Of a stretch of 62,581 nucleotides of DNA, positions 1-62,581 are shown piece by piece (position 1 is the first letter of the stretch; the number at the start of each line of letters is the position of its first letter). A model generated the notes under the pieces. That model ran no database searches, had not been told where the DNA came from, and was given only the letters and a program-made list of their open reading frames with translations. The DNA is from Bacteroidales bacterium Bact_09 (GTDB lineage: Bacteria; Bacteroidota; Bacteroidia; Bacteroidales; UBA932). Position numbers and translations under genes: made by a program. Where the stretch lies: contig LUZA01000015.1 of assembly GCA_001603455.1 (NCBI GenBank), positions 1-62,581 on the forward strand, read 5' to 3'.

Positions 1-27
1 ATGTTTTTTTCAATCAACGAATATATT

Positions 28-35
28 TACCTTTG
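28..35 (+). promoter_or_regulatory. -7 promoter box for the histidine kinase gene
   Basis: The octamer TACCTTTG fits the Bacteroidetes -7 consensus TAnnTTTG. It ends three bases before the ATG at 39, so the transcript would be nearly leaderless. A -33 TTTG is not clear because the window begins here; only a T-run is seen at 4-10. A TTG at 33 is in frame but lies inside the box, which argues for the ATG at 39 as start. Confidence 0.4.
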
Positions 36-38
36 AAT

Positions 39-1037
39 ATGATACTAAAACCCCGCCGGTATCAGTACTTACTGATCTTTTTGACAGTCTTTCTGCTTCT
101 GTTCCTGGGGGCCATGCGTGTAGATCCCTGGATATCGCTGGTGATGGCATTTCTGGATACATGCTGGATGATTTTGATGATGTTCGGACTGGAGAGATAT
201 CTGGACAAAGTCAATAATAAAGGAATGCCGCGGCTATTGGTCATGTTGACCACGCTGTTGATCATGGTGGTATTTGTGATCACACTCATGGTGACTGAAA
301 ATTTCATACTTCGGACGATGTTAGATGAAGATTTCAAACGGCCCCTTCTGGTATACCCCTTGTTCAAAAATACCATGCTTGCCATGGGTGCATTTCTGGG
401 AGCCACGGGCATAAGATCCCGTAAGATCAGGACGCAGGCAGAAAAACTGATGCAGGAAAAACAGGATATGGAGCTGGCTTTGCTCAAAAGCCGCATGGAT
501 CCGCATTTTGTCTTCAATGCCCTGAATGTCCTGTATTCCCTCAGTTATACGCATAACGAAAAAACGCCCGAAATGATCATGAAGCTGGCAGAAATGTTGC
601 GCTATATAACCGACGAATGCCAGGCAGACAAAGTTCCTGTTGGAGAAGAAGTGAAATATATTGAGAATTATCTGGATTTTCAGCAGATCCGTTTTGGGAA
701 GCCAAGGAATCTGTCGTTTGTACATACCCTGGATGATTCCGGATGCATGATCCCTCCCATGATCCTCCTGCCTTTTGTAGAAAACAGTTTCAAGCACGGG
801 GATATCACCAACGATCCGCAGGGAATGATAGAGATCTTCTTAAAATTGGAAAACAAACATCTCTCTTTTACTGTAAAAAATACCCACGGCACCACAATTC
901 AAGAATCTTCAGAAAGGGACGGGGTGGGAATCACCAATGTGGAAAGGAGACTGACCCTGTATTACCCGGGGAAACACACTCTGGAGATGCGGCCTGAAGG
1001 AAAGGTATATAGGGTTAACCTGAAGATTGAACTATGA
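39..1037 (+). CDS. LytS/YehU-type sensor histidine kinase
   Basis: This is an inner-membrane sensor kinase of the LytS/YehU class (His_kinase domain plus HATPase), 332 aa from the ATG at 39. About four hydrophobic membrane segments occupy residues 8-125 and there is no periplasmic sensor domain. A short coiled linker leads to the phospho-acceptor motif DPHFVFNALN (His about 156). An ATP-binding N-box PFVENSFKHG follows near 247 and a GVGITNVERRL G-box near 300. Its stop overlaps the start of the response regulator by four bases (ATGA), so the two are translationally coupled and should work as a pair. The stimulus is unknown. The minus-strand hydrolase operon converges on this pair, but nothing in the sequence proves it is the target. 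Confidence 0.93.
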   Translation: MILKPRRYQYLLIFLTVFLLLFLGAMRVDPWISLVMAFLDTCWMILMMFGLERYLDKVNNKGMPRLLVMLTTLLIMVVFVITLMVTENFILRTMLDEDFKRPLLVYPLFKNTMLAMGAFLGATGIRSRKIRTQAEKLMQEKQDMELALLKSRMDPHFVFNALNVLYSLSYTHNEKTPEMIMKLAEMLRYITDECQADKVPVGEEVKYIENYLDFQQIRFGKPRNLSFVHTLDDSGCMIPPMILLPFVENSFKHGDITNDPQGMIEIFLKLENKHLSFTVKNTHGTTIQESSERDGVGITNVERRLTLYYPGKHTLEMRPEGKVYRVNLKIEL

Positions 1038-1753
1038 AAGATATCCGTTACCGTGTATTAATCCTGGATGATGAAGCACCAGCCAGAAAGCTTTTGGAAG
1101 AATATATATCGCACATGCCAGACCTGGTCATTGCAGGGAGTTTCAACAATGCCTCACATGCCAGATCTTACCTGAATAAAAACCCTGTTGACATACTGTT
1201 GTGTGACATCCAAATGCCCGGTATCAGCGGCCTTGACCTGGTTCGTAGCCTGAATTCCCCTGTATGTGTGATCTTTACTACGGCACATTCCCGGTTTGCT
1301 GTTGAAGGATTTGAACTTGATGTTGTGGACTACCTGTTAAAACCTATATCCCTTGAGAGGTTTCGCAAAGCCATAGACAAAGCCATAGGGATATGCCGGC
1401 GAAGACAGCCTGATCCTGGGCACATCCTGGTGAGGGCAGATTACAAGGTGCACAGGATAGACCTGAGTGACCTTGTGTATATGGAATCACAACACGAATA
1501 CATTACATATCATACAATCAATGAAAAGATTACCGCTTACGGTTCACTCAAAGCCCTGGAAAAGAACCTTCCGGGCGAACGTTTTGTCCGGATACATAAA
1601 TCCTTCATTATATCCCTGGATAAGATCCGCAGTGCAGACCGTAGTAAGGTCGTTTTACTATATCACGGGCAGATCAGCCTGCCGATTGGCCGTGTTTACC
1701 GGGACCGGCTCAATGTTTTATATACCCATCCGGCTGCGGGAAGGGAATACTGA
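1034..1753 (+). CDS. LytTR-family response regulator
   Basis: DNA-binding response regulator, 239 aa, cytoplasmic. The N-terminal receiver domain (about 5-120) has the acidic pair DD near residues 12-13, the phospho-acceptor Asp58 in LLCDIQMPG, and the conserved Lys in LLKPIS. The C-terminal LytTR domain (about 140-235) is recognised from its motifs YMESQHEYITYHT and RFVRIHKSFIISLDKI, typical of AlgR/AgrA/LytR regulators. It is the cognate partner of the kinase immediately upstream. LytTR proteins bind imperfect direct repeats near promoters; I did not identify such a site here. The gene ends 26 bases from the convergent hydrolase D gene. Confidence 0.93.
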   Translation: MKDIRYRVLILDDEAPARKLLEEYISHMPDLVIAGSFNNASHARSYLNKNPVDILLCDIQMPGISGLDLVRSLNSPVCVIFTTAHSRFAVEGFELDVVDYLLKPISLERFRKAIDKAIGICRRRQPDPGHILVRADYKVHRIDLSDLVYMESQHEYITYHTINEKITAYGSLKALEKNLPGERFVRIHKSFIISLDKIRSADRSKVVLLYHGQISLPIGRVYRDRLNVLYTHPAAGREY

Positions 1754-1779
1754 GTTTTTTCAGGAAGAACAGGTTTGGA

Positions 1780-2919
1780 TTAAAAACGTGTCCAGAAGGC
1801 CATGCGCTTCATGATCAGGTGAATTCCCATGCGAAGGAAATACCATTTCCCGAATTCGTAATGACCACCTTTTCCGTAACGGATGCGAACGGGGGCCCCA
1901 CGTTTCCGGAATTGTTCGTAAGCATATGTGGCGACACGGGTAGGTACGGAAAGATCGTCCGAGGCATGTGAGAATATAATTTTTGTTTTTGGCGTCCATC
2001 CGTCAACCAGGGAATTTTTCCTGAATTTATCCCAAAGTTTTTTAATTTCCTGGTTTCTATCCGCCGTGAAAAAATCCGGGTGCATATATTTATACAGGTC
2101 CTGACCTATCCACTCTGTAAGCTGATCCCTGTAATGTGTCCTGTCCAGCCAACTGTGCATATTCTCCAGTAAAGGTCCCCGGAACACCTTTGAATAGTCC
2201 AGGTTCAGGTCATACCATATATCGTACGCCTTGAAAATCCCGGGAGCTGCAGGATACTGGGCAAAGCCTGTCTTCGCAAATTCTTCAAAAGCGATGTTCA
2301 GATCGTAAATACCGCCTCCGATGATCGCCCTGTCAATAATAATATCTGAAGGATTTTCTTTTTCAATGTGCCGTATTAATGCCAGAGCTCCGGATCCGCC
2401 CATGGAGTAGCCGCCAACGGAAATATGTTTCTGCAAACGGTGACCCAGGATTGCCAGGAAGTATTCCATGGCAGCCCTATGCATGTCGTATGCTACGCGT
2501 CCTGTATTATCAGCCATCAGGAAAGGATACTCCACCGTGTCTTTTGTTACGCCGTTCCCCAGGAGGTCGGGTATGATCACAATATATCCCAGGAAAGCCA
2601 GCGCACCCTCAAAAATGAGTAGTGCATCGCTTCCCGAGCCGAATTTGTCGATATTAGCCGATGGAAGGAAATGCAGCACACCCCTTGGCTTTCTGTTGAT
2701 GGGCCTGATTATGATCCCGGAGGACACAACAGGAGTCCCTTTGGGGTCCACCGTATTGTAGGATATGGCGGTAATGCGTACCCTCATCTTGAAAAGGGCT
2801 TCCAAAACAGGTTTTATGCGGGTAAGGTTCAACGCCGGAAAATCTTTTTTAACTTCCACAAAAACCTCCCTTATGGAAAAATCTCCTTCTTTGAGAATGT
2901 CTAAAAAATAATGGGGCAT
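1780..2919 (-). CDS. Alpha/beta-hydrolase paralogue D, without signal peptide
   Basis: About 379 aa hydrolase with the same fold as the three lipoproteins upstream. It has an N-terminal ISYNTVDPKGTPV segment resembling secretory-lipase-like proteins, a nucleophile elbow GGYSMGGSG (Ser about 172), an acid SHASDDLSVP (about 325) and a His in KGGHYEFGKW. Unlike paralogues A-C it has no signal peptide or lipobox. Its first residues align with the part of paralogue C just after the lipobox (FS..E...DFP.L.LT). The start is the ATG at 2919; a TTG at 2925 would overlap the stop of C. It is the last gene of the operon. Substrate is unknown: esterase, lipase or peptidase activity are all possible. Without a signal it should be cytoplasmic unless exported with a partner. 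Confidence 0.82.
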   Translation of the reverse strand: MPHYFLDILKEGDFSIREVFVEVKKDFPALNLTRIKPVLEALFKMRVRITAISYNTVDPKGTPVVSSGIIIRPINRKPRGVLHFLPSANIDKFGSGSDALLIFEGALAFLGYIVIIPDLLGNGVTKDTVEYPFLMADNTGRVAYDMHRAAMEYFLAILGHRLQKHISVGGYSMGGSGALALIRHIEKENPSDIIIDRAIIGGGIYDLNIAFEEFAKTGFAQYPAAPGIFKAYDIWYDLNLDYSKVFRGPLLENMHSWLDRTHYRDQLTEWIGQDLYKYMHPDFFTADRNQEIKKLWDKFRKNSLVDGWTPKTKIIFSHASDDLSVPTRVATYAYEQFRKRGAPVRIRYGKGGHYEFGKWYFLRMGIHLIMKRMAFWTRF

Positions 2920-2921
2920 GA

Positions 2922-4115
2922 TCAATTAATTGTTAAATACAGGCATGCGCTGATAAAAAAATGTATACCATAGTCATAGTGTCCACCGGTTCCCCGGATC
3001 AGGGACACATGAAACTTTGACTTAAGCATGTTGTACAAAGCCTGCGTTTCTAAAAAAGGAACTGAAAGATCATCTATGGCATGACCCAGGAAGATGTGTG
3101 TATTTGTATTCCAGTCCTTGAAAAATGTATGTGAAGATAATGCATTCTCAATTTTGATGATTTCAGCATTCCTTTCTGGTGTGAAAAAATCGGGGTGCAT
3201 GTAAGTATCCAGATGGGGATCTATGAGTTCCCTCATCTGTTGGGCATTCCTTGTACCATCCAGCCAGTCATCCATGTTTTCCAGCAGGGAACCCGTAAAT
3301 ACTTTTGAATAATCCAGATCCAGATCGTGCCAGTAATCCAGAGATGCTATGAGCAGCGGAGCCAGTGGATATTCTGCATAACGGCGTTCTTTCAAAACCT
3401 GAAAAGTCGATTGCATATCATATACTCCTCCTCCGGCAAAAAGATTTGTCACTTTGACAGGAGATGAAGCCAGACAGTCTATATAACGAAGCAAGGCAAC
3501 GGCGCCGGTGGCACCACCCGAATAACCGACAATATTCATATGGGAGGGCAACCTTTCCTGGGTATAACGTTCAAAATACTCCATTGCCGCCATATGCATG
3601 TCGTAGCATACCCTGCCGGTATTGTCCATGAAAAGAAAAGGCTGCGGGAGGTCAGCGCTGATTCCGCTCCCGATCAGATCAGGAATAATTACCGTAAAGC
3701 CGAGGAATGCGAAAACCCCTTCGGTGATGATCAGCAGGTCACTGCCTCCCTCCAGGCTGGAGAGGGGTGTTGTCGGAGGAACGTGTATCACTCCTCTTGA
3801 AGCCATCCCCAATGGCTGAACAATTATACCCGAGGCAAGCACGGGGTTGCCCTTTGGATTAACCGTATGATATGAGATAGCAGTCACCTTAACCCGCATA
3901 TCCAAGTGGAACAGGTCGGTGACAGATTTCAGCATGGTCAGATCCAGTTCCGGAAAATCCCTTATGGTAAGTTCGATCATTTCATACATGCTGAATTCCT
4001 GTGAACGCAGCACAGATTCCAGATAACCTTCTGGTTGCACGGCAATCTGATCCATTTTGTTACACGAGACAAGTATCAGCAGCAGAAAGGTTGCCATAAA
4101 ACCTTTATGTCTCAT
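2922..4115 (-). CDS. Alpha/beta-hydrolase lipoprotein, paralogue C
   Basis: A 397 aa predicted lipoprotein hydrolase. The signal peptide ends in the lipobox LVSC (Cys18). The catalytic triad candidates are Ser199 in VGYSGGATG, Asp in GHAIDDLSVP and His in GTGGHYDYG. The segment ISYHTVNPKGNPVLASGI is shared with the other three paralogues and resembles the secretory-lipase-like branch of alpha/beta hydrolases. It starts five bases after the fourth micropeptide gene and its stop lies next to the start of paralogue D, so it belongs to the same transcript. C and D are closer to each other than to A and B: both have the DDLSVP and GGHY(D/E)(Y/F)G motifs. Substrate is not predictable from sequence. 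Confidence 0.85.
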   Translation of the reverse strand: MRHKGFMATFLLLILVSCNKMDQIAVQPEGYLESVLRSQEFSMYEMIELTIRDFPELDLTMLKSVTDLFHLDMRVKVTAISYHTVNPKGNPVLASGIIVQPLGMASRGVIHVPPTTPLSSLEGGSDLLIITEGVFAFLGFTVIIPDLIGSGISADLPQPFLFMDNTGRVCYDMHMAAMEYFERYTQERLPSHMNIVGYSGGATGAVALLRYIDCLASSPVKVTNLFAGGGVYDMQSTFQVLKERRYAEYPLAPLLIASLDYWHDLDLDYSKVFTGSLLENMDDWLDGTRNAQQMRELIDPHLDTYMHPDFFTPERNAEIIKIENALSSHTFFKDWNTNTHIFLGHAIDDLSVPFLETQALYNMLKSKFHVSLIRGTGGHYDYGIHFFISACLYLTIN

Positions 4116-4120
4116 ATACG

Positions 4121-4201
4121 TCAGAATGATCCCAGAAAAATGAAAGCCAGCAGGGACATCAAAGATCCCAGAATAATTAGTATTTTTGATATTAGATCCA
4201 T
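4121..4201 (-). CDS. Micropeptide Y2, 26 aa, one membrane helix
   Basis: An open frame of 26 codons plus stop starting at ATG 4201 and ending in TGA. The product begins MDLISKI and ends LLAFIFLGSF; nearly all of it is a single hydrophobic helix with one Lys near the N-terminus. It matches the micropeptide at 4330-4410 at 14 of 26 positions with no gaps, including the shared block LLAFIFLG. It lies 19 bases after the previous micropeptide and five bases before hydrolase C, all on one strand. The paralogy and tight spacing support a real gene; expression is not proven. Confidence 0.72.
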   Translation of the reverse strand: MDLISKILIILGSLMSLLAFIFLGSF

Positions 4202-4220
4202 TTCTGCAATATTTAAACAG

Positions 4221-4313
4221 TTATCTCCATGCCAGGATGATCAGACATATCATCATGATCAGCGGTCCGGCGATACCTGCAATCTTAATGATCAGATTCC
4301 AGTTGATGTTCAT
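4221..4313 (-). CDS. Micropeptide X2, 30 aa, one membrane helix
   Basis: An open frame of 30 codons plus stop from ATG 4313, ending in TAA. The product starts MNINWNLIIKI, continues IAGPLIMMI and ends LAWR: one hydrophobic helix with a C-terminal Arg. It resembles the larger micropeptide at 4430-4567: in an ungapped alignment anchored on the GPL triplet the I, K, I, GPL, I, L and W positions agree. It is preceded by an A/T-rich leader, normal for Bacteroidetes starts. It sits 16 bases after Y1 and 19 bases before Y2. Confidence 0.7.
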   Translation of the reverse strand: MNINWNLIIKIAGIAGPLIMMICLIILAWR

Positions 4314-4329
4314 AGTGAATTATTTTAAT

Positions 4330-4410
4330 TTATAATACGCCTAAAAAGATAAATGCCAGGAGGGTGATAAATAAACCGAGCATAGCGGTTATTTTCAAAA
4401 AATCGTCCAT
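4330..4410 (-). CDS. Micropeptide Y1, 26 aa, one membrane helix
   Basis: An open frame of 26 codons plus stop from ATG 4410, ending in TAA. The product starts MDDFLKI, contains LLAFIFLG and ends VL. It is a paralogue of the equally long micropeptide at 4121-4201 (14 of 26 identical, no gap). The N-terminus is acidic (DD) followed by a Lys and then an unbroken hydrophobic helix, suggesting insertion in the inner membrane. No function is known; size and hydrophobicity recall both small accessory subunits and type I toxin peptides. Confidence 0.72.
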   Translation of the reverse strand: MDDFLKITAMLGLFITLLAFIFLGVL

Positions 4411-4429
4411 AACTGTTGCTTTTAAGTGG

Positions 4430-4567
4430 TTAAAGGATCAGTCCTACAATATAGGAAATCAGTTCAAATCCCCATCCGAGCCATAAGTTGCCTATCAGGC
4501 ACATGAGTGGTCCCAGGATAGCGAACACTTTCCATATCCAGTGAGGGTCAGTTGTTAAGGTAGTCAT
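4430..4567 (-). CDS. Micropeptide X1, 45 aa, one or two membrane segments
   Basis: An open frame of 45 codons plus stop from ATG 4567, eight bases after the stop of hydrolase B. The N-terminus MTTLTTDPHW is polar. It is followed by a hydrophobic stretch with ILGPLMCLIGNLWLGWG and a second short one, ELISYIVGLIL. Tryptophan-rich, no signal cleavage site. Its first helix resembles micropeptide X2 (common GPL and W positions). It is the first of four micropeptides between hydrolase pairs AB and CD. I do not recognise the family. Confidence 0.7.
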   Translation of the reverse strand: MTTLTTDPHWIWKVFAILGPLMCLIGNLWLGWGFELISYIVGLIL

Positions 4568-4575
4568 AATGCTTA

Positions 4576-5850
4576 TTATTTAGCTAATAAATAAAAAACT
4601 GCGGTTGCTATAAATTTAAATCCTGCTTGAAAATGATCTCCGGTAGTACGATCGTAAGAGATGGCACAACCTCTCTTTCTGTATTCATTGTAAAGCAGGT
4701 CGGCACATTCTACCGGGATCAGGTTATCCTGGGCTGAGTGTATCAGATGGATCTCCAGCATCGGCTTGGGAGTCCAGTTGTAAACTATTGAATTAACCTC
4801 AAGAGGCTCTTTTAGTTTCAGGAACTCCCCGTCTAATTGGGGATTGAAAAAATCCTGATGCATATAACGGTGCAGATCGCTTCCCCACCGCTGAATAATG
4901 CTCGAGAGGGTGCGTTCTCCGCTGAACCACCAGGCGTATCCGTCGCCACCTTCTTCAGGATCCGGTGAATTCACCGGGTTTTCCATGCCGTTTGCAAAAA
5001 TTTTGGTATAATCCAAGTCGAGGTTGTAATACTTGTCGAACCCGATGATAACCATAGGGATAGACTGATAATCATTCCGGCCGGTCCTGACATAAGCCCT
5101 GAAAGCTTCTATGCCGTCATAAACACCTCCTCCCGTATAGACCCTGTCCACGGTGATTCCAGTGGGATTTTCCTCGTAATACCAGGCCATTGCCATGGAT
5201 GTACTTCCCCCCAGCGAGTAGCCCATGATGATACTCCTGTTATCAAGCTGGTAATTTTCGGTAATCAGGAGGTATTCTTCTACTGCTTTACGCATATGGT
5301 ATGCTACAACGCCGGCATTATTCACGATCAGGTACGGTCTGGGCCATTCCTCTGTATAGCGTACTCCTAAAAAATCGGGATTTATAGTAATGTAACCCAG
5401 CATGCAGGGGACGCTTTCAAATGAGAATTCCCTGCGTTCCACATAAAGAGAAGGGGCTTCGTCATTGTGCATCAGGGCAATAGGCGGAATCTCCACGACA
5501 CCTCCGGGCTTCAGATCCCGTGGATAAAAGAATGCTCCGGTAGCTGTCACAGGCTCTCCAAAAGGATCGGTCGTCCTGTAAGAAAGAGACACACCCCGGA
5601 TCTGGCGGTGCAGCCCCTTATTAAACAATTTCATCAGCCATTGATGCGTTTCTTCCGAAAATTCAAAATCAAACCCTTTTGCCAGTCCCAGAATGGATTC
5701 CATGGCGAAATTTGCCGTAAAGTCCCATACAGCCAGCTCTTCAATGAAGTACCGGGGAGTAAATTCCTCAATGTCATCATGTGGTGTACAACCCCACCAT
5801 GTAATGACAGACAGGAGGAGGGCAGTTACGTATAGATTCCTTTTATTCAT
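4576..5850 (-). CDS. Alpha/beta-hydrolase lipoprotein, paralogue B
   Basis: A 424 aa predicted lipoprotein. The start is ATG 5850, which overlaps the stop of paralogue A as ATGA and is followed by a signal peptide ending in WWGC (lipobox). An upstream in-frame ATG at 5940 lies inside A and would bury the signal peptide. Catalytic candidates are Ser in MGYSLGGST, Asp in SAQDNLIPV and His in TGDHFQAG. It shares with A the long segments LSYRTTDPFG, GAFFYPRDLKP, YHMRKAVEEYLLITENY and a loop with EEGGDGYAWWF not found in C or D. Predicted surface or periplasmic lipid-anchored hydrolase. Substrate unknown. Confidence 0.87.
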   Translation of the reverse strand: MNKRNLYVTALLLSVITWWGCTPHDDIEEFTPRYFIEELAVWDFTANFAMESILGLAKGFDFEFSEETHQWLMKLFNKGLHRQIRGVSLSYRTTDPFGEPVTATGAFFYPRDLKPGGVVEIPPIALMHNDEAPSLYVERREFSFESVPCMLGYITINPDFLGVRYTEEWPRPYLIVNNAGVVAYHMRKAVEEYLLITENYQLDNRSIIMGYSLGGSTSMAMAWYYEENPTGITVDRVYTGGGVYDGIEAFRAYVRTGRNDYQSIPMVIIGFDKYYNLDLDYTKIFANGMENPVNSPDPEEGGDGYAWWFSGERTLSSIIQRWGSDLHRYMHQDFFNPQLDGEFLKLKEPLEVNSIVYNWTPKPMLEIHLIHSAQDNLIPVECADLLYNEYRKRGCAISYDRTTGDHFQAGFKFIATAVFYLLAK

Positions 5851-7106
5851 CTCATCAGCAGGTAAAGCATGGCGGTCATCATGAACTCGGTTCCTGCCTC
5901 GTAATGGTTCCCGGTAGTACGGATATATTGAATGGCACAACCTTTTTCTTTATAAACCTTGTACAAAAGGTCTGCGCAGTCAACAGGAATCAGGTTGTCT
6001 TCGCTGCTGTGGATCATGCGAATGTTCAGCAGTGGATCGGGGGTCCAGTTGTAAACCAGAGAGTTGATATGCATGCATTCCTGTAATTTGAGGAACTCTC
6101 CGTGCGGTTCCTGATGGAAGAAGTCCTCATGCATATAATTGCGCAGATCACTGCCCCAGCGCCTGTGTATACTTCCCGAGCTGTGGGTGCCGTCAAACCA
6201 ATAGGCATATCCGTCACCTCCTTCTGCGGGGTTGGGTGAATTTACGGAATTTTCCATGCCGTTTGCAAAAATTTTGCTATAGTCCAGATTCAGTTCATAA
6301 AAAGTGTCCATGGCAATGATGACACTCGGAATGGCCAGATAGTCACTTTTTTCGGTGCGGGCATATGCTCTAAAGGCTTCCAAGCCATCATACACGCCGC
6401 CTCCGGTAAATACCTGATCTATCTTAATGCCGGTCTGATTTTCAGTGTAATATTTAGCAATCGACATCGCAGATGCACCCCCCAGGGAATAACCGAATAC
6501 AGAACTCCGGTTCCCCAGCCTGTAATTTTCGGTTATAAGCAGATACTCCTCAACGGCTTTACGCATATGGTATGCGACCAGACCGGAATTGGCATCGTGC
6601 AGGAACGGCCGCGGCATTTCCTGTGTGTAAAGCACTCCCAAAAGATCGGTATTGATGGTAATGTAATTAAGCATACAGGGAAAAGCCTCCTCAAAGAAAC
6701 GTTTTCTGCCAACATATATGGCAGCGCTTGCCCCCCGGTCAAGATGGGCTATAGGCGGGATTTCGACAATGCCCTTGGGCTTAAGGTCGCGGGGATAGAA
6801 AAAGGCGCCGGTCGCAAGCACCGGATTCCCAAAAGGATCAAAAGTCCTGTAAGAAAGGGCGACACCTCGGATTTCCTTATTTAAGTAGCCTTCAATAAAG
6901 CCCAACACTTTGCTGACCATGGGATCTGATTGATCAATTTCCAGTTCTTTCAGCAGGGCGTCCACCGCATCTCTGATGGTAAAATCCCAAACGTTCAGTT
7001 CCTCGACAAAATATTCCGGTACAATATCCCCCACGGCATCGTGCGGGGTGCACCCGGTCCAAAACAATGCTAAGATAAGAGCGGTAAGAGTTGTTAAGCG
7101 TTTCAT
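5847..7106 (-). CDS. Alpha/beta-hydrolase lipoprotein, paralogue A
   Basis: A 419 aa predicted lipoprotein hydrolase with a signal peptide and lipobox WTGC (Cys19). The nucleophile is Ser207 in FGYSLGGAS, with Asp in SSEDNLIPV and His in TGNHYEAG. The N-terminal mature part (about 78-115) has the LSYRTFDPFGNPV and FFYPRDLKP motifs that resemble secretory-lipase-like alpha/beta hydrolases. It follows the M28 peptidase gene by 19 bases and is coupled to paralogue B by a four-base overlap. A and B look like a tandem duplication. Substrate unknown: a lipid ester, acylated peptide or glycan ester are all compatible. Confidence 0.87.
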   Translation of the reverse strand: MKRLTTLTALILALFWTGCTPHDAVGDIVPEYFVEELNVWDFTIRDAVDALLKELEIDQSDPMVSKVLGFIEGYLNKEIRGVALSYRTFDPFGNPVLATGAFFYPRDLKPKGIVEIPPIAHLDRGASAAIYVGRKRFFEEAFPCMLNYITINTDLLGVLYTQEMPRPFLHDANSGLVAYHMRKAVEEYLLITENYRLGNRSSVFGYSLGGASAMSIAKYYTENQTGIKIDQVFTGGGVYDGLEAFRAYARTEKSDYLAIPSVIIAMDTFYELNLDYSKIFANGMENSVNSPNPAEGGDGYAYWFDGTHSSGSIHRRWGSDLRNYMHEDFFHQEPHGEFLKLQECMHINSLVYNWTPDPLLNIRMIHSSEDNLIPVDCADLLYKVYKEKGCAIQYIRTTGNHYEAGTEFMMTAMLYLLMR

Positions 7107-7125
7107 TATTATGAGTTTATAAAAA

Positions 7126-8568
7126 TCAATTCCAAATCCAGTCTCCCAAGATCACAAGTTCTTCCTGCAACTGATTGTCAATAAGGTATTGACGCAGTTG
7201 CTCATCGTTCAGACGCGTTGCCGGCAGGACAGGCGAATTGGCCAGCGCATAGATCATTTTTGCCGATGTCCTGACATTGCTGTTGATCATTTCCGGGGTA
7301 ATGTATTGTGGTGTGTCTGCGCTTGTATGGTATGTGTGGTATGTTTCATAACGGCATAAAGGGGTGAAGGTGGAAATTCCCTCCATCAGGAACGGAGCAT
7401 GGTCGCTGCCAAGGTACGTAAAATGGGCAATAACATTGGTGAAAAACGAATCGGTCCGGCCTATGATCATGCCGGTTTCCCTTATCAGATCCTCTGATTC
7501 ATAGCGGCCCATCAGATTGAATCCGTAAGTGCTGACTGTCATATCGTGATTGAACATATAACGGATCCCGTCCAGCCGGTTCCTGTGCCTGGCTTCCCTT
7601 ACATACAGCTCCGAACCGTAATGGCCCTGTTCTTCGGCCATGAACAGTACAAAGTCTATGGATCTGCGTGTTTTAAGGTTAAGGGCTTTGAAGGTTCTGG
7701 CTATGTCCAGTACAGAAACAGCGCCTGATGCGTTGTCGAGAGCTCCCGGGGAAATATCCCAGGAATCCAGATGAGCGCCAACAACAATGGTCTCTTGGGG
7801 AAACTCATATCCTTCCAGTCGTGCCACAATATTTCGGGCATGAGCCGGAATGCAGGAATTTTCAGTAAATAGCCTGGCCGTGCATTTACGCTTGGCAAGG
7901 CAATTCCTGAGTGCCGCTCCCCGTTCATACGAGATGCTCACCGCCGGAATCTTGATCATTCCTCCGTCAAGGGTGGCCGAGCCCGTAGTGGGCAGATCAC
8001 CTGGGATGGGATTGACAGCAATGCACCCTATTGCACCTTGGGCGATGGCCAGCGATACTTTTTGGGCACGGTGCGTATTGCGCACATGGGGAGGTGTATC
8101 AGGGAGCAATCCAAGATGGATCAGAACGATTTTCCCGGTAACGTCAATGCCTGTATAATCATTGGGCAGCCCGTTCCCTGCATCCACAATGGGTGCACTT
8201 ACATTCCCGGAAGGAGTGTAAGCCAATGCCAGTGCCGGGAAATCGGTAAATGTACCGGCCGTATCAATACGTAGCCGGGCTGTGCCCCGTTGCCACTGGT
8301 TAAAGGTGAAAGGCTGGAAGAATACGCTATCGTATCCATAGGAACGGAACAACAGGGCCGCCAATTCTTCTGCGCATGCAGCAGCCTCTGTTCCTGCCAT
8401 CCGGGGACCGTAACGGTCACAGATATCCAGCAACAATGGATATGCCTGGGAGTTGTTGCTGACTTCCAGATCAATGCTTTTGAAAACAATATGAAGATGC
8501 AGGCGCGGATTGTCGCAGCCCACAAGCAATGAAAGTAATAAAATACCTGACAGGCACCTCCACTTCAT
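7126..8568 (-). CDS. M28-family zinc aminopeptidase lipoprotein
   Basis: A 480 aa lipoprotein with lipobox LVGC (Cys18). The mature protein has a PA-domain-like insertion (about 120-230, VDAGNGLPNDYTG... GKIVLIHLG) and a C-terminal M28 metallopeptidase domain. The zinc ligands are visible: His and Asp in GAHLDSWD and GALDNASGA, Glu-Glu in MAEEQGHYGS, and His in GSDHAPFLMEG. It should release N-terminal residues from peptides outside the inner membrane. It is the first gene of the minus-strand operon that continues with the hydrolases and micropeptides. It shares a 38-base divergent promoter region with comF. Confidence 0.9.
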   Translation of the reverse strand: MKWRCLSGILLLSLLVGCDNPRLHLHIVFKSIDLEVSNNSQAYPLLLDICDRYGPRMAGTEAAACAEELAALLFRSYGYDSVFFQPFTFNQWQRGTARLRIDTAGTFTDFPALALAYTPSGNVSAPIVDAGNGLPNDYTGIDVTGKIVLIHLGLLPDTPPHVRNTHRAQKVSLAIAQGAIGCIAVNPIPGDLPTTGSATLDGGMIKIPAVSISYERGAALRNCLAKRKCTARLFTENSCIPAHARNIVARLEGYEFPQETIVVGAHLDSWDISPGALDNASGAVSVLDIARTFKALNLKTRRSIDFVLFMAEEQGHYGSELYVREARHRNRLDGIRYMFNHDMTVSTYGFNLMGRYESEDLIRETGMIIGRTDSFFTNVIAHFTYLGSDHAPFLMEGISTFTPLCRYETYHTYHTSADTPQYITPEMINSNVRTSAKMIYALANSPVLPATRLNDEQLRQYLIDNQLQEELVILGDWIWN

Positions 8569-8573
8569 GTCAA

Positions 8574-8581
8574 CAAATATA
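8574..8581 (-). promoter_or_regulatory. -7 box for the M28/hydrolase/micropeptide operon
   Basis: On the minus strand the sequence reads TATATTTG, an exact TAnnTTTG match, five bases from the M28 start codon. It lies only 11 bases from the oppositely directed comF box, so the two polymerase footprints must overlap. The -33 element is only partly matched (TTT). Confidence 0.5.
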
Positions 8582-8592
8582 GCAATATTTCA

Positions 8593-8600
8593 TAACTTTG
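8593..8600 (+). promoter_or_regulatory. -7 box for comF
   Basis: TAACTTTG, a perfect Bacteroidetes -7 box, six bases upstream of the ATG at 8607. The alternative TTG start at 8598 would be inside this box, so it was rejected. Confidence 0.5.
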
Positions 8601-8606
8601 AAAGCT

Positions 8607-9281
8607 ATGCGGAGTATCCTTACGGATATGTGTTTTCCCAGGTGCTGCGGGGTATGCGGGAAGGTTCTTGTCCCTCAGGAAGATGTGTTGTGCCTGCCTT
8701 GTCTTCACGATCTTCCCAGAACTTACCAGTGGCTGGTTCCGGACAACCCTCTGGCCGGAACGTTTAAAGGAAGAATACCTTTTGACAGAGCTTCTTCTTT
8801 TCTTTTTTTCAGGGAGGCAAGTCCATACCGTAAATTACTGCATCTTTTCAAATATGGCGGTGAGCTTCGCATTGGTCTTTATATGGGATCTCTTTTCGGG
8901 AAAGAGCTGGTCAGGACTTGGGGTCTCTCTGCCGCTCCCATAATCATTCCTGTCCCCATGTCTTCATTCAAACGAAAGAAAAGAGGTTATAATCAGGCGG
9001 AATGGCTGGCGGCAGGCATAGCCATGGCTGCCGGATGGCCGTTGGACACATCGGCAGTTGACAGGATAAGGGAAAGAACCAGCCAGACCGTATATGACAG
9101 GGAAAAACGCAGGGAAAATATCAAGAACGCCTTTGTAGCACGGTCAGTCCCTTACAGCGAGGTTTTGCTTGTGGATGATGTAGTCACGACAGGGGCCACA
9201 ATGGAAAGCTGTGCTCTTGCCATACTGGACAGGAATCCTGCAATCCGGCTCAGTCTGGCGTCGCTGGCTTATGTTGAATAA
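8607..9281 (+). CDS. comF: ComF family phosphoribosyltransferase-like protein
   Basis: About 224 aa from ATG 8607, a usual length for the ComF/GntX family. The N-terminus carries a zinc-ribbon-like set of cysteines (CCGVCGKVLV...CLPCL) and the C-terminus has the PRPP-binding loop VLLVDDVVTTGATM. The motif KRKKRGYNQAEWLA is the family signature. In transformable bacteria ComF assists DNA uptake across the inner membrane; in Bacteroidetes its role is not established. First gene of a plus-strand run with cdaA and mutS2. Confidence 0.9.
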   Translation: MRSILTDMCFPRCCGVCGKVLVPQEDVLCLPCLHDLPRTYQWLVPDNPLAGTFKGRIPFDRASSFLFFREASPYRKLLHLFKYGGELRIGLYMGSLFGKELVRTWGLSAAPIIIPVPMSSFKRKKRGYNQAEWLAAGIAMAAGWPLDTSAVDRIRERTSQTVYDREKRRENIKNAFVARSVPYSEVLLVDDVVTTGATMESCALAILDRNPAIRLSLASLAYVE

Positions 9282-9286
9282 AAACG

Positions 9287-9294
9287 TATATTTG
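9287..9294 (+). promoter_or_regulatory. -7 box for cdaA
   Basis: TATATTTG just downstream of the comF stop and six bases before the ATG at 9301. This supports separate transcription of cdaA and that ATG as the true start, rather than an upstream in-frame start inside comF. Confidence 0.5.
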
Positions 9295-9300
9295 CATACT

Positions 9301-10086
9301 ATGCCTGACTTTTTGCGCTTAGATATCCTTGATATCATAGACATTGTCCTTGTAGGGCTGCTGATCTACCAAGTGTATAAGATCATACGGGGCACTGCCG
9401 CGGTAAATATTTTTTTTGGAATCCTTTTCGTTTATTTCATATGGCTGGTTGTCAAGGCACTTCATATGGAGTTACTGACAACTATTTTGGACAAAGTGAT
9501 CAGTGTGGGCGTTCTGGCCCTGATTGTGGTTTTTCAACAGGAGATCAGACGTTTTCTCCTGCAACTTGGATCCCGGTATACCAAAGAAGGCAGACGGCGC
9601 GGATTGTTGGAAACCTTGTTCAACCCCGGACAGGAAACCATATCCAAGAGTGAAATCGAAGAGATCATCCATGCCTGCAGCAGGATGTCCGAGCGTAAAA
9701 CCGGGGCACTGATTGCCGTAGAGCGGTTTGCATCGCTCGGATTCATTACCGAGACAGGTGACCGGATAGATGCCCGGGTTCACAGGCGCCTGATAGAGAA
9801 TGTCTTTTTCAGGAATAGCCCCCTGCATGACGGAGGTATAGTCATATCCAACGGCCGTATCCAGGCGGCGCGATGTACTTTTCCCATGTCTGAAAGCCAG
9901 GGAATTCCGCCATATTTTGGCATGAGACACCGTGCTGGTGTGGGGTTGAGCGAACAAACGGACGCCTTTGTCATAGTCATATCCGAAGAAACAGGGGCTA
10001 TTTCCACCATGCAGGATGGAGTAATAAAAACACTGAGCGGTGTGGCCGAATTGCGCCTTGATCTGGAGAACGCTTTTCATAAGTAA
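9301..10086 (+). CDS. cdaA: Diadenylate cyclase (c-di-AMP synthase), CdaA type
   Basis: A 261 aa membrane-bound enzyme making cyclic di-AMP from two ATP. Three predicted membrane helices (about 10-78) precede the DisA_N catalytic domain (about 95-250). The RHR motif is at 209-211 (MRHRAG) and SEETGAIS follows. The first catalytic motif, normally DGA, reads DGG here (residues 177-179, PLHDGGIVIS), a conservative but notable change. It is next to mutS2. Start chosen at 9301 from the promoter and the membrane helix position. Confidence 0.92.
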   Translation: MPDFLRLDILDIIDIVLVGLLIYQVYKIIRGTAAVNIFFGILFVYFIWLVVKALHMELLTTILDKVISVGVLALIVVFQQEIRRFLLQLGSRYTKEGRRRGLLETLFNPGQETISKSEIEEIIHACSRMSERKTGALIAVERFASLGFITETGDRIDARVHRRLIENVFFRNSPLHDGGIVISNGRIQAARCTFPMSESQGIPPYFGMRHRAGVGLSEQTDAFVIVISEETGAISTMQDGVIKTLSGVAELRLDLENAFHK

Positions 10087-10094
10087 AAAATGCA

Positions 10095-12608
10095 ATGATC
10101 TATCCGCCCCAGTTTGAACAGAAAATAGGATTTGACAGGATACGGGAAATGCTTGGGCAGGATTGCATAAGCCGGGCAGGACGTGAATTGGCTGCCGGAA
10201 TGTCTTTTATTACGGATCGTTCTGTATTGGAAGAAGAGCTTGAGAGGACAGCCGAGATGCGGGAGATCTGTCTGTTTGAACAGCAATTTCCGGAAAACGG
10301 TTATGAAGACACTCTGTTGTTCCTTCTGCAGATGGAAACACACAGGGCATACTACCCCGATATTCCCGCTTTGGTGAGACTGCAAACCGCGGTTTTAACC
10401 GTAAAAGCATTACTTCATTTTTTTGCCAATACAAAGGAAGGGGCCTATCCTGCACTGAAAGCCCTGTGCCATCCGGTCACTTTCTTTCCTGCCATTGTGC
10501 AAAGGCTCGATAATTTGCTCGATAAGTATGGTCAGATAAGAGATAATGCTTCACCCGGACTGGCCGAGATCCGGAAATCTCTCAAAAGAAAGGAACAGCA
10601 GGTTGTTCAGAAGATCCAAAGCATTCTCAAGGAAGCCCGGGATCAGGGCGTTACCGAGCCTGATGCTTCTGCTTCTGTCCGTGATGGGCGCATGTTAATA
10701 CCGGTACCGGCCGCCAATAAAAAGAAAATCCAGGGATATATCTGTGACGAATCGGCCAGTGGCAAAACAGTCTTTATTGAGCCTATAGAAGTGGTCAACC
10801 TGAATAACCAGATACGGGAACTTGGATTTGCCGAACAACGCGAGATCACTCGAATCTTAGTGGAGTTTGCAGAATTTTTGCGGCCGTATGTACCCGATTT
10901 GATCGCACAGGCCCATTTTTTGGGAACGATCGATTTCCTGCGGGCTAAAGCCCGTACCGCGCTTAAGATGAAAGCGGGAAAACCGGTCGTAAATGACCAG
11001 CAGGGACTTTTTTTGCTCAGGGCTCGTCATCCATTGCTGGAAACGGCTTTGCGACGGGAAGGAAAAGAGATCGTTCCGCTGACCCTGAAACTCGATCAAA
11101 TAAAGCGCATACTCCTGATATCGGGTCCCAATGCGGGGGGTAAATCGGTATGCCTTAAAACGGTAGGCTTGTTACAATATATGTTCCAGTGCGGTATGTT
11201 AGTACCCGCAGCGGAAACGTCGGAATTTTCCGTTTTTGCTTCGCTTTTTTTGGATATCGGAGATGAACAGTCCCTGGACAACGACCTGAGCACGTATAGT
11301 TCCCATCTGCTGAATATGAAAGAGATCCTGAATCATGCCGATGACAAGTCTCTGGTTTTAATAGACGAGTTTGGAGCAGGAACCGAACCGGCGGCCGGAG
11401 GAGCCATAGCCGAAACATTATTGGAACAATGGGAACAACGCGGGTGCTTTGGCCTGATTACGACCCATTACACCAATCTGAAATTCTATGCCACTACCAG
11501 CCAGAGCGTTCTGAACGGGGCCATGCAGTTTGATGTTCAGCACATACAACCTCTGTTCAAACTGGAAACGGGTGTTCCGGGAAACTCGTTCGCGTTTGAA
11601 CTGGCCCGTAAAATGGGGCTTCCCGGGGAATTGATACAAAAAGCCCAGGAAAAGGCCGGTGCCGGATTTGTCGAAACGGAAAAATACATCAGGAGCATTG
11701 CCCGCAACCGCAGGAAATGGGAGGAAAAAGTGGCCCGGATCAAGCAAACGGACAAAACGTTGGAAAACATAACCGATAAATACCAGACCGAGCTGACTGA
11801 GATTCGTTCCCTCCGGAAACAAATCCTGGAAGAAGCCCGTCAGGAAGCCCAGCGGATAGTAGAAACGGCCAACCGCAAGGTTGAAAATACCATACGTGAG
11901 ATCAGGGAATCCCAGGCAGAGAAGGAGAAAACAAAAAATGTCAGAGAAGAATTGCAGCAATTCAGGGACGACCTGGCCCGGCAAACTTCCGATATGGAAG
12001 ATCAGAAGATATCCCGTAAGATGGAACAGCTTCGCAAACGAAAGGAAAAGAGTGAAAGAAGAAAACAACTAAGAGAAGAATCCATTCCGGAGGAAGGAAA
12101 GACCCGGAAAACGAACAAACAAACAGAAGATGAACAAAGGCCCCTGAAACAGGGGGACAAGGTCAGGACGAAGGACGGTACTCTGGCAGGAGAGATCCTC
12201 AGGATCAGTGGCAAAAAAGCCAGCGTAGGGATAGGACAGATAGTTACCCGGGTAGAAATAGCTGGTCTGGAAAGGATATCACAAAACGAATACAGGGCGC
12301 ATGTCCGTGTTCCGCATAAGTCACAGTCCGGCATGGGGGATGATTTGTCTGCCCACCGCCTGAACTTTTCACCACATCTGGATGTGCGTGGTATGAGGAC
12401 TGACGAAGCAATCAATCAGGTGACCCATTTCCTGGACGATGCGCTAATGGTTGGGATAGGGCAGGTGGACATACTGCATGGGACCGGAACGGGCGCCCTG
12501 CGCACCGGGATACGTAACTACCTGAAGAATGCTCCGGGAGTAGTATCTTTTGAAGATGAACACATAGAAAAGGGAGGGCCGGGTATTACTGTAGTGTATT
12601 TGGAATAA
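10095..12608 (+). CDS. mutS2: MutS2 endonuclease / ribosome-rescue ATPase
   Basis: An 837 aa protein with the MutS2 order: an N-terminal core and clamp, an ABC-type ATPase with Walker A GPNAGGKSV (about 342-350) and Walker B LVLIDEFGAGTEP, a long charged coiled coil (about 520-680), and a C-terminal Smr domain (about 757-837) with LDVRGMR and the nuclease signature HGTGTGALR. MutS2 suppresses homologous recombination and, in Gram-positive bacteria, splits collided ribosomes. It starts eight bases after the cdaA stop. Confidence 0.95.
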   Translation: MIYPPQFEQKIGFDRIREMLGQDCISRAGRELAAGMSFITDRSVLEEELERTAEMREICLFEQQFPENGYEDTLLFLLQMETHRAYYPDIPALVRLQTAVLTVKALLHFFANTKEGAYPALKALCHPVTFFPAIVQRLDNLLDKYGQIRDNASPGLAEIRKSLKRKEQQVVQKIQSILKEARDQGVTEPDASASVRDGRMLIPVPAANKKKIQGYICDESASGKTVFIEPIEVVNLNNQIRELGFAEQREITRILVEFAEFLRPYVPDLIAQAHFLGTIDFLRAKARTALKMKAGKPVVNDQQGLFLLRARHPLLETALRREGKEIVPLTLKLDQIKRILLISGPNAGGKSVCLKTVGLLQYMFQCGMLVPAAETSEFSVFASLFLDIGDEQSLDNDLSTYSSHLLNMKEILNHADDKSLVLIDEFGAGTEPAAGGAIAETLLEQWEQRGCFGLITTHYTNLKFYATTSQSVLNGAMQFDVQHIQPLFKLETGVPGNSFAFELARKMGLPGELIQKAQEKAGAGFVETEKYIRSIARNRRKWEEKVARIKQTDKTLENITDKYQTELTEIRSLRKQILEEARQEAQRIVETANRKVENTIREIRESQAEKEKTKNVREELQQFRDDLARQTSDMEDQKISRKMEQLRKRKEKSERRKQLREESIPEEGKTRKTNKQTEDEQRPLKQGDKVRTKDGTLAGEILRISGKKASVGIGQIVTRVEIAGLERISQNEYRAHVRVPHKSQSGMGDDLSAHRLNFSPHLDVRGMRTDEAINQVTHFLDDALMVGIGQVDILHGTGTGALRTGIRNYLKNAPGVVSFEDEHIEKGGPGITVVYLE

Positions 12609-12619
12609 TATCAATTCTT

Positions 12620-13006
12620 ATGAAAAAGACATTTTTAGTCATGTCATGCCTGATGGCGTTGGGATCGTGCAGTCGGGAACGGGAACCGCTGGACATTGCC
12701 GAGGCATTCCTGCAATCTTTTTTTGCGGCTGATTATCAGACGGCACGGACATATGCGGCACCTGAACTTTACCACATTCTGGAAAAATCCCAAGCCATAA
12801 TGGACTCTCTTTCCGAAGAAGAAAACGAATTGGTAAAAAAGTACCTGTCTCCCGTCAAGATCACGGTAGATAATCCCGGAAAAGTGCAGGGAGATACACT
12901 CCGGTTGTCTTACCGGGTAGAATTTTCCAATTTGCCTGAACCGGGCATTTCAGTGATCGTACTGCGAAAGGAACGCAGAAAATGGCATGTTTTTGCTTTA
13001 GAATAA
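12620..13006 (+). CDS. Small lipoprotein, DUF4878-like
   Basis: A 128 aa predicted lipoprotein with lipobox LGSC (Cys17). The mature part begins with an [20 protein letters not shown] helix pair and ends in a beta-rich segment with [16 protein letters not shown]. This layout resembles the NTF2-like DUF4878 lipoproteins of Bacteroidales. Function unknown. It follows mutS2 by 11 bases and its last nine bases overlap the 3' end of the convergent metK gene. Confidence 0.8.
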
Positions 13007-14209
13007 CCTGGATCTGAGGATATCTGTGTAATCGAGTTTTTCCCAGGAAAAATACGCTATGCCGTCTTTTCTAAAAGGATCACGGCCAAAATGGCCGTAA
13101 TTGGAAGTTGCCCTGTATATCGGATTTTTGAGCTGGAATTCTTCTATGATCCGGGCAGGACGCAAATCAAATACCTGGGATATGATCCTTGCCATTTCGG
13201 CATCAGTCTTTCTGGTGTGGGAAGTACCAAAGGTGTTCACATTCACGCTTACGGGCCGGGCTACCCCAATGGCATAGGCAAGCTGTATCAGGACTTCTTC
13301 GGCAGCTCCTGCTGCTACCAGGTTTTTGGCTATGTGGCGGGCGGCATAGCAGGCAGAACGGTCCACCTTGCTGGGATCTTTTCCCGAAAAAGCGCCACCA
13401 CCGTGCGCCCCGCGACCGCCGTACGTATCGACTATGATCTTACGTCCTGTCAGGCCGGTATCTCCGTGAGGGCCTCCTATGACAAATTTGCCTGTTGGAT
13501 TGACCAGCAATTGCATATCGTGGTCAAAGAGGTGCTTGCGGGAAGGATGAACTTTTTCTATCAGGCGCGGTAACAGGATATTGCGTACATCTTCTGTGAT
13601 CTGCTGGTGCATCAGGTGATCTTTAGCAAACGGATCATGCTGTGTGGATAAAACCAGCGTGTCTATACGTTGTGCTTTTTTATTTTCGTCGTATTCAACG
13701 GTGAACTGGCATTTTGAATCAGGCCGCAGATAAGTCATCTGTTTCCCTTCCTTGCGGATAGCGGCCAGTTCCATAAGTGTAATGTGTGCCAGGACTATGG
13801 GCAGCGGCATAAGCTCTTCCGTTTCGTTACAAGCGTATCCGAACATCATTCCCTGGTCTCCGGCACCCTGGTCATCTGGATTCTCTTTTACAACACCCTG
13901 GTATATGTCTGGAGATTGCTCATGTATGATGGAAATAACACCGCAGGATTCAGCTTCGAATTTGTACTCGGCGCGGGTGTACCCGATATCGGCTATCACT
14001 TTGCGTGCGATTTGCTGTATATCCACCCAGGCATTGGAGCGCACTTCTCCCCCAATGATCACAAGACCGGTAGATACAAATACTTCGCAGGCAACTTTGG
14101 ATTCCGGGTCAAGACGCAGGAATTCGTCTAATATGGCATCGGCAATCTGATCGGCTATTTTATCCGGATGTCCTTCAGATACAGATTCAGAAGAAAAGAG
14201 TGTTTTCAT
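12998..14209 (-). CDS. metK: S-adenosylmethionine synthetase
   Basis: A 403 aa cytoplasmic enzyme making SAM from methionine and ATP. It has the N-terminal [23 protein letters not shown], the [12 protein letters not shown] methionine/ATP loop and the [16 protein letters not shown] signature. The start is ATG 14209 (MKTLFSSES); the in-frame ATG 18 codons upstream adds residues absent from the family. It converges with the small lipoprotein gene, sharing nine bases at the 3' end. No SAM riboswitch was recognised in the 284 bases upstream. Confidence 0.97.
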
Positions 14210-14312
14210 TTTAGCATTTTTAGAGTGGTTGCAAGCAGGCAAATTTGTCCACAAGTATGTCAATTGGGTGACAAAGGTAAAAAAACTTTTAACAGAGCAA
14301 ATTTTAATTATA

Positions 14313-14365
14313 GTTGTTTATAAAAAAGTAGCCTTTGTTGATAATTTATATTGCTTATAAACAAC
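14313..14365. repeat. 11-bp perfect inverted repeat between metK and the nuclease gene
   Basis: GTTGTTTATAA at 14313-14323 is repeated as its exact reverse complement TTATAAACAAC at 14355-14365, with a 31-base spacer. It sits in the divergent region 40 bases upstream of the nuclease promoter and about 100 bases upstream of metK. It could be a regulator-binding site or a fold-back RNA; there is no T-tract to make it an ordinary terminator. Confidence 0.6.
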
Positions 14366-14404
14366 GTATTATAGTTTTTTAGCCCGTTTCTGTTCAGGTT
14401 ACAA

Positions 14405-14434
14405 TTTGTAGCGGCGGATAATTGTCTATTTTTG
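14405..14434 (+). promoter_or_regulatory. Promoter of the nuclease gene
   Basis: TTTG at 14405-14408, an 18-base spacer and TATTTTTG at 14427-14434 match the Bacteroidetes consensus at all fixed positions. The leader to the ATG at 14494 is about 55 bases. Confidence 0.65.
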
Positions 14435-14493
14435 TTGTTCAACAGATACAATTCTATAAACAAACAATCATCCGGATTAAAACTGAAAAGCTT

Positions 14494-16563
14494 ATGCAGC
14501 TCAGAAAAATCAACAGAGTACTTATGGTCCTGGCGTTCTTTCTTGCTGCCTGTAGTGAGAAGCCGGTTCCACAATCTCTTTTTCTGGACAAGACGCAAAT
14601 CACTTTTGATGCTTCCCCGGGTGAGCAGATGATCCAGGTTACGGCCAATTGCAGCTGGTCGGTTGCCATAACAGAAGGTAGCGACTGGCTTTCCGTCATG
14701 CCCAAACAGGGGCAGGGGAATGGCACCCTGACCCTGTCTGCCCAAGCCAATACAGGACCCAATCGCACGGCGTCCATTAAAATTTATTCAGCGGAAAGGG
14801 AAGCTCGTATAGCGGTTACCCAAAAAGAGCAGGAAATCCTTTATTGGAATGTGTCCCAGGTACGCGCCCTGTACAAAGGAGCCGATGTTACCATTACAGA
14901 CAAAATAGTGGTCAGAGCTACTGTTATCAGTAATTACATGCATACAGACAACGGGGGGTTGAACAATTATACTTCTATGAAAGCCATTGTAGTGAGTGAC
15001 GGAGAGGCCGGTATTCAACTCTTTTGTGCCGATAACAATACGGAATTCAAACAAGGAGACAAAGTGGAAATTCAGCTCACGGGACAAATGTTATCTGTGT
15101 ACAACAACGGCCCCCTTCAGGTGAACCGTATTCCTTTGGCCAACATAACTAAAATTGGCGCAGAAACAATTGTGGCAAAGGAAATTACAGCAACGCAACT
15201 GGTTACGGGTAATTATGAGTCTATGTACGTAGCCATACCTTCTGTACAAGTGACAGACGAAGACCTCAACAAAACTTTTGTAATAGGTTCCGCTCATACT
15301 TCCATTGGAATGGTAGCTCAGACCAAAGAGACATTTGATATTTTCTCTTCCAGATATTCCTCTTTCAAGGGTGTTACCGTACCGTCCGGAAGCGGAGTTC
15401 TCAAAGGGATTGCCAGTGTGTATGACGGACGTTACCAAATTTCATTTGCAAAAGTTTCGGATTGGGAAGGTTTGACCGGTGAACGTTTTTATACTTCTCC
15501 CACGTTCACTCTGTTTACTACAGAAAAAGAAATACCCGGAGAAGCAGGGCAATTTACCGTATCCTTAGCCGCCAACGTAAATTGGACCGTTACCTCTACA
15601 GATCCTGAAGGTTTTGCCGCATCCCCTTCTTCCGGGAGCGGTTCCGCCCCGGTAACGGTAACCTATACACAAAATCCGTCCGTATCGGCGCCTCGTATGG
15701 CAGATATTATCTTTTCCACCAATGATGCCTCTATTACCGGGCAGACATTGATCCTGCATATAACACAAAGTCCTTTTGAAGCACTGATCTCAGATCCTAT
15801 GCGCTCTTGGATGGAGTTGCCAAAAGTACAACCGAAAGATGAGTTTGCCTATATATCGCATATGACCACCCTAAAGGGGAAAAGTGTCCGTAATTACTCT
15901 TTCTGGTACGATACACAAAACCGCCTGGCCCAATGGGTGGCTTATCCGCTTTATCAGGATATTATCGGCAATGGCAGCCGTACAGATGCGTGGGATTACA
16001 ACCCAAAGGTCCCAAAACGTTATCAGCCTACTTTGTTTTACTCGTTTGGAGGCTCTACTTACGACAGAGGACATCAATTGCCCTCGGCAGACCGTCTTTA
16101 TTCACAGGACGTCAATGCCAGTACGTTTTATTTTACCAATTTGACCGCGCAAAATGCATCGCTCAATCAAAACTTATGGGCCAACCTGGAAATGAAAGTC
16201 AGAGGGTGGGCTCAGACGTGCGATACCTTATATGTGGTTACAGGAGCTATGATTCAAACCGCTGAAGATCAAACTATTAACTATGTGTACGATAATAATG
16301 GCCAACAAGTGGCTATCCCCAAGATATATTTCAAAGTATTGTTGAAGTATACAGCCGGCCAGACAAAAAACGGAGGGTATTCCTCTATTGGCTTCTGGTA
16401 CGAGAACCGTGCTTATACGGCAGAATATCCCGTAGCCTCCGATGCTAAAAATATCAAAGAAATGGAGGCTTTAACAGGCTTTGATTTCTTTCACAATTTA
16501 CCAGATGGCATTAAGGATACTGTTAAAGCAACCTGTGTCCCAAAGGATTGGGGTCTGAATTGA
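14494..16563 (+). CDS. Secreted BACON/OB-fold DNA/RNA non-specific endonuclease lipoprotein
   Basis: A 689 aa predicted lipoprotein with lipobox LAAC (Cys20). Order: a BACON-like domain (about 25-115, ending in IAVTQKEQE), a DUF5689-type OB-fold-like domain (about 118-310), a second BACON-like domain (about 330-420, NVNWTVTSTDP to LILHITQSP), and a C-terminal DNA/RNA non-specific endonuclease domain (about 430-680). The nuclease signature YDRGHQLPSADR is intact, with the catalytic His in DRGH and the metal-binding Asn expected in NLTAQNASLNQNLWANLE. Likely digests extracellular nucleic acid at the cell surface. The TonB-dependent receptor gene follows. Start ATG 14494 places the signal peptide at the N-terminus. 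Confidence 0.9.
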   Translation: MQLRKINRVLMVLAFFLAACSEKPVPQSLFLDKTQITFDASPGEQMIQVTANCSWSVAITEGSDWLSVMPKQGQGNGTLTLSAQANTGPNRTASIKIYSAEREARIAVTQKEQEILYWNVSQVRALYKGADVTITDKIVVRATVISNYMHTDNGGLNNYTSMKAIVVSDGEAGIQLFCADNNTEFKQGDKVEIQLTGQMLSVYNNGPLQVNRIPLANITKIGAETIVAKEITATQLVTGNYESMYVAIPSVQVTDEDLNKTFVIGSAHTSIGMVAQTKETFDIFSSRYSSFKGVTVPSGSGVLKGIASVYDGRYQISFAKVSDWEGLTGERFYTSPTFTLFTTEKEIPGEAGQFTVSLAANVNWTVTSTDPEGFAASPSSGSGSAPVTVTYTQNPSVSAPRMADIIFSTNDASITGQTLILHITQSPFEALISDPMRSWMELPKVQPKDEFAYISHMTTLKGKSVRNYSFWYDTQNRLAQWVAYPLYQDIIGNGSRTDAWDYNPKVPKRYQPTLFYSFGGSTYDRGHQLPSADRLYSQDVNASTFYFTNLTAQNASLNQNLWANLEMKVRGWAQTCDTLYVVTGAMIQTAEDQTINYVYDNNGQQVAIPKIYFKVLLKYTAGQTKNGGYSSIGFWYENRAYTAEYPVASDAKNIKEMEALTGFDFFHNLPDGIKDTVKATCVPKDWGLN

Positions 16564-16607
16564 GAAATTGTAGTATAAATTTAATTTATTCTGTTAATGA
16601 ATTGTGA

Positions 16608-16615
16608 TATATTTG
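16608..16615 (+). promoter_or_regulatory. -7 box for the TonB-dependent receptor
   Basis: TATATTTG, 54 bases before the ATG at 16670. The -33 region is only weakly matched. It may add transcription to read-through from the nuclease gene. Confidence 0.45.
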
Positions 16616-16669
16616 CACCGTGTTTTCAAAACCCGATATAGTAACTTATAACATCCTAAATAAACATCT

Positions 16670-19600
16670 ATGAAAAAAGCAATTCAATGTTTTCTCGCTC
16701 TTGTGGCGTTTATGTTTCTGAGTGTGGGAGCTTATGCGCAGGTAACCACCTCGTCTCTGGGAGGTAGAATCACTGACGAGGGGGGGACTGCAGCAGCAGG
16801 TGTTACTGTTGTAGCCACCCACGTGCCTTCCGGGACCATGTATGCTGCCGTTACCAACAATGATGGTCGCTATACTATTCAGGGTATGCGTACCGGTGGT
16901 CCCTACACAGTCGAAATTTCTTATATTGGATACAAGACTATTCATTTTACCGACATTACCCTGCAACTGGGAGATCTTTACAGTTTAAGTACTGAACTCA
17001 GGGAAGAAGCCGTTCAACTGGAGGATATAGTGATAGTGGCTTCTGCCACTTCTGCCTTTGCCGGAGAAAAGTTTGGCTCTTCTACCAATATTTCCAGCCA
17101 GAACATCCAAAGTCTGCCCACTATCAGCAGGAGCATTACAGACATAGCAAAACTTTCTCCTTACGGAGGTAATGGCATGAGCTTTGCCGGCGGCGATGGC
17201 CGTTCGTCCAACTTTACCGTTGACGGCGCCAACTTCAACAACAACTTTGGTTTAAGCTCCCGCCTCCCCGGTGGCGGAACCCCTATTTCCATTGATGCCA
17301 TTGAGGAAGTTCAGGTAGTGATAGCTCCTTTTGATGTTCGTCAGACCAATTTCATTGGCGGTGGAGTCAATGCTATTACCAAATCGGGTACCAATACTTT
17401 AAGAGGAAGTGCCTATGCTTTTCATCGCAATGAAAATATGAGGGGCAATACCATTGACGGGGTGGAACTCGGTGAAAGAGGCATTGATCGTAATACCACC
17501 TACGGACTTACCCTGGGTGGTCCTATTGTAAAGAACAAACTGTTCTTCTTTGTCAATTTTGAATACACCAAAACGCCTACCATCGTGAACCGCTGGAGGC
17601 CTTCAGAAGACGGTGTGGCCAATACAGACCTTTACATTTCGCGCACTACCATGGCCGACATGAAAAGAGTTTCTGATTTTCTGAGCAGTAAATACGGCTA
17701 TGACACAGGTTCCTACACAAATTATCCGGCCAATGAAAGCAATATGAAGATATTGGCCCGTGTAGACTGGAACATCAGCCGGGATCACCATCTTGCCGTT
17801 CGTTACAACTACACATTGAACAGAGGCTGGAATAACACCAACGCTTCTTCTTCCAACTGTTTTCAACGTACTACGGAAAGCCGCCTGGGTCAATATTCCA
17901 TGGCTTTTGCCAACTCAATGTACTCTATGGACAACCTCGTTAATTCCGTTTCAGTGGACCTCAACAGCCGTTTTGGAGACAACATTTCCAATCAGCTTCT
18001 GGTTACTTATTCCCAGTTAGACGATATCCGCGGATCCACCTCTTCCAAATTCCCTTTTATTGATATTTTGGAAGGTTATACGGTTGATAACGGAAAGATC
18101 AATCAGTCTATTGTTCCTTATATGTCAGCCGGTTATGAGTTGTTTACCTGGAACAACGGGGTTCACAACACCGTATTTAACGCGAAAGATGATATTACCC
18201 TCTATAAAGGCAACCACAAAATTACCGCCGGCCTGAGTTTTGAATATCAAATGGCCGACAATTCTTATATGAGAAACGGTACGGGTTACTACCGTTACCG
18301 CAGTTTGGACGATTTCCTTAACGGGGCTGTTCCGGAAACTGTTGCCCTTACTTACGGCTACGACGGCGAACAAAATCCTGCTGCCCGCGTGCGTTTTAAC
18401 CAGTTTGGCCTGTATGTGCAAGACGAATGGAGTGTGGGTAACAATTTTAAACTGACTTACGGCGTTCGTTTGGACGAGATTATATTCAATAATAAGGACC
18501 TGATGCGAAACAACGCCATTTATGAAATTGAATATGATGGCAAGAGCATAGATACCGGCAAATGGCCTAAACCAAAACTCCAGATCTCTCCGCGTATCGG
18601 ATTTAACTGGGATGTGTTTGGAAACCGCTCCTTGAAAGTCCATGGTGGTACCGGGTTTTTCGCGGGACGCCTTCCTTTGGTTTTCTTCACCAATATGCCC
18701 ACCAACTCGGGTATGGTACAGAACATCGTGGCCATTTCCACAAGATATACTGCCGGGGTAGCCAATCCCGATCCCCTTCTGGAAGCGTTCAAGGGAGATA
18801 TGATCACCGATGTAGACGCGTTGATCGCAAAGCTTCATAGTCTTAATCCGAAAAAATTCCCCACTTCCATCAGTCCGGAGGACGGAGTAAAACCCTCCCA
18901 GATCAACGGGATCGATCCCAACTTTAAAATGCCCCAAGTATGGAAGAGTTCCATTGCCCTGGATTACAACTTCCCCACCTCGTTTCCCTTTTCTGTCAGC
19001 GGGGAGTATATCTTCAACAGAACCATCAATGGGATCTGCCTGAGGAACTGGAACATAAAAGACAACAAAGGTTTTTCTCGGATAAACGGTCCCGACAGGC
19101 GTCACATTTATCCTGCCGAATACAGGCTAACCAATACCGATGCCTACGTACTTTCCAATACTAATAAAGGTTACGGCTGGACAGCCAACTTTACATTACA
19201 TATGTCACCTGTAGAGAATTTGGACATCATGGCCTCTTACACACATACTGCCATGAAAGAAATTACGGGTATGCCCGGTTCCAATGCAGAGTCAGCTTAC
19301 CTGTACGTTCCTTCTGTTGAAGGGCCCAACTTTGCCGGCCTCAGCAATTCTCAGTATGTGACTCCTGACCGTGTGATCGCCTCGGTTTCCTACTCAGACA
19401 GGTCCAACAACCACTTTTCCTTGTTCTACCAAGGTTATCGCGGTGGTTCAAGCTACACTTATCAATATTACGGCGACTTCAACGGAGATAATATTCCTTA
19501 CGATGTGATGTACATTCCCAAAGACGATTCGGAAATCATTTTTGCTTCTCAAAACGACCGCGAGCGTTACTGGGCCTATGCAGACCAGGATACCTACCTG

Positions 19601-19957
19601 AGCAAACATAAAGGCCAGTATGCAGAGGCATACAGTGTCTATTCACCCTGGGTTCATCGTTTTGACTTCCGTTACTCTCATGACTTTGTGGTCAATATAG
19701 GGAAAACCCGGAATGCCCTGCAGCTCAATTTTGATTTTATGAATGTAGGCAACTTGTTCAACAGCACCTGGGGCGTTAGCAAAATCCTTTCTACCGAGGC
19801 TATGAGCGGACGTATCCTTCAATTAGACAACATCAATGAAGAAGGCGTTCCCGTATTCAAGACAAGAGTAGAGGCAGGTGCCAAAACCTGGGATTACAAT
19901 CACTCCATTGGCCAATGTTGGTCTCTGCAGATAGGTATTAAGTATCTTTTCAACTAA
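16670..19957 (+). CDS. TonB-dependent outer-membrane receptor with carboxypeptidase-like N-domain
   Basis: A 1095 aa outer-membrane transporter. A signal peptide (about 1-23, ending AYAQ) is followed by a carboxypeptidase regulatory-like beta-sandwich (about 28-110, LGGRITDEGGTAAAGVTVVA to ISYIGYKT), then a plug domain (about 120-250, SRSITDIAKLSPY) and a beta-barrel to the C-terminus. It lacks the SusC/RagA signature and has no SusD partner, so it belongs to the Oar-like receptor branch rather than the SusC branch. Its neighbours are a surface nuclease and a BACON/OB lipoprotein, suggesting uptake of nucleic-acid breakdown products; this is inference from context. Confidence 0.92.
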   Translation: MKKAIQCFLALVAFMFLSVGAYAQVTTSSLGGRITDEGGTAAAGVTVVATHVPSGTMYAAVTNNDGRYTIQGMRTGGPYTVEISYIGYKTIHFTDITLQLGDLYSLSTELREEAVQLEDIVIVASATSAFAGEKFGSSTNISSQNIQSLPTISRSITDIAKLSPYGGNGMSFAGGDGRSSNFTVDGANFNNNFGLSSRLPGGGTPISIDAIEEVQVVIAPFDVRQTNFIGGGVNAITKSGTNTLRGSAYAFHRNENMRGNTIDGVELGERGIDRNTTYGLTLGGPIVKNKLFFFVNFEYTKTPTIVNRWRPSEDGVANTDLYISRTTMADMKRVSDFLSSKYGYDTGSYTNYPANESNMKILARVDWNISRDHHLAVRYNYTLNRGWNNTNASSSNCFQRTTESRLGQYSMAFANSMYSMDNLVNSVSVDLNSRFGDNISNQLLVTYSQLDDIRGSTSSKFPFIDILEGYTVDNGKINQSIVPYMSAGYELFTWNNGVHNTVFNAKDDITLYKGNHKITAGLSFEYQMADNSYMRNGTGYYRYRSLDDFLNGAVPETVALTYGYDGEQNPAARVRFNQFGLYVQDEWSVGNNFKLTYGVRLDEIIFNNKDLMRNNAIYEIEYDGKSIDTGKWPKPKLQISPRIGFNWDVFGNRSLKVHGGTGFFAGRLPLVFFTNMPTNSGMVQNIVAISTRYTAGVANPDPLLEAFKGDMITDVDALIAKLHSLNPKKFPTSISPEDGVKPSQINGIDPNFKMPQVWKSSIALDYNFPTSFPFSVSGEYIFNRTINGICLRNWNIKDNKGFSRINGPDRRHIYPAEYRLTNTDAYVLSNTNKGYGWTANFTLHMSPVENLDIMASYTHTAMKEITGMPGSNAESAYLYVPSVEGPNFAGLSNSQYVTPDRVIASVSYSDRSNNHFSLFYQGYRGGSSYTYQYYGDFNGDNIPYDVMYIPKDDSEIIFASQNDRERYWAYADQDTYLSKHKGQYAEAYSVYSPWVHRFDFRYSHDFVVNIGKTRNALQLNFDFMNVGNLFNSTWGVSKILSTEAMSGRILQLDNINEEGVPVFKTRVEAGAKTWDYNHSIGQCWSLQIGIKYLFN

Positions 19958-19975
19958 TCAGCTAAAACTTTCCTT

Positions 19976-21505
19976 ATGAAACACAAATATTTATTACTAT
20001 CGTTGTTTGCGTTTGCAACACTTTTTACAAGTTGTAAAGAGGAAATTGAAATACCTTCGTTAGACGAGGTTAAGGTGGACATGTCCTACATCGGTTTTGG
20101 AGCAGAAGCCGGTTCAAAGACAATCACCCTGACCACTACCGACAATTGGAATATTACAAATATCCCCGAATGGTTAACAGTCGGTCCTGTCAGCGGCAAC
20201 GCTGCTCCGGATGGGACCAAAGTGACTTTTTCTGTTGGTGCTGCTGATTCCGATAATTTTTCCGAAGTTTATATTAATTGTGCCGGCAAGACACAGATAC
20301 TGATTGTAAAACAAGTTTGCGGTCCGGCAGAGATCGTTCTTTCTTCCTGTAAGGAAGTGATTGAAAACGGGGTTGATGGCAAGATTTATTGGGTTGAAGG
20401 CCAGGTTACTTCTATTGTCAATACCCTTTACGGCAACTGGTACCTTAACGACGGAACGGGGACTTTATACATTTACGGGACCCTCGATGCCAAGGGCAAT
20501 GCCAAAAACTTCCTAAGCTTAGGTCTTGCTGTGGGAGATCGCGTAATGGTACACGGCCCCCGCACTACTTACGGTTCGACTGTTGAATTGGTTGATGTTA
20601 CCGTTGACAAAATCACTCCGTCCCTGATCAAAGCGGCTGTGGATAAAGTTGAAGTGCCCAAGGAAGGCGGTGCATTTGAAGTTGCGGTATTGTACAAGGG
20701 TGATGGCCTGGAAATAGAATATGATGCCGATTGGCTTTCCGTCAGATCAATGATCAAGGGGGCCGATGACTCCACACGCGTAACTTTTATGGCCCAGCCT
20801 AACCTTGGAGGTGACCGGAAGGCCACCATCTCTATGACCTCTGCCACAAGCAGTTCATCTTCCACTATCCAGGTTGCCGTTACGCAAATTGGCGCCATCA
20901 TAGACGCTACCGTTGCTGGGTTTATTGCAGCTGCAGAAGATGCCACCCAATACCGTATATCCGGGATTATCACCAAAGATACCGGCAGTGATTATGGTAA
21001 TATTTACATCAAGGATGCTACCGGAGAAGTCTACATTTACGGAGTGCTTGACGCAGAAGGCAAAACAAAACAATGGAAAAATATGGGCATCAAGGTAGGC
21101 GATATTGTTACGCTTATTACTCCCCGCGGCTCGTATAAAGGAACCCCACAGGGTATAAACGCCAAGGTGGATGCGCATATCCCGGTTGTGGAGGCAACTA
21201 TACCAACTTTCCTGGCCGCCGCAGAAGATAATACCTATTATCGATTAGCCGGTATTGTCGGAGACTTGTCAGGTGCAGGTAAATACGGTAATTTCAATAT
21301 TTCCGATGAAACTTCAGAAGTTTACGTTTACGGCCTGCTTTCAGGCTGGGGCGGAGCCAAGGGACAATTCCAGACTTTGGTTGCAGAAACCGGGCTTAAG
21401 GCCGGGGACCTGATTACCATTGTGGGCAAGAGAACTTCGTACAAAGGAACGATTCAGGTTGGCAGTGGGTTCTATGTTTCGCATCAAAGTGCGGATGCTC
21501 AATAA
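19976..21505 (+). CDS. BACON and triple OB-fold-like lipoprotein
   Basis: A 509 aa predicted lipoprotein with lipobox FTSC (Cys20). Order: a BACON-like domain (about 25-115), an OB-like unit (about 120-210), a second BACON-like domain (about 222-305), then two more OB-like units (about 310-400 and 405-505). Each OB unit has a similar core: GN.Y..D.TG..YIYG.LDA.G, then GD.V....PR..Y.G. The nuclease upstream contains related BACON and OB parts. OB folds often bind nucleic acid or sugars, so a surface capture role is plausible. It starts 18 bases after the receptor gene and is likely co-transcribed with it. Confidence 0.82.
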   Translation: MKHKYLLLSLFAFATLFTSCKEEIEIPSLDEVKVDMSYIGFGAEAGSKTITLTTTDNWNITNIPEWLTVGPVSGNAAPDGTKVTFSVGAADSDNFSEVYINCAGKTQILIVKQVCGPAEIVLSSCKEVIENGVDGKIYWVEGQVTSIVNTLYGNWYLNDGTGTLYIYGTLDAKGNAKNFLSLGLAVGDRVMVHGPRTTYGSTVELVDVTVDKITPSLIKAAVDKVEVPKEGGAFEVAVLYKGDGLEIEYDADWLSVRSMIKGADDSTRVTFMAQPNLGGDRKATISMTSATSSSSSTIQVAVTQIGAIIDATVAGFIAAAEDATQYRISGIITKDTGSDYGNIYIKDATGEVYIYGVLDAEGKTKQWKNMGIKVGDIVTLITPRGSYKGTPQGINAKVDAHIPVVEATIPTFLAAAEDNTYYRLAGIVGDLSGAGKYGNFNISDETSEVYVYGLLSGWGGAKGQFQTLVAETGLKAGDLITIVGKRTSYKGTIQVGSGFYVSHQSADAQ

Positions 21506-21524
21506 ACCTCTGAATCAAGTTTTT

Positions 21525-21864
21525 ATGTGTAACACCTCCGGATCCCGAATAACGGGATTTCCGGGGGTGTTATTAAAAAGGACCAGATCTACTGCACTTC
21601 TTCTGCTCCTTCTGTGCATTTCCTGCACAAAGCAACCCGTCCCTTTCCTTTAGAATGGATACGGAATACCATGTAGTCAGGAATACTTTCAGGGCAAGCA
21701 ACGGAGGCGGTCACATGACCAATGGGATTGGGTTGTCGGCTAAAGAATTGTCTGACACGATCGTCAGCGTAAGGACAAGGGATCTCCGGACCATATTCCG
21801 GGAATCTTTAACTGCCAAAGGCCAGGTATTGCCGCAAACACTGGATCATTGGAGATATCTCTGA
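21525..21864 (+). pseudogene. Possible frameshifted small lipoprotein
   Basis: The 391-base interval 21506-21896 holds no intact recognisable gene. One frame (21525-21653) encodes a peptide ending in a lipoprotein-like signal, ALLLLLLCISCTKQP, then stops. A second frame, open across the same end and containing ATG 21655, continues for 69 codons to 21864 (MDTEYHVVRNTF...). Joining the frames near 21635 would give a lipoprotein of about 100 residues. Either this is a broken gene or the signal-like run is chance. The second frame runs into the yraN promoter. Confidence 0.3.
21531..21572 (+). terminator. Hairpin after the BACON/OB lipoprotein gene
   Basis: AACACC-CCGG-CCCG pairs with CGGG-CCGG-GGTGTT around a five-base loop, with small bulges. 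It begins 25 bases after the stop codon. There is no strong T-tract after it, so it may be a weak or 3'-end-protecting structure rather than a full intrinsic terminator. Confidence 0.45.
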
Positions 21865-21879
21865 AATTACCTACATTTG
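21849..21879 (+). promoter_or_regulatory. Promoter of the yraN-manC-arcA operon
   Basis: TTG at 21849-21851, a 20-base spacer and TACATTTG at 21872-21879 match the Bacteroidetes pattern. The ATG of yraN is 17 bases downstream. Confidence 0.55.
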
Positions 21880-21896
21880 CCAAACGGGAAGGGAAT

Positions 21897-22286
21897 ATGA
21901 AGGGCAGAAAACGAGATACGTGGCAGACCGGCAGGAAAGGAGAGATCCTGGCCGGAAATTTCCTGAAAAGAAAAGGATTCCGGATCCTGCATACCAATTG
22001 GAGAACGGGTCACAAAGAACTGGATATTGTTGCAGATAAAGCAGATAAGATCCATTTTATTGAAGTACGCTCCCGTTCCCGGATTGATGTCGTATCTCCT
22101 GAGCAGACCATTGACAGGATTAAACAACAGATGGTTATGGCGGCGGCACGTAACTATATGGCACGTTACCATATTCGGGCAGAAGCACAATTTGATGTCA
22201 TAGCCATCGTATTCGGTCCTGCCGGGACTGATGACCCGAACTATGAACTGAAGTACATTCCAAACGCTTTTACGCTTCTTTTATGA
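21897..22286 (+). CDS. yraN: YraN/UPF0102 family putative nuclease
   Basis: A 129 aa protein with the PD-(D/E)XK-like fold of the YraN family: GRKGEILAGNFLKRKGFRIL, then HKELDIVADKADKIHFIEVRSRS. The usual EVK motif reads EVR, a known variation. Cellular role is unknown; the family may act on Holliday-junction-like or other structured DNA. The start at 21897 gives the family-typical N-terminus and lies downstream of the promoter. It overlaps manC by four bases. Confidence 0.87.
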   Translation: MKGRKRDTWQTGRKGEILAGNFLKRKGFRILHTNWRTGHKELDIVADKADKIHFIEVRSRSRIDVVSPEQTIDRIKQQMVMAAARNYMARYHIRAEAQFDVIAIVFGPAGTDDPNYELKYIPNAFTLLL

Positions 22287-23374
22287 CAACAAATCATTAC
22301 TGCATCATCATGGCCGGTGGCATCGGTTCACGTTTCTGGCCCCTGAGCAGGAATGCAATGCCCAAGCAATTCCTGGATATCCTGGGTCTGGGCAAAAGTT
22401 TCCTGCAGCTTACGTACGACAGGTTTCTTAGAATAATTCCGGCAGAGAGGATCCTGGTTGTGACATCGAACCAATATAAAGAACTTGTACGCAGGCAGCT
22501 TCCGGATATTCCGGAAAACAACATTCTGACAGAACCTTACCGGCGCAATACAGCCCCCTGCATAGCCTATGCTACCTACAAGCTGCTGAAAACAGATCCC
22601 AATGCATCTGTGGTGGTGGCGCCTTCTGACCACCTGATCACCGGTGATGAGAATTTTCTGGGTACCATACGGTCAGCCCTTATGTTAGCCGGTGAAAAAG
22701 ATGTTTTGATTACACTGGGGATTAAACCTACCCGTCCCGAAACGGGTTACGGTTATATACAGGCTGTAAACAAAGAGGCTATAGCCATAGGCGATCATCT
22801 GGCTTATCCGGTAAAAACCTTTACCGAGAAACCAGATACCGAACTTGCCCGTATTTTGGTTGACAGTGGCGAATTTTACTGGAATTCAGGAATTTTTGTA
22901 TGGAGCCTTGCTTCTATAGAAAAACAATTGGAACACTGGCTGCCGGAAATCAGCCTTCCTTTCCGTAACGGATTGAGCATATACAACACACCTCATGAAG
23001 GAAAGTTTATTCACAAGGTCTATGAAGAGATCCGGAACATTTCTATAGATTACGGGGTCATGGAAAAAGCCACAAATACCTATGTGATTTCTGCCTCCTT
23101 TGGATGGTCAGACCTGGGAAGCTGGGAGAGCATCTATATGCATTACGACAAAGATGCCAGGCGTAATGCTGTGTCTGCACCAAAAGTTTTATTGGAAAAT
23201 GTAAGAGACAGCCTTGTATATTCAGGACAGGAGGACAAACTTATTGTTGTGAAAGGTCTTGAAAATTTTATTGTCGTAGACACACCCGATGCATTGCTGA
23301 TCTGTCCCAGGGACGAAACACAGTTCCGTCAGCTGTTCAACGACATAACGCATAATTATGAGGATTTTGTATGA
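22283..23374 (+). CDS. manC: Mannose-1-phosphate guanylyltransferase
   Basis: A 363 aa cytoplasmic nucleotidyltransferase converting mannose-1-phosphate and GTP to GDP-mannose. The N-terminal signature is MAGGIGSRFWPLSR, followed by PKQFLDI. VAPSDHLI, FTEKPD and WNSGIFVWS are typical of the family. It is the short form without the C-terminal phosphomannose isomerase domain. GDP-mannose feeds mannose and fucose glycans of the envelope. It overlaps both neighbours by four bases, so the three genes are translationally coupled. Confidence 0.94.
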   Translation: MTTNHYCIIMAGGIGSRFWPLSRNAMPKQFLDILGLGKSFLQLTYDRFLRIIPAERILVVTSNQYKELVRRQLPDIPENNILTEPYRRNTAPCIAYATYKLLKTDPNASVVVAPSDHLITGDENFLGTIRSALMLAGEKDVLITLGIKPTRPETGYGYIQAVNKEAIAIGDHLAYPVKTFTEKPDTELARILVDSGEFYWNSGIFVWSLASIEKQLEHWLPEISLPFRNGLSIYNTPHEGKFIHKVYEEIRNISIDYGVMEKATNTYVISASFGWSDLGSWESIYMHYDKDARRNAVSAPKVLLENVRDSLVYSGQEDKLIVVKGLENFIVVDTPDALLICPRDETQFRQLFNDITHNYEDFV

Positions 23375-24642
23375 GTGAATTAAAATTTCAGGTTGAGATC
23401 AATTCCGAGATAGGGGAATTGGAAGCAGTGATCCTTCACACACCCGGGCCCGAGGTGGAAAACATGACACCCAAATCTGTGGAGCGGGCACTCTATAGCG
23501 ACATATTGAATCTTTCGGTCGCGCAGCAGGAATATGAACAATTGTCGTTGTTCCTTGAAAAGGTAACAAAGGTATATCAGGTCAAGGATCTGCTGATCAA
23601 GGTCTTGGATAACCTGGCACACCGGAATTCACTGATAGGCAAGATATGCCTTACTGAAAACGTCAACGACTATTATGACGAATTGATGGAAATGTCATCC
23701 AGAACCCTGGCCAACAAGCTTATTGAAGGACTCCCTGCCAGGATCGACAGTCTGACCTCTTTTCTCAATGATGAATATTATGCCTTATTGCCGTTGTACA
23801 ATTTTTATTTTACCAGGGATGCTTCTGCCATTGTGGGAAACAATGCCGTAATATGCAGAATGGCCAATAAGATCCGTGTGAGAGAATCCCTGATCATGGA
23901 GGCCATATACAACAACAATCCGTATTTTACCTCCGATGTGATCAATACGTACGAACAACATCCCCACGACAGATCTATCTTGATGGAAGGAGGAGACGTC
24001 CTGGTACTTAGGAAAGATATCCTGGTTGTGGGCAACGGTATGCGGACCACATCCCAGGGGGTGGACCTGCTTGTGAACCGCCTGTCCAGATCTGTCCCTG
24101 AAGGTAAAAGTTATATTTTTGTGCAGCAGCTTCCATCATCTCCTGAAAGTTTTATCCACCTGGATATGGTTTTTACGATGTTAGATGTGGATAAGTGTAT
24201 GGTATTTGATCCTCTGATCCAGGGAGATACCCGGTACAGCACAGTACAAATAACGCTGGATAACGGAAAGGTAGAGAAAATAAGACGCGTTCCCAGTTTG
24301 CTCACATCGTTACGACGGTTGGGCTTGGACCTTGAACCTATTTCCTGCGGGGGAAGCGATGAGTGGGACCAGGAACGCGAACAGTGGCATTCCGGGGCGA
24401 ATTTCTTTGCCATTGCTCCTGGAAAAGTTATGTCATATGCACGCAACGAGCACACCCTTAACGAGATGGTCAAACATGGCTTTGAGATTGTCACATCGGA
24501 GGATGTGACCTCGGGAAAGGTTGATATCCACAAACTTGGCAAATGCGTGGTGACCATTGTAGGAGCTGAACTGGCCCGAGGAGGGGGAGGAACACGTTGT
24601 ATGACTCTTCCCTTGAAACGAAAGCCGGTTAGATGGGAATAA
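23371..24642 (+). CDS. arcA: Arginine deiminase
   Basis: A 423 aa member of the guanidino-group hydrolase family, converting arginine to citrulline and ammonia. Catalytic motifs are in the ArcA order: YFTRDAS (Asp), MEGGD (Glu), FIHLDMVFTMLD (His) and RGGGGTRCMTLPL (nucleophile Cys near the C-terminus). The N-terminal motif EAVILHTPGPE also fits. No ornithine carbamoyltransferase or carbamate kinase gene is nearby, so it is not in a classical arc operon. A related deiminase of other specificity is less likely given the motif set. Confidence 0.88.
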   Translation: MSELKFQVEINSEIGELEAVILHTPGPEVENMTPKSVERALYSDILNLSVAQQEYEQLSLFLEKVTKVYQVKDLLIKVLDNLAHRNSLIGKICLTENVNDYYDELMEMSSRTLANKLIEGLPARIDSLTSFLNDEYYALLPLYNFYFTRDASAIVGNNAVICRMANKIRVRESLIMEAIYNNNPYFTSDVINTYEQHPHDRSILMEGGDVLVLRKDILVVGNGMRTTSQGVDLLVNRLSRSVPEGKSYIFVQQLPSSPESFIHLDMVFTMLDVDKCMVFDPLIQGDTRYSTVQITLDNGKVEKIRRVPSLLTSLRRLGLDLEPISCGGSDEWDQEREQWHSGANFFAIAPGKVMSYARNEHTLNEMVKHGFEIVTSEDVTSGKVDIHKLGKCVVTIVGAELARGGGGTRCMTLPLKRKPVRWE

Positions 24643-24659
24643 TTTTAAAAAATGATCAT

Positions 24660-25424
24660 ATGAAGGTATTAATTGGAGGTGACATCGAAGGGATCGCAAC
24701 GGCCTGTGATTGGGATTCTATAACACCGGGCCATCCCGATTACGAAAGAAACCGTGTTCAATATACAAAAGAGATGAACGCTGCCATTGAAGGGGCATTC
24801 CATGCCGGAGCCACAGAGGTTTTTGTCCGGGACGGGCATGGGGGAAATAAATCGCTGATACCTGAGTTGCTCGATAAAAGGGCTTATCACATAAAAGGCA
24901 GGTGTTCAGAAGATTTCCGGGCCATGATCCTGACTATAGAAAATGGCTACGATGCCGTTCTTTTTATTGGATACCACGCTAAGGCACGGACACCCGACGG
25001 AGTTATGTCGCATACCATGGCGCGGACTGTGGATGAATTTACGTTGAATGGTGTTTCACTGCCCGAAATGGGTTATAATGCCCTGGTGGCAGGCATGTAC
25101 GATGTTCCGGTGGTTTATCTTTCAGGGGACAGAGCCGCCTGTAGGCAGGCCAAGGAACTTTTTGGCGACATTGTTACCACTTCTGTTAAAGAAGGCTTAT
25201 CGCATTGCTCGGCCATTTGCCTGCATCCCCAGGAGGCCTGTGACCGCATCCGGTTGGATGTGGCAAAAGCCCTTAAACGGGGACACCGGTGTATTTTCCG
25301 TATGGAGGGACCATATACCATGTACTGTTCCATCCGCCGGAATTATGATGCCCCAAATATTGAAAAAACATTGCATACAGCGTCCCTGGAAGAAGCCCTG
25401 CATCTATTCTGGACACTGACTTAA
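24660..25424 (+). CDS. M55-family D-aminopeptidase (DppA-like)
   Basis: A 254 aa zinc peptidase from ATG 24660 (MKVLIGGDIEG). The family metal-binding motifs are present: GGDIEGIA (Asp, Glu), RDGHGG (His) and GYHAKA (His), with HTM near residue 118. M55 enzymes remove D-amino acids from peptides, often from peptidoglycan turnover. An in-frame ATG at 24633 overlaps arcA and adds nine non-conserved residues. It lies 17 bases after arcA and 10 bases before pheS. Confidence 0.88.
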   Translation: MKVLIGGDIEGIATACDWDSITPGHPDYERNRVQYTKEMNAAIEGAFHAGATEVFVRDGHGGNKSLIPELLDKRAYHIKGRCSEDFRAMILTIENGYDAVLFIGYHAKARTPDGVMSHTMARTVDEFTLNGVSLPEMGYNALVAGMYDVPVVYLSGDRAACRQAKELFGDIVTTSVKEGLSHCSAICLHPQEACDRIRLDVAKALKRGHRCIFRMEGPYTMYCSIRRNYDAPNIEKTLHTASLEEALHLFWTLT

Positions 25425-25434
25425 AATACAAATT

Positions 25435-26466
25435 ATGTGGGATACCATTGACAATTTGATAAATGAACTGGAAGGCTTTCATCCAGGCACCCAGGCCGAG
25501 GTGGAAGAATTCCGCGTACGCATGCTGGGCAGAAAAGGGATCCTTACACGGCTCTTTGATGAATTTAGGAACGTCGATCCAGCGGAAAAAAGAGAACTGG
25601 GAAAGAAATTAAACCTGTTGAAAAATCAGGTTCAAGAAGCCGTTACTGAACATAAAGAACGGTTGTCCCGCACGATGACCGGAAAATCCCCGGCCGGTGA
25701 TCTTACAAAACCCGCAGACCTTTTGAATGTGGGGTCCCGTCATCCCATAGCCATTGTTCAGCGCGAGATACTGGATATATTCAGAAAAATGGGTTTTTCA
25801 GTGGAAGAAGGGCCGGAGATCGAAGATGACTGGCACGTTTTCAGTGCCCTGAACTTTGCACCGGACCATCCCGCCAGGGATATGCAGGATACGTTCTTTA
25901 TCAGCGCAGGCAGCGACAATCCTGTATTGCTGCGTACCCATACAAGCTCGGTACAGGTCAGGATCATGGAGAAGCAAAAACCGCCCATCCGGGTGGTTTG
26001 TCCCGGCAGGGTCTTCCGCAACGAGGCCATCTCGGCCCGGGCACACTGTATTTTTCATCAGGTAGAAGGATTGTATATAGATGAAAATGTGTCTTTTGCA
26101 GACCTCAAGCAATCCATCATGATTTTTGTCCGCGAAATGTTCGGATCTTCTGCCAGGATACGCTTGCGGCCGTCGTATTTTCCGTTTACCGAGCCGTCGG
26201 CAGAAGTTGATGTAAATTGCAATATTTGCGGAGGGGCAGGCTGCAATATCTGTAAGAACACCGGCTGGCTGGAAATCATGGGTGCAGGTATGGTGGACCC
26301 CAATGTTCTGAAAACGTTGGAAATTGATCCGGAAAAGTATACGGGGTTTGCATTAGGAATGGGTGTTGAACGTATAGCCATGCTCAAATGGCAGGTAAGG
26401 GATTTGCGTCATTATTTCGAGAATGATGTACGGTTCCTGGAACAGTTTCAGAGCGGACTGCTATAA
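25435..26466 (+). CDS. pheS: Phenylalanyl-tRNA synthetase alpha subunit
   Basis: A 343 aa class II aminoacyl-tRNA synthetase subunit. An N-terminal coiled coil (about 1-90) precedes the catalytic core. Motif 2 is CPGRVFRNEAISARAH, with the substrate region HQVEGLYID. A four-Cys knuckle CNICGGAGCNICKNTGW and motif 3 FALGMGVERIAML follow. pheT is not in the window. The gene ends just before the tRNA promoter. Confidence 0.97.
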   Translation: MWDTIDNLINELEGFHPGTQAEVEEFRVRMLGRKGILTRLFDEFRNVDPAEKRELGKKLNLLKNQVQEAVTEHKERLSRTMTGKSPAGDLTKPADLLNVGSRHPIAIVQREILDIFRKMGFSVEEGPEIEDDWHVFSALNFAPDHPARDMQDTFFISAGSDNPVLLRTHTSSVQVRIMEKQKPPIRVVCPGRVFRNEAISARAHCIFHQVEGLYIDENVSFADLKQSIMIFVREMFGSSARIRLRPSYFPFTEPSAEVDVNCNICGGAGCNICKNTGWLEIMGAGMVDPNVLKTLEIDPEKYTGFALGMGVERIAMLKWQVRDLRHYFENDVRFLEQFQSGLL

Positions 26467-26479
26467 AGAGCTGTTTTTT

Positions 26480-26509
26480 TTTGTCAGGAAAAAAAAATCG
26501 CTAACTTTG
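26480..26509 (+). promoter_or_regulatory. Promoter of the tRNA genes
   Basis: TTTG at 26480-26483, an 18-base spacer and TAACTTTG at 26502-26509: a full consensus match. The tRNA-Gly 5' end is 21 bases downstream. Confidence 0.7.
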
Positions 26510-26530
26510 CAATCCAATTTTGCATTTTAT

Positions 26531-26606
26531 GCGGAAATAGCTCAGTTGGTAGAGCATAACCTTGCCAAGGTTAGGGTCGCGAGTTCGAATCTCGTTTTCC
26601 GCTCCA
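26531..26606 (+). tRNA. tRNA-Gly (GCC)
   Basis: The acceptor stem GCGGAAA pairs with TTTCCGC. The D-loop AGCTCAGTTGGTAGAGC and the T-loop GTTCGAAT are canonical. The anticodon loop TTGCCAA gives anticodon GCC (glycine). Discriminator T at 26603 and a genome-encoded CCA at 26604-26606. Confidence 0.97.
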
Positions 26607-26608
26607 AA

Positions 26609-26632
26609 CCTCTCCCGGCGAGAGGTTTTTTT
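26609..26632 (+). terminator. Intrinsic terminator between the two tRNA genes
   Basis: CCTCTC (26609-26614) pairs with GAGAGG (26620-26625) around CCGGC and is followed by seven T. It starts three bases after the tRNA-Gly CCA and should end or reduce transcription before tRNA-Leu. Confidence 0.75.
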
Positions 26633-26656
26633 GAAAAAAGCACTGACAGTAAAACT

Positions 26657-26742
26657 GCTCGGGTGGTGGAATAGGTAGACACGCAGGACTTAAAATCCTG
26701 TGGACAGAAATGTCCGTACGGGTTCGATTCCCGTCCCGAGCA
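26657..26742 (+). tRNA. tRNA-Leu (TAA)
   Basis: An 86-base class II tRNA with a long variable arm (TGGACAGAAATGTCC region). The acceptor GCTCGGG pairs with CCCGAGC. The anticodon loop CTTAAAA gives anticodon TAA, reading UUA and UUG leucine codons. The T-loop GGTTCGATTC is canonical. CCA is not encoded, unlike the neighbouring tRNA-Gly. No separate consensus promoter is obvious between the preceding terminator and this gene. Confidence 0.96.
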
Positions 26743-26838
26743 CACACCCCCCCTGAATAAAAATGGAATTACTTGACGAATGATAGAAAATTCGGCGGGA
26801 TTTTAAATTTTTGAATTAAAGATAATTTGAACTATGAT

Positions 26839-28506
26839 ATGAAAACAGACATCGAAATTGCCCATGCGTATAAAATGCAGAATATAAGGGATGTAGCATC
26901 CAGAGCAGGCATTGCCCGTGAAGATTTGAAACTTTACGGAAATTATATGGCCAAGGTCCCGGTTAACTGTATAAACGAAACCAGTGTCAGGAAGAGTAAT
27001 CTAATCCTGGTCACAGCCATAACACCTACTCCTGCGGGAGTAGGGAAAACCACGGTTTCCATAGGATTGTCCATGGGCTTGAACCATATTGGGAAAAAAG
27101 CCATAGTTGCTTTGCGGGAGCCTTCTCTCGGTCCCTGTTTTGGGATGAAAGGAGGAGCTGCAGGGGGTGGTTATGCACAAGTAGTTCCCATGGAAGACAT
27201 CAACCTTCACTTCACGGGGGATTTCCATGCTGTCACGGCGGCCAATAACATGATCTCGGCTTTGCTGGAAAACCATCTTTACCACAGTCAGAACAACGGC
27301 ATATGCCTGCGCGAAATTGTCTGGAAAAGGGTGCTGGATGTGAACGATCGTACGCTGAGGGCCATCATTTCCGGGGTTGGAGGTAAAACCAACGGCATAA
27401 CCCGGGCCACTGGATTTGATATTACTCCGGCATCGGAGATCATGGCCATTCTTTGCCTGGCAAAAGATCTGGAAGATCTGAAAAAAAGGATCGGGATGAT
27501 CATCCTGGGTTATGAACATGATGGCAAACCGTTATATGTCAACGACCTGGGAATTGCCGGGGCTATTACTATTTTGTTAAAAAATACGATTCATCCCAAC
27601 CTGGTGCAAAGTCTGGAAGGAACACCGGTATTTATACACGGTGGACCTTTCGCAAACATCGCCCATGGATGTAACTCGCTGGTTGCCACGAAGATGGCAA
27701 TGACATATGCCGATTATGTTGTTACAGAGGCAGGTTTCGGGGCCGATCTCGGGGCCGAAAAATTCTTTAACATCAAATGCCGGAAAGGAGGACTGCAACC
27801 CAAACTGACCGTTTTGGTAGCTACTCTGCAAGGGCTGAAAATGCACGGCGGTCATGATATTTCCAAATTGCTGGAAAAAAATCCGGAAAGTGTGACCAAA
27901 GGACTGGCCAATCTGGAAAAGCACGTGGCTAATCTGAGGGCTTTTGGACAAAACATTGTTGTAGCCTTGAACAGGTACGCAACCGATACAGAAGAAGAAA
28001 TTGCCCTGGTACGTGAACGATGTGAACATCTTGACGTGCCTTTTGCGATCAATGATGCCTATGCACAGGGAGGTGCAGGAGCAACCGCACTGGCCCATAC
28101 CGTTGTGGATGCAATAGAAAATAAACCTTCAGGTCCGCTGGTGTTTACTTACCAGGAGAATGATACGGTTGAAGAAAAGATCTGGAAGATAGCACACAAT
28201 ATATATGGAGCACGTAACGTATTCTACTACGAAAAAGCACGAGAAAACCTGCGGAAGATAGAGGAACTTGGCCTGAGCCATTATCCTGTCTGCATAGCCA
28301 AAACGCAATTCTCCTTCTCTACGGATCCGAAAGCTTATGGTGTGGCTACCGGTTTTGAGATGAACATACACGAATTAATTGTAAACAATGGGGCAGGGAT
28401 GATCGTGGCCATAGCCGGCGATATTTTACGAATGCCCGGACTTCCTAAAAAGCCTCAGGCTATTTTTATGGATATTAACAACGGAGTAATCACGGGCTTG
28501 AGTTAG
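26839..28506 (+). CDS. fhs: Formate-tetrahydrofolate ligase
   Basis: A 555 aa cytoplasmic enzyme forming 10-formyl-THF from formate, THF and ATP. It has the ATP-binding loop [38 protein letters not shown] and [13 protein letters not shown], and the usual full length. The start is ATG 26839; an in-frame TTG four codons upstream is less likely. It supplies one-carbon units for purines and formyl-methionine. Confidence 0.97.
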
Positions 28507-28513
28507 CAAAACC

Positions 28514-28660
28514 TCATCTCAATTCCGGATTCCGGTAGTATTTTGCAACCTCGTCCAGATTTTCGAATATGGCTGCAATTTTTTTAAAATCTGCAGGATG
28601 CGTGCTCGGGAAATCAAATGACGAAGAACGATTGTCCGGCCAGTACCATGATGTACAGTC
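28514..28660 (-). pseudogene. C-terminal gene remnant without start codon
   Basis: On the minus strand a frame from an upstream TAG (28661-28663) to a TGA (28514-28516) is open for 48 codons and contains no Met. It encodes a protein-like sequence with SSSFDFPSTHPADFKKIA followed by FENLDEVAKYYRNPELR. The composition and the end with a clean stop look like the tail of a former gene. I do not recognise the family. The rest of 28507-28753 shows nothing else apart from the promoter at 28724. Confidence 0.3.
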
Positions 28661-28723
28661 CTATGTTTGTGCGTTTTGTCCGTATTTGGTCTGATTGAAT
28701 ACCTGGGTGGTAAAAGGAATTTT

Positions 28724-28731
28724 TATCTTTG
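28724..28731 (+). promoter_or_regulatory. -7 box for the S58 peptidase gene
   Basis: TATCTTTG, 22 bases before the ATG at 28754. No good -33 element at standard spacing. Confidence 0.42.
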
Positions 28732-28753
28732 TCTGTATATTAAAAAATGAGTC

Positions 28754-29995
28754 ATGAAGCATTTCATCTTGTTGTTCATTATTTCCGTATCTGTATTTGC
28801 ACCACTGAACAGTTTTGCCCAAAAAACCAGGATGCGTGATTTAGGGATCCGGACCGGCGTCATGCAGCCAGGGCCTCTGAATGCCATAACAGACGTCAAA
28901 GGGGTATCTGTTGGGCACGTTACTTTGATAGAAGGGGATAGTGTCAGGACCGGAGTGACAGCCATTATTCCACATCCGGGCAATATTTTTAGGGAAAAAG
29001 TTCCGGCTGCATTTTGGGCCGGCAACGGATTCGGGAAACTGACCGGAACCACACAGATAAAAGAACTGGGTAATATAGAAACCCCAATCATCCTTACCAA
29101 CACACTTTCAGTGGCTGCAGGAATGGAAGGATTGATCACCTATACGATGGAACAGCCGGATAACAAAAATGTACAATCTGTCAACGCTGTTGTTGGGGAA
29201 ACAAATGACGGCGGACTGAATGATATCCGTGGACGGCACGTAAAGCCCAGGCATGTTCTGGAGGCTTTGAAGGGAGCCGTTTCGGGACCTGTGGCAGAGG
29301 GAAATGTGGGTGCCGGAACAGGGACTGTCTGTTTTGGGTTTAAGGGAGGAATCGGGACTGCCAGTCGTGTGCTGCCCGAAAGACAGGGTAGTTATACGGT
29401 TGGTGTGATTGTACAAACAAATTTTGGGGGTGTGCTACAGATTGCAGGGGTGAATGTGGGAGAGCGGCTGGGACGATACTCCTATAAAAACGATCTGGAA
29501 AAACAAAAAAAACTTCAAAAGACATCTCCTGCCCATACTAGCAATGGCCCTGAAGATCAAGATTGCTGGTCAGTTTTTAACCAGGATCAGGATTCTCCGG
29601 ACGGGTCCTGTATGATTGTCATTATTACAGATGCACCACTCAACGAACGTAACCTGGAAAGATTGGCCAAACGAGGCATAATGGGACTGGCGCGAACCGG
29701 AGGCATAGCTTCTAATGGCAGCGGAGATTATGTGTTGGCATTATCCGTAGCTCCCGGAAATCTGATACGGGAATATACTTCTGCCACAGAACCGTATTCT
29801 CCCACTTATACGCCTACCTATCTACATAATAATGAATGCTCTGCCCTGTTTATGGCTGCTATAGAAGCCGTGGAAGAAGCCATCCTCAATTCACTTTTTG
29901 CCGCGGAAACCATGACAGGCAAAAATGGCCTGACCGTTGAAGCCCTCCCGGTCGAAAAAGTGGTAAAAATGTTCCCCGGAACCATCAAATTCTAA
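28754..29995 (+). CDS. S58 (DmpA-like) self-cleaving aminopeptidase, exported
   Basis: A 413 aa protein with an N-terminal signal peptide (about 1-22, ending SFAQ). It is a member of the P1/S58 family of N-terminal nucleophile hydrolases, such as DmpA (L-aminopeptidase/D-esterase) and BapA. Family motifs are TDVKGVSVGHVTL, VVGETNDGGLNDI and NGSGDYVLALS, where the Ser of GSGD is the expected autoprocessing nucleophile. The precursor would split there into two chains. Its substrates may be short or beta-amino peptides. Single transcription unit; degraded gene pieces lie on both sides. Confidence 0.92.
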   Translation: MKHFILLFIISVSVFAPLNSFAQKTRMRDLGIRTGVMQPGPLNAITDVKGVSVGHVTLIEGDSVRTGVTAIIPHPGNIFREKVPAAFWAGNGFGKLTGTTQIKELGNIETPIILTNTLSVAAGMEGLITYTMEQPDNKNVQSVNAVVGETNDGGLNDIRGRHVKPRHVLEALKGAVSGPVAEGNVGAGTGTVCFGFKGGIGTASRVLPERQGSYTVGVIVQTNFGGVLQIAGVNVGERLGRYSYKNDLEKQKKLQKTSPAHTSNGPEDQDCWSVFNQDQDSPDGSCMIVIITDAPLNERNLERLAKRGIMGLARTGGIASNGSGDYVLALSVAPGNLIREYTSATEPYSPTYTPTYLHNNECSALFMAAIEAVEEAILNSLFAAETMTGKNGLTVEALPVEKVVKMFPGTIKF

Positions 29996-30299
29996 TCCGG
30001 CAGCACATTCTCCTCAGTTTACTATTACACCTGAAAAGCTGGTCATGTTCCGGAGATCCTACAGAAATTCTTAGTAAGTCTTCAGATATTACCAAGCACC
30101 GGGATATCTGGTCAGTACCTATGCCCTGGCGCCTGAACCGTGCAGCCAATCTGAGTTTTTCTTTTCGTGAGATAAATTGCCATTGTTCATTTCTTCCCTG
30201 CAAATCCAATGTTACGAAGTTAAAGAAACTGTTTTTTCCTGGAAAGTGGTATGCACGAGTTGATATAGATTGTTCCCGGTCCTGGCAGATGGCTCGCAC
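29985..30299 (-). pseudogene. Possible remnant of an Rpn-like transposase/nuclease tail
   Basis: The 317-base interval 29996-30312 between two convergent genes has no intact recognisable gene. A 104-codon minus-strand frame contains SRKEKLRLAARFRRQGIGTD followed by QISRCLVISEDLLRI. This resembles the C-terminal helix-turn-helix tail of Rpn/PD-(D/E)XK transposase-family proteins (pattern: basic helix, then EQIA..TGLS.EEI..L). The N-terminal nuclease part is absent and the frame runs into the S58 gene. Low certainty; it may be chance. Confidence 0.25.
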
Positions 30300-30312
30300 T
30301 TAACAGTCCAGC

Positions 30313-31701
30313 TCACAGCTTCACAAATTCCACGCGGCGGTTTTTGGCACGGCCTTCAGCAGAGGCGTTGTCGGCAATGGGATTGTTCTGGCCGAGGCCT
30401 TTGGAAATCAGGCGGCTGCGGTCAATGCCCATTTCCACCAGGCGGGAAACGACCGCCTCGGCACGAGCCTCGGAAAGCTTTTGGTTGGTGGGGGCAGAGC
30501 CGGTGGCATCGGTATGGCCTTCCACGCTAAAGCGCAGGGACGGGTTTTCCTGCATTAGCTGTACGATCCGGTTCAGTTCACCGGCGGACTCGGGCTTGAT
30601 GATGCTCTTGCCCACATCAAAGGTGATCCCGTAGCTGATGAACTTGCCGTCCTGCATCATACGGTCGTACAGGGGTACGGCTCCTTTGGCCAGGCGGATG
30701 TTTTTGATGTAGGTGGTATTGGGAAGGCCCCAGCCCTGTCCCAGCACCAAACGTTGCGGTACCACCATATTGGGCACATTGACGATCCGCTTTCCGTTGA
30801 GATAGATCTTTAATGCCCTTTTGTTGAAAGACAGGGCAAAATGACTCCATCCGCCATATTGGAAATCGATATCTTCCACGCTGGCATCCCTTCTGTCGTA
30901 TGACGGGGAATGATAATAACAGAGGATCGATTTTCCCTTGGTGTCCATGTTGAATTCAAGCACTTCCATATCAGTTCTGTCGAATTCTCCGTTCCGGTCG
31001 TTGAATAAGAACAACATATAATCGCTGTATGGATATTCTCCCGATTCCTCGAAATCCTCGTTCCAGGGATGCAAATAAAAGTCAAATTCCAGGGTAAAAA
31101 CATCGGGTAGAAAACGTTGCTGGTTTTCCATAAAAGGGATGATACGGGCATCGTCCAGCAGCATAATAGCGTTTTCTCCGTCAATGCGGACCACCTCGGC
31201 ATTTCCTTCAATGATGTCCCACCGGGAAGGGAATTCACCCAGTTTTTCTCCCGCCAGATTGTCCTCAAAGAAGATCTCGTCGCCGGCCACAAAGTCGGAT
31301 TTGGCCCATTCCATCGCAGCCCGCCGGTTTTGGGGACTTTCCTGGCCTGTGGCCGGGTTGGAGGTCTGCCCTGTTTTTTTGATCATTTCTACGTCTTCCT
31401 TTTCCAGGTCCCAGTCATCGAATTCCAGATCCTGATTCCCGACAACTCTCCTGGATGTAGCTCGGGAATTTTTGTTTTTACCCGATTTATCGGCATTTTC
31501 ACCTTCCTCCTGTGTATTTCCCTCAAAAGCCTTGTCCACCGCTTTGGAAACACCTTCTTCAACTTTCTCTTCCACTTTTCGTTCCACAGTGCGTTCAGCT
31601 GCACTCCTGACTGTTTTTTCCAGTCTGCGTAGGATGGATTGTGCCTGTGACAGCGATACAGCTGCGCAGATAATCATTATGGTCATAAATAAGCGTTTCA
31701 T
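30313..31701 (-). CDS. OmpA-family protein with laminin-G-like middle region
   Basis: A 462 aa exported protein. Signal peptide about 1-19 (ending SQAQ), then a charged helical stretch (about 20-100) likely to form a coiled coil. A beta-rich middle part (about 135-330, FTLEFDFYLHPWN, WSHFALSFNKRALKIYLNGK) resembles concanavalin/LamG folds. The C-terminal OmpA domain (about 350-462) has FDVGKSIIKPES, VEGHTDATGS and NRRVEFVKL. The OmpA domain should grip peptidoglycan. It starts two bases after the stop of the TapB-like gene, so both form one operon. Confidence 0.9.
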   Translation of the reverse strand: MKRLFMTIMIICAAVSLSQAQSILRRLEKTVRSAAERTVERKVEEKVEEGVSKAVDKAFEGNTQEEGENADKSGKNKNSRATSRRVVGNQDLEFDDWDLEKEDVEMIKKTGQTSNPATGQESPQNRRAAMEWAKSDFVAGDEIFFEDNLAGEKLGEFPSRWDIIEGNAEVVRIDGENAIMLLDDARIIPFMENQQRFLPDVFTLEFDFYLHPWNEDFEESGEYPYSDYMLFLFNDRNGEFDRTDMEVLEFNMDTKGKSILCYYHSPSYDRRDASVEDIDFQYGGWSHFALSFNKRALKIYLNGKRIVNVPNMVVPQRLVLGQGWGLPNTTYIKNIRLAKGAVPLYDRMMQDGKFISYGITFDVGKSIIKPESAGELNRIVQLMQENPSLRFSVEGHTDATGSAPTNQKLSEARAEAVVSRLVEMGIDRSRLISKGLGQNNPIADNASAEGRAKNRRVEFVKL

Positions 31702-31703
31702 GA

Positions 31704-32339
31704 TCAATTGATTTTAATAAGTAATTGGGAATTTGTGATATTGCCTTTATCATCGTATGTCTCCGATTTTACGCTGCCGACTCCCCTGGCATACCAGGTA
31801 AGGGTGCGGGTGACAGATTTTTCCACAAGGACACGGGTTTCAGTAACCATTTCCACAATGTAACATTTAAACGTTCCGGCAGGGGTAGAAAGTTCTTCCC
31901 GTCCGGTCACTTTATGGGAAAGGATCTCGGATTTAAAATTCAAACCCATGGCTGTGATATTCATCAATCCGCCGCTGAGTTCTTGTCCAACGGCCAGCCT
32001 GGACGGAATAACGGGAACATCCCCGGTTATCTCCATCATGTTAACGGATCCGAAACCGGCCGTCATGTTCCCGTCCCGGATAGATACGGTCATTTCCAGG
32101 GGATCGAAAGAGGGAGACTGGTCGGGATTATAGGCATGGATGACATAGGTAATGGTGTAGTTGCCATCGCTCCCATCAACATTTTTAATGTGCATGCGCA
32201 CATAACTGTCCGTATTGCCTGTCTGCCCGTAATTCTCATACTCCAGGTTTGCCCCTTCCGTAATGCAGAAGTACGGTCTTTGGGCAAACAGGGACAAAGA
32301 CATGAAAAGCAAAATGGTAATAAAGTAAATACGCTTCAT
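31704..32339 (-). CDS. TapB-like exported protein (DUF3108-like)
   Basis: A 211 aa exported protein with a signal peptide ending LFAQ. The rest is beta-rich, with EGANLEYENYGQTG and the C-terminal EELSTPAGTFKCYIVE...TRTLTWYARGVGSVKSETYD. That last pattern is typical of TapB/DUF3108-like proteins of Bacteroidales. Function unknown; probably periplasmic or outer-membrane-associated and linked to the OmpA-like gene that follows. The start is ATG 32339; a TTG two codons upstream also exists. Confidence 0.8.
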   Translation of the reverse strand: MKRIYFITILLFMSLSLFAQRPYFCITEGANLEYENYGQTGNTDSYVRMHIKNVDGSDGNYTITYVIHAYNPDQSPSFDPLEMTVSIRDGNMTAGFGSVNMMEITGDVPVIPSRLAVGQELSGGLMNITAMGLNFKSEILSHKVTGREELSTPAGTFKCYIVEMVTETRVLVEKSVTRTLTWYARGVGSVKSETYDDKGNITNSQLLIKIN

Positions 32340-32370
32340 TATCAATTAGGTTAGGTGTTGTTAATAAACA

Positions 32371-32378
32371 CAAATGTA
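32371..32378 (-). promoter_or_regulatory. -7 box for the TapB-like/OmpA-like operon
   Basis: The minus strand reads TACATTTG, 31 bases before the start codon. The -33 position lacks a clear TTTG. Confidence 0.42.
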
Positions 32379-32456
32379 CATATTTTGTTTTATTAATTGA
32401 TTGTCTTTGTGACATGAAAAAAAAGTGACGATCCTTCCGTAATGGATCATTTTTCC

Positions 32457-32464
32457 TAACTTTG
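32457..32464 (+). promoter_or_regulatory. -7 box for carAB
   Basis: TAACTTTG, 21 bases upstream of the carA ATG. The -33 region is not a clear match. Confidence 0.5.
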
Positions 32465-32485
32465 CACGGTTTTTAGCATGTACTA

Positions 32486-33562
32486 ATGAGTAAAGCACGC
32501 ATCATCCTGGAGGACGGGACGGAATTCGAAGGGAGATCGTTCGGTTGTAAAAGATCTGTTTCCGGAGAAGTTGTTTTTAATACGGCCATGACGGGATATC
32601 CCGAATCTTTGACCGATCCGTCCTATGTAGGACAGATCCTGGTCATGACATATCCCCTGGTGGGAAATTACGGAGTTCCTGAAAGGGCTGTCGATAACCA
32701 GGGACTTTCCCTGTACATGGAAAGTGAGAAAATCCACGCCAAAGCGCTGGTCGTATTCGATTACAGTCGTTCCTACAGCCATTGGAATGCCAGGGAAAGC
32801 CTCCACCAGTGGCTGGAAAGTGAAAAAATCCCCGGCATTTATGACATTGACACCCGTGCGCTTACAAAACTGTTGCGGGAAAAAGGATCCATGAAGGGCA
32901 AGCTGGTGGTCGCCGGAGATGATCCCGCTCTTATTCCCTTTACGGACCCCAACCGGATGAACCTGGTTGAACGGGTTTCCTGCCAAGAGGTTATCACTTA
33001 CCGGGGCAACCCCGGGTCAAAGAAAGTGGTCCTGATAGATTGCGGCGTCAAACACAATATCATCCGCTGCTTGCTGCAGCGCGGGGTGACGGTTGTCAGG
33101 GTTCCCTGGGACTACGATTTCAGGAAACTGGAGTACGATGGCGTATTTATAAGCAATGGACCCGGAGATCCCAATATGTGTATACCAACCATTGCTTTTC
33201 TGAAACAGGCCCTGGAAGGGGAAAAACCCGTTTGCGGCATATGCATGGGTCACCAGTTGCTTGGCCTTGCCGCCGGGGGAAAAGTGTATAAGATGAAGTA
33301 CGGTCACAGGGGCCATAATCAACCGGTGCGTGACGAAGATACAGGAATGTGCCATATCACGTCGCAGAACCACGGATATACACTGGATCCAGATAGTCTT
33401 GGCAAGGAATGGGTCCCGTTGTACACGAATCTGAACGATGGAACGAATGAGGGCATACGCCACAGAACGAAGCCTTTCTTTTCATCGCAATTCCATCCGG
33501 AAGCAGCCAGTGGGCCTACCGATACCGTTCCCATTTTCGATAAATTCACAAAAATTCTTTAA
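32486..33562 (+). CDS. carA: Carbamoyl-phosphate synthase small subunit
   Basis: A 358 aa glutamine amidotransferase subunit that hydrolyses glutamine and passes ammonia to CarB. The N-terminal CPSase domain (about 1-150) has LEDGTEFEG and NTAMTGYPESLTDPSY. The class I GATase domain contains the nucleophile Cys253 in CGICMGHQLLG and the His/Glu pair in FHPEAASGP. It starts the carAB operon; carB follows four bases after its stop. Feeds pyrimidine and arginine synthesis. Confidence 0.97.
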   Translation: MSKARIILEDGTEFEGRSFGCKRSVSGEVVFNTAMTGYPESLTDPSYVGQILVMTYPLVGNYGVPERAVDNQGLSLYMESEKIHAKALVVFDYSRSYSHWNARESLHQWLESEKIPGIYDIDTRALTKLLREKGSMKGKLVVAGDDPALIPFTDPNRMNLVERVSCQEVITYRGNPGSKKVVLIDCGVKHNIIRCLLQRGVTVVRVPWDYDFRKLEYDGVFISNGPGDPNMCIPTIAFLKQALEGEKPVCGICMGHQLLGLAAGGKVYKMKYGHRGHNQPVRDEDTGMCHITSQNHGYTLDPDSLGKEWVPLYTNLNDGTNEGIRHRTKPFFSSQFHPEAASGPTDTVPIFDKFTKIL

Positions 33563-33566
33563 CCCG

Positions 33567-36500
33567 ATGAAGATTGACAAAATATTGGTGCTTGGTTCCG
33601 GAGCTCTCAAAATAGGGGAGGCCGGCGAATTTGATTATTCCGGGTCCCAGGCGCTGAAAGCTATTCGTGAAGAAGGTATCGGGACAGTTTTGATCAACCC
33701 TAATATTGCCACGGTACAGACATCCGAGGGGGTGGCCGACACCGTATATTTTTTACCTGTAACTCCCTTTTTTGTGGAACGGGTAATAAAAAAAGAACGG
33801 CCCGGCGGTATATTGCTCGCCTTTGGAGGACAGACAGCCCTGAATTGCGGGGTGGAGTTATATCGGGGCGGGGTTTTTGAAAAATATGGGGTGGAAGTGC
33901 TGGGGACCCCTATTCAGGCCATTATGGAGACAGAGGACAGGGATCTCTTTGTCCGCAAGTTGAATCAGATAAACATCAAGACCATTCGGAGCATTGCGGT
34001 TAATTCACTGGAAGACGCAAAAGTTGCCGCCCAAAACCTGGGATATCCGGTTATTCTGCGGGCGGCATATGCCCTGGGAGGCCTCGGCTCGGGTTTTTGC
34101 GATAACCAGAAGGAGCTGGTGGCACTGGCGGAAAAGTCATTTGCCTTTTCGTCCCAGGTGCTGGTAGAGAAGAGCCTGAAAGGATGGAAAGAAATAGAAT
34201 ATGAAGTAGTGCGGGATAAATACGACAATTGTATCACGGTGTGCAATATGGAGAATTTTGATCCGCTGGGGATTCACACCGGGGAAAGCATTGTCGTAGC
34301 GCCCACGCAGACGCTCAACAACAAAGAGTGTCAGCACCTGAGAGAGATGGCCATAAAGATCATCCGTCATATAGGGATTGTGGGCGAATGCAATATTCAG
34401 TATGCCTTTGATGTGGCCAGTGAAGACTATAGGGTCATAGAAGTGAATGCACGTCTGAGCCGGTCTTCGGCACTGGCATCCAAAGCAACGGGCTACCCGC
34501 TGGCATTTGTGGCTGCCAAACTGGCACTGGGATACGGATTGCACGAACTGAAAAATTCGGTAACCAGGACGACTCCCGCCTTCTTTGAACCGGCACTGGA
34601 TTATGTGGTGTGCAAGATTCCCCGTTGGGACCTGGGCAAATTCCAGGGTATTGCCAAAGAAATCGGCAGCAGTATGAAATCGGTGGGGGAGGTGATGGCC
34701 ATCGGTCGTACTTTTGAGGAAACCATACAGAAAGGGTTGCGTATGATAGGTCAGGGTATGCACGGGTTCGTGGAAAACAGGGACTTGGTGATAGAGGATA
34801 TAGACAAGGCGTTGCGCGAACCTACCGACATGCGTATTTTTGTCCTTAGCAAAGCTATGCAGGCCGGATACACATTGAACCAGATTTACGATCTTACAAA
34901 GATTGACAGGTGGTTCCTTCAAAAGCTCATGGAGATCATAGAGACCGGGAAAAAACTGGAAAAACTAAGCCCGCCCTCAGATCCTGAAGGAAAAGACTGG
35001 GGAGATGAAGAAAAGAACTTGTTGTACCTGGCTAAACGGCAGGGATTCTCGGATTTTCAAATCGCCCGTGCGTTGTGGAAAAAGAAGATGACCCAGGAGA
35101 GTCCGCTGCAGGTTCGCCGGTTAAGAAAGGCACTGGGAATCACTCCGGTGGTAAAACAGATAGATACGCTGGCAGCGGAATATCCGGCCAAGACCAATTA
35201 CCTGTACCTGACCTACGGAGGCAGGGAGCACGACATTGATTATGAGAAAGACGACCGCTCCATTGTCGTTCTGGGTTCAGGAGCTTACCGTATAGGCAGT
35301 TCGGTGGAATTCGACTGGTGCGGGGTTCAGGCACTGCTGACCATTCGCAGGGAAGGTTGGCGTTCTGTCATGATAAATTACAATCCCGAGACTGTATCGA
35401 CTGATTACGATATGTGCGACAGGCTTTATTTTGACGAGCTGACCAACGAGCGGGTAATGGATATTGTGGAATTGGAAACCCCCAAAGGAGTAATTCTTTC
35501 CACCGGAGGACAGATCCCCAACAACCTGGCTGTTATATTGGATAAACAACAGGTTCCTATCCTGGGCACCTCTGCAAGATACATAGACAATGCCGAAGAC
35601 CGTCACAAATTCTCGGCCATGCTCGATCGCATTGGGGTAGACCAGCCACGGTGGAAAGAGCTTTCTTCCATGAGGGATGTAGAAGCGTTTGTCAGGGAAG
35701 TGGGATTTCCGATCCTTGTCAGGCCCAGTTACGTGCTCAGTGGTGCAGCCATGAACGTTTGTTCCAACCTAGAGGAAATGGAACGGTTCCTCAAGCTGGC
35801 GGCCAATGTAAGCAAACAACATCCTGTTGTGGTAAGCCAATTCATTGAACACGCCAAGGAAGTGGAAATGGATGCCGTAGCCCGTGACGGGGAGATCATC
35901 GCCTATGCCATTAGCGAACATGTGGAATTTGCCGGGGTACACAGCGGTGATGCCACCATCCAGTTTCCCCCGCAGAAACTCTATGTAGAAACTGTCAGGC
36001 GAATAAAAAGGATAAGCCGGCAGATCGCCCGGGAATTGCATATCTCGGGTCCCTTCAACATTCAGTACCTGGCCAAGGGCAATGAGATCAAAGTGATCGA
36101 GTGCAATCTGAGGGCTTCGCGCAGTTTCCCTTTTGTAAGCAAAGTCCTGAAGATCAATTTTATTGAAATGGCTACCCGGATCATGCTGGGGCTCGATGTG
36201 GAGCGGCCGGAAAAGAATGAGTTTGACCTGGATTATGTGGGGATAAAAGCTTCTCAGTTTTCATTCAACCGCCTGCAAAAGGCAGACCCGGTACTGGGTG
36301 TGGACATGGCCTCTACAGGTGAAGTGGGCTGTATCGCAGAGGACACACTAGAAGCCATACTCATAAGCATGCTGGCTGTAGGTTACAGAATACCTGCCCG
36401 GAATATTTTACTTTCCACCGGGACTTCGCGCCAAAAAGTGGATATGCTCAACGCAACAGCATTGTTGCATCAAAAAGGATATCAGCTTTATGCTACAGGT

Positions 36501-36800
36501 GGTACCCACCGGTTTCTGAAGGAAAACGGGATCCCAAGTCACCGGGTGTACTGGCCAAGTGAAACGGAAAAACACCCCCAGGCGCTTGACATGTTGCACC
36601 ACAAAGAAATAGATCTTGTTGTGAACATTCCACGGAACCTTACCTCGGGAGAGTTGGACAACGGATACAAAATCCGACGGGCTGCCATTGACCTGAACAT
36701 CCCGTTGCTGACCAACGTCCGGCTGGCCGATGCCTTCATAACAGCTTTCTGCTCTCTTTCAGTTGAAGATATTCAGATAAGGAGTTGGCAGGAATACTGA
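33567..36800 (+). CDS. carB: Carbamoyl-phosphate synthase large subunit
   Basis: A 1077 aa protein of usual length with two homologous halves, each carrying an ATP-grasp domain (KIDKILVLGSGALKIGEAGE and SIVVLGSGAYRIGSSVEF). The C-terminal MGS-like allosteric domain (about 935-1077) has KVDMLNATALLHQKGYQLYA and TGGT. Start chosen at ATG 33567, four bases after carA; the longer in-frame reading overlaps carA and adds 43 unrelated residues. A ribosomal-protein promoter begins six bases after its stop. Confidence 0.97.
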   Translation: MKIDKILVLGSGALKIGEAGEFDYSGSQALKAIREEGIGTVLINPNIATVQTSEGVADTVYFLPVTPFFVERVIKKERPGGILLAFGGQTALNCGVELYRGGVFEKYGVEVLGTPIQAIMETEDRDLFVRKLNQINIKTIRSIAVNSLEDAKVAAQNLGYPVILRAAYALGGLGSGFCDNQKELVALAEKSFAFSSQVLVEKSLKGWKEIEYEVVRDKYDNCITVCNMENFDPLGIHTGESIVVAPTQTLNNKECQHLREMAIKIIRHIGIVGECNIQYAFDVASEDYRVIEVNARLSRSSALASKATGYPLAFVAAKLALGYGLHELKNSVTRTTPAFFEPALDYVVCKIPRWDLGKFQGIAKEIGSSMKSVGEVMAIGRTFEETIQKGLRMIGQGMHGFVENRDLVIEDIDKALREPTDMRIFVLSKAMQAGYTLNQIYDLTKIDRWFLQKLMEIIETGKKLEKLSPPSDPEGKDWGDEEKNLLYLAKRQGFSDFQIARALWKKKMTQESPLQVRRLRKALGITPVVKQIDTLAAEYPAKTNYLYLTYGGREHDIDYEKDDRSIVVLGSGAYRIGSSVEFDWCGVQALLTIRREGWRSVMINYNPETVSTDYDMCDRLYFDELTNERVMDIVELETPKGVILSTGGQIPNNLAVILDKQQVPILGTSARYIDNAEDRHKFSAMLDRIGVDQPRWKELSSMRDVEAFVREVGFPILVRPSYVLSGAAMNVCSNLEEMERFLKLAANVSKQHPVVVSQFIEHAKEVEMDAVARDGEIIAYAISEHVEFAGVHSGDATIQFPPQKLYVETVRRIKRISRQIARELHISGPFNIQYLAKGNEIKVIECNLRASRSFPFVSKVLKINFIEMATRIMLGLDVERPEKNEFDLDYVGIKASQFSFNRLQKADPVLGVDMASTGEVGCIAEDTLEAILISMLAVGYRIPARNILLSTGTSRQKVDMLNATALLHQKGYQLYATGGTHRFLKENGIPSHRVYWPSETEKHPQALDMLHHKEIDLVVNIPRNLTSGELDNGYKIRRAAIDLNIPLLTNVRLADAFITAFCSLSVEDIQIRSWQEY

Positions 36801-36805
36801 AAATT

Positions 36806-36857
36806 TTTGCATTTACCAAAATTACGCCTATCTTTGCAGCCCGCATTTTTCTGCGGG
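36806..36857 (+). promoter_or_regulatory. Promoter and leader hairpin of the ribosomal protein operon
   Basis: TTTG at 36806-36809, a 19-base spacer and TATCTTTG at 36829-36836: a full consensus match. Directly after it a short hairpin CCCGCA...TGCGGG (36840-36857) starts the roughly 60-base leader of rplC. A leader hairpin could serve autogenous control or 5' protection; function unproven. Confidence 0.7.
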
Positions 36858-36896
36858 ATTCGTTCATTTTATTGATAAACACCAAATTAACAACCA

Positions 36897-37526
36897 ATGC
36901 CTGGATTAATTGGAAAGAAGATCGGAATGACTTCGATCTTCGACAGTAACGGGAAGAATATCCCCTGCACTGTGATTGAGGCTGGTCCGTGTGTAGTTAC
37001 GCAGGTTAGGACGGAAGAAAAAGATGGTTATGCCGCCGTGCAACTTGCCTATGACGAGAAAAAAGATAAACACACCAGCGCGGCCCTGAAGGGCCATTTT
37101 AAAAAGGCAAATACCACACCCAAGCGTAAATTGGCGGAATTTCCCAATGATTTCGACAAAGAATTGAGCCTGGGCGACACCGTGACCGTTAATGACATTT
37201 TTGACCCCAGCCTGATTGACTGGGTGGACGTGACCGGCATTACAAAAGGAAAAGGGTTTCAGGGAGTCGTCAGACGCCATGGCTTTTCCGGAGTAGGAGG
37301 CCAGACACACGGTCAGCATAATCGTCTCCGTGCCCCGGGATCTCTGGGTGCATCTTCGTGGCCTTCACGTGTATTTAAAGGCAAGTGCCTTGCCGGTCGT
37401 ATGGGTGGAGACAAAGTAAAAGTTTTAAATCTCAGGGTAATGAAGATCATTCCGGAGAACAACCTTGTAGTAGTGAAAGGTTCTGTTCCCGGGGCGAATG
37501 GTTCTTATGTAATTTTGGAGGTATAG
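36897..37526 (+). CDS. rplC: 50S ribosomal protein L3
   Basis: 209 aa, with the family motifs [15 protein letters not shown] and the conserved loop [24 protein letters not shown] region near residues 125-150, including the Gln that is methylated in some bacteria. It is the first gene after the promoter at 36806. In the usual S10 operon rpsJ would precede it; here carB does. Confidence 0.98.
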
Positions 37527-37530
37527 TCGT

Positions 37531-38172
37531 ATGGAAATCTCTGTTTATAAAATTGACGGTCAGGATTCCGGAAAGAAAGTGATCCTGGACGATACCGTTT
37601 TTGGGATTGAACCCAACAACCATGCGATTTACCTGGATGTAAAGCAGTACTTGGCAAATCAACGTCAGGGTACGCATAAGACCAAGGAACGCTGGGAAAT
37701 TGCCCACAGTACAAAAAAGATCATCCGTCAGAAAGGATCGGGCGGTGCACGCCACGGAAGTTTGAAAGCGGGGACATTTGTAGGCGGCGGCAGGATCTTC
37801 GGACCCCAACCCAGGGATTACCGTTTTAAACTGAACAAGAAGCTCAAACAGCTGGCACGTCGTTCCGCTTTGACCTACAAGGCTCAGGAACAGGCGATCA
37901 CCATTCTTGAACCGTTTAGCATGGATGCACCCAGGACAAAGGATTTTCTGGCAATTTGCAGGAACCTGAAAATAGAAGGGAAAAAGATTCTTATGGTGCT
38001 TCCCGATAACAACAACAATATTTACCTGTCGTCCCGCAATGTGGAAAGAACAAAAGTAGTCACGGTAAGCGACCTGAATACTTACGACATTGTAAATGCC
38101 CAGAACCTTATTCTCATAGAGGGTGTCGAGGCTGTGATCAATGAACAATTAGGGACAACTCAATCTGCCTGA
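37531..38172 (+). CDS. rplD: 50S ribosomal protein L4
   Basis: 213 aa. Recognised from the exposed loop [31 protein letters not shown], and the C-terminal DVVN-like segment [20 protein letters not shown]. In E. coli L4 binds the operon leader to repress it; whether that holds here is unknown. Four-base spacing from rplC. Confidence 0.98.
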
Positions 38173-38174
38173 CG

Positions 38175-38465
38175 ATGAATATTTTAATAAAGCCTTTAAT
38201 TACGGAAAAGATGACGATTCAGGGCGAGAAATTGAATCGTTACGGATTTCTTGTTGACCGCAGAGCCAACAAGTTGCAGATTAAGCAAGCGGTTGAGAAC
38301 GTGTACGGAGTTACCGTGGTAGATGTTAATACTATTAATTACCAGGGGAAACGTAAAAGCCGCTATACCAAGGCAGGGTTCCTTACCGGACGTGCCAATC
38401 ACTTTAAGAAGGCGTACATAACGCTGAAGGGTGAAGACAAAATTGATTTCTACAGCAATATTTAA
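38175..38465 (+). CDS. rplW: 50S ribosomal protein L23
   Basis: 96 aa, usual length. ILIKPLITEKMT at the N-terminus and VYGVTVVDVNTINYQGKRK are family-typical. It sits at the peptide exit tunnel and docks SRP and trigger factor. Two bases after rplD. Confidence 0.97.
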   Translation: MNILIKPLITEKMTIQGEKLNRYGFLVDRRANKLQIKQAVENVYGVTVVDVNTINYQGKRKSRYTKAGFLTGRANHFKKAYITLKGEDKIDFYSNI

Positions 38466-38468
38466 GCT

Positions 38469-39296
38469 ATGGCAGTACGTAAATTTAAACCGGTAACACC
38501 CGGTCAAAGACATAAACTCATAAGCGCATTTGATGACATCACCTGTACTGTTCCCGAAAAATCGCTTCTGGCTCCCAGAAAGAGCTCGGGCGGAAGGAAC
38601 AACCAGGGGCGGATGACCATGCGTTACCTGGGTGGCGGTCACAAACGTCAGTACCGAATCGTTGACTTCTTACGGAACAAGGACGAGTTTCCCGCCACTG
38701 TAAAAACGATAGAATACGACCCCAACCGCAGTGCCCGCATTGCTCTGGTTGCTTATGCAGACGGTGAGAAACGCTATATCATAGCGCCCAACGGTTTGCA
38801 GGTCGGACAGAAAATTGAATCCGGTCCCGGTGTCCCTCCTGAAATCGGGAATGCATTGCTTTTGTCCGAGATCCCTCTCGGGACACTGGTGCACAATGTG
38901 GAATTGCATCCCGGACAGGGCGCCGTCATGGCACGCAGTGCCGGTTCTTATGCGCAATTGACCGCAAGGGAAGGAAATCATGCCATTCTCCGTTTACCTT
39001 CGGGTGAAACGCGCATGGTACTGATAACCTGTCGCGCAACTGTAGGAACCGTTTCCAACCCTGACCACAGTCTTGAACAACATGGTAAAGCCGGAAGAAG
39101 AAGATGGCTTGGCCGTCGTCCCCGTAACCGCGGAGTATCCATGAACCCCGTAGATCACCCGATGGGCGGAGGAGAAGGCCGTGCTTCCGGTGGACATCCG
39201 CGTTCACGCAAGGGATTGCCCGCCAAAGGTTACAAGACGCGTAATCCTAAAAAGAATTCCAAGAAATTCATTATTGAAGACAGAAGGAAAAAATAA
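38469..39296 (+). CDS. rplB: 50S ribosomal protein L2
   Basis: 275 aa. Family motifs include [11 protein letters not shown] near the N-terminus, [20 protein letters not shown], and the C-terminal signature [21 protein letters not shown], which contains the His needed near the peptidyl-transferase centre. Confidence 0.98.
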
Positions 39297-39314
39297 CCGG
39301 ATAAAATTTGCATT

Positions 39315-39581
39315 ATGAGTCGTTCATTAAAAAAAGGTCCTTACATTGAAGCAAGTCTCGAAAAACGGATTATTGCCATGAATGAAGGAAAAATAAAGAA
39401 AGAAGTCCTGAAGACCTGGTCCCGAGCCAGTGTGATTTCTCCCGACTTTGTAGGCCATACGGTTGCCGTGCATAACGGAAACAAATTTATTCCGGTATAT
39501 GTAACCGAGAATATGGTCGGTCATAAATTAGGTGAATTTGCGCCCACCCGCACGTTTAAGGGGCACTCGGGCAATCGTTAA
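39315..39581 (+). CDS. rpsS: 30S ribosomal protein S19
   Basis: 88 aa. [18 protein letters not shown] at the start and [17 protein letters not shown] at the end are typical. It lies in the 30S head and is usual in order after rplB. Confidence 0.97.
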
Positions 39582-39601
39582 CAGAATAAAGAAGAACACT
39601 A

Positions 39602-40021
39602 ATGGGAGCTCGAAAAAGAAAAATGGCCGAACGCCAAAAAGAAATAAGGAAACAAACAGCTTATGCCAAGCTGAACAATGTTCCTACATCCCCCCGCAAG
39701 ATGCGTCTTGTCGCTGACCTTATACGGGGTGTTGAGGTGAACCGTGCTTTGGATATTTTAAAATATACAAAAAACGAACCTTCCATCAGACTTGAAAAAT
39801 TGCTCAAATCTGCCATTGCCAACTGGGAGGTTAAGAATGAAGGAGAAAGGAAAGAACTGGAAAGCGGGAATGTGATCGTGAAAAGTATTACCGTTGACGG
39901 AGGAAGAATACTAAAAAGAATACGGACCGCACCCCAGGGACGTGCAGTAAGAATCCGCAAGCGCTCAAACCACGTGACTATAGTATTAGATAAAAAACAA
40001 CAAACAGTAAAAGAAGCATAA
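39602..40021 (+). CDS. rplV: 50S ribosomal protein L22
   Basis: 139 aa. It has a short basic N-terminal addition ([20 protein letters not shown]), then the family core with [19 protein letters not shown] and the tunnel loop [17 protein letters not shown]. The N-terminal addition is basic and helical. Confidence 0.96.
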
Positions 40022-40022
40022 T

Positions 40023-40820
40023 ATGGGACAAAAAACTAATCCTATCAGTAACCGTATAGGTATCATCCGTGGTTGGGATTCAAGCTGGTGCGGGAATTAT
40101 GCAGAAAGACTGGCAGAAGATGCCAAGATCCGTGAATATCTTACCACAAGGTTGGCAAAAGCCAGTTTATCACGCATAGTTATAGAACGGACCCTGAAGC
40201 TCATTACTGTTACCATTCACACGGCCCGCCCGGGTATCATCATTGGAAAAGGCGGTCAGGAAGTTGACAAGCTGAAAGAGGAGCTGAAGAAAATCTCCAA
40301 TAAAGAAGTACAGATCAATATATTTGAGGTAAAACGTCCCGAACTGGACGCCACCATTGTTGCCAATAACATAGCCAGGCAGATCGAAGGCCGCGTTTCA
40401 TACCGCCGTGCCATCAAAATGGCTATGGCATCGACTATTCGTATGGGTGCCGAGGGGATAAAGGTGTTGATAGGGGGTCGTCTGGGGGGAGCCGAAATGG
40501 CCCGCCGGGAACTGTTCAAGGAAGGTCGTACACCGTTACATACCTTCCGTGCCGATATTGATTATGCGTTGGCCGAAGCCCATACCAAAGTAGGTGTACT
40601 TGGCATAAAGGTATGGATCTGTAACGGCGAGGTTTACGGAAAACGCGACCTGTCACCCAACGTAGGAACGGCAGCCACTGCAGCCGGAACCGGAAAAATG
40701 CCTTCTGAAGGCCGCGGAAGCCGAGGAGGCCGTGGAGGCAGGGACCGTCGCGGAGGAGACCGCAGGGATAGCCGAGGAGGTGATCGCAGGGATGGCGGAA
40801 GAAGAGAGAGAAGACAATAA
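40023..40820 (+). CDS. rpsC: 30S ribosomal protein S3 with RGG-rich tail
   Basis: 265 aa. The KH domain has [20 protein letters not shown] and [12 protein letters not shown], with S3 C-terminal motifs [13 protein letters not shown] and [18 protein letters not shown]. The last 35-40 residues are an Arg/Gly/Asp repeat ([20 protein letters not shown] and more) encoded by near-repeated DNA at about 40710-40812. It is the last gene of this ribosomal block. The next genes of the canonical order (rplP, rpmC) do not follow; a terminator does. Confidence 0.97.
40710..40815 (+). repeat. Degenerate short repeats encoding the S3 tail
   Basis: A run of imperfect units of the kind CGnGGAGGnGA/CGCAGGGA encodes alternating RGG, RDRR and GDRRD blocks. 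It is confined to the 3' end of rpsC and may expand or contract between strains. Confidence 0.6.
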
Positions 40821-40841
40821 TAGTAAGACGTATTTTTTACT

Positions 40842-40874
40842 AAAAGGCACCCCGGAAGGAGTGCCTTTTTTTTT
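40842..40874 (+). terminator. Intrinsic terminator of the ribosomal protein operon
   Basis: AAAGGCAC pairs with GTGCCTTT around a ten-base loop, followed by a T-run to 40874. It lies 22 bases after the rpsC stop and closes the operon. Confidence 0.87.
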
Positions 40875-40936
40875 GAGCGGTTTTGCCTTCATTGCTTATA
40901 TTTATTGTGGTTTCTTTGAACAAAACCGAATTTCTA

Positions 40937-40967
40937 TGTGCCGACTATTTCAAAATCATTAACTTTG
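40937..40967 (+). promoter_or_regulatory. Promoter of the glycosyltransferase operon
   Basis: TAACTTTG at 40960-40967 is a perfect -7 box four bases before the ATG. A near -33 match TGTG lies 19 bases upstream. Confidence 0.5.
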
Positions 40968-40971
40968 TAGT

Positions 40972-42111
40972 ATGAAAATCGCTTATTTATCCGTTTTTTA
41001 TCCATACCGGGGCGGAATCGCCCAGTTCAATGCCAATCTTTTTCAGGCACTGGATAAAACACACCGGGTAAAGGCCTATAATTTCAAAAGACAATACCCG
41101 TCACTGTTTTTCCCCGGCAAGACGCAACATGTATCGGAACAGGACCCGGCCGTCTCCGTTTCCAGCGAACCCGTATTGGATTCCATTAATCCCATTTCCT
41201 ATCGCATAACTGCAAAACATATTATAAAGGAAGAGCCCGACCTGCTTCTGATGAGATACTGGATGCCCTTCTTTGCCCCTTCGTTGGGATCGGTGGCCCG
41301 CTCAGTCAGAAAAAGGGGCACAACGATAATATCTATCATTGACAATCTGATCCCGCACGAAAGGACATTGCTGGACAACCCCCTTTCCAGGTGGTTCCTT
41401 GACCAGAACGACGGGTGTGTGGCTATGAGTACATCGGTGCGGAATGACATACTGGCTTTACGTCCAGGGATCCCCCTCATCCTTCGTAACCACCCATTAT
41501 ATGACCATTTTGGAGCTTTGCAGAAACCGGAAGAAGCCAGGTACAGGCTGGGGCTGGAGCCGGACCGGAGAACATTGCTGTTTTTTGGATTTATAAGGGA
41601 TTACAAAGGACTGGACTTGCTGTTGGAAGCTTTCCGGGATCTGGGAGACACGTATCAGCTGGTCATTGCAGGAGAATGCTACGGAAGTTTTGAAAAATAC
41701 GAAAAAATGATCCGGTTGTTACCAAACCCACCGGCTGTAAAAGTGTTCAACAGGTATATTGCAGATTCAGAGGTCCCGCTTTTTTTCTCTGCTGCCGATG
41801 TTTGCGTGTTGCCTTACCGGACAGCTACCCAAAGCGGCATTTCGGCCATGGCCTATCATTTTCAGGTACCTGTCATTGTAACGCCGGCAGGAGGGTTGGC
41901 AGAAGCGGTCGAAGGTCCCGGTACAGGTCTGGTTGCATCGGGGACAGATGCCTGTTCTTTGGTCCAGGCCATCAGAAAATTTTTTACTATGGACAGGGAA
42001 TTTTTTAAAGCTAATATCAACAGGGAAAAGGCCATACTTACCTGGGACCGCTTTGCTTTTGATCTCACCGATTTTGCCGGCAGGCTAAAAAGTCAAAAAC
42101 TATCTAAATAA
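40972..42111 (+). CDS. GT4-type glycosyltransferase
   Basis: A 379 aa GT-B fold glycosyltransferase. The N-terminal half begins KIAYLSVFYPYRGGIAQFN, a glycine-rich acceptor-side loop. The C-terminal donor domain has LLFFGFIRDYKGLDLLLEAF and the sugar-nucleotide region PYRTATQSGISAMAYHFQVP, followed by PVIVTPAGGLAEAV. No signal peptide. Acceptor and sugar are not predictable; an envelope glycolipid is likely. First of three closely spaced genes. Confidence 0.88.
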   Translation: MKIAYLSVFYPYRGGIAQFNANLFQALDKTHRVKAYNFKRQYPSLFFPGKTQHVSEQDPAVSVSSEPVLDSINPISYRITAKHIIKEEPDLLLMRYWMPFFAPSLGSVARSVRKRGTTIISIIDNLIPHERTLLDNPLSRWFLDQNDGCVAMSTSVRNDILALRPGIPLILRNHPLYDHFGALQKPEEARYRLGLEPDRRTLLFFGFIRDYKGLDLLLEAFRDLGDTYQLVIAGECYGSFEKYEKMIRLLPNPPAVKVFNRYIADSEVPLFFSAADVCVLPYRTATQSGISAMAYHFQVPVIVTPAGGLAEAVEGPGTGLVASGTDACSLVQAIRKFFTMDREFFKANINREKAILTWDRFAFDLTDFAGRLKSQKLSK

Positions 42112-42121
42112 CCATAATATT

Positions 42122-44224
42122 ATGAAAAAACCAATTCTGTTACTTTTATTGGGCTTACTTATAGCCTGTACATCTGACCCCATGAAAAACAATCCTTTAT
42201 TACAGGAGTATGACACTCCTTTTGGTACGCCTCCGTTCGACAAGATAAAAACAGAGCATTTTATGCCTGCCATACGGGAGGCTATGGCACAACATAAGAT
42301 CGAGATAGACGCCATTGTCAACAATCAGGAAGAACCCACCTTTGAGAACACTGTTGCCGCTTACGACAGGGCAGGAGAACTACTGAGCCGGGTAAACGCC
42401 GCATTTTTTACGCTCAACGGTTCCGACACCAATGAAGAGTTGCAGGCACTGGCCCGTGAAATAACACCTGAACTGACAAAACACCGTAACGAGATCCAGT
42501 TGAATCCTGTCCTTTTTGAAAGGATCAGCCGGCTGTATGAGAAACGCGATGAGCTGGACCTGGATTCCCAGCAGAGGAGGACCCTGGAAAAATATTACGA
42601 TGACTTTGTCCGTGGTGGAGCTGCTTTGTCCGATGAGGATAAAGAAACATTAAAAGACATAAATACCCAGCTTTCCAATCTAAGCCTTCAGTTTGGGCAA
42701 AATCTGCTGGCCGAAACCAATGCTTTTAAAATGATAGTGGATAATGTTGAGGATTTGGCAGGGCTTCCCGAGAGCAACATCCGGGCTGCTGCTAGTCTGG
42801 CCACATCACTTGGTATGGAAGGGAAATACGTTTTCACACCCAACAAACCTTCCTGGATACCTTTCCTGCAGTATGTACATAACAGGGAGCTCAGGGAAAA
42901 ACTGTACCGTGGGTATTTTATGAGGGGGGACAACAACAACGAAAATGACAACAAAGAGATCATAGGTAAAATTGTTAATCTGAAAGTACGCCGTGCCAAA
43001 CTGCTGGGATTTGATACTTATGCCGATTTTGTACTGGTCAACAATATGGCTAAAACCCCGGAAGCCGTATTTTCCTTTCTGCAGCGGGTCTGGGACCCTG
43101 CTCTGAAAGTGGCTAAAGAAGAACTGGCCGCCATGCAGAAGATCGCTGACAGTGAAGGGGCCGGATTCAAGCTGGAAAGCTGGGACTGGTGGTATTATGC
43201 CGAGAAGCTGCGCAAAGAAAAATACGATCTGGACGAGCAGGAGATCAAACCTTATCTGAAACTTGAAAATGTCAGGGACGGTATGTTCTATGTGGCCAGT
43301 AAACTGTATGGGCTGTCTTTTGAAAAGCGTACGGATATTCCGGTTTACAATCCCGCAGTAGAAACTTACGAAGTAAAAGACCAAGAAGGCAGCCACTTGG
43401 CAATCCTTTACCTGGATTATCCCACTCGTGAGGGAAAAAATGCGGGGGCGTGGTGTTCCGGTTTGCGCGGATACAAAAAACTGCCTGACGGCAGCGAACA
43501 ATTCCCGCTGGTAACCGTAACAACCAATTTCCCGGCACCGGTTGATGATCAGCCGGTATTGCTGAGCTGGGATGAAGCCGAAACGTTGTTCCACGAATTT
43601 GGACATGCCCTGGACGGGTTCTTTGGCCGTGGCAATTACGACCGTATATGTGGTGCCCTGCCGCGTGACATGGTGGAATTACCTTCCCAGATCAATGAAC
43701 ACTGGGCTATAGAGCCGGAAGTGTTGCAGGTCTATGCCCTTCATTATCAAACAAATGAGCCTATGCCTCGGGAGCTTATGCAAAAGCTGGTGAACAGCAG
43801 TCATTTCAATCAGGGATTCATAACGGTGGAATTTATCGCTGCAGCACTCCTGGATATGGAATGGCATGCATCATCCCAAGAACAGGAGTATGATGTAAAT
43901 GAGTTCGAAAAGAACGCGATGAAGAAATACGGACTGATAGATGAGATCATTCCCAGGTATCGGTCCACCTATTTCTCACATATTTTTAATGGCGGATATG
44001 CTGTGGGCTATTATGTCTATCTGTGGGCTGAGATTTTGGATGCCGATGCCTTTGATGCCTTTAAAGAAACAGGCGATATATTTAACCAGGAAATCGCCGG
44101 AAAATTCCGGAAATACATCCTCACCGAAGGCGGATGGGACGAGCCTATGAATCAATACCTCCGCTTCCGTGGGAAAGAACCGACCGAAATACCGTTGTTA
44201 CGTAACCGGGGTTTATTGAAATAA
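42122..44224 (+). CDS. M3-family peptidyl-dipeptidase lipoprotein (Dcp-like)
   Basis: A 700 aa predicted lipoprotein (lipobox LIAC, Cys16). It is an M3 metallopeptidase with the zinc motif FHEFGHALDGFF (HExxH) and a downstream ligand Glu in FIAAALLDMEWH. N-terminal motifs FDKIKTEHFMPAIREAM fit the Dcp/oligopeptidase A branch. It cleaves dipeptides from short peptides, probably in the periplasm. It starts 10 bases after the glycosyltransferase gene. Confidence 0.93.
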   Translation: MKKPILLLLLGLLIACTSDPMKNNPLLQEYDTPFGTPPFDKIKTEHFMPAIREAMAQHKIEIDAIVNNQEEPTFENTVAAYDRAGELLSRVNAAFFTLNGSDTNEELQALAREITPELTKHRNEIQLNPVLFERISRLYEKRDELDLDSQQRRTLEKYYDDFVRGGAALSDEDKETLKDINTQLSNLSLQFGQNLLAETNAFKMIVDNVEDLAGLPESNIRAAASLATSLGMEGKYVFTPNKPSWIPFLQYVHNRELREKLYRGYFMRGDNNNENDNKEIIGKIVNLKVRRAKLLGFDTYADFVLVNNMAKTPEAVFSFLQRVWDPALKVAKEELAAMQKIADSEGAGFKLESWDWWYYAEKLRKEKYDLDEQEIKPYLKLENVRDGMFYVASKLYGLSFEKRTDIPVYNPAVETYEVKDQEGSHLAILYLDYPTREGKNAGAWCSGLRGYKKLPDGSEQFPLVTVTTNFPAPVDDQPVLLSWDEAETLFHEFGHALDGFFGRGNYDRICGALPRDMVELPSQINEHWAIEPEVLQVYALHYQTNEPMPRELMQKLVNSSHFNQGFITVEFIAAALLDMEWHASSQEQEYDVNEFEKNAMKKYGLIDEIIPRYRSTYFSHIFNGGYAVGYYVYLWAEILDADAFDAFKETGDIFNQEIAGKFRKYILTEGGWDEPMNQYLRFRGKEPTEIPLLRNRGLLK

Positions 44225-44228
44225 TATA

Positions 44229-45431
44229 ATGAAAATCAGGATTTTTGTATTGTTGATTGGGGTGTGGGCCGTTGCCGCCTGCACCCAAACGACAACAAAC
44301 ATGGCTATACCTGTTGCTTCTCCTAAAGCAGTGGGAATGGATCCAGAGCGTTTGGCACTTGTGGACGGGGTGATACAAGAGGCTATTCAGGTCGAAGATA
44401 TTCCCGGTGCCGTATTGGCCGTGGTGCGTCATGACCGGATTGCCTACCTGAAAGCATACGGGAACCGGCAACTGGTCCCCGACACGCTTCCCATGACTGT
44501 GGAAACGGTATTCGATTTGGCTTCTGTCAGCAAATGCGTAGGAACGACCTTAAGCATTATGCAACTGGTGGAAAGAGGCCGGCTCCGTCTGATGGACCGG
44601 GTAGATCAATACCTGCCCGGTTTTCAGTCCTGGACAGATCCTGAAACGGGCAACAATGTTCCTATTACTATAGAAGACCTGATGACCCATACCTCGGGGC
44701 TCCCTCCTTACGGACCTACGCAGGAGTTAATAGAACGTTACGGGTCACCGAACCCGGGAGGTCTTATGGAATATATCTGTCAATGTCCCAGGGATTTTAA
44801 ACCAAAGACAGGATATCAGTACAGTTGTTTGAATTTCATAACATTGCAGAATATTCTGGAGAAGATTACCGGAGTGACATTGGCCGAGTACGCACAGAAA
44901 AACGTTTTTGATCAACTCGGCTTACAGCATACCACTTATATGCCCCAAGGGGAGACACTGGCCTTATGTGCTCCTACAGAATTGCAGGAAGACGGGCTGC
45001 CCCTGGTGGGAAATGTACACGATCCATTGGCACGATTGCTCAACGGAGGGAATTCCGGGAATGCCGGGGTATTTTCCAATGCTAAGGACCTGGCTGTTAT
45101 TGCGGTGGCTTTGCTCAACGGCGGGGAAGTGAACGGAAAACGCATTCTGGGGCTTCTTACGGTAAAAGCCATGGCACGGGTGCCGGAAAACGTTACCGCC
45201 TTTGGACGTACTCTGGGTTGGGCAAGGGAAGGATCCTGGAACGGGAATCTTTTTAATCCCGGCACAGTATACGGACATACAGGGTATACCGGAACAAGTA
45301 TGGTCATTGACCCGGAATCCGATACGGCGGTCATAATACTGGCCAACAGGGTTCATCCTTATGACGACGGCTCTGCTGTAGCTATGCGTACCCGGATAGC
45401 TAATATTGTTGCAGGGGCCATTATAGAATGA
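44229..45431 (+). CDS. Serine hydrolase of the beta-lactamase/DD-peptidase class C fold, lipoprotein
   Basis: A 400 aa predicted lipoprotein (lipobox VAAC, Cys18). It has the class C fold motifs: SVSK (nucleophile Ser, in LASVSKCVG), YSC with Asn following (YQYSCLNF, the YxN-like position), and GHTGYTG in place of KTG near the C-terminus. Members include esterases, D-aminopeptidases and transpeptidase-like enzymes; the HTG form favours esterase or peptidase over true beta-lactamase. It starts four bases after the M3 gene. Confidence 0.9.
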   Translation: MKIRIFVLLIGVWAVAACTQTTTNMAIPVASPKAVGMDPERLALVDGVIQEAIQVEDIPGAVLAVVRHDRIAYLKAYGNRQLVPDTLPMTVETVFDLASVSKCVGTTLSIMQLVERGRLRLMDRVDQYLPGFQSWTDPETGNNVPITIEDLMTHTSGLPPYGPTQELIERYGSPNPGGLMEYICQCPRDFKPKTGYQYSCLNFITLQNILEKITGVTLAEYAQKNVFDQLGLQHTTYMPQGETLALCAPTELQEDGLPLVGNVHDPLARLLNGGNSGNAGVFSNAKDLAVIAVALLNGGEVNGKRILGLLTVKAMARVPENVTAFGRTLGWAREGSWNGNLFNPGTVYGHTGYTGTSMVIDPESDTAVIILANRVHPYDDGSAVAMRTRIANIVAGAIIE

Positions 45432-45452
45432 GTGTTGGCTTTGTATAAAATG

Positions 45453-45496
45453 AAAAAAGGAGGGTGACTGTTTCATAAAGTCACCCTCCTTTTTTA
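45453..45496. terminator. Bidirectional terminator between the serine hydrolase and SusD genes
   Basis: AAAAAAGGAGGGTGAC pairs with GTCACCCTCCTTTTTT around an 11-base loop. A-run on the left and T-run on the right allow termination of both convergent transcripts. The GAGGGTGAC core recurs at 56432. Confidence 0.87.
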
Positions 45497-45516
45497 CTTA
45501 AGCAGAATTACTTCGC

Positions 45517-47364
45517 TTATTCTTGAGTGGAATCCCACCATACATTGATGGTCCAAACATCGTCCGCACTGTTCCATTGGTCAAGAGAAGTGTTGGCTCC
45601 GGGAACTTCTGCACCGATAGCATGCAGGTTGGCAGAGTTGTAGTTCAGCTCGTGTGAGCATTGACGCCAACGACGGAATTGTTTGCCTGCAGGAATACCT
45701 TTTAGGGCAGGCGCACTCACTGAGTAGTAAGCCGGTTTATCCCAGTGCAGGAACAGATTGGGATCAAAATCGTAACGGCGCATATCATTCCAGATTTCTA
45801 CCGAGAAATGGAGCGCAATGCGTTTCTGTGTCAAAATCTTACCAAGAGTAAGATTTGCTGCCGAACCAATACCGTTATTCAGAAAGTTTGTTATGTCTGC
45901 TTGTTCCATAGGACTGAAAGATGGGCAGTTGGCGAGGTTTTTATCTTCTGCACACCAGGCTTCCAGTTTTACGTTCATACAATCCATACTGGCCTTAATA
46001 CCTTCTTTGTAAGCATTGAAGGCTTCTGATTTATTACCCTGGTTGAACAGCACTTCTGCTTTGATAAAGCAGGCTTCTGCATAAGTACCCATATATGTAG
46101 GAGAGGAAACACGGGTGTAGAAAGAACCCGATTCTCTGGCTTCATCGACACCGGGGACCCTTCTGTAGAGAAGATCCACATTGGCAGCGTAGCCTTTGGA
46201 GGAACTTGTACATTCTACATAGACGGTGTCACCCAAACGTTCGGGAGAGTCGCTGTTAATATACCAGTGACCATTTTTGAATCCGGCTCTTAACGGACCA
46301 CCTACAAGATTGGGCGCATTGGTAGATGTCATATCTACACCCAAAGAACGTCTCCAGTTACCCTCCCATTTAATTTCTTCGGGAGTGGAAGCGGATTTTT
46401 CTGACCAGGCCCATGGAATGATTTTATCTGCACGTGGGTCTTCTACACCATAGCCGGCAAAATTGGTAAGGTTATTGTAAAGCATCTCGGTAACCATATA
46501 ACCTGCATTCATCCCGCATACGGAATAAAGAGGTGAATAGTCTACAGGTTCGTCCCAGCCCAAAACGTCGTGTGTGGTGCTATTATCATCGGTATGGTAG
46601 ATTACCGTGTTGTCGTTGTTGCTCAAAGGACCTTTGGAAAGGGCATCCAAAATGGCGGCAGCGTCATATTTTCCTTCTAAGTAACTACCGGCTGCCTTTT
46701 TACTGAGTTTGTTGCAGTAACGGGCTTTCAATAAATAGGCAAATTTGGTCCATTTGCTCACGTCACCGTTGTTCCAATAGTCACCTTCGGACAAAGCCGG
46801 AACAGCTGGAGCTTGTGATTTTTTGAGCAAATCAATCCCTTCGTCCAATTCATTCAAGCAACCCAGGTAAATGGTTTTGCCGTTATCGTAGAAAGGAGTG
46901 GCGTTTTCACCAACAGCGTCTGTATAAGGCATTTCCCCGTAAAGGTCGGTCATAAGCATAAATCCGTAGGCACGTATAACTTTGGCAACACCAGCATAAT
47001 GCCAGGCTTCGGCAGCCATGGCCTTGTTGTACATATCTTCGATGTTACAGGCAGCACCTACAAACCACCATTGATAGGGAGTAGTCGTGACACCCGTTTG
47101 CGGATTCCAATAAGACATATGCCAGTAAGTACCACCATTGTAGTACCTTGTCCAGTCTCCCATGGACAGGCTGCTACGCCAGGCGGCAAATTGATTAGCA
47201 CTATTCGTGTAGAACTCAATATGCGCCAAACGTGTGGGGAACGTAGCACTCATAGAAGAGGGATTCTCCGGGTCTGTGTTGACATTAAGCCATTCGCTGC
47301 AAGAAGACAGGGATATGCTCGTCAAGACAGCGACACATAATATTATAGATCGAATTAATTTCAT
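45517..47364 (-). CDS. SusD/RagB-like outer-membrane lipoprotein (SusD_2 type)
   Basis: A 615 aa surface lipoprotein with a lipobox (LSSC, Cys22) followed by SEWLNVNTDPENPSSM, the opening typical of the SusD-like_2 family. Helical TPR-like segments (WHYAGVAKVIRAYGFMLMTD, LYGEMPYTDA) and the C-terminal RYDFDPN region match. It captures nutrient at the surface as the lid of the SusC barrel encoded 29 bases upstream. Many SusD_2 pairs handle peptides or glycans; the ligand cannot be assigned. Confidence 0.93.
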   Translation of the reverse strand: MKLIRSIILCVAVLTSISLSSCSEWLNVNTDPENPSSMSATFPTRLAHIEFYTNSANQFAAWRSSLSMGDWTRYYNGGTYWHMSYWNPQTGVTTTPYQWWFVGAACNIEDMYNKAMAAEAWHYAGVAKVIRAYGFMLMTDLYGEMPYTDAVGENATPFYDNGKTIYLGCLNELDEGIDLLKKSQAPAVPALSEGDYWNNGDVSKWTKFAYLLKARYCNKLSKKAAGSYLEGKYDAAAILDALSKGPLSNNDNTVIYHTDDNSTTHDVLGWDEPVDYSPLYSVCGMNAGYMVTEMLYNNLTNFAGYGVEDPRADKIIPWAWSEKSASTPEEIKWEGNWRRSLGVDMTSTNAPNLVGGPLRAGFKNGHWYINSDSPERLGDTVYVECTSSSKGYAANVDLLYRRVPGVDEARESGSFYTRVSSPTYMGTYAEACFIKAEVLFNQGNKSEAFNAYKEGIKASMDCMNVKLEAWCAEDKNLANCPSFSPMEQADITNFLNNGIGSAANLTLGKILTQKRIALHFSVEIWNDMRRYDFDPNLFLHWDKPAYYSVSAPALKGIPAGKQFRRWRQCSHELNYNSANLHAIGAEVPGANTSLDQWNSADDVWTINVWWDSTQE

Positions 47365-47393
47365 AAAATCACTTTTTAAATATTTTTAACTCT

Positions 47394-50300
47394 TTAGAAA
47401 GTCAAGTTTAGACCAAATGTCATACCAGATGTTGCAGGTACCCCTAAATAGTCGAATCCGACAGAAGAAGAACCACCCACACCGGCGCCGGAAGCTGCGA
47501 CTTCGGGGTCTCCCTCGTAGTTTGTGAAGAGAAGTATATTGTTGGCAGAAGCGATAACAGAGGCACGTTTAATAAAACCAAGCTTGTTTATCTTAGGAAG
47601 TGTATAGGAAACAGAAAGAGAACGCAACCTTAACAAGTTTACGGAGGTAATATAGTTTGCCGTTTCTCTGGGGTAATAAGTCTGATAATAGCTTTGAATA
47701 ATGTTATAGCCACTGGTTTCCACACCATTGAACACATAAGTGTCATTGATGTTCCAACTATTGGATACCGCATTTCCATTGACATCTACACCGGTTACGG
47801 TGAGGGTTTGGTTACGAACATCACCGGAGAATTTGCTGGCACCGGAATAATCCATTGCGTAGCGTGTACCATTGATTACGTCACCGCCAACGCGAAATTC
47901 CCACAACATATTTAAAGAGAAGTTTTTCCATGTAAATGTATTGTTGAAACCACCACTGAACGTTGCTTCACGGTTCCCGACTGCAGATAAGGAAGTAGTA
48001 TAGGTGGGCATGCCGTTTTTGTCAAGAATGATGTCTCCATTTTCGTTTCTCTTCCATTCCGTGCCGGCAATGGCCATAAAGTTGCCACCATTAAAAGACG
48101 CAGCCTGTGCGCCTGCATATTGTACATCGGTAACATACATAACGTCCATTCCGGCAGGTAGTCCGTCCAATGTACCACGGTTTCCAGCCACATTCAAGCC
48201 CATATCCCAAATGAAATTTTTGCGTTCAATAGGTGTCCCCGATATGGACAACTCCATACCTTTATTGTATACATTACCTGCATTGATGGAGCAGAAAATA
48301 TAACCGGTAGACTGAGGACCACGGGGACTAAGAATCTGGTTATAGGAGTCATTGGTATAATAAGCGTAGTCAATATGTAAACGATTGTGGAAGAAGCTCA
48401 ATTCAACACCAATTTCGGTAGATTTTGTCATCTCGGGTTTTAAATAAGGGTTCCCCCGTGTCCATGAGTTACCAACCCCAATTTTTCCATTCAGGTAAGT
48501 ACCTACAGGCCATAAAGCCGTATTGGTTTCGTAAGCTCCGGTGTCTTTACCTACCTTCGCCCAGGATACCCGGATTTTACCAAAACTAAGGATGTCGTTT
48601 GACATAATACCTGCATTCTGGAATGGTTCAGTAAATACAAAAGCTCCACTTACCGAAGGATAGAAATAAGAACGATTTTCAATGGGAAGGGTAGAAGTCC
48701 AGTCGTTGCGTCCTGTAACGGTCAAATATAGCATATTCTTCCAGGATGCACGGATTTCCCCGAATACCCCAACCAAACGTTTTTGCAAGGCACTGTGTGA
48801 GAACGATTTATTGTCTCTGGTAGCATTGGCATAGGAATAAAAATCGGGAACAGAAAAGTTGTAGGCCATCTTGTAGTTGAGGTCGCTGTGGGTATCATCA
48901 AGGGCCGCACCTAACAAGAGGTTAATATCAAAATCCCCAAATTGTTTGGACATATTTGATATGAGGTTGTGTGATAAGTATTGGAAACGTTTGCTGTTAT
49001 CACTCATCATCCCGTTTTGCCATACTTGCTTGATGGCGCCACCGGCAGCAATACGGTTGGAAGCTACCAATGTATAGGAGTCAACACCCAAACGGTATTG
49101 TATAAACCACCATTTGGTGATGTCTGCTTTCACACTTACGTTGGCCGTAAGACGTTCATTATCTTCAAACATCTTGTTTCTGTTGATAATCCAATACGGG
49201 TTATCGCGTTCATCCCAGGGATCTAGGCGATCCCCAAACATTCTGTAGCGGGAACCGTCTTCGTTAGCATAGTGAGTCATGTCATCAAACGGAGACCAGT
49301 TGTATACCCCATAAAGAGTACCTGTCCCGGAAGAGCCGTACAACCCCGCCCCGGTAAGGGTTTTGTTTGTATGGGCTTGCGAATAGGCAGCATTTACACC
49401 AAATGTGAAGATACCTGCTCTTTGTTCACCGTTGAACCGGAAAGTATATTTCTTATAACCGGTTTTGGGAACAAGACCTTGTTGGTCATAGTATGATCCG
49501 GATAAATAGAAATTGTTGTTTTTGGTACCGCCGGCAATACTCAAACTTTCATCAAAGATATTCCCGCCCTGGAAGAAGTTTCCAATGTTGTCGTAGGTCG
49601 TTTTGTTGGATTTTTCACCCCAGGAGTTGTAAGAGAAGTCATTAAACATCGTTCCCGTATAGTTTTTGTTGCTATCGTACTGGTCTTCCATATAACCTCT
49701 GGTGAACTGAGTTTGTACCTCGGGAAGGCTCTTTGCCCAGGAAGTGGTGTATTTAGAGTTAAAATTCACTTCCACAACACCGTCTTTTCCTTTTTTGGTA
49801 GTAATGAGAACGACACCGTTGGCAGCACGTGAACCGTAAAGAGCAGATGCAGCGGGGCCTTTAAGAATAGACATGTTCTCAATATCCTCGGGATTCATGT
49901 CCATAATACGGTTGGAAGTTGTGGTGGCGGAACGGTAGGAACCGTCAAATGCCGAGTTCCCTACCAGGGTGGAAGAGTTATCATAGATAACACCGTCAAC
50001 AACAAACAGAGGCTGGTTGTCCTTGCCTTCTGAACCGGATGTCCCCCCACGTAAAATTATCTGTGCGCCTGAACCGGCAGCACCGGAAGATTGGGTAACG
50101 TTTACCCCGGCAATTTTACCGGAAAGGGAAGAAATTGGGTTGGCTGTTTTGTATCTCATTAGTTCGTTTGAACCAAGATCTTCTACAGCGTATCCCAATG
50201 ATTTTCTTTCCTTCTTAATACCGAAGGCGGTAACGACCATTTCTTCAAGCATAAGCGCATCTTCTTCCATAACAACGTTTACCACAGCCTTATTGTTAAT

Positions 50301-50567
50301 GGGAACTACTGCGTCTTTGTAGCCGATGAAAGAAAATACCAAAGTGCCATTTGCAGGAGCCGATGGAATGCTGTACGCTCCATCGATGTCAGTGGATGTG
50401 CCTGTATTTGTGCCCTGGATGAGTACATAGGCCCCAATAATAGGCTCTCCGTTCCTGTCTGTTACCTTTCCGGTAACATTTACGTTCTGAGCCCAAACAG
50501 TTCCCATCGAGAGAACTAAGACACACATAGCCACCAAAAAGCGACTTAGTCTTTTTGTAACGAACAT
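47394..50567 (-). CDS. SusC/RagA-like TonB-linked outer-membrane transporter
   Basis: A 1057 aa outer-membrane transporter. Signal peptide about 1-26 (ending VWAQ), a carboxypeptidase-regulatory-like domain (about 30-105, VTGKVTDRNGEPIIGAYVLI), a TonB-box region EEMVVTAFGI, a plug with SLSGKIAGVNV and ILRGGTSG, then a barrel with SILKGPAASALYGSRAANG. The C-terminus ends in GLNLTF, usual for Bacteroidetes barrels. Forms a pair with the SusD gene downstream. Divergent from a second SusC gene across a 506-base region. Confidence 0.95.
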   Translation of the reverse strand: MFVTKRLSRFLVAMCVLVLSMGTVWAQNVNVTGKVTDRNGEPIIGAYVLIQGTNTGTSTDIDGAYSIPSAPANGTLVFSFIGYKDAVVPINNKAVVNVVMEEDALMLEEMVVTAFGIKKERKSLGYAVEDLGSNELMRYKTANPISSLSGKIAGVNVTQSSGAAGSGAQIILRGGTSGSEGKDNQPLFVVDGVIYDNSSTLVGNSAFDGSYRSATTTSNRIMDMNPEDIENMSILKGPAASALYGSRAANGVVLITTKKGKDGVVEVNFNSKYTTSWAKSLPEVQTQFTRGYMEDQYDSNKNYTGTMFNDFSYNSWGEKSNKTTYDNIGNFFQGGNIFDESLSIAGGTKNNNFYLSGSYYDQQGLVPKTGYKKYTFRFNGEQRAGIFTFGVNAAYSQAHTNKTLTGAGLYGSSGTGTLYGVYNWSPFDDMTHYANEDGSRYRMFGDRLDPWDERDNPYWIINRNKMFEDNERLTANVSVKADITKWWFIQYRLGVDSYTLVASNRIAAGGAIKQVWQNGMMSDNSKRFQYLSHNLISNMSKQFGDFDINLLLGAALDDTHSDLNYKMAYNFSVPDFYSYANATRDNKSFSHSALQKRLVGVFGEIRASWKNMLYLTVTGRNDWTSTLPIENRSYFYPSVSGAFVFTEPFQNAGIMSNDILSFGKIRVSWAKVGKDTGAYETNTALWPVGTYLNGKIGVGNSWTRGNPYLKPEMTKSTEIGVELSFFHNRLHIDYAYYTNDSYNQILSPRGPQSTGYIFCSINAGNVYNKGMELSISGTPIERKNFIWDMGLNVAGNRGTLDGLPAGMDVMYVTDVQYAGAQAASFNGGNFMAIAGTEWKRNENGDIILDKNGMPTYTTSLSAVGNREATFSGGFNNTFTWKNFSLNMLWEFRVGGDVINGTRYAMDYSGASKFSGDVRNQTLTVTGVDVNGNAVSNSWNINDTYVFNGVETSGYNIIQSYYQTYYPRETANYITSVNLLRLRSLSVSYTLPKINKLGFIKRASVIASANNILLFTNYEGDPEVAASGAGVGGSSSVGFDYLGVPATSGMTFGLNLTF

Positions 50568-50632
50568 AAGTGAAGTTTTAGATTAGTAAATAAGTAGTTT
50601 GATTAGTAATATACATTTTGAATAATTCAAGC

Positions 50633-50646
50633 GCATAAAGTTATGC
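50633..50646. repeat. 14-base palindrome over the left susC promoter
   Basis: GCATAA, two bases, TTATGC. Because it encloses the putative minus-strand -7 box it could be an operator; it may also be chance in AT-rich DNA. Confidence 0.45.
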
Positions 50647-50901
50647 TATTTTTTGCTCAAAACCACACAAATCTTAAGTAAGTTCACGGTATATGTTCTA
50701 AAGAAATGATCTTCTTTGAGATAAAACCCAACGGATGATTTTACATCTGTACAGGCAATGGAACAGTCATTAAAAATGAAGCCGCCAGGCTGATAAAAAT
50801 CAGGTCGTATTTTCTGTAAACATCCATAAGTGATTTAATTAAGTAGTGTAATTGGTTAATATTTGTGAAAATTGCTGTGCAATAGATTTCAAATAATTTC
50901 T

Positions 50902-50909
50902 TATATTCG
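50902..50909 (+). promoter_or_regulatory. -7 box variant for the right susC
   Basis: TATATTCG, with C in place of the third T of TTTG. The same variant occurs at 62438-62445. The -33 match is weak (TGTG at 22 bases). Confidence 0.4.
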
Positions 50910-51073
50910 CAAAAATGACGCCTCGTGTCGTTCCATCAAATTCCGGTTCCCGCTTTGTCCCCTTTTTTGCCCCCAGAACGTGCAGTTGAACATGAAAGAC
51001 CCTTGGTCGCACGGATCTTTATACGTTGTTACTATTGCCCATTTATCCATATATAACCTAAACAACATAACCT

Positions 51074-54000
51074 ATGCTTTTACGAAAAACTATCCTCATG
51101 GTTTGCATTATGCTGACAGTGGCGTATGCAAGCGCTCAGAACATTACCGTAACCGGGAATGTTTCGGATAAGACCGGCCCCATTGTCGGGGTTACGGTTG
51201 TTGTGCAGGGGACGGTGTCATCTACTACTACGGATCTGGCTGGAAATTATTCCATCACGGCACCCGCTTCTGCCACACTCTCATTTTCCTCTCTTGGTTA
51301 CAAGACCATTGACATAGCTGTCAACGGCAGAACCAGGATAAACGTTATTATGGAGGAAGATGTTATTATACTCGAAGATGTCGTAGTCGTTGGATTCGGC
51401 ACCCAGAAAAAAGTGAATCTGACCGGAGCTGTATCTTCCGTTAACGTTCAAGAGGCCCTGACATCACGTCCTATTGCAGACGTGGGACGTGCACTCCAGG
51501 GGGCCACGCCCGGTCTTACCGTCCAGGTAGGCAGCGGTGAAGTTGGCTCCAATCCCATTATGAAGATACGTGGTCACGTCGGCTCTGCTGAAGGGTCCAC
51601 AACCCCTCTGATATTGCTGGACAACGTGGAAATCCCCAACATACAACTGGTTAATCCGGATGATATTGAATCGATCTCTGTCTTAAAAGACGCTGCTTCC
51701 GCTTCTATTTACGGGTCTAAAGCAGCTTTTGGAGTCATTCTGATCACTTCTAAAAAGGGAGCCAGGACAGAAAGTGTCAGTGTGAACTATTCGGGGAATA
51801 TGTCATTCCAGAATATGTCCAAAAAATACGAAATGGCCGGTGTAGATGCTTTGCATTACACGGTTGAAGCTGCTGAACGTATTGGGACCACTACGCCTGT
51901 TGGGGCCTTCTGGCTGATTGACAGAGCCGGGTACAATGCGGCAGTCGCCTGGGACAAGAAGTACGGAAAAACCATTGACCCCTATGATCCCATGACCTAT
52001 GGCCGCGACTGGTATGTAGACGCCAGCAACCGGAAGATCGGAATCAGAACGTACGATCCGTACAATTACCTGATCAGGCAATGGGCTCCCACTCAAAACC
52101 ACAATTTATCGGTCAATGGCAAATCCGGGAAAACCAATTTTAATATCGGGCTGGGATACCTGGATCAGAACGGTATGATGAAAACGGCCAAACATGACGA
52201 TTTCCAACGCTGGAACGCATCGGTAAGGGTCAGCACCCAGATCAATAAATACCTCTCTGTACATGCCGGACTGATGTATTCAAAAACACAAAAACGGTGG
52301 GCTTATGCCACGTCTTCCACGACGGCAGATATATGGTATTATATGTATAGATGGGGGCCGACTTACCCTATGGCAAAATCTGATGAAAGCGGCAATCCGC
52401 TTCGCAATGCCACTTATGAAACGGCCGTGGCCAATACAGCATCTATCACCAATAACTATACCAGTGCCAACGCAGGACTGACACTTACCCCGGTGAAAGA
52501 CTGGAATATCAATCTAGATTATACTTACTCCAATCAGGAAACCATTGAACTTAATCCCGGGACCAGTTTTATGGCCGGGGATACCTGGGTTGCCGCCGTT
52601 CCTTTGAATAATGAAAACGGATCAAGGGTATACAGGGATAATGAATGGAACGAGTTTAATTCCCTGGGAGCTTCCATTCCGGCCTATATGCTCAAATATT
52701 CACGATATACGGCTCCGGGATCCAATCCGGACCATATATACAGGTCTGCAGCCAACCGTACCCGCGGCACGTTGAATCTTACTTCTACTTATGATTTGAA
52801 TATAAACGATATCCACATGTTCAATGTTATGGTGGGGATGAACGCTGTGGCTTATGATTATAACTACTCCTGGTCTCAGAAACTGCAATTGCTGGATTAT
52901 ACCAATCCACAATTTGATCTGGCTTCCGGGACCCAAACATCGGGCGGCGATTCCCGCTGGGACTCACAACTTGGTTTCTTTGGACGTATCAACTATAACT
53001 TTAAGGAAAGATATCTTATAGAGGCCAATCTTCGTTACGACGGGACATCCAAATTTCCCAAAGACCTTCAATGGCGGTGGTATCCTTCTTTCTCGTTCGG
53101 ATGGCGATTGATGGAAGAGCCTTGGATGAGTTTTGCCAGACCTGCTCTCACAAGCTTTAAATTGCGCGGATCCTGGGGGTCCATTGGTGACCAGTCTGTT
53201 AGTAATGCATTGTATGTTCCTACCATGAGCGGTGCCAACTCTTACTGGCTCCACGCGGGAGCAAGAGATACTTATTTTGGCACCCCGGCTTCTGTATCCT
53301 CCATTATCACATGGCAGGATATTGTTACGCTCAACCTGGGATTTGATATCAGTCTGCTGAACGGTGAGTTGAGTGCTTCGTTTGACTGGTACCAGAGAGA
53401 TACCAAAAATATGATTGTTCCCGGGGAAGGTTTCTCCTACACATTCGGGACAACGGCTCCCAAAGGTAACTTCGGTTCTTTAAGAACTAAAGGCTGGGAA
53501 TTTTCGCTGAATTTCGGGCACCAATTCGGGAACGGACTTCGTATCACTGCCAGCGCTGCTTTGTCCGATGCCATTACACATATTACAAAATACGGAAGTA
53601 CTAAGAGCATCAATGCCTGGTATGAAGGCAAAACGTATGGTGAAATATGGGGTTACCGGGTTGACAGACTGTATCAGAACGAAGATTTTGTATATGAGAA
53701 TGGAAAATTTGTAACCATCAAAAGTTCGGATGGGTATACCATTTACCAATTGGCAGATCCTAACGCGCCAACACAGGGTAAACTACAGACAAGCTCCAAC
53801 TTCAGGTTTGGCCCCGGTGATGTTAAATTCAAGGATCTTAACGGGGACGGCGTAATCAATAACGGAAGTCAGCTTATTGATGATCACGGAGATTTAACCG
53901 TGATTGGAAACACTACTCCCCGTTATGAATACAGTTTCCGTCTTGGCATGGAATACAAAGGGTTTGATTTCTCGGTATTCTTCCAGGGTATTGGCAAACG

Positions 54001-54481
54001 TGATATGTGGGGAGCCAGCCCGCTTGCTATTCCCGGGTTTAACTCTTCCGATGGTGCCATGCCTAAGGTCATAGCCCAGGACTTCTGGTACGAAACCTTA
54101 GACGGGAGCGGCAATGTGATTGACAGTAATTACGATGCATTTTATCCCCGTGCATACAACCTGGGAGCTAGCAGTACCGGTAACAACATGCAGGTATCCG
54201 ACAGGTATCTGCTGAATATGGCCTATCTGAGAATGAAAAACCTAACCATAGGGTATTCCATGCCCAGGCAATTGACCCGGAAGGCTATGATCAGCCATGT
54301 ACGTATTTATGTATCTCTGGAAAATTTCCTGACCTTCGATCACCTTCGCGGTCTGCCCATAGATCCGGAGGAAATAGCCGGGTATTCCTATCTTAATACG
54401 AGTAATTACAATTCTTCCCGTACAGGTGTAGGAGCTCCTACCTTTAAAAGCGCATCTGTCGGCCTTCAGTTAACTTTCTAA
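51074..54481 (+). CDS. SusC/RagA-like TonB-linked outer-membrane transporter
   Basis: A 1135 aa transporter. Signal peptide about 1-21 (ending ASAQ), a carboxypeptidase-regulatory-like domain (about 24-100, VTGNVSDKTGPIVGVTVVV), a TonB-box region EDVVVVGFGTQKKVNLTGAV, a plug (ALQGATPGLTVQ, MKIRGHVGS), and the SusC signature SISVLKDAASASIYGSKAAFG. The barrel ends in GLQLTF. Transports the ligand of the SusD partner 11 bases downstream. Only distantly similar to the left SusC, so this is not a recent duplicate. Confidence 0.95.
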   Translation: MLLRKTILMVCIMLTVAYASAQNITVTGNVSDKTGPIVGVTVVVQGTVSSTTTDLAGNYSITAPASATLSFSSLGYKTIDIAVNGRTRINVIMEEDVIILEDVVVVGFGTQKKVNLTGAVSSVNVQEALTSRPIADVGRALQGATPGLTVQVGSGEVGSNPIMKIRGHVGSAEGSTTPLILLDNVEIPNIQLVNPDDIESISVLKDAASASIYGSKAAFGVILITSKKGARTESVSVNYSGNMSFQNMSKKYEMAGVDALHYTVEAAERIGTTTPVGAFWLIDRAGYNAAVAWDKKYGKTIDPYDPMTYGRDWYVDASNRKIGIRTYDPYNYLIRQWAPTQNHNLSVNGKSGKTNFNIGLGYLDQNGMMKTAKHDDFQRWNASVRVSTQINKYLSVHAGLMYSKTQKRWAYATSSTTADIWYYMYRWGPTYPMAKSDESGNPLRNATYETAVANTASITNNYTSANAGLTLTPVKDWNINLDYTYSNQETIELNPGTSFMAGDTWVAAVPLNNENGSRVYRDNEWNEFNSLGASIPAYMLKYSRYTAPGSNPDHIYRSAANRTRGTLNLTSTYDLNINDIHMFNVMVGMNAVAYDYNYSWSQKLQLLDYTNPQFDLASGTQTSGGDSRWDSQLGFFGRINYNFKERYLIEANLRYDGTSKFPKDLQWRWYPSFSFGWRLMEEPWMSFARPALTSFKLRGSWGSIGDQSVSNALYVPTMSGANSYWLHAGARDTYFGTPASVSSIITWQDIVTLNLGFDISLLNGELSASFDWYQRDTKNMIVPGEGFSYTFGTTAPKGNFGSLRTKGWEFSLNFGHQFGNGLRITASAALSDAITHITKYGSTKSINAWYEGKTYGEIWGYRVDRLYQNEDFVYENGKFVTIKSSDGYTIYQLADPNAPTQGKLQTSSNFRFGPGDVKFKDLNGDGVINNGSQLIDDHGDLTVIGNTTPRYEYSFRLGMEYKGFDFSVFFQGIGKRDMWGASPLAIPGFNSSDGAMPKVIAQDFWYETLDGSGNVIDSNYDAFYPRAYNLGASSTGNNMQVSDRYLLNMAYLRMKNLTIGYSMPRQLTRKAMISHVRIYVSLENFLTFDHLRGLPIDPEEIAGYSYLNTSNYNSSRTGVGAPTFKSASVGLQLTF

Positions 54482-54492
54482 AACCAGACACA

Positions 54493-56418
54493 ATGAATAA
54501 AAAAATAATCATCTTAAGTTTATTAGCCGCATTCACCCTTGCGGGGTGCAGCGATTTTCTGGATCGTCCCCAGAAAACGGCTATGGACGATTCAAACTAC
54601 TGGACCAACGAATCAAATGTACGTCTGTTTGTAAATGGAGGTTATCCTAATTATTTCAACGGATACGATAGATCGTGGGGTACCGCTTACGTTCCTTACA
54701 GGGGGGCAAACTTCAATGACGACATGACTTCTGCCGGGAAACAAACATCATTTCTTGCTGCCGTTCCCGCTGACAACTGGTACCGTTCGGAATCGGCAAC
54801 CACCATTTACTGGCTTTATAAAAGCGGAGCATCTGCATGGAATTTCGGGTGGGTCCGGAAATGGAATATACTTATTGAGCGCTTGGCCACAATGAAAGAA
54901 AACGGCTACCTGACAGATGAGCAGTATAACCATTGGAACGGAGTAGCCAGGCTTTTCAGAGGTATGGAATACAGTCGCCTGGTGCAATCATTCGGTGATG
55001 TTCCGTATTACGATCATCCTGTAAGTGACACCGATATGGATGAACAGTACAAAGACAGGGATCCCAGGACAACCGTGATGGATAAGGTGTATGAAGATTT
55101 TGTTTATGCCATGGAAAATATCAGGGCAAACGACGGAGATAATTATGTCAACAAATATGTAGCAGCAGCGCTGGCTTCGCGTTATATGCTCTTTGAAGGA
55201 ACCTGGTACAAGTATCATTCCGGATCAGGGTCCAATGATCTGGCAAAGAAATTTCTTGAATTGGTTGTGTCGGCAGGTAACATGGTTATAAACTCGGGCA
55301 AATATGCTTTTGATACCGATTTTCGTTCGCTATTCGGCTCTGACAGCAAACCGGGTAACGAAATTCTCCTGTACAGGGAATACAGTGCAGAACTGTCCAC
55401 AACCCACTGTATAGCTTCGTATTCCAATCTTACGGAATCACAGACTCCTGCCGCGAACCTGGCTTTGGCCAAATCGTTCATTTGCAATGACGGGAGACCT
55501 TGGCAGAATTCAACGGTTGAGGAAGCCGGAAATTTTGATCTGAAAAAGATGGCAGTTACCCGTGACCCGCGCTTTGAAGCCACATTCTGGGGCGCTCCTT
55601 TGCAATCTTCAGCAACACTTCTCTATGTATGCAAGTTCATTGACAGGGTAGGGGTAACATATTCTTTTGACAACTGTTCGGATCCCCGTCCTGCAAAATA
55701 CGGATCAAGTACCAATACGAACGGCTTCCCGGTGATACGTCTTGCAGAAGTGGTGCTGAATTGGATAGAGGCCAAACAGGAACTGGCTCTTTCCTACGGA
55801 GGTCCTGCCCTCACACAAAGCGATCTGGACAAATCCATCAATGCCATACGTAACAGGCCTTTGGATAAACACGCCATTACCCGTGGGGTTCAGAAAACAG
55901 CTCCGTTAATGCTTGGTGCTATTCCCAACGATCCGGCACGTACAGCATCCTGTGAAGTAAATACGCTTGCAGGTGTTGTAAACGATCCCCTGCTTTGGGA
56001 AATACGCCGGGAACGCCGTATGGAATTTGTGTTTGAGAACAATCGTATTCTGGATATTCGCAGATGGGGAAAAATGGAATTAATGGATGGGTCCAACAAT
56101 CCCGACTTGTTACTGGGATCCTGGTGTGATTTCAATACAACCCAATCCGGGAATGATATCAATTTCAATTACCTGATCCCGGGGAAACAGATAGATAAAG
56201 GAGATGCCAAAGCATTGAAAGTCATGAAACCGGACGGAACAATTGTGGCATATGACGGGACCAACAAGTCCGATATGGTAGGTTTCTACATACCTCAGGG
56301 TGTTCAGAACCGCGATGGTTTTACCGTCAGGAACTACCTGCAGCCCATTTGTACAGATGTTATTGAAATGTACACGGATAAAGGGTATACCATAACTCAG
56401 AATCCTGGCTGGAATTAG
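54493..56418 (+). CDS. SusD/RagB-family outer-membrane lipoprotein
   Basis: A 641 aa surface lipoprotein with lipobox LAGC (Cys19) followed by SDFLDRPQKTAMDDSNYWTN, the classic RagB/SusD opening. Other family features are LFRGMEYSRLVQSFGDVPYY (TPR-like helix) and the C-terminal WEIRRERRMEFVFENNRILDIRRW. Partner of the SusC just upstream. It differs in subfamily from the left SusD. No glycoside hydrolase, protease or sensor gene adjoins the pair, so its substrate is open. Confidence 0.95.
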   Translation: MNKKIIILSLLAAFTLAGCSDFLDRPQKTAMDDSNYWTNESNVRLFVNGGYPNYFNGYDRSWGTAYVPYRGANFNDDMTSAGKQTSFLAAVPADNWYRSESATTIYWLYKSGASAWNFGWVRKWNILIERLATMKENGYLTDEQYNHWNGVARLFRGMEYSRLVQSFGDVPYYDHPVSDTDMDEQYKDRDPRTTVMDKVYEDFVYAMENIRANDGDNYVNKYVAAALASRYMLFEGTWYKYHSGSGSNDLAKKFLELVVSAGNMVINSGKYAFDTDFRSLFGSDSKPGNEILLYREYSAELSTTHCIASYSNLTESQTPAANLALAKSFICNDGRPWQNSTVEEAGNFDLKKMAVTRDPRFEATFWGAPLQSSATLLYVCKFIDRVGVTYSFDNCSDPRPAKYGSSTNTNGFPVIRLAEVVLNWIEAKQELALSYGGPALTQSDLDKSINAIRNRPLDKHAITRGVQKTAPLMLGAIPNDPARTASCEVNTLAGVVNDPLLWEIRRERRMEFVFENNRILDIRRWGKMELMDGSNNPDLLLGSWCDFNTTQSGNDINFNYLIPGKQIDKGDAKALKVMKPDGTIVAYDGTNKSDMVGFYIPQGVQNRDGFTVRNYLQPICTDVIEMYTDKGYTITQNPGWN

Positions 56419-56431
56419 ACCCTGACCCCCC

Positions 56432-56485
56432 AAAAAGAGGGTGACTAAAAAGTCAAATTGACTGATAGTCACCCTCTTTTTTTTT
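56432..56485. terminator. Bidirectional terminator after the right susD
   Basis: AAAAAGAGGGTGACTA pairs with TAGTCACCCTCTTTTT; inside it, AGTCA/TGACT can form a second stem. T-run to 56485. It lies between convergent susD and tsf and shares the core AGGGTGACT with the hairpin at 45453. Confidence 0.87.
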
Positions 56486-56589
56486 GTATCTGCTGCCTCA
56501 TCCTGATCTCCGCCTTTCCATGCCCGCTCAATAGAACCGGATTCCTTCCGGAGGAGAGTTGCCAACGCCGCGAAGTTCGCTTGTTGGTC

Positions 56590-57414
56590 CTAGTCGTTCA
56601 GTGAATAACGGAAGAAGCCGGTAACCTTTACCTGGGGATCCTCGGCCTTAAGGTATTCCCTTACCGTGATCTTGCCGTCCTTTACGAACACCTGGTCTTC
56701 CAGGGTGTATTCCTTGAAGAATTTATTGAGCTTGCCCATGGCGATCTTTTCTATCATTTCTTCTGGTTTACCTTCCATACGGATTTGTTCGCGGTAAATG
56801 TGCAATTCTTTCTCTATGATTTCTTTGGGGCAGGAGTCTCGGTTGACGGAAACGGGGACCATGGCAGTGATCTGCATAGCAATTTCCTTTCCTGCTTCCG
56901 GTGATATAGGCTTGTTGAATCCCACTATAGTGGCAACCTTGTTGTTCATGTGTATATATGAAGCGACATAGGGTGCCTCCAATTTGCCGTAAAAAGGAAC
57001 GGCGTGTTTTTCACCGCTTTTTCCCGTCTGCTGTGTCACGGCTTCGGCAATGGTGCTCTCTCCATAGGAAAGGGTTAGCAATTCTTCCAGTGAATCCGGC
57101 ATATGTTCCAGTGCTGTATGGGCTATACCCAATGCCAACTCCTGAAACTCATTGTTCTTTGCCACAAAGTCGGTCTCGCATCCCAAACATACCAGGATAC
57201 CACGATCCTTCTTTTGGTTTGTGAGTGCGATGACTGAACCTTCTGTCGTTTCGCGGTCAGCGCGTTTGGCGGCTATCAACTTTCCTTTTTCTCTAATAAT
57301 TTCCTGTGCCCGTTCAAAATCTCCGTTGGATTCAACAAGAGCATTCTTACAATCCATCATACCGGCACCGGTCATTTTACGTAATTTTGCTACGTCGGCT
57401 GCTTTGATTTCCAT
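56590..57414 (-). CDS. tsf: Translation elongation factor Ts
   Basis: A 274 aa guanine-nucleotide exchange factor for EF-Tu. The N-terminal UBA-like domain has VAKLRKMTGAGMMDCKNALV. The core has ETDFVAKNNEFQELA. It follows rpsB by 13 bases, the usual rpsB-tsf arrangement, and ends the operon begun at rplM. Confidence 0.97.
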   Translation of the reverse strand: MEIKAADVAKLRKMTGAGMMDCKNALVESNGDFERAQEIIREKGKLIAAKRADRETTEGSVIALTNQKKDRGILVCLGCETDFVAKNNEFQELALGIAHTALEHMPDSLEELLTLSYGESTIAEAVTQQTGKSGEKHAVPFYGKLEAPYVASYIHMNNKVATIVGFNKPISPEAGKEIAMQITAMVPVSVNRDSCPKEIIEKELHIYREQIRMEGKPEEMIEKIAMGKLNKFFKEYTLEDQVFVKDGKITVREYLKAEDPQVKVTGFFRYSLND

Positions 57415-57427
57415 ATATATTTTTTGC

Positions 57428-58333
57428 TTATTCAGATTTTTTGTCCTCAGATACCTCCTTTGACGTATCTTTCTTTACTGGAGCTTCCTCTGCCTTGGCA
57501 GGTTTTTCTTCCTTTAAGGGAGCTTTTTCTTCCTTAGCGGGTACGTTATCTTCATCTATACGCTGCCTGCGTGTACGGGTACGTCTGGAGGGTGTTTCAC
57601 TTTCTTCCCCAGAAGATTCAACTATGATCTCTTTATCCTTCTCCAGTTTACGTTCCTCAAGACCTTCGCTAACGGCTTGTCGAATGAGTTCTATTACAAG
57701 GGCGATGGATTTGGCTGCATCGTCGTTTGCCGGTATTACATAATCAATGGGTGTAGGATCGCAACATGTATCAACCATGGCTATTATCGGTATATTCAAA
57801 CGAGATGCTTCCCTTACGGCATTAACCTCTTTTTGGATGTCCACTACAAAAAGGGCAGCGGGCAACCGGTTCAGGTCGGCTATGGACCCCAGGTTCTTCT
57901 CCAGTTTGGCGCGCTGGCGCGTTATTTGCAGTCGTTCCCGTTTGGCAAGGGTTTCAAAGGTGCCGTCGGTCATCATTTTATCAATGGTGTTCATTTTCTT
58001 GACGGCTTTACGTATGGTCGGGAAGTTGGTTAGCATACCGCCCGGCCAACGTTCAGTGACATAAGGCATATTGACCGATTTGGCGGCTTCTGCAACTATG
58101 TCTTTGGCTTGTTTTTTGGTAGCGACAAAAAGAATTTTCCTGCCGGCCTTGGCAAGTTGTTTGGCAACATTTGACGCTTCATCTATTTTTACGATGGTCT
58201 TGTGCAGGTCAATGATATGGATCCCGTTTTTCTCCATGAAAATATAAGGAGCCATTTTTGGATTCCACTTACGTTTTAAGTGGCCGAAATGTACGCCTGC
58301 ATCAAGAAGGTCCTGGAAATTTGTTCTTGGCAT
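57428..58333 (-). CDS. rpsB: 30S ribosomal protein S2 with extended charged tail
   Basis: 301 aa. The core (about 1-225) has FQDLLDAGVHFGHLKRKWNP, YVTERWPGGMLTNFPTIRK and DTCCDPTPIDYVIPANDDA. A C-terminal tail of about 70 residues is rich in Glu, Lys and Ala (AKEEKAPLKEEKPAKAEEAP) after an Arg block RRTRTRRQR. The usual S2 is about 240-280 aa, so the tail is long but seen in other Bacteroidetes. It is 156 bases after rpsI; that gap shows no further gene. Confidence 0.96.
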   Translation of the reverse strand: MPRTNFQDLLDAGVHFGHLKRKWNPKMAPYIFMEKNGIHIIDLHKTIVKIDEASNVAKQLAKAGRKILFVATKKQAKDIVAEAAKSVNMPYVTERWPGGMLTNFPTIRKAVKKMNTIDKMMTDGTFETLAKRERLQITRQRAKLEKNLGSIADLNRLPAALFVVDIQKEVNAVREASRLNIPIIAMVDTCCDPTPIDYVIPANDDAAKSIALVIELIRQAVSEGLEERKLEKDKEIIVESSGEESETPSRRTRTRRQRIDEDNVPAKEEKAPLKEEKPAKAEEAPVKKDTSKEVSEDKKSE

Positions 58334-58489
58334 TACTGTTTTTTTTAATTTTGATTTTTACTCTTTTTAGCAATTAAAGGGTAGTGTCTATGACAATCCG
58401 CTTTAATTTTCCGCGACAACCGAAACATCTGGTAGCAATAAATTGATCGCAGTTGTTTTGACAATTGCCGTGCACGGGTAAATCAGCTT

Positions 58490-58879
58490 TTAACGTTTGC
58501 TGAATTGGAAGCGTTTGCGCGCTCCGGGTTGGCCGGGTTTCTTACGTTCAACCTCGCGTGCATCGCGGGTAAGCATCCCGTTAGACTTTAATACACCACG
58601 ATAAGCGTCAGAGTCAATTTTACATAAGGCACGGGCCAAGGCCAGGCGCAATGCTTCTGCCTGTCCCTTAACACCTCCTCCGTCCAGGTTGACTTTGACA
58701 TCAAACTGGGAAGTGGTACCTGTCAGTTCCAGAGCCTGCTTGGCTATATACTGGAGAGTGCCTTCCTTAAAATAGTCCTCCAAAGGACGATCATTGATGA
58801 TGATATTTCCTTTACCGGTTTGAACGTAAACGCGAGCTACAGCTGATTTTCTTCTTCCAAGGGCGTTGATAACTTCCAT
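58490..58879 (-). CDS. rpsI: 30S ribosomal protein S9
   Basis: 129 aa, usual length. It has NALGRRKSAVARVYVQTGKG, then GGGVKGQAEALRLALARAL, and the C-terminal tail ends in RKRFQFSKR, where the last Arg contacts P-site tRNA. It follows rplM by seven bases. Confidence 0.97.
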   Translation of the reverse strand: MEVINALGRRKSAVARVYVQTGKGNIIINDRPLEDYFKEGTLQYIAKQALELTGTTSQFDVKVNLDGGGVKGQAEALRLALARALCKIDSDAYRGVLKSNGMLTRDAREVERKKPGQPGARKRFQFSKR

Positions 58880-58886
58880 GCTCTGT

Positions 58887-59339
58887 TTAGTTTTCGTTTA
58901 AATAAATTTGTTTGGGTTGCTGTGCCTGGTGAGGATGTTCCGGGCCCTGATATACATACAGGTTACGGAATAGTTCAGAGCCGAGGCGGTTTTTGGGGAG
59001 CATGCCTTTTATAGCGTGTTCCACAAGAGCAAGCGGTTTACGCCTGAGCAGCTCTTTGGCTGATTCACTGCGTTGACCGCCAGGGTATCCGGAGTGCCGG
59101 ACGTACATTTTGTCGTCCATCTTGTTCCCCGTCAGTCGGACCTTGTCTGCATTGATTATGATGACGTTGTCACCGCAGTCCACATGAGGGGTATAATTGG
59201 GTTTATGCTTGCCCCGCAACAAGAAAGCTGCTTTAACGGCAAGACGGCCCAACACCTGATCGGCAGCGTCTATAACCACCCATTCTTTGGTGACTGTGGT
59301 TTTGTTGGCGCTTACGGTCTTGTAGGATAATGTGTTCAC
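58887..59339 (-). CDS. rplM: 50S ribosomal protein L13
   Basis: 150 aa from a GTG start at 59339 (first residues [12 protein letters not shown], as in other Bacteroidales L13). The core has [20 protein letters not shown] and the signature [20 protein letters not shown]. An ATG 21 codons upstream exists, but the extra residues ([13 protein letters not shown]) do not look like L13. First gene of the rplM-rpsI-rpsB-tsf operon. Confidence 0.95.
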
Positions 59340-59399
59340 CTGGTTGATTTTTAGAAAAATAATATAATAAAATTGCGATCCTAAAATTAAAAGGGGCTG

Positions 59400-59429
59400 C
59401 AAAGATACTACTTTTTTCTAGAAATCAAA
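59400..59429 (-). promoter_or_regulatory. Promoter of rplM-rpsI-rpsB-tsf
   Basis: On the minus strand: TTTG (59429-59426), an 18-base spacer and TATCTTTG (59407-59400). Full consensus match. It overlaps the last bases of pfkA and leaves a leader of about 55 bases. This same TATCTTTG also precedes the rplC operon. Confidence 0.7.
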
Positions 59430-60405
59430 GCGATAGTATGTAAGCAATGTTGACCCAGCGCTTGTTAATTTCGCGGTGACGAGAATAGGCTTCATGGAAG
59501 GGAGTGAACACAGTCTGGTTGTTGACAACACCTACCATCATCCCCGTTTTTCCATCCAGAAGGGCTACCACGGCATCGTGCCCCAGAATACTTGCCAGCA
59601 CCCGGTCATTGGCTGTCGGAGATCCGCCCCGCTGGACGTGTCCCAGGGTTGTTACACGCGTTTCGTAGTTGGGCAGTCTTTCCTTAACCTTGGCAGCTAC
59701 TGCAGAAGCGCTGCCCTGTTCCTCACCTTCGGCAACGATTATTATGCCGGATGTCTTGTTCTTGCGCCGTTCCAACTCCAGGTATTCGCACAGTTTGCCA
59801 ATATCGGTCTGCACCTCGGGGATCATGGTGGCTTCTGCTCCCGTAGAGATAGAGGTGTTCAGTGCAATGAACCCGGCATCCCTGCCCATGACCTCTACAA
59901 AAAACACCATATTATGCGAATCGGCCGTATCACGAAGTTTGTCCACGGCCTGAACAGCCGTATTGACGGCTGTGTCGAAACCTATAGTGTAATCGGTGCC
60001 GTATATATCATTGTCTATGGTTCCTGGTACTCCGATCACAGGTAGGCCAAATTCTTTAACCAGCAGGTCAGCTCCCCTGAAGGATCCGTCCCCGCCTATA
60101 ACTACCAGGGCGTCGATCCCTTGTAACTGGATGTTCTGCCAGGCGGCAGAACGGGCTTTCCTTGTCTTGAACTCAGGACAGCGCGAAGATTTGAGAAAAG
60201 TGCCCCCAAGTGATATTTTTTGTGCCACGGAATGATTTTGCAGAGGTATGAACAAGTTCTCTAAAAGGCCGGTGAATCCGCGTTGTATCCCAAGAACATG
60301 GCATCCGTGATATGTAGATGTTCTTACCACAGCCCGAATAGCAGCATTCATCCCCGGAGCATCCCCGCCGGAAGTGAGAACTCCAATAGTTTTGATCTTT
60401 TTCAT
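59425..60405 (-). CDS. pfkA: ATP-dependent 6-phosphofructokinase
   Basis: A 326 aa glycolytic enzyme phosphorylating fructose-6-phosphate. Motifs: IGVLTSGGDAPGMNAAIR (ATP), IGGDGSFRGA, PGTIDNDIYGTDYTIGFDTA (catalytic Asp) and VTTLGHVQRGGSPTANDR. The GGDGS motif is the ATP-using type rather than the pyrophosphate type. Start ATG 60405; a longer reading would cross its promoter and dusB. Confidence 0.96.
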   Translation of the reverse strand: MKKIKTIGVLTSGGDAPGMNAAIRAVVRTSTYHGCHVLGIQRGFTGLLENLFIPLQNHSVAQKISLGGTFLKSSRCPEFKTRKARSAAWQNIQLQGIDALVVIGGDGSFRGADLLVKEFGLPVIGVPGTIDNDIYGTDYTIGFDTAVNTAVQAVDKLRDTADSHNMVFFVEVMGRDAGFIALNTSISTGAEATMIPEVQTDIGKLCEYLELERRKNKTSGIIIVAEGEEQGSASAVAAKVKERLPNYETRVTTLGHVQRGGSPTANDRVLASILGHDAVVALLDGKTGMMVGVVNNQTVFTPFHEAYSRHREINKRWVNIAYILSL

Positions 60406-60412
60406 ATGAGTG

Positions 60413-60420
60413 CAAAAGTA
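60413..60420 (-). promoter_or_regulatory. -7 box for pfkA
   Basis: The minus strand reads TACTTTTG (TAnnTTTG), seven bases from the start codon. Only eight bases separate it from the opposite dusB box. Confidence 0.45.
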
Positions 60421-60428
60421 GAAAAAAT

Positions 60429-60436
60429 TATCTTTG
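60429..60436 (+). promoter_or_regulatory. -7 box for dusB-lpxK
   Basis: TATCTTTG, four bases upstream of the dusB ATG, implying an almost leaderless mRNA. Confidence 0.5.
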
Positions 60437-60440
60437 TCGT

Positions 60441-61415
60441 ATGAAAATAGCCGGTACAGATCTGGGAAGAGAACCGCTTTTGCTTGCTCCCATGGAAAAT
60501 GTGAGTGACGCATCATTCCGTTATATATGCAAGGAATACGGAGCGGACATGATGTTTACGGAATTTGTTTCTGCTGACGGGCTGATACGCGATGTGTATA
60601 AAAGTCGTGAAAAACTGGTGATCGCAGACAGGGAAAGACCCATCGGGATACAGATATACGGACATATCCCCGAAGCTTTACTCCAGGCTGCCGTGATAGC
60701 CCAGGAAGCCTGTCCCGATGTGATAGACATCAATTTTGGATGTCCTAAAAACAAGATTGCCAAACGGGGTGCAGGAAGTGGCTGGTTGCGCGATCCCGGG
60801 GGTATGGTGGACATTACCCGCAGGCTGGTCCAGGCGGTAAAAGTGCCTGTCACCGTTAAAACCCGTCTGGGATGGGATGAAGAATCCATTATTATTGAGG
60901 ACCTGGCCGAAGCTTTGCAGGATGCGGGTATTGCAGCCCTCACCATCCATGGAAGGACAAGAACCCAGATGTACAAAGGAGAGGCAGACTGGACTCCCAT
61001 TGCCCGGGTCAGGGCTAATCCGCGCATGCATATACCCATAATTGGGAACGGGGATATTTGTACTCCGCAACAGGCACGCTATGCATTTGACACCTATGGT
61101 GTTGACGGTATTATGATAGGGAGGGCCAGTTTCGGTCATCCTTGGTTGTTCCGCGAGATCCGTCATTATTTGCAGACAGGGCAGGAACTGCCCCCGATGG
61201 GTGTTGCCGAACGTGTGTCACTGGCCAAGAGGCATCTGGCCAAGTCCATAGAAGTGAAGGGAGAGCGGGTAGGGGTCCTGGAAATGAGACGTCATTTGAA
61301 CAGTTATTTCAAGGGGCTCCCCGAGTTTAAACCTGTACGGTTAAAACTGGTAACCGAGAACGATCCGCAGCAATTGTTCTTTATTCTTGATTATATTGCA
61401 GAAAAATGGGGATGA
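60441..61415 (+). CDS. dusB: tRNA-dihydrouridine synthase B
   Basis: A 324 aa flavoenzyme reducing uridine to dihydrouridine in tRNA D-loops. TIM-barrel motifs: LLLAPMENVSDASFRYICKE, the catalytic Cys in DINFGCPKNKIAKRGAG, TIHGRTRTQMYKGEADW and GVDGIMIGRASFGHPW. The gene overlaps lpxK by ten bases. Confidence 0.95.
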   Translation: MKIAGTDLGREPLLLAPMENVSDASFRYICKEYGADMMFTEFVSADGLIRDVYKSREKLVIADRERPIGIQIYGHIPEALLQAAVIAQEACPDVIDINFGCPKNKIAKRGAGSGWLRDPGGMVDITRRLVQAVKVPVTVKTRLGWDEESIIIEDLAEALQDAGIAALTIHGRTRTQMYKGEADWTPIARVRANPRMHIPIIGNGDICTPQQARYAFDTYGVDGIMIGRASFGHPWLFREIRHYLQTGQELPPMGVAERVSLAKRHLAKSIEVKGERVGVLEMRRHLNSYFKGLPEFKPVRLKLVTENDPQQLFFILDYIAEKWG

Positions 61416-62404
61416 ATAAAACATATCTTACCTGGCTATCGCCTTATGCATGGGGGATCGCTTTGAGGCATTACCTGTATGACAGGGGTATCCTCAGATC
61501 CAGGTCTTTCCAGGTACCCGTGATCTGTGTAGGGAACATAACCGTTGGTGGAACGGGGAAGACGCCCATGACCGAATTCCTGGTGGGCAGACTCCTGGAT
61601 AAAGGCAAAAAACCCATGGTCCTTTCCCGGGGGTATGGAAGAAAAACCAGGGGATTCCGGTATGTCACCCTTTCCACTACAGCTTCTGTGGCAGGGGATG
61701 AGCCGATCCAGATCAAGAAACGTTTTCCCGAGGCAGTGGTGGCAGTATGTGAGGACAGGGTAAGGGGAGTACGCTGTCTGCTGGCAGACTATCCTCAAGA
61801 TCCCTGGATCATACTGGACGACGCTTACCAGCACAGGAGAATACGGGCCGGGAAGAACATCCTGATGACGGACTGTTCCAGGCCGTTCTGGAAAGATACG
61901 CTCCTTCCTTTTGGGCGTCTGCGGGACCTGCCATCTGCGGCACGCAGGGCAGATTGCCTTGTTTTTACACGCTGTCAGCCCACAAGTCCGTTTGCCGGAA
62001 TCATTGAAAGATCGTTACGGGACATACCGGTTTTTTCCACTACGATGTTTTACGGGGATCCGGTACCACTGAATAATCCGGGAACCATGCCGGAAAGAGG
62101 ATCTTCTGTCCTGCTGCTGACGGGCATAGCCAATGCCGCACCCCTGCGGGATCATCTGCAGGAGCAGTTTAAAGTGGAATACCATCTGGAATTTTCAGAT
62201 CACCACCGGTTTACGAAAAGAGATTTATCCCGGATAAAACACATGCTGGACGAGCATCCCGGCTGGCATTTGATCACAACAGCCAAAGATGCTGCACGTC
62301 TTTCCGGGTGCGGTATAGCAGGGTGGATCATTCCTATGGAAATCAGCTTTTTTTCAGAGGAAATCGCAACCGCATTTTTTCACCTAGTGACCGGCTTATG
62401 CTAG
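61406..62404 (+). CDS. lpxK: Tetraacyldisaccharide 4'-kinase (lipid A)
   Basis: A 332 aa inner-membrane-associated kinase that phosphorylates the 4' position of the lipid A precursor. Walker A GNITVGGTGKTPMTEFLV and the following LSRGYGRKTRGF, DDAYQHRRI and SDHHRFTKRDL are family-typical. The first ATG (61406) overlaps dusB; ATG 61412 is an alternative two codons later. Indicates a Gram-negative envelope with lipid A. Confidence 0.94.
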   Translation: MGMNKTYLTWLSPYAWGIALRHYLYDRGILRSRSFQVPVICVGNITVGGTGKTPMTEFLVGRLLDKGKKPMVLSRGYGRKTRGFRYVTLSTTASVAGDEPIQIKKRFPEAVVAVCEDRVRGVRCLLADYPQDPWIILDDAYQHRRIRAGKNILMTDCSRPFWKDTLLPFGRLRDLPSAARRADCLVFTRCQPTSPFAGIIERSLRDIPVFSTTMFYGDPVPLNNPGTMPERGSSVLLLTGIANAAPLRDHLQEQFKVEYHLEFSDHHRFTKRDLSRIKHMLDEHPGWHLITTAKDAARLSGCGIAGWIIPMEISFFSEEIATAFFHLVTGLC

Positions 62405-62415
62405 TGTGCTGCTCG

Positions 62416-62445
62416 TTGGCAAAACCGGCAAATTTCCTATATTCG
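62416..62445 (+). promoter_or_regulatory. Promoter at the right edge
   Basis: TTG at 62416-62418, a 19-base spacer and TATATTCG at 62438-62445. It should start a gene lying mostly beyond the window. Confidence 0.5.
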
Positions 62446-62467
62446 CAGAGAAATCCCGGGAGTGAAA

Positions 62468-62581
62468 ATGTCAGTCGTATTATGTTTGTATACTCAATAT
62501 GTTAATTCGTTGATCGGAAGTGGCGGGCTCGGGTATGTGTTTGTCAGGACCGGTACTGGTGTTCTGGATACTAGAGTTTTG
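62468..62581 (+). CDS. Possible start of an uncharacterised gene, truncated by the window end
   Basis: An ATG 22 bases after the promoter opens a frame of 38 codons that is still open at the last base (begins MSVVLCLYTQYVNSLIG). Too short to identify; it may instead be leader sequence of a later start. Confidence 0.25.
   Translation, partial: MSVVLCLYTQYVNSLIGSGGLGYVFVRTGTGVLDTRVL

What the first reader, a model, noticed from the sequence alone, without database searches (positions are those of the whole stretch)
4121..4567. Four tandem micropeptide genes of two paralogous families in X-Y-X-Y order
Between two pairs of hydrolase genes lie four small open frames of 45, 26, 30 and 26 codons on the same strand, spaced 16-19 bases apart. 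All encode hydrophobic membrane helices. The two 26-mers match at 14 of 26 positions without gaps (common block LLAFIFLG). The 45-mer and 30-mer share I, K, GPL, I, L and W positions. The alternating order implies duplication of an X-Y gene pair. Genes this short are normally not annotated. Possible roles: small membrane subunits that anchor or regulate the hydrolases, or a toxin-like peptide family. The membrane-helix and paralogy observations come from the sequence; function is inference.
Basis: partly seen in the sequence, partly recalled or inferred. Interest (0 to 1): 0.88.

Follow-up and report, generated by a model that had tools for sequence, protein, structure and literature searches.

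The report
Tandem membrane micropeptides in an esterase operon
Four tiny, hitherto unnamed genes, each encoding a single membrane-spanning helix of 26-45 amino acids and all apparently descended from one ancestor, sit inside an operon of surface esterases in one genus of uncultured Bacteroidales and have been kept by selection in every species examined; what they do is not known.

Summary
Four in-frame ORFs (X1 45 aa, Y1 26, X2 30, Y2 26) lie on the minus strand between two pairs of LipA-like alpha/beta hydrolases. All 13 held genomes of the genus keep these genes, with near-constant lengths and 13-22 nt spacing (exceptions: a frameshifted Y1, one split into two X-Y pairs, one extra Y2). Selection is purifying (dN/dS about 0.10-0.32; independent-pair P from 8e-4 to 1e-14), so they are real genes. 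They sit in an apparent nine-gene operon with one conserved promoter box. The X1 profile finds no convincing relative in 237 other family, 392 order or 395 phylum genomes sampled. A second genus with its own hydrolase array carries an unrelated-looking but mutually paralogous coding pair (P, Q) in 4 of 4 genomes, on the opposite strand; 100 control loci gave no such pairs. New, lineage-restricted small membrane protein families with unusual tandem architecture.

The parts
4430..4567 (-). X1 micropeptide gene, 45 aa, MTTLTTDPHWIWKVFAILGPLMCLIGNLWLGWGFELISYIVGLIL
   Evidence: ORF; conserved in 13/13 genus genomes; pN/pS 0.19, P=1e-14 in independent pairs
4330..4410 (-). Y1 micropeptide gene, 26 aa, MDDFLKITAMLGLFITLLAFIFLGVL
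   Evidence: ORF; conserved, frameshifted only in G007; pN/pS 0.44, P=8e-4
4221..4313 (-). X2 micropeptide gene, 30 aa, MNINWNLIIKIAGIAGPLIMMICLIILAWR
   Evidence: ORF; conserved; pN/pS 0.16, P=1e-14
4121..4201 (-). Y2 micropeptide gene, 26 aa, MDLISKILIILGSLMSLLAFIFLGSF
   Evidence: ORF; conserved, extra copy in G001; pN/pS 0.20, P=8e-11
4576..5850 (-). H2, lipoprotein alpha/beta hydrolase, 424 aa; ATG at 5850 overlaps the H1 stop by 4 nt
   Evidence: Lipobox WWGC; S-D-H motifs GYSLG, HSAQDNLIP, GDHF; fold match 4ezi/LipA
5847..7106 (-). H1, lipoprotein alpha/beta hydrolase, 419 aa, 60% identical to H2
2922..4115 (-). H3, lipoprotein alpha/beta hydrolase, 397 aa
   Evidence: Pfam Abhydrolase_1 E 7e-4, below the curated cut-off; lipobox and triad motifs
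1780..2919 (-). H4, alpha/beta hydrolase, 379 aa, no signal peptide
   Evidence: Pfam Abhydrolase_1 E 3e-5 and DLH E 6e-5; signal-less N-terminus in relatives too
7126..8568 (-). M28 metallopeptidase with PA domain, lipoprotein; first gene of the apparent operon
   Evidence: Pfam M28 E 8e-36, PA E 2e-11; lipobox
8574..8581 (-). TATATTTG, Bacteroidales-type -7 box 5 nt before the M28 ATG; the only TAnnTTTG on this strand from 1600 to 8900; same place in 8/8 M28-headed loci compared (window included)

Best explanation
X1, Y1, X2 and Y2 are four genuine genes for single-helix membrane proteins that arose from one ancestral micropeptide: one duplication gave X and Y, then the X-Y pair was duplicated. 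They are probably co-transcribed with a set of LipA/CalA-like esterase lipoproteins (H1-H3), a signal-less paralogue (H4) and an M28 peptidase. Most likely (inferred) the peptides insert in the inner membrane, N-terminus in, pack with each other around the conserved G/GP core, and form a small hetero-oligomeric helix assembly that serves the hydrolase module as an accessory subunit: holding, sorting or modulating the lipoproteins, the signal-less H4, or a membrane partner that handles their products. Shown: genes, selection, paralogy (X1/X2, Y1/Y2 firm; X/Y probable), operon layout, genus restriction in the sample. Inferred: membrane insertion, oligomer, partner and effect.
For: Conserved ORFs in 13/13 genomes and purifying selection. 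The four remain in the hydrolase operon while neighbours change: H2 lost in G007, H3 replaced in G006/G009, H3 lost in G008. X1 is 71-93% identical to the window copy among same-length copies in relatives. Single promoter box at the operon head, gaps of at most 19 nt, 4-nt H1/H2 overlap. Four-way paralogy: hhalign E 1.6e-6 (X1-X2), 6.6e-5 (Y-X2), 2.1e-4 (X1-Y) against 0.0028-0.13 for comparisons with unrelated hydrophobic peptides; ungapped offsets 3, 4 and 7 add up. A sister genus with an independently expanded hydrolase array has its own tandem paralogous pair P-Q there. No such pairs at single-copy hydrolase loci or control loci. Hydrolase triad intact.
Against: No experiment, no physical interaction and no structural model of a complex. 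P-Q in the second genus is on the opposite strand, so it is not in the same transcript as the hydrolases, and it is not detectably homologous to X-Y. The peptides have almost no soluble part with which to bind a periplasmic or outer-membrane lipoprotein. A helix-face conservation pattern was tested and is not significant. X1's helix is only moderately hydrophobic. Co-transcription is inferred from spacing and promoter.
Confidence: 0.45

Rival explanations
1. The four helices act together as a split multi-helix membrane protein, such as a small channel, transporter or exporter for hydrolase or peptidase products, encoded as four separate single-helix genes rather than one four-helix gene.
For: Four paralogous helices always kept in the cluster, with two distinct X and two distinct Y forms under selection; conserved Gly/GP core.
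Against: Hardly any charged residue in the membrane span except near its ends; Y1 is frameshifted in G007 (perhaps a homopolymer error); the pairs are apart in G010; no matching family in Pfam, NCBIfam or PDB.
Confidence: 0.15
2. Hydrophobic toxin or membrane-depolarising stress peptides of the type I toxin kind, or a multi-peptide bacteriocin.
Against: Embedded in an operon of enzymes under one promoter box; no Rfam antitoxin RNA in the region; no toxin family hit; no transporter or immunity gene in the operon; kept across the whole genus, none found on plasmids or viral contigs.
Confidence: 0.1
3. Peptide signals: the peptides are cut and released, and sensed by the LytTR-type two-component system encoded convergently next to H4.
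For: A PF06580 histidine kinase and LytTR response regulator lie at 33-1753, and ORFs of matching size and position are next to the operon in G005, G007, G010, G011 and G012; the operon starts with a peptidase.
Against: In G003, G004, G006, G008 and G009 the downstream position holds another gene (a TolC-like protein in G003 and G006 by its sequence), yet X-Y persists; the kinase pair is not in the operon; LytTR systems are common in Bacteroidota (general knowledge); no cleavage or secretion signal seen.
Confidence: 0.08
4. The ORFs are not functional proteins: leader ORFs, or the remains of a fragmented membrane protein.
For: Very short; Y1 evolves fastest and is frameshifted in one genome.
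Against: Deficit of amino-acid changes in all four; conserved starts, stops and lengths; no fused form found in the sampled genomes.
Confidence: 0.02

Closest known systems
Operon-encoded single-helix accessory subunits such as CydX of cytochrome bd oxidase and partners such as AcrZ of AcrB (PMC6005532, PMC7267776)
   Same: Under 50 aa, one hydrophobic helix; CydX is encoded in the operon of its partner enzyme.
   Different: CydX partners an integral membrane enzyme and is a single gene; here four paralogues accompany lipoprotein esterases. No Pfam or NCBIfam match of X1 at E<=1.
Conserved small protein families of microbiomes (GMSC catalogue and the earlier human-microbiome survey it cites, PMC11364881)
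   Same: Unannotated conserved small ORFs, often predicted transmembrane.
   Different: Those are catalogues; whether X or Y is listed there could not be checked. The X-Y-X-Y array and the link to an esterase array were not found in the papers searched.
LipA esterase of Xanthomonas oryzae (PDB 3h2g) and lpg1103 (4ezi), for the hydrolases only
   Same: Same fold: hmmsearch E 6e-19, Foldseek E 3.5e-18 to 1.5e-15; S-D-H motifs present.
   Different: Here in tandem arrays with lipoprotein signals and micropeptides; about 18% identity.
Type I toxin peptides (TisB, Ibs, Fst kinds; from general knowledge)
   Same: Length and hydrophobicity.
   Different: No antisense RNA found, no isolated transcript, embedded in an enzyme operon.

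Membership tests
Operon-encoded small membrane accessory subunits (functional class) | Short ORF under protein-level selection | tested here: met
   dN/dS 0.10-0.32, independent pairs P 8e-4 to 1e-14
Operon-encoded small membrane accessory subunits (functional class) | Single hydrophobic helix | tested here: met
   Hydropathy and AlphaFold2 of X1; prediction only
Operon-encoded small membrane accessory subunits (functional class) | Same transcription unit as the partner, stable across species | tested here: met
   Gene order in 13/13 genomes, single promoter box; the transcript itself was not measured
Operon-encoded small membrane accessory subunits (functional class) | Physical and functional association with the partner | not testable with these tools
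   needs pull-down and deletion
CydX (cytochrome bd small subunit) | Sequence match and linkage to cydAB | tested here: not met
   No Pfam or NCBIfam hit at E<=1 for X1; neighbours are hydrolases
Type I toxin-antitoxin peptide | Known toxin profile and antisense RNA antitoxin | tested here: not met
   No family hits; no Rfam RNA near the locus. Novel RNAs not excluded
Type I toxin-antitoxin peptide | Toxic on overexpression | not testable with these tools
   needs expression experiment
LipA-like alpha/beta hydrolases (H1-H4) | Fold and catalytic S-D-H motifs | tested here: met

The most novel reading that the evidence does not exclude
Expanded arrays of LipA-like esterase lipoproteins repeatedly recruit tandem, self-duplicating single-helix micropeptides (X-Y-X-Y in one genus, the seemingly unrelated P-Q in another), which assemble into a multi-chain helix bundle that is a dedicated membrane partner of such arrays: a multi-helix membrane protein built from separately encoded paralogous helices.
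Probability: 0.22. Interest if true: 0.8.

Novelty: new variant of a known kind. Interest (0 to 1): 0.55.

Why it matters
Small membrane proteins are abundant, but most lack a recognisable partner. Here four paralogues, with a traceable duplication history, strong selection and a fixed place in an operon, give a clear partner hypothesis, and a sister genus offers an independent parallel. It allows a direct test of how helices of 26-45 residues gain specificity, and it adds unannotated families to genomes of uncultured Bacteroidales.

Tried and rejected
Helical-face periodicity of conservation: not significant. Homology of P/Q to X/Y: not supported (E 0.0028-0.13). X/Y-like peptides at other hydrolase loci, searched with a combined core profile: only chance-level hits. 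Weak family hits (Form-deh_trans E 0.19, Mycoplasma lipoprotein E 0.018, a phage membrane family E 0.013) judged to be hydrophobic-composition noise. Solved structures for X1: none. Viral contigs and plasmids: none. X1 hits in other genera (E above 0.002) are at chance level and cover only part of the profile. Whether G010's H-X-Y-H'-X-Y order is ancestral could not be settled: H' is a long isolated branch.

Full report
Observation. The four ORFs exist exactly as described: 4430-4567 (X1), 4330-4410 (Y1), 4221-4313 (X2) and 4121-4201 (Y2), minus strand, ATG starts, spacers 19, 16 and 19 nt. Y1/Y2 share 14 of 26 residues and X1/X2 9 of 30. Two hydrolase genes lie on each side (H1 and H2 upstream, H3 and H4 downstream).

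Are they genes? The window is contig C83 of a 1.93 Mb genome, of the order Bacteroidales judging by two public relatives. I took the clusters out and read the gaps. X1, Y1, X2 and Y2 stand in the same order with near-constant lengths and spacers mostly of 13-22 nt. Exceptions: G007 has a frameshifted Y1, at a T/A run (a sequencing error is possible); G010 keeps the X1-Y1 and X2-Y2 pairs apart with another lipoprotein hydrolase between them; G001 has an extra Y2 behind a duplicated H2; one of two G012 copies is cut by a contig end after Y1. Nei-Gojobori dN/dS is 0.13, 0.32, 0.10 and 0.16 for X1, Y1, X2 and Y2; in separate pairs of genomes the deficit of amino-acid changes has P = 1e-14, 8e-4, 1e-14 and 8e-11. 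These are protein-coding genes.

One family rather than two. Profile comparison gives X1-X2 E 1.6e-6, Y-X2 6.6e-5 and X1-Y 2.1e-4. The same test against the unrelated hydrophobic pair P/Q gives 0.0028-0.13, a useful control. Ungapped column-shuffle tests give z of 4.4-7.1 even when the hydrophobicity pattern is kept, and the best offsets (X1-X2 3, X2-Y 4, X1-Y 7) add up. They share a basic residue, mostly K, followed six positions later by a G that begins G(P/S/L). The X1-X2 and Y1-Y2 relations are firm; X-Y is probable. The most economical history is one peptide, then X+Y, then X-Y-X-Y before the genus diversified.

Distribution. The X1 profile finds all 13 genomes of the genus at E below 1e-22 and nothing convincing in 237 other genomes of the family, 392 of the order and 395 of the phylum, or in viral contigs and plasmids. 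Within the genus, Y matches above chance only in this cluster. No Pfam, NCBIfam, PHROG, PADLOC or PDB match above noise.

Operon. A TATATTTG box lies 5 nt before the M28 peptidase start and is the only TAnnTTTG on that strand across 1600-8900; it is at the same place in all eight M28-headed loci compared. Gaps between the nine genes are at most 19 nt and H1/H2 overlap by 4 nt. A single transcript is therefore likely, not shown. H1-H3 and the peptidase carry lipoboxes; H4 has no signal. The hydrolases keep S, D and H motifs and resemble LipA of Xanthomonas oryzae and lpg1103 of Legionella. Neighbouring hydrolases come and go (H2 lost in G007, H3 replaced in G006/G009 and lost in G008) while the micropeptides stay.

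A parallel case. In genus g19 of the same family, whose hydrolase array is a separate expansion (one clade in the tree), a gap of the array holds two tandem hydrophobic ORFs, P (35-37 aa) and Q (28-32 aa), in 4 of 4 genomes. They are coding (dN/dS 0.09 and 0.24), paralogous to each other (E 1.2e-6), found only in g19 and not demonstrably related to X/Y. Unlike X/Y they are on the strand opposite to the hydrolases; in L052 they converge on a PHP-type gene and diverge from the next hydrolase. A scan of 36 control loci, 35 other hydrolase loci and 29 single-copy hydrolase loci found no tandem hydrophobic pair. The link between hydrolase arrays and tandem micropeptides thus rests on two lineages; the g19 case was found by looking at such arrays, so it is suggestive rather than a blind test.

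How it works. Best reading: accessory single-helix subunits of a membrane-associated esterase module, forming hetero-oligomers. Steps shown: coding, conservation, paralogy, gene order. Steps inferred: membrane insertion and orientation, oligomer, partner, effect. Rivals are a split multi-helix channel or transporter, a toxin or bacteriocin, a peptide signal read by the adjacent LytTR two-component system, or non-functional ORFs; the last is essentially excluded. The neighbouring two-component genes are at matching places in about half of the genomes only, which speaks against a dedicated signal system.

Novelty. Single-helix operon-encoded small proteins such as CydX are a known kind (PMC6005532), and catalogues of microbial small proteins are large (PMC11364881). 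I found no report of a four-gene paralogous array of this kind, or of micropeptides tied to esterase arrays, in the papers searched, a limited library. I rate it a new variant of a known kind.

Noticed in passing
L051 4817-5034, L052 3449-3667, L053 3416-3647, L054 3076-3288 (genus g19): A second, apparently unrelated tandem micropeptide pair (P, Q) in an independently expanded array of the same hydrolase family, on the opposite strand.
   Followed up: yes
window 33-1753: PF06580 histidine kinase and LytTR response regulator, convergent with the hydrolase operon; ORFs of matching size and place in five other genus members, other genes in the rest.
   Followed up: partly
window 14201-14258, minus strand: SAM-II riboswitch (Rfam RF01726, 52 bits) at the head of the minus-strand ORF 12998-14263, with a Bacteroidales-type promoter match at 14272-14301.
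   Followed up: no
window 9211-10086: CdaA-type diadenylate cyclase (c-di-AMP) between a phosphoribosyltransferase-like gene and mutS2.
   Followed up: no
L043 (G007) 3487-3563: Y1 frameshifted at a T/A run in one genome; pseudogene or assembly error.
   Followed up: partly
L037 (G001) 6634-6714: Extra Y2 copy with the same peptide sequence behind a duplicated H2, as if a hydrolase-micropeptide block was duplicated and the other three small genes lost.
   Followed up: partly
L046 (G010) 4708-6048 (raw strand): A highly diverged lipoprotein hydrolase separates the X1-Y1 and X2-Y2 pairs; either an insertion or a relic of an H-X-Y-H-X-Y ancestor.
   Followed up: partly
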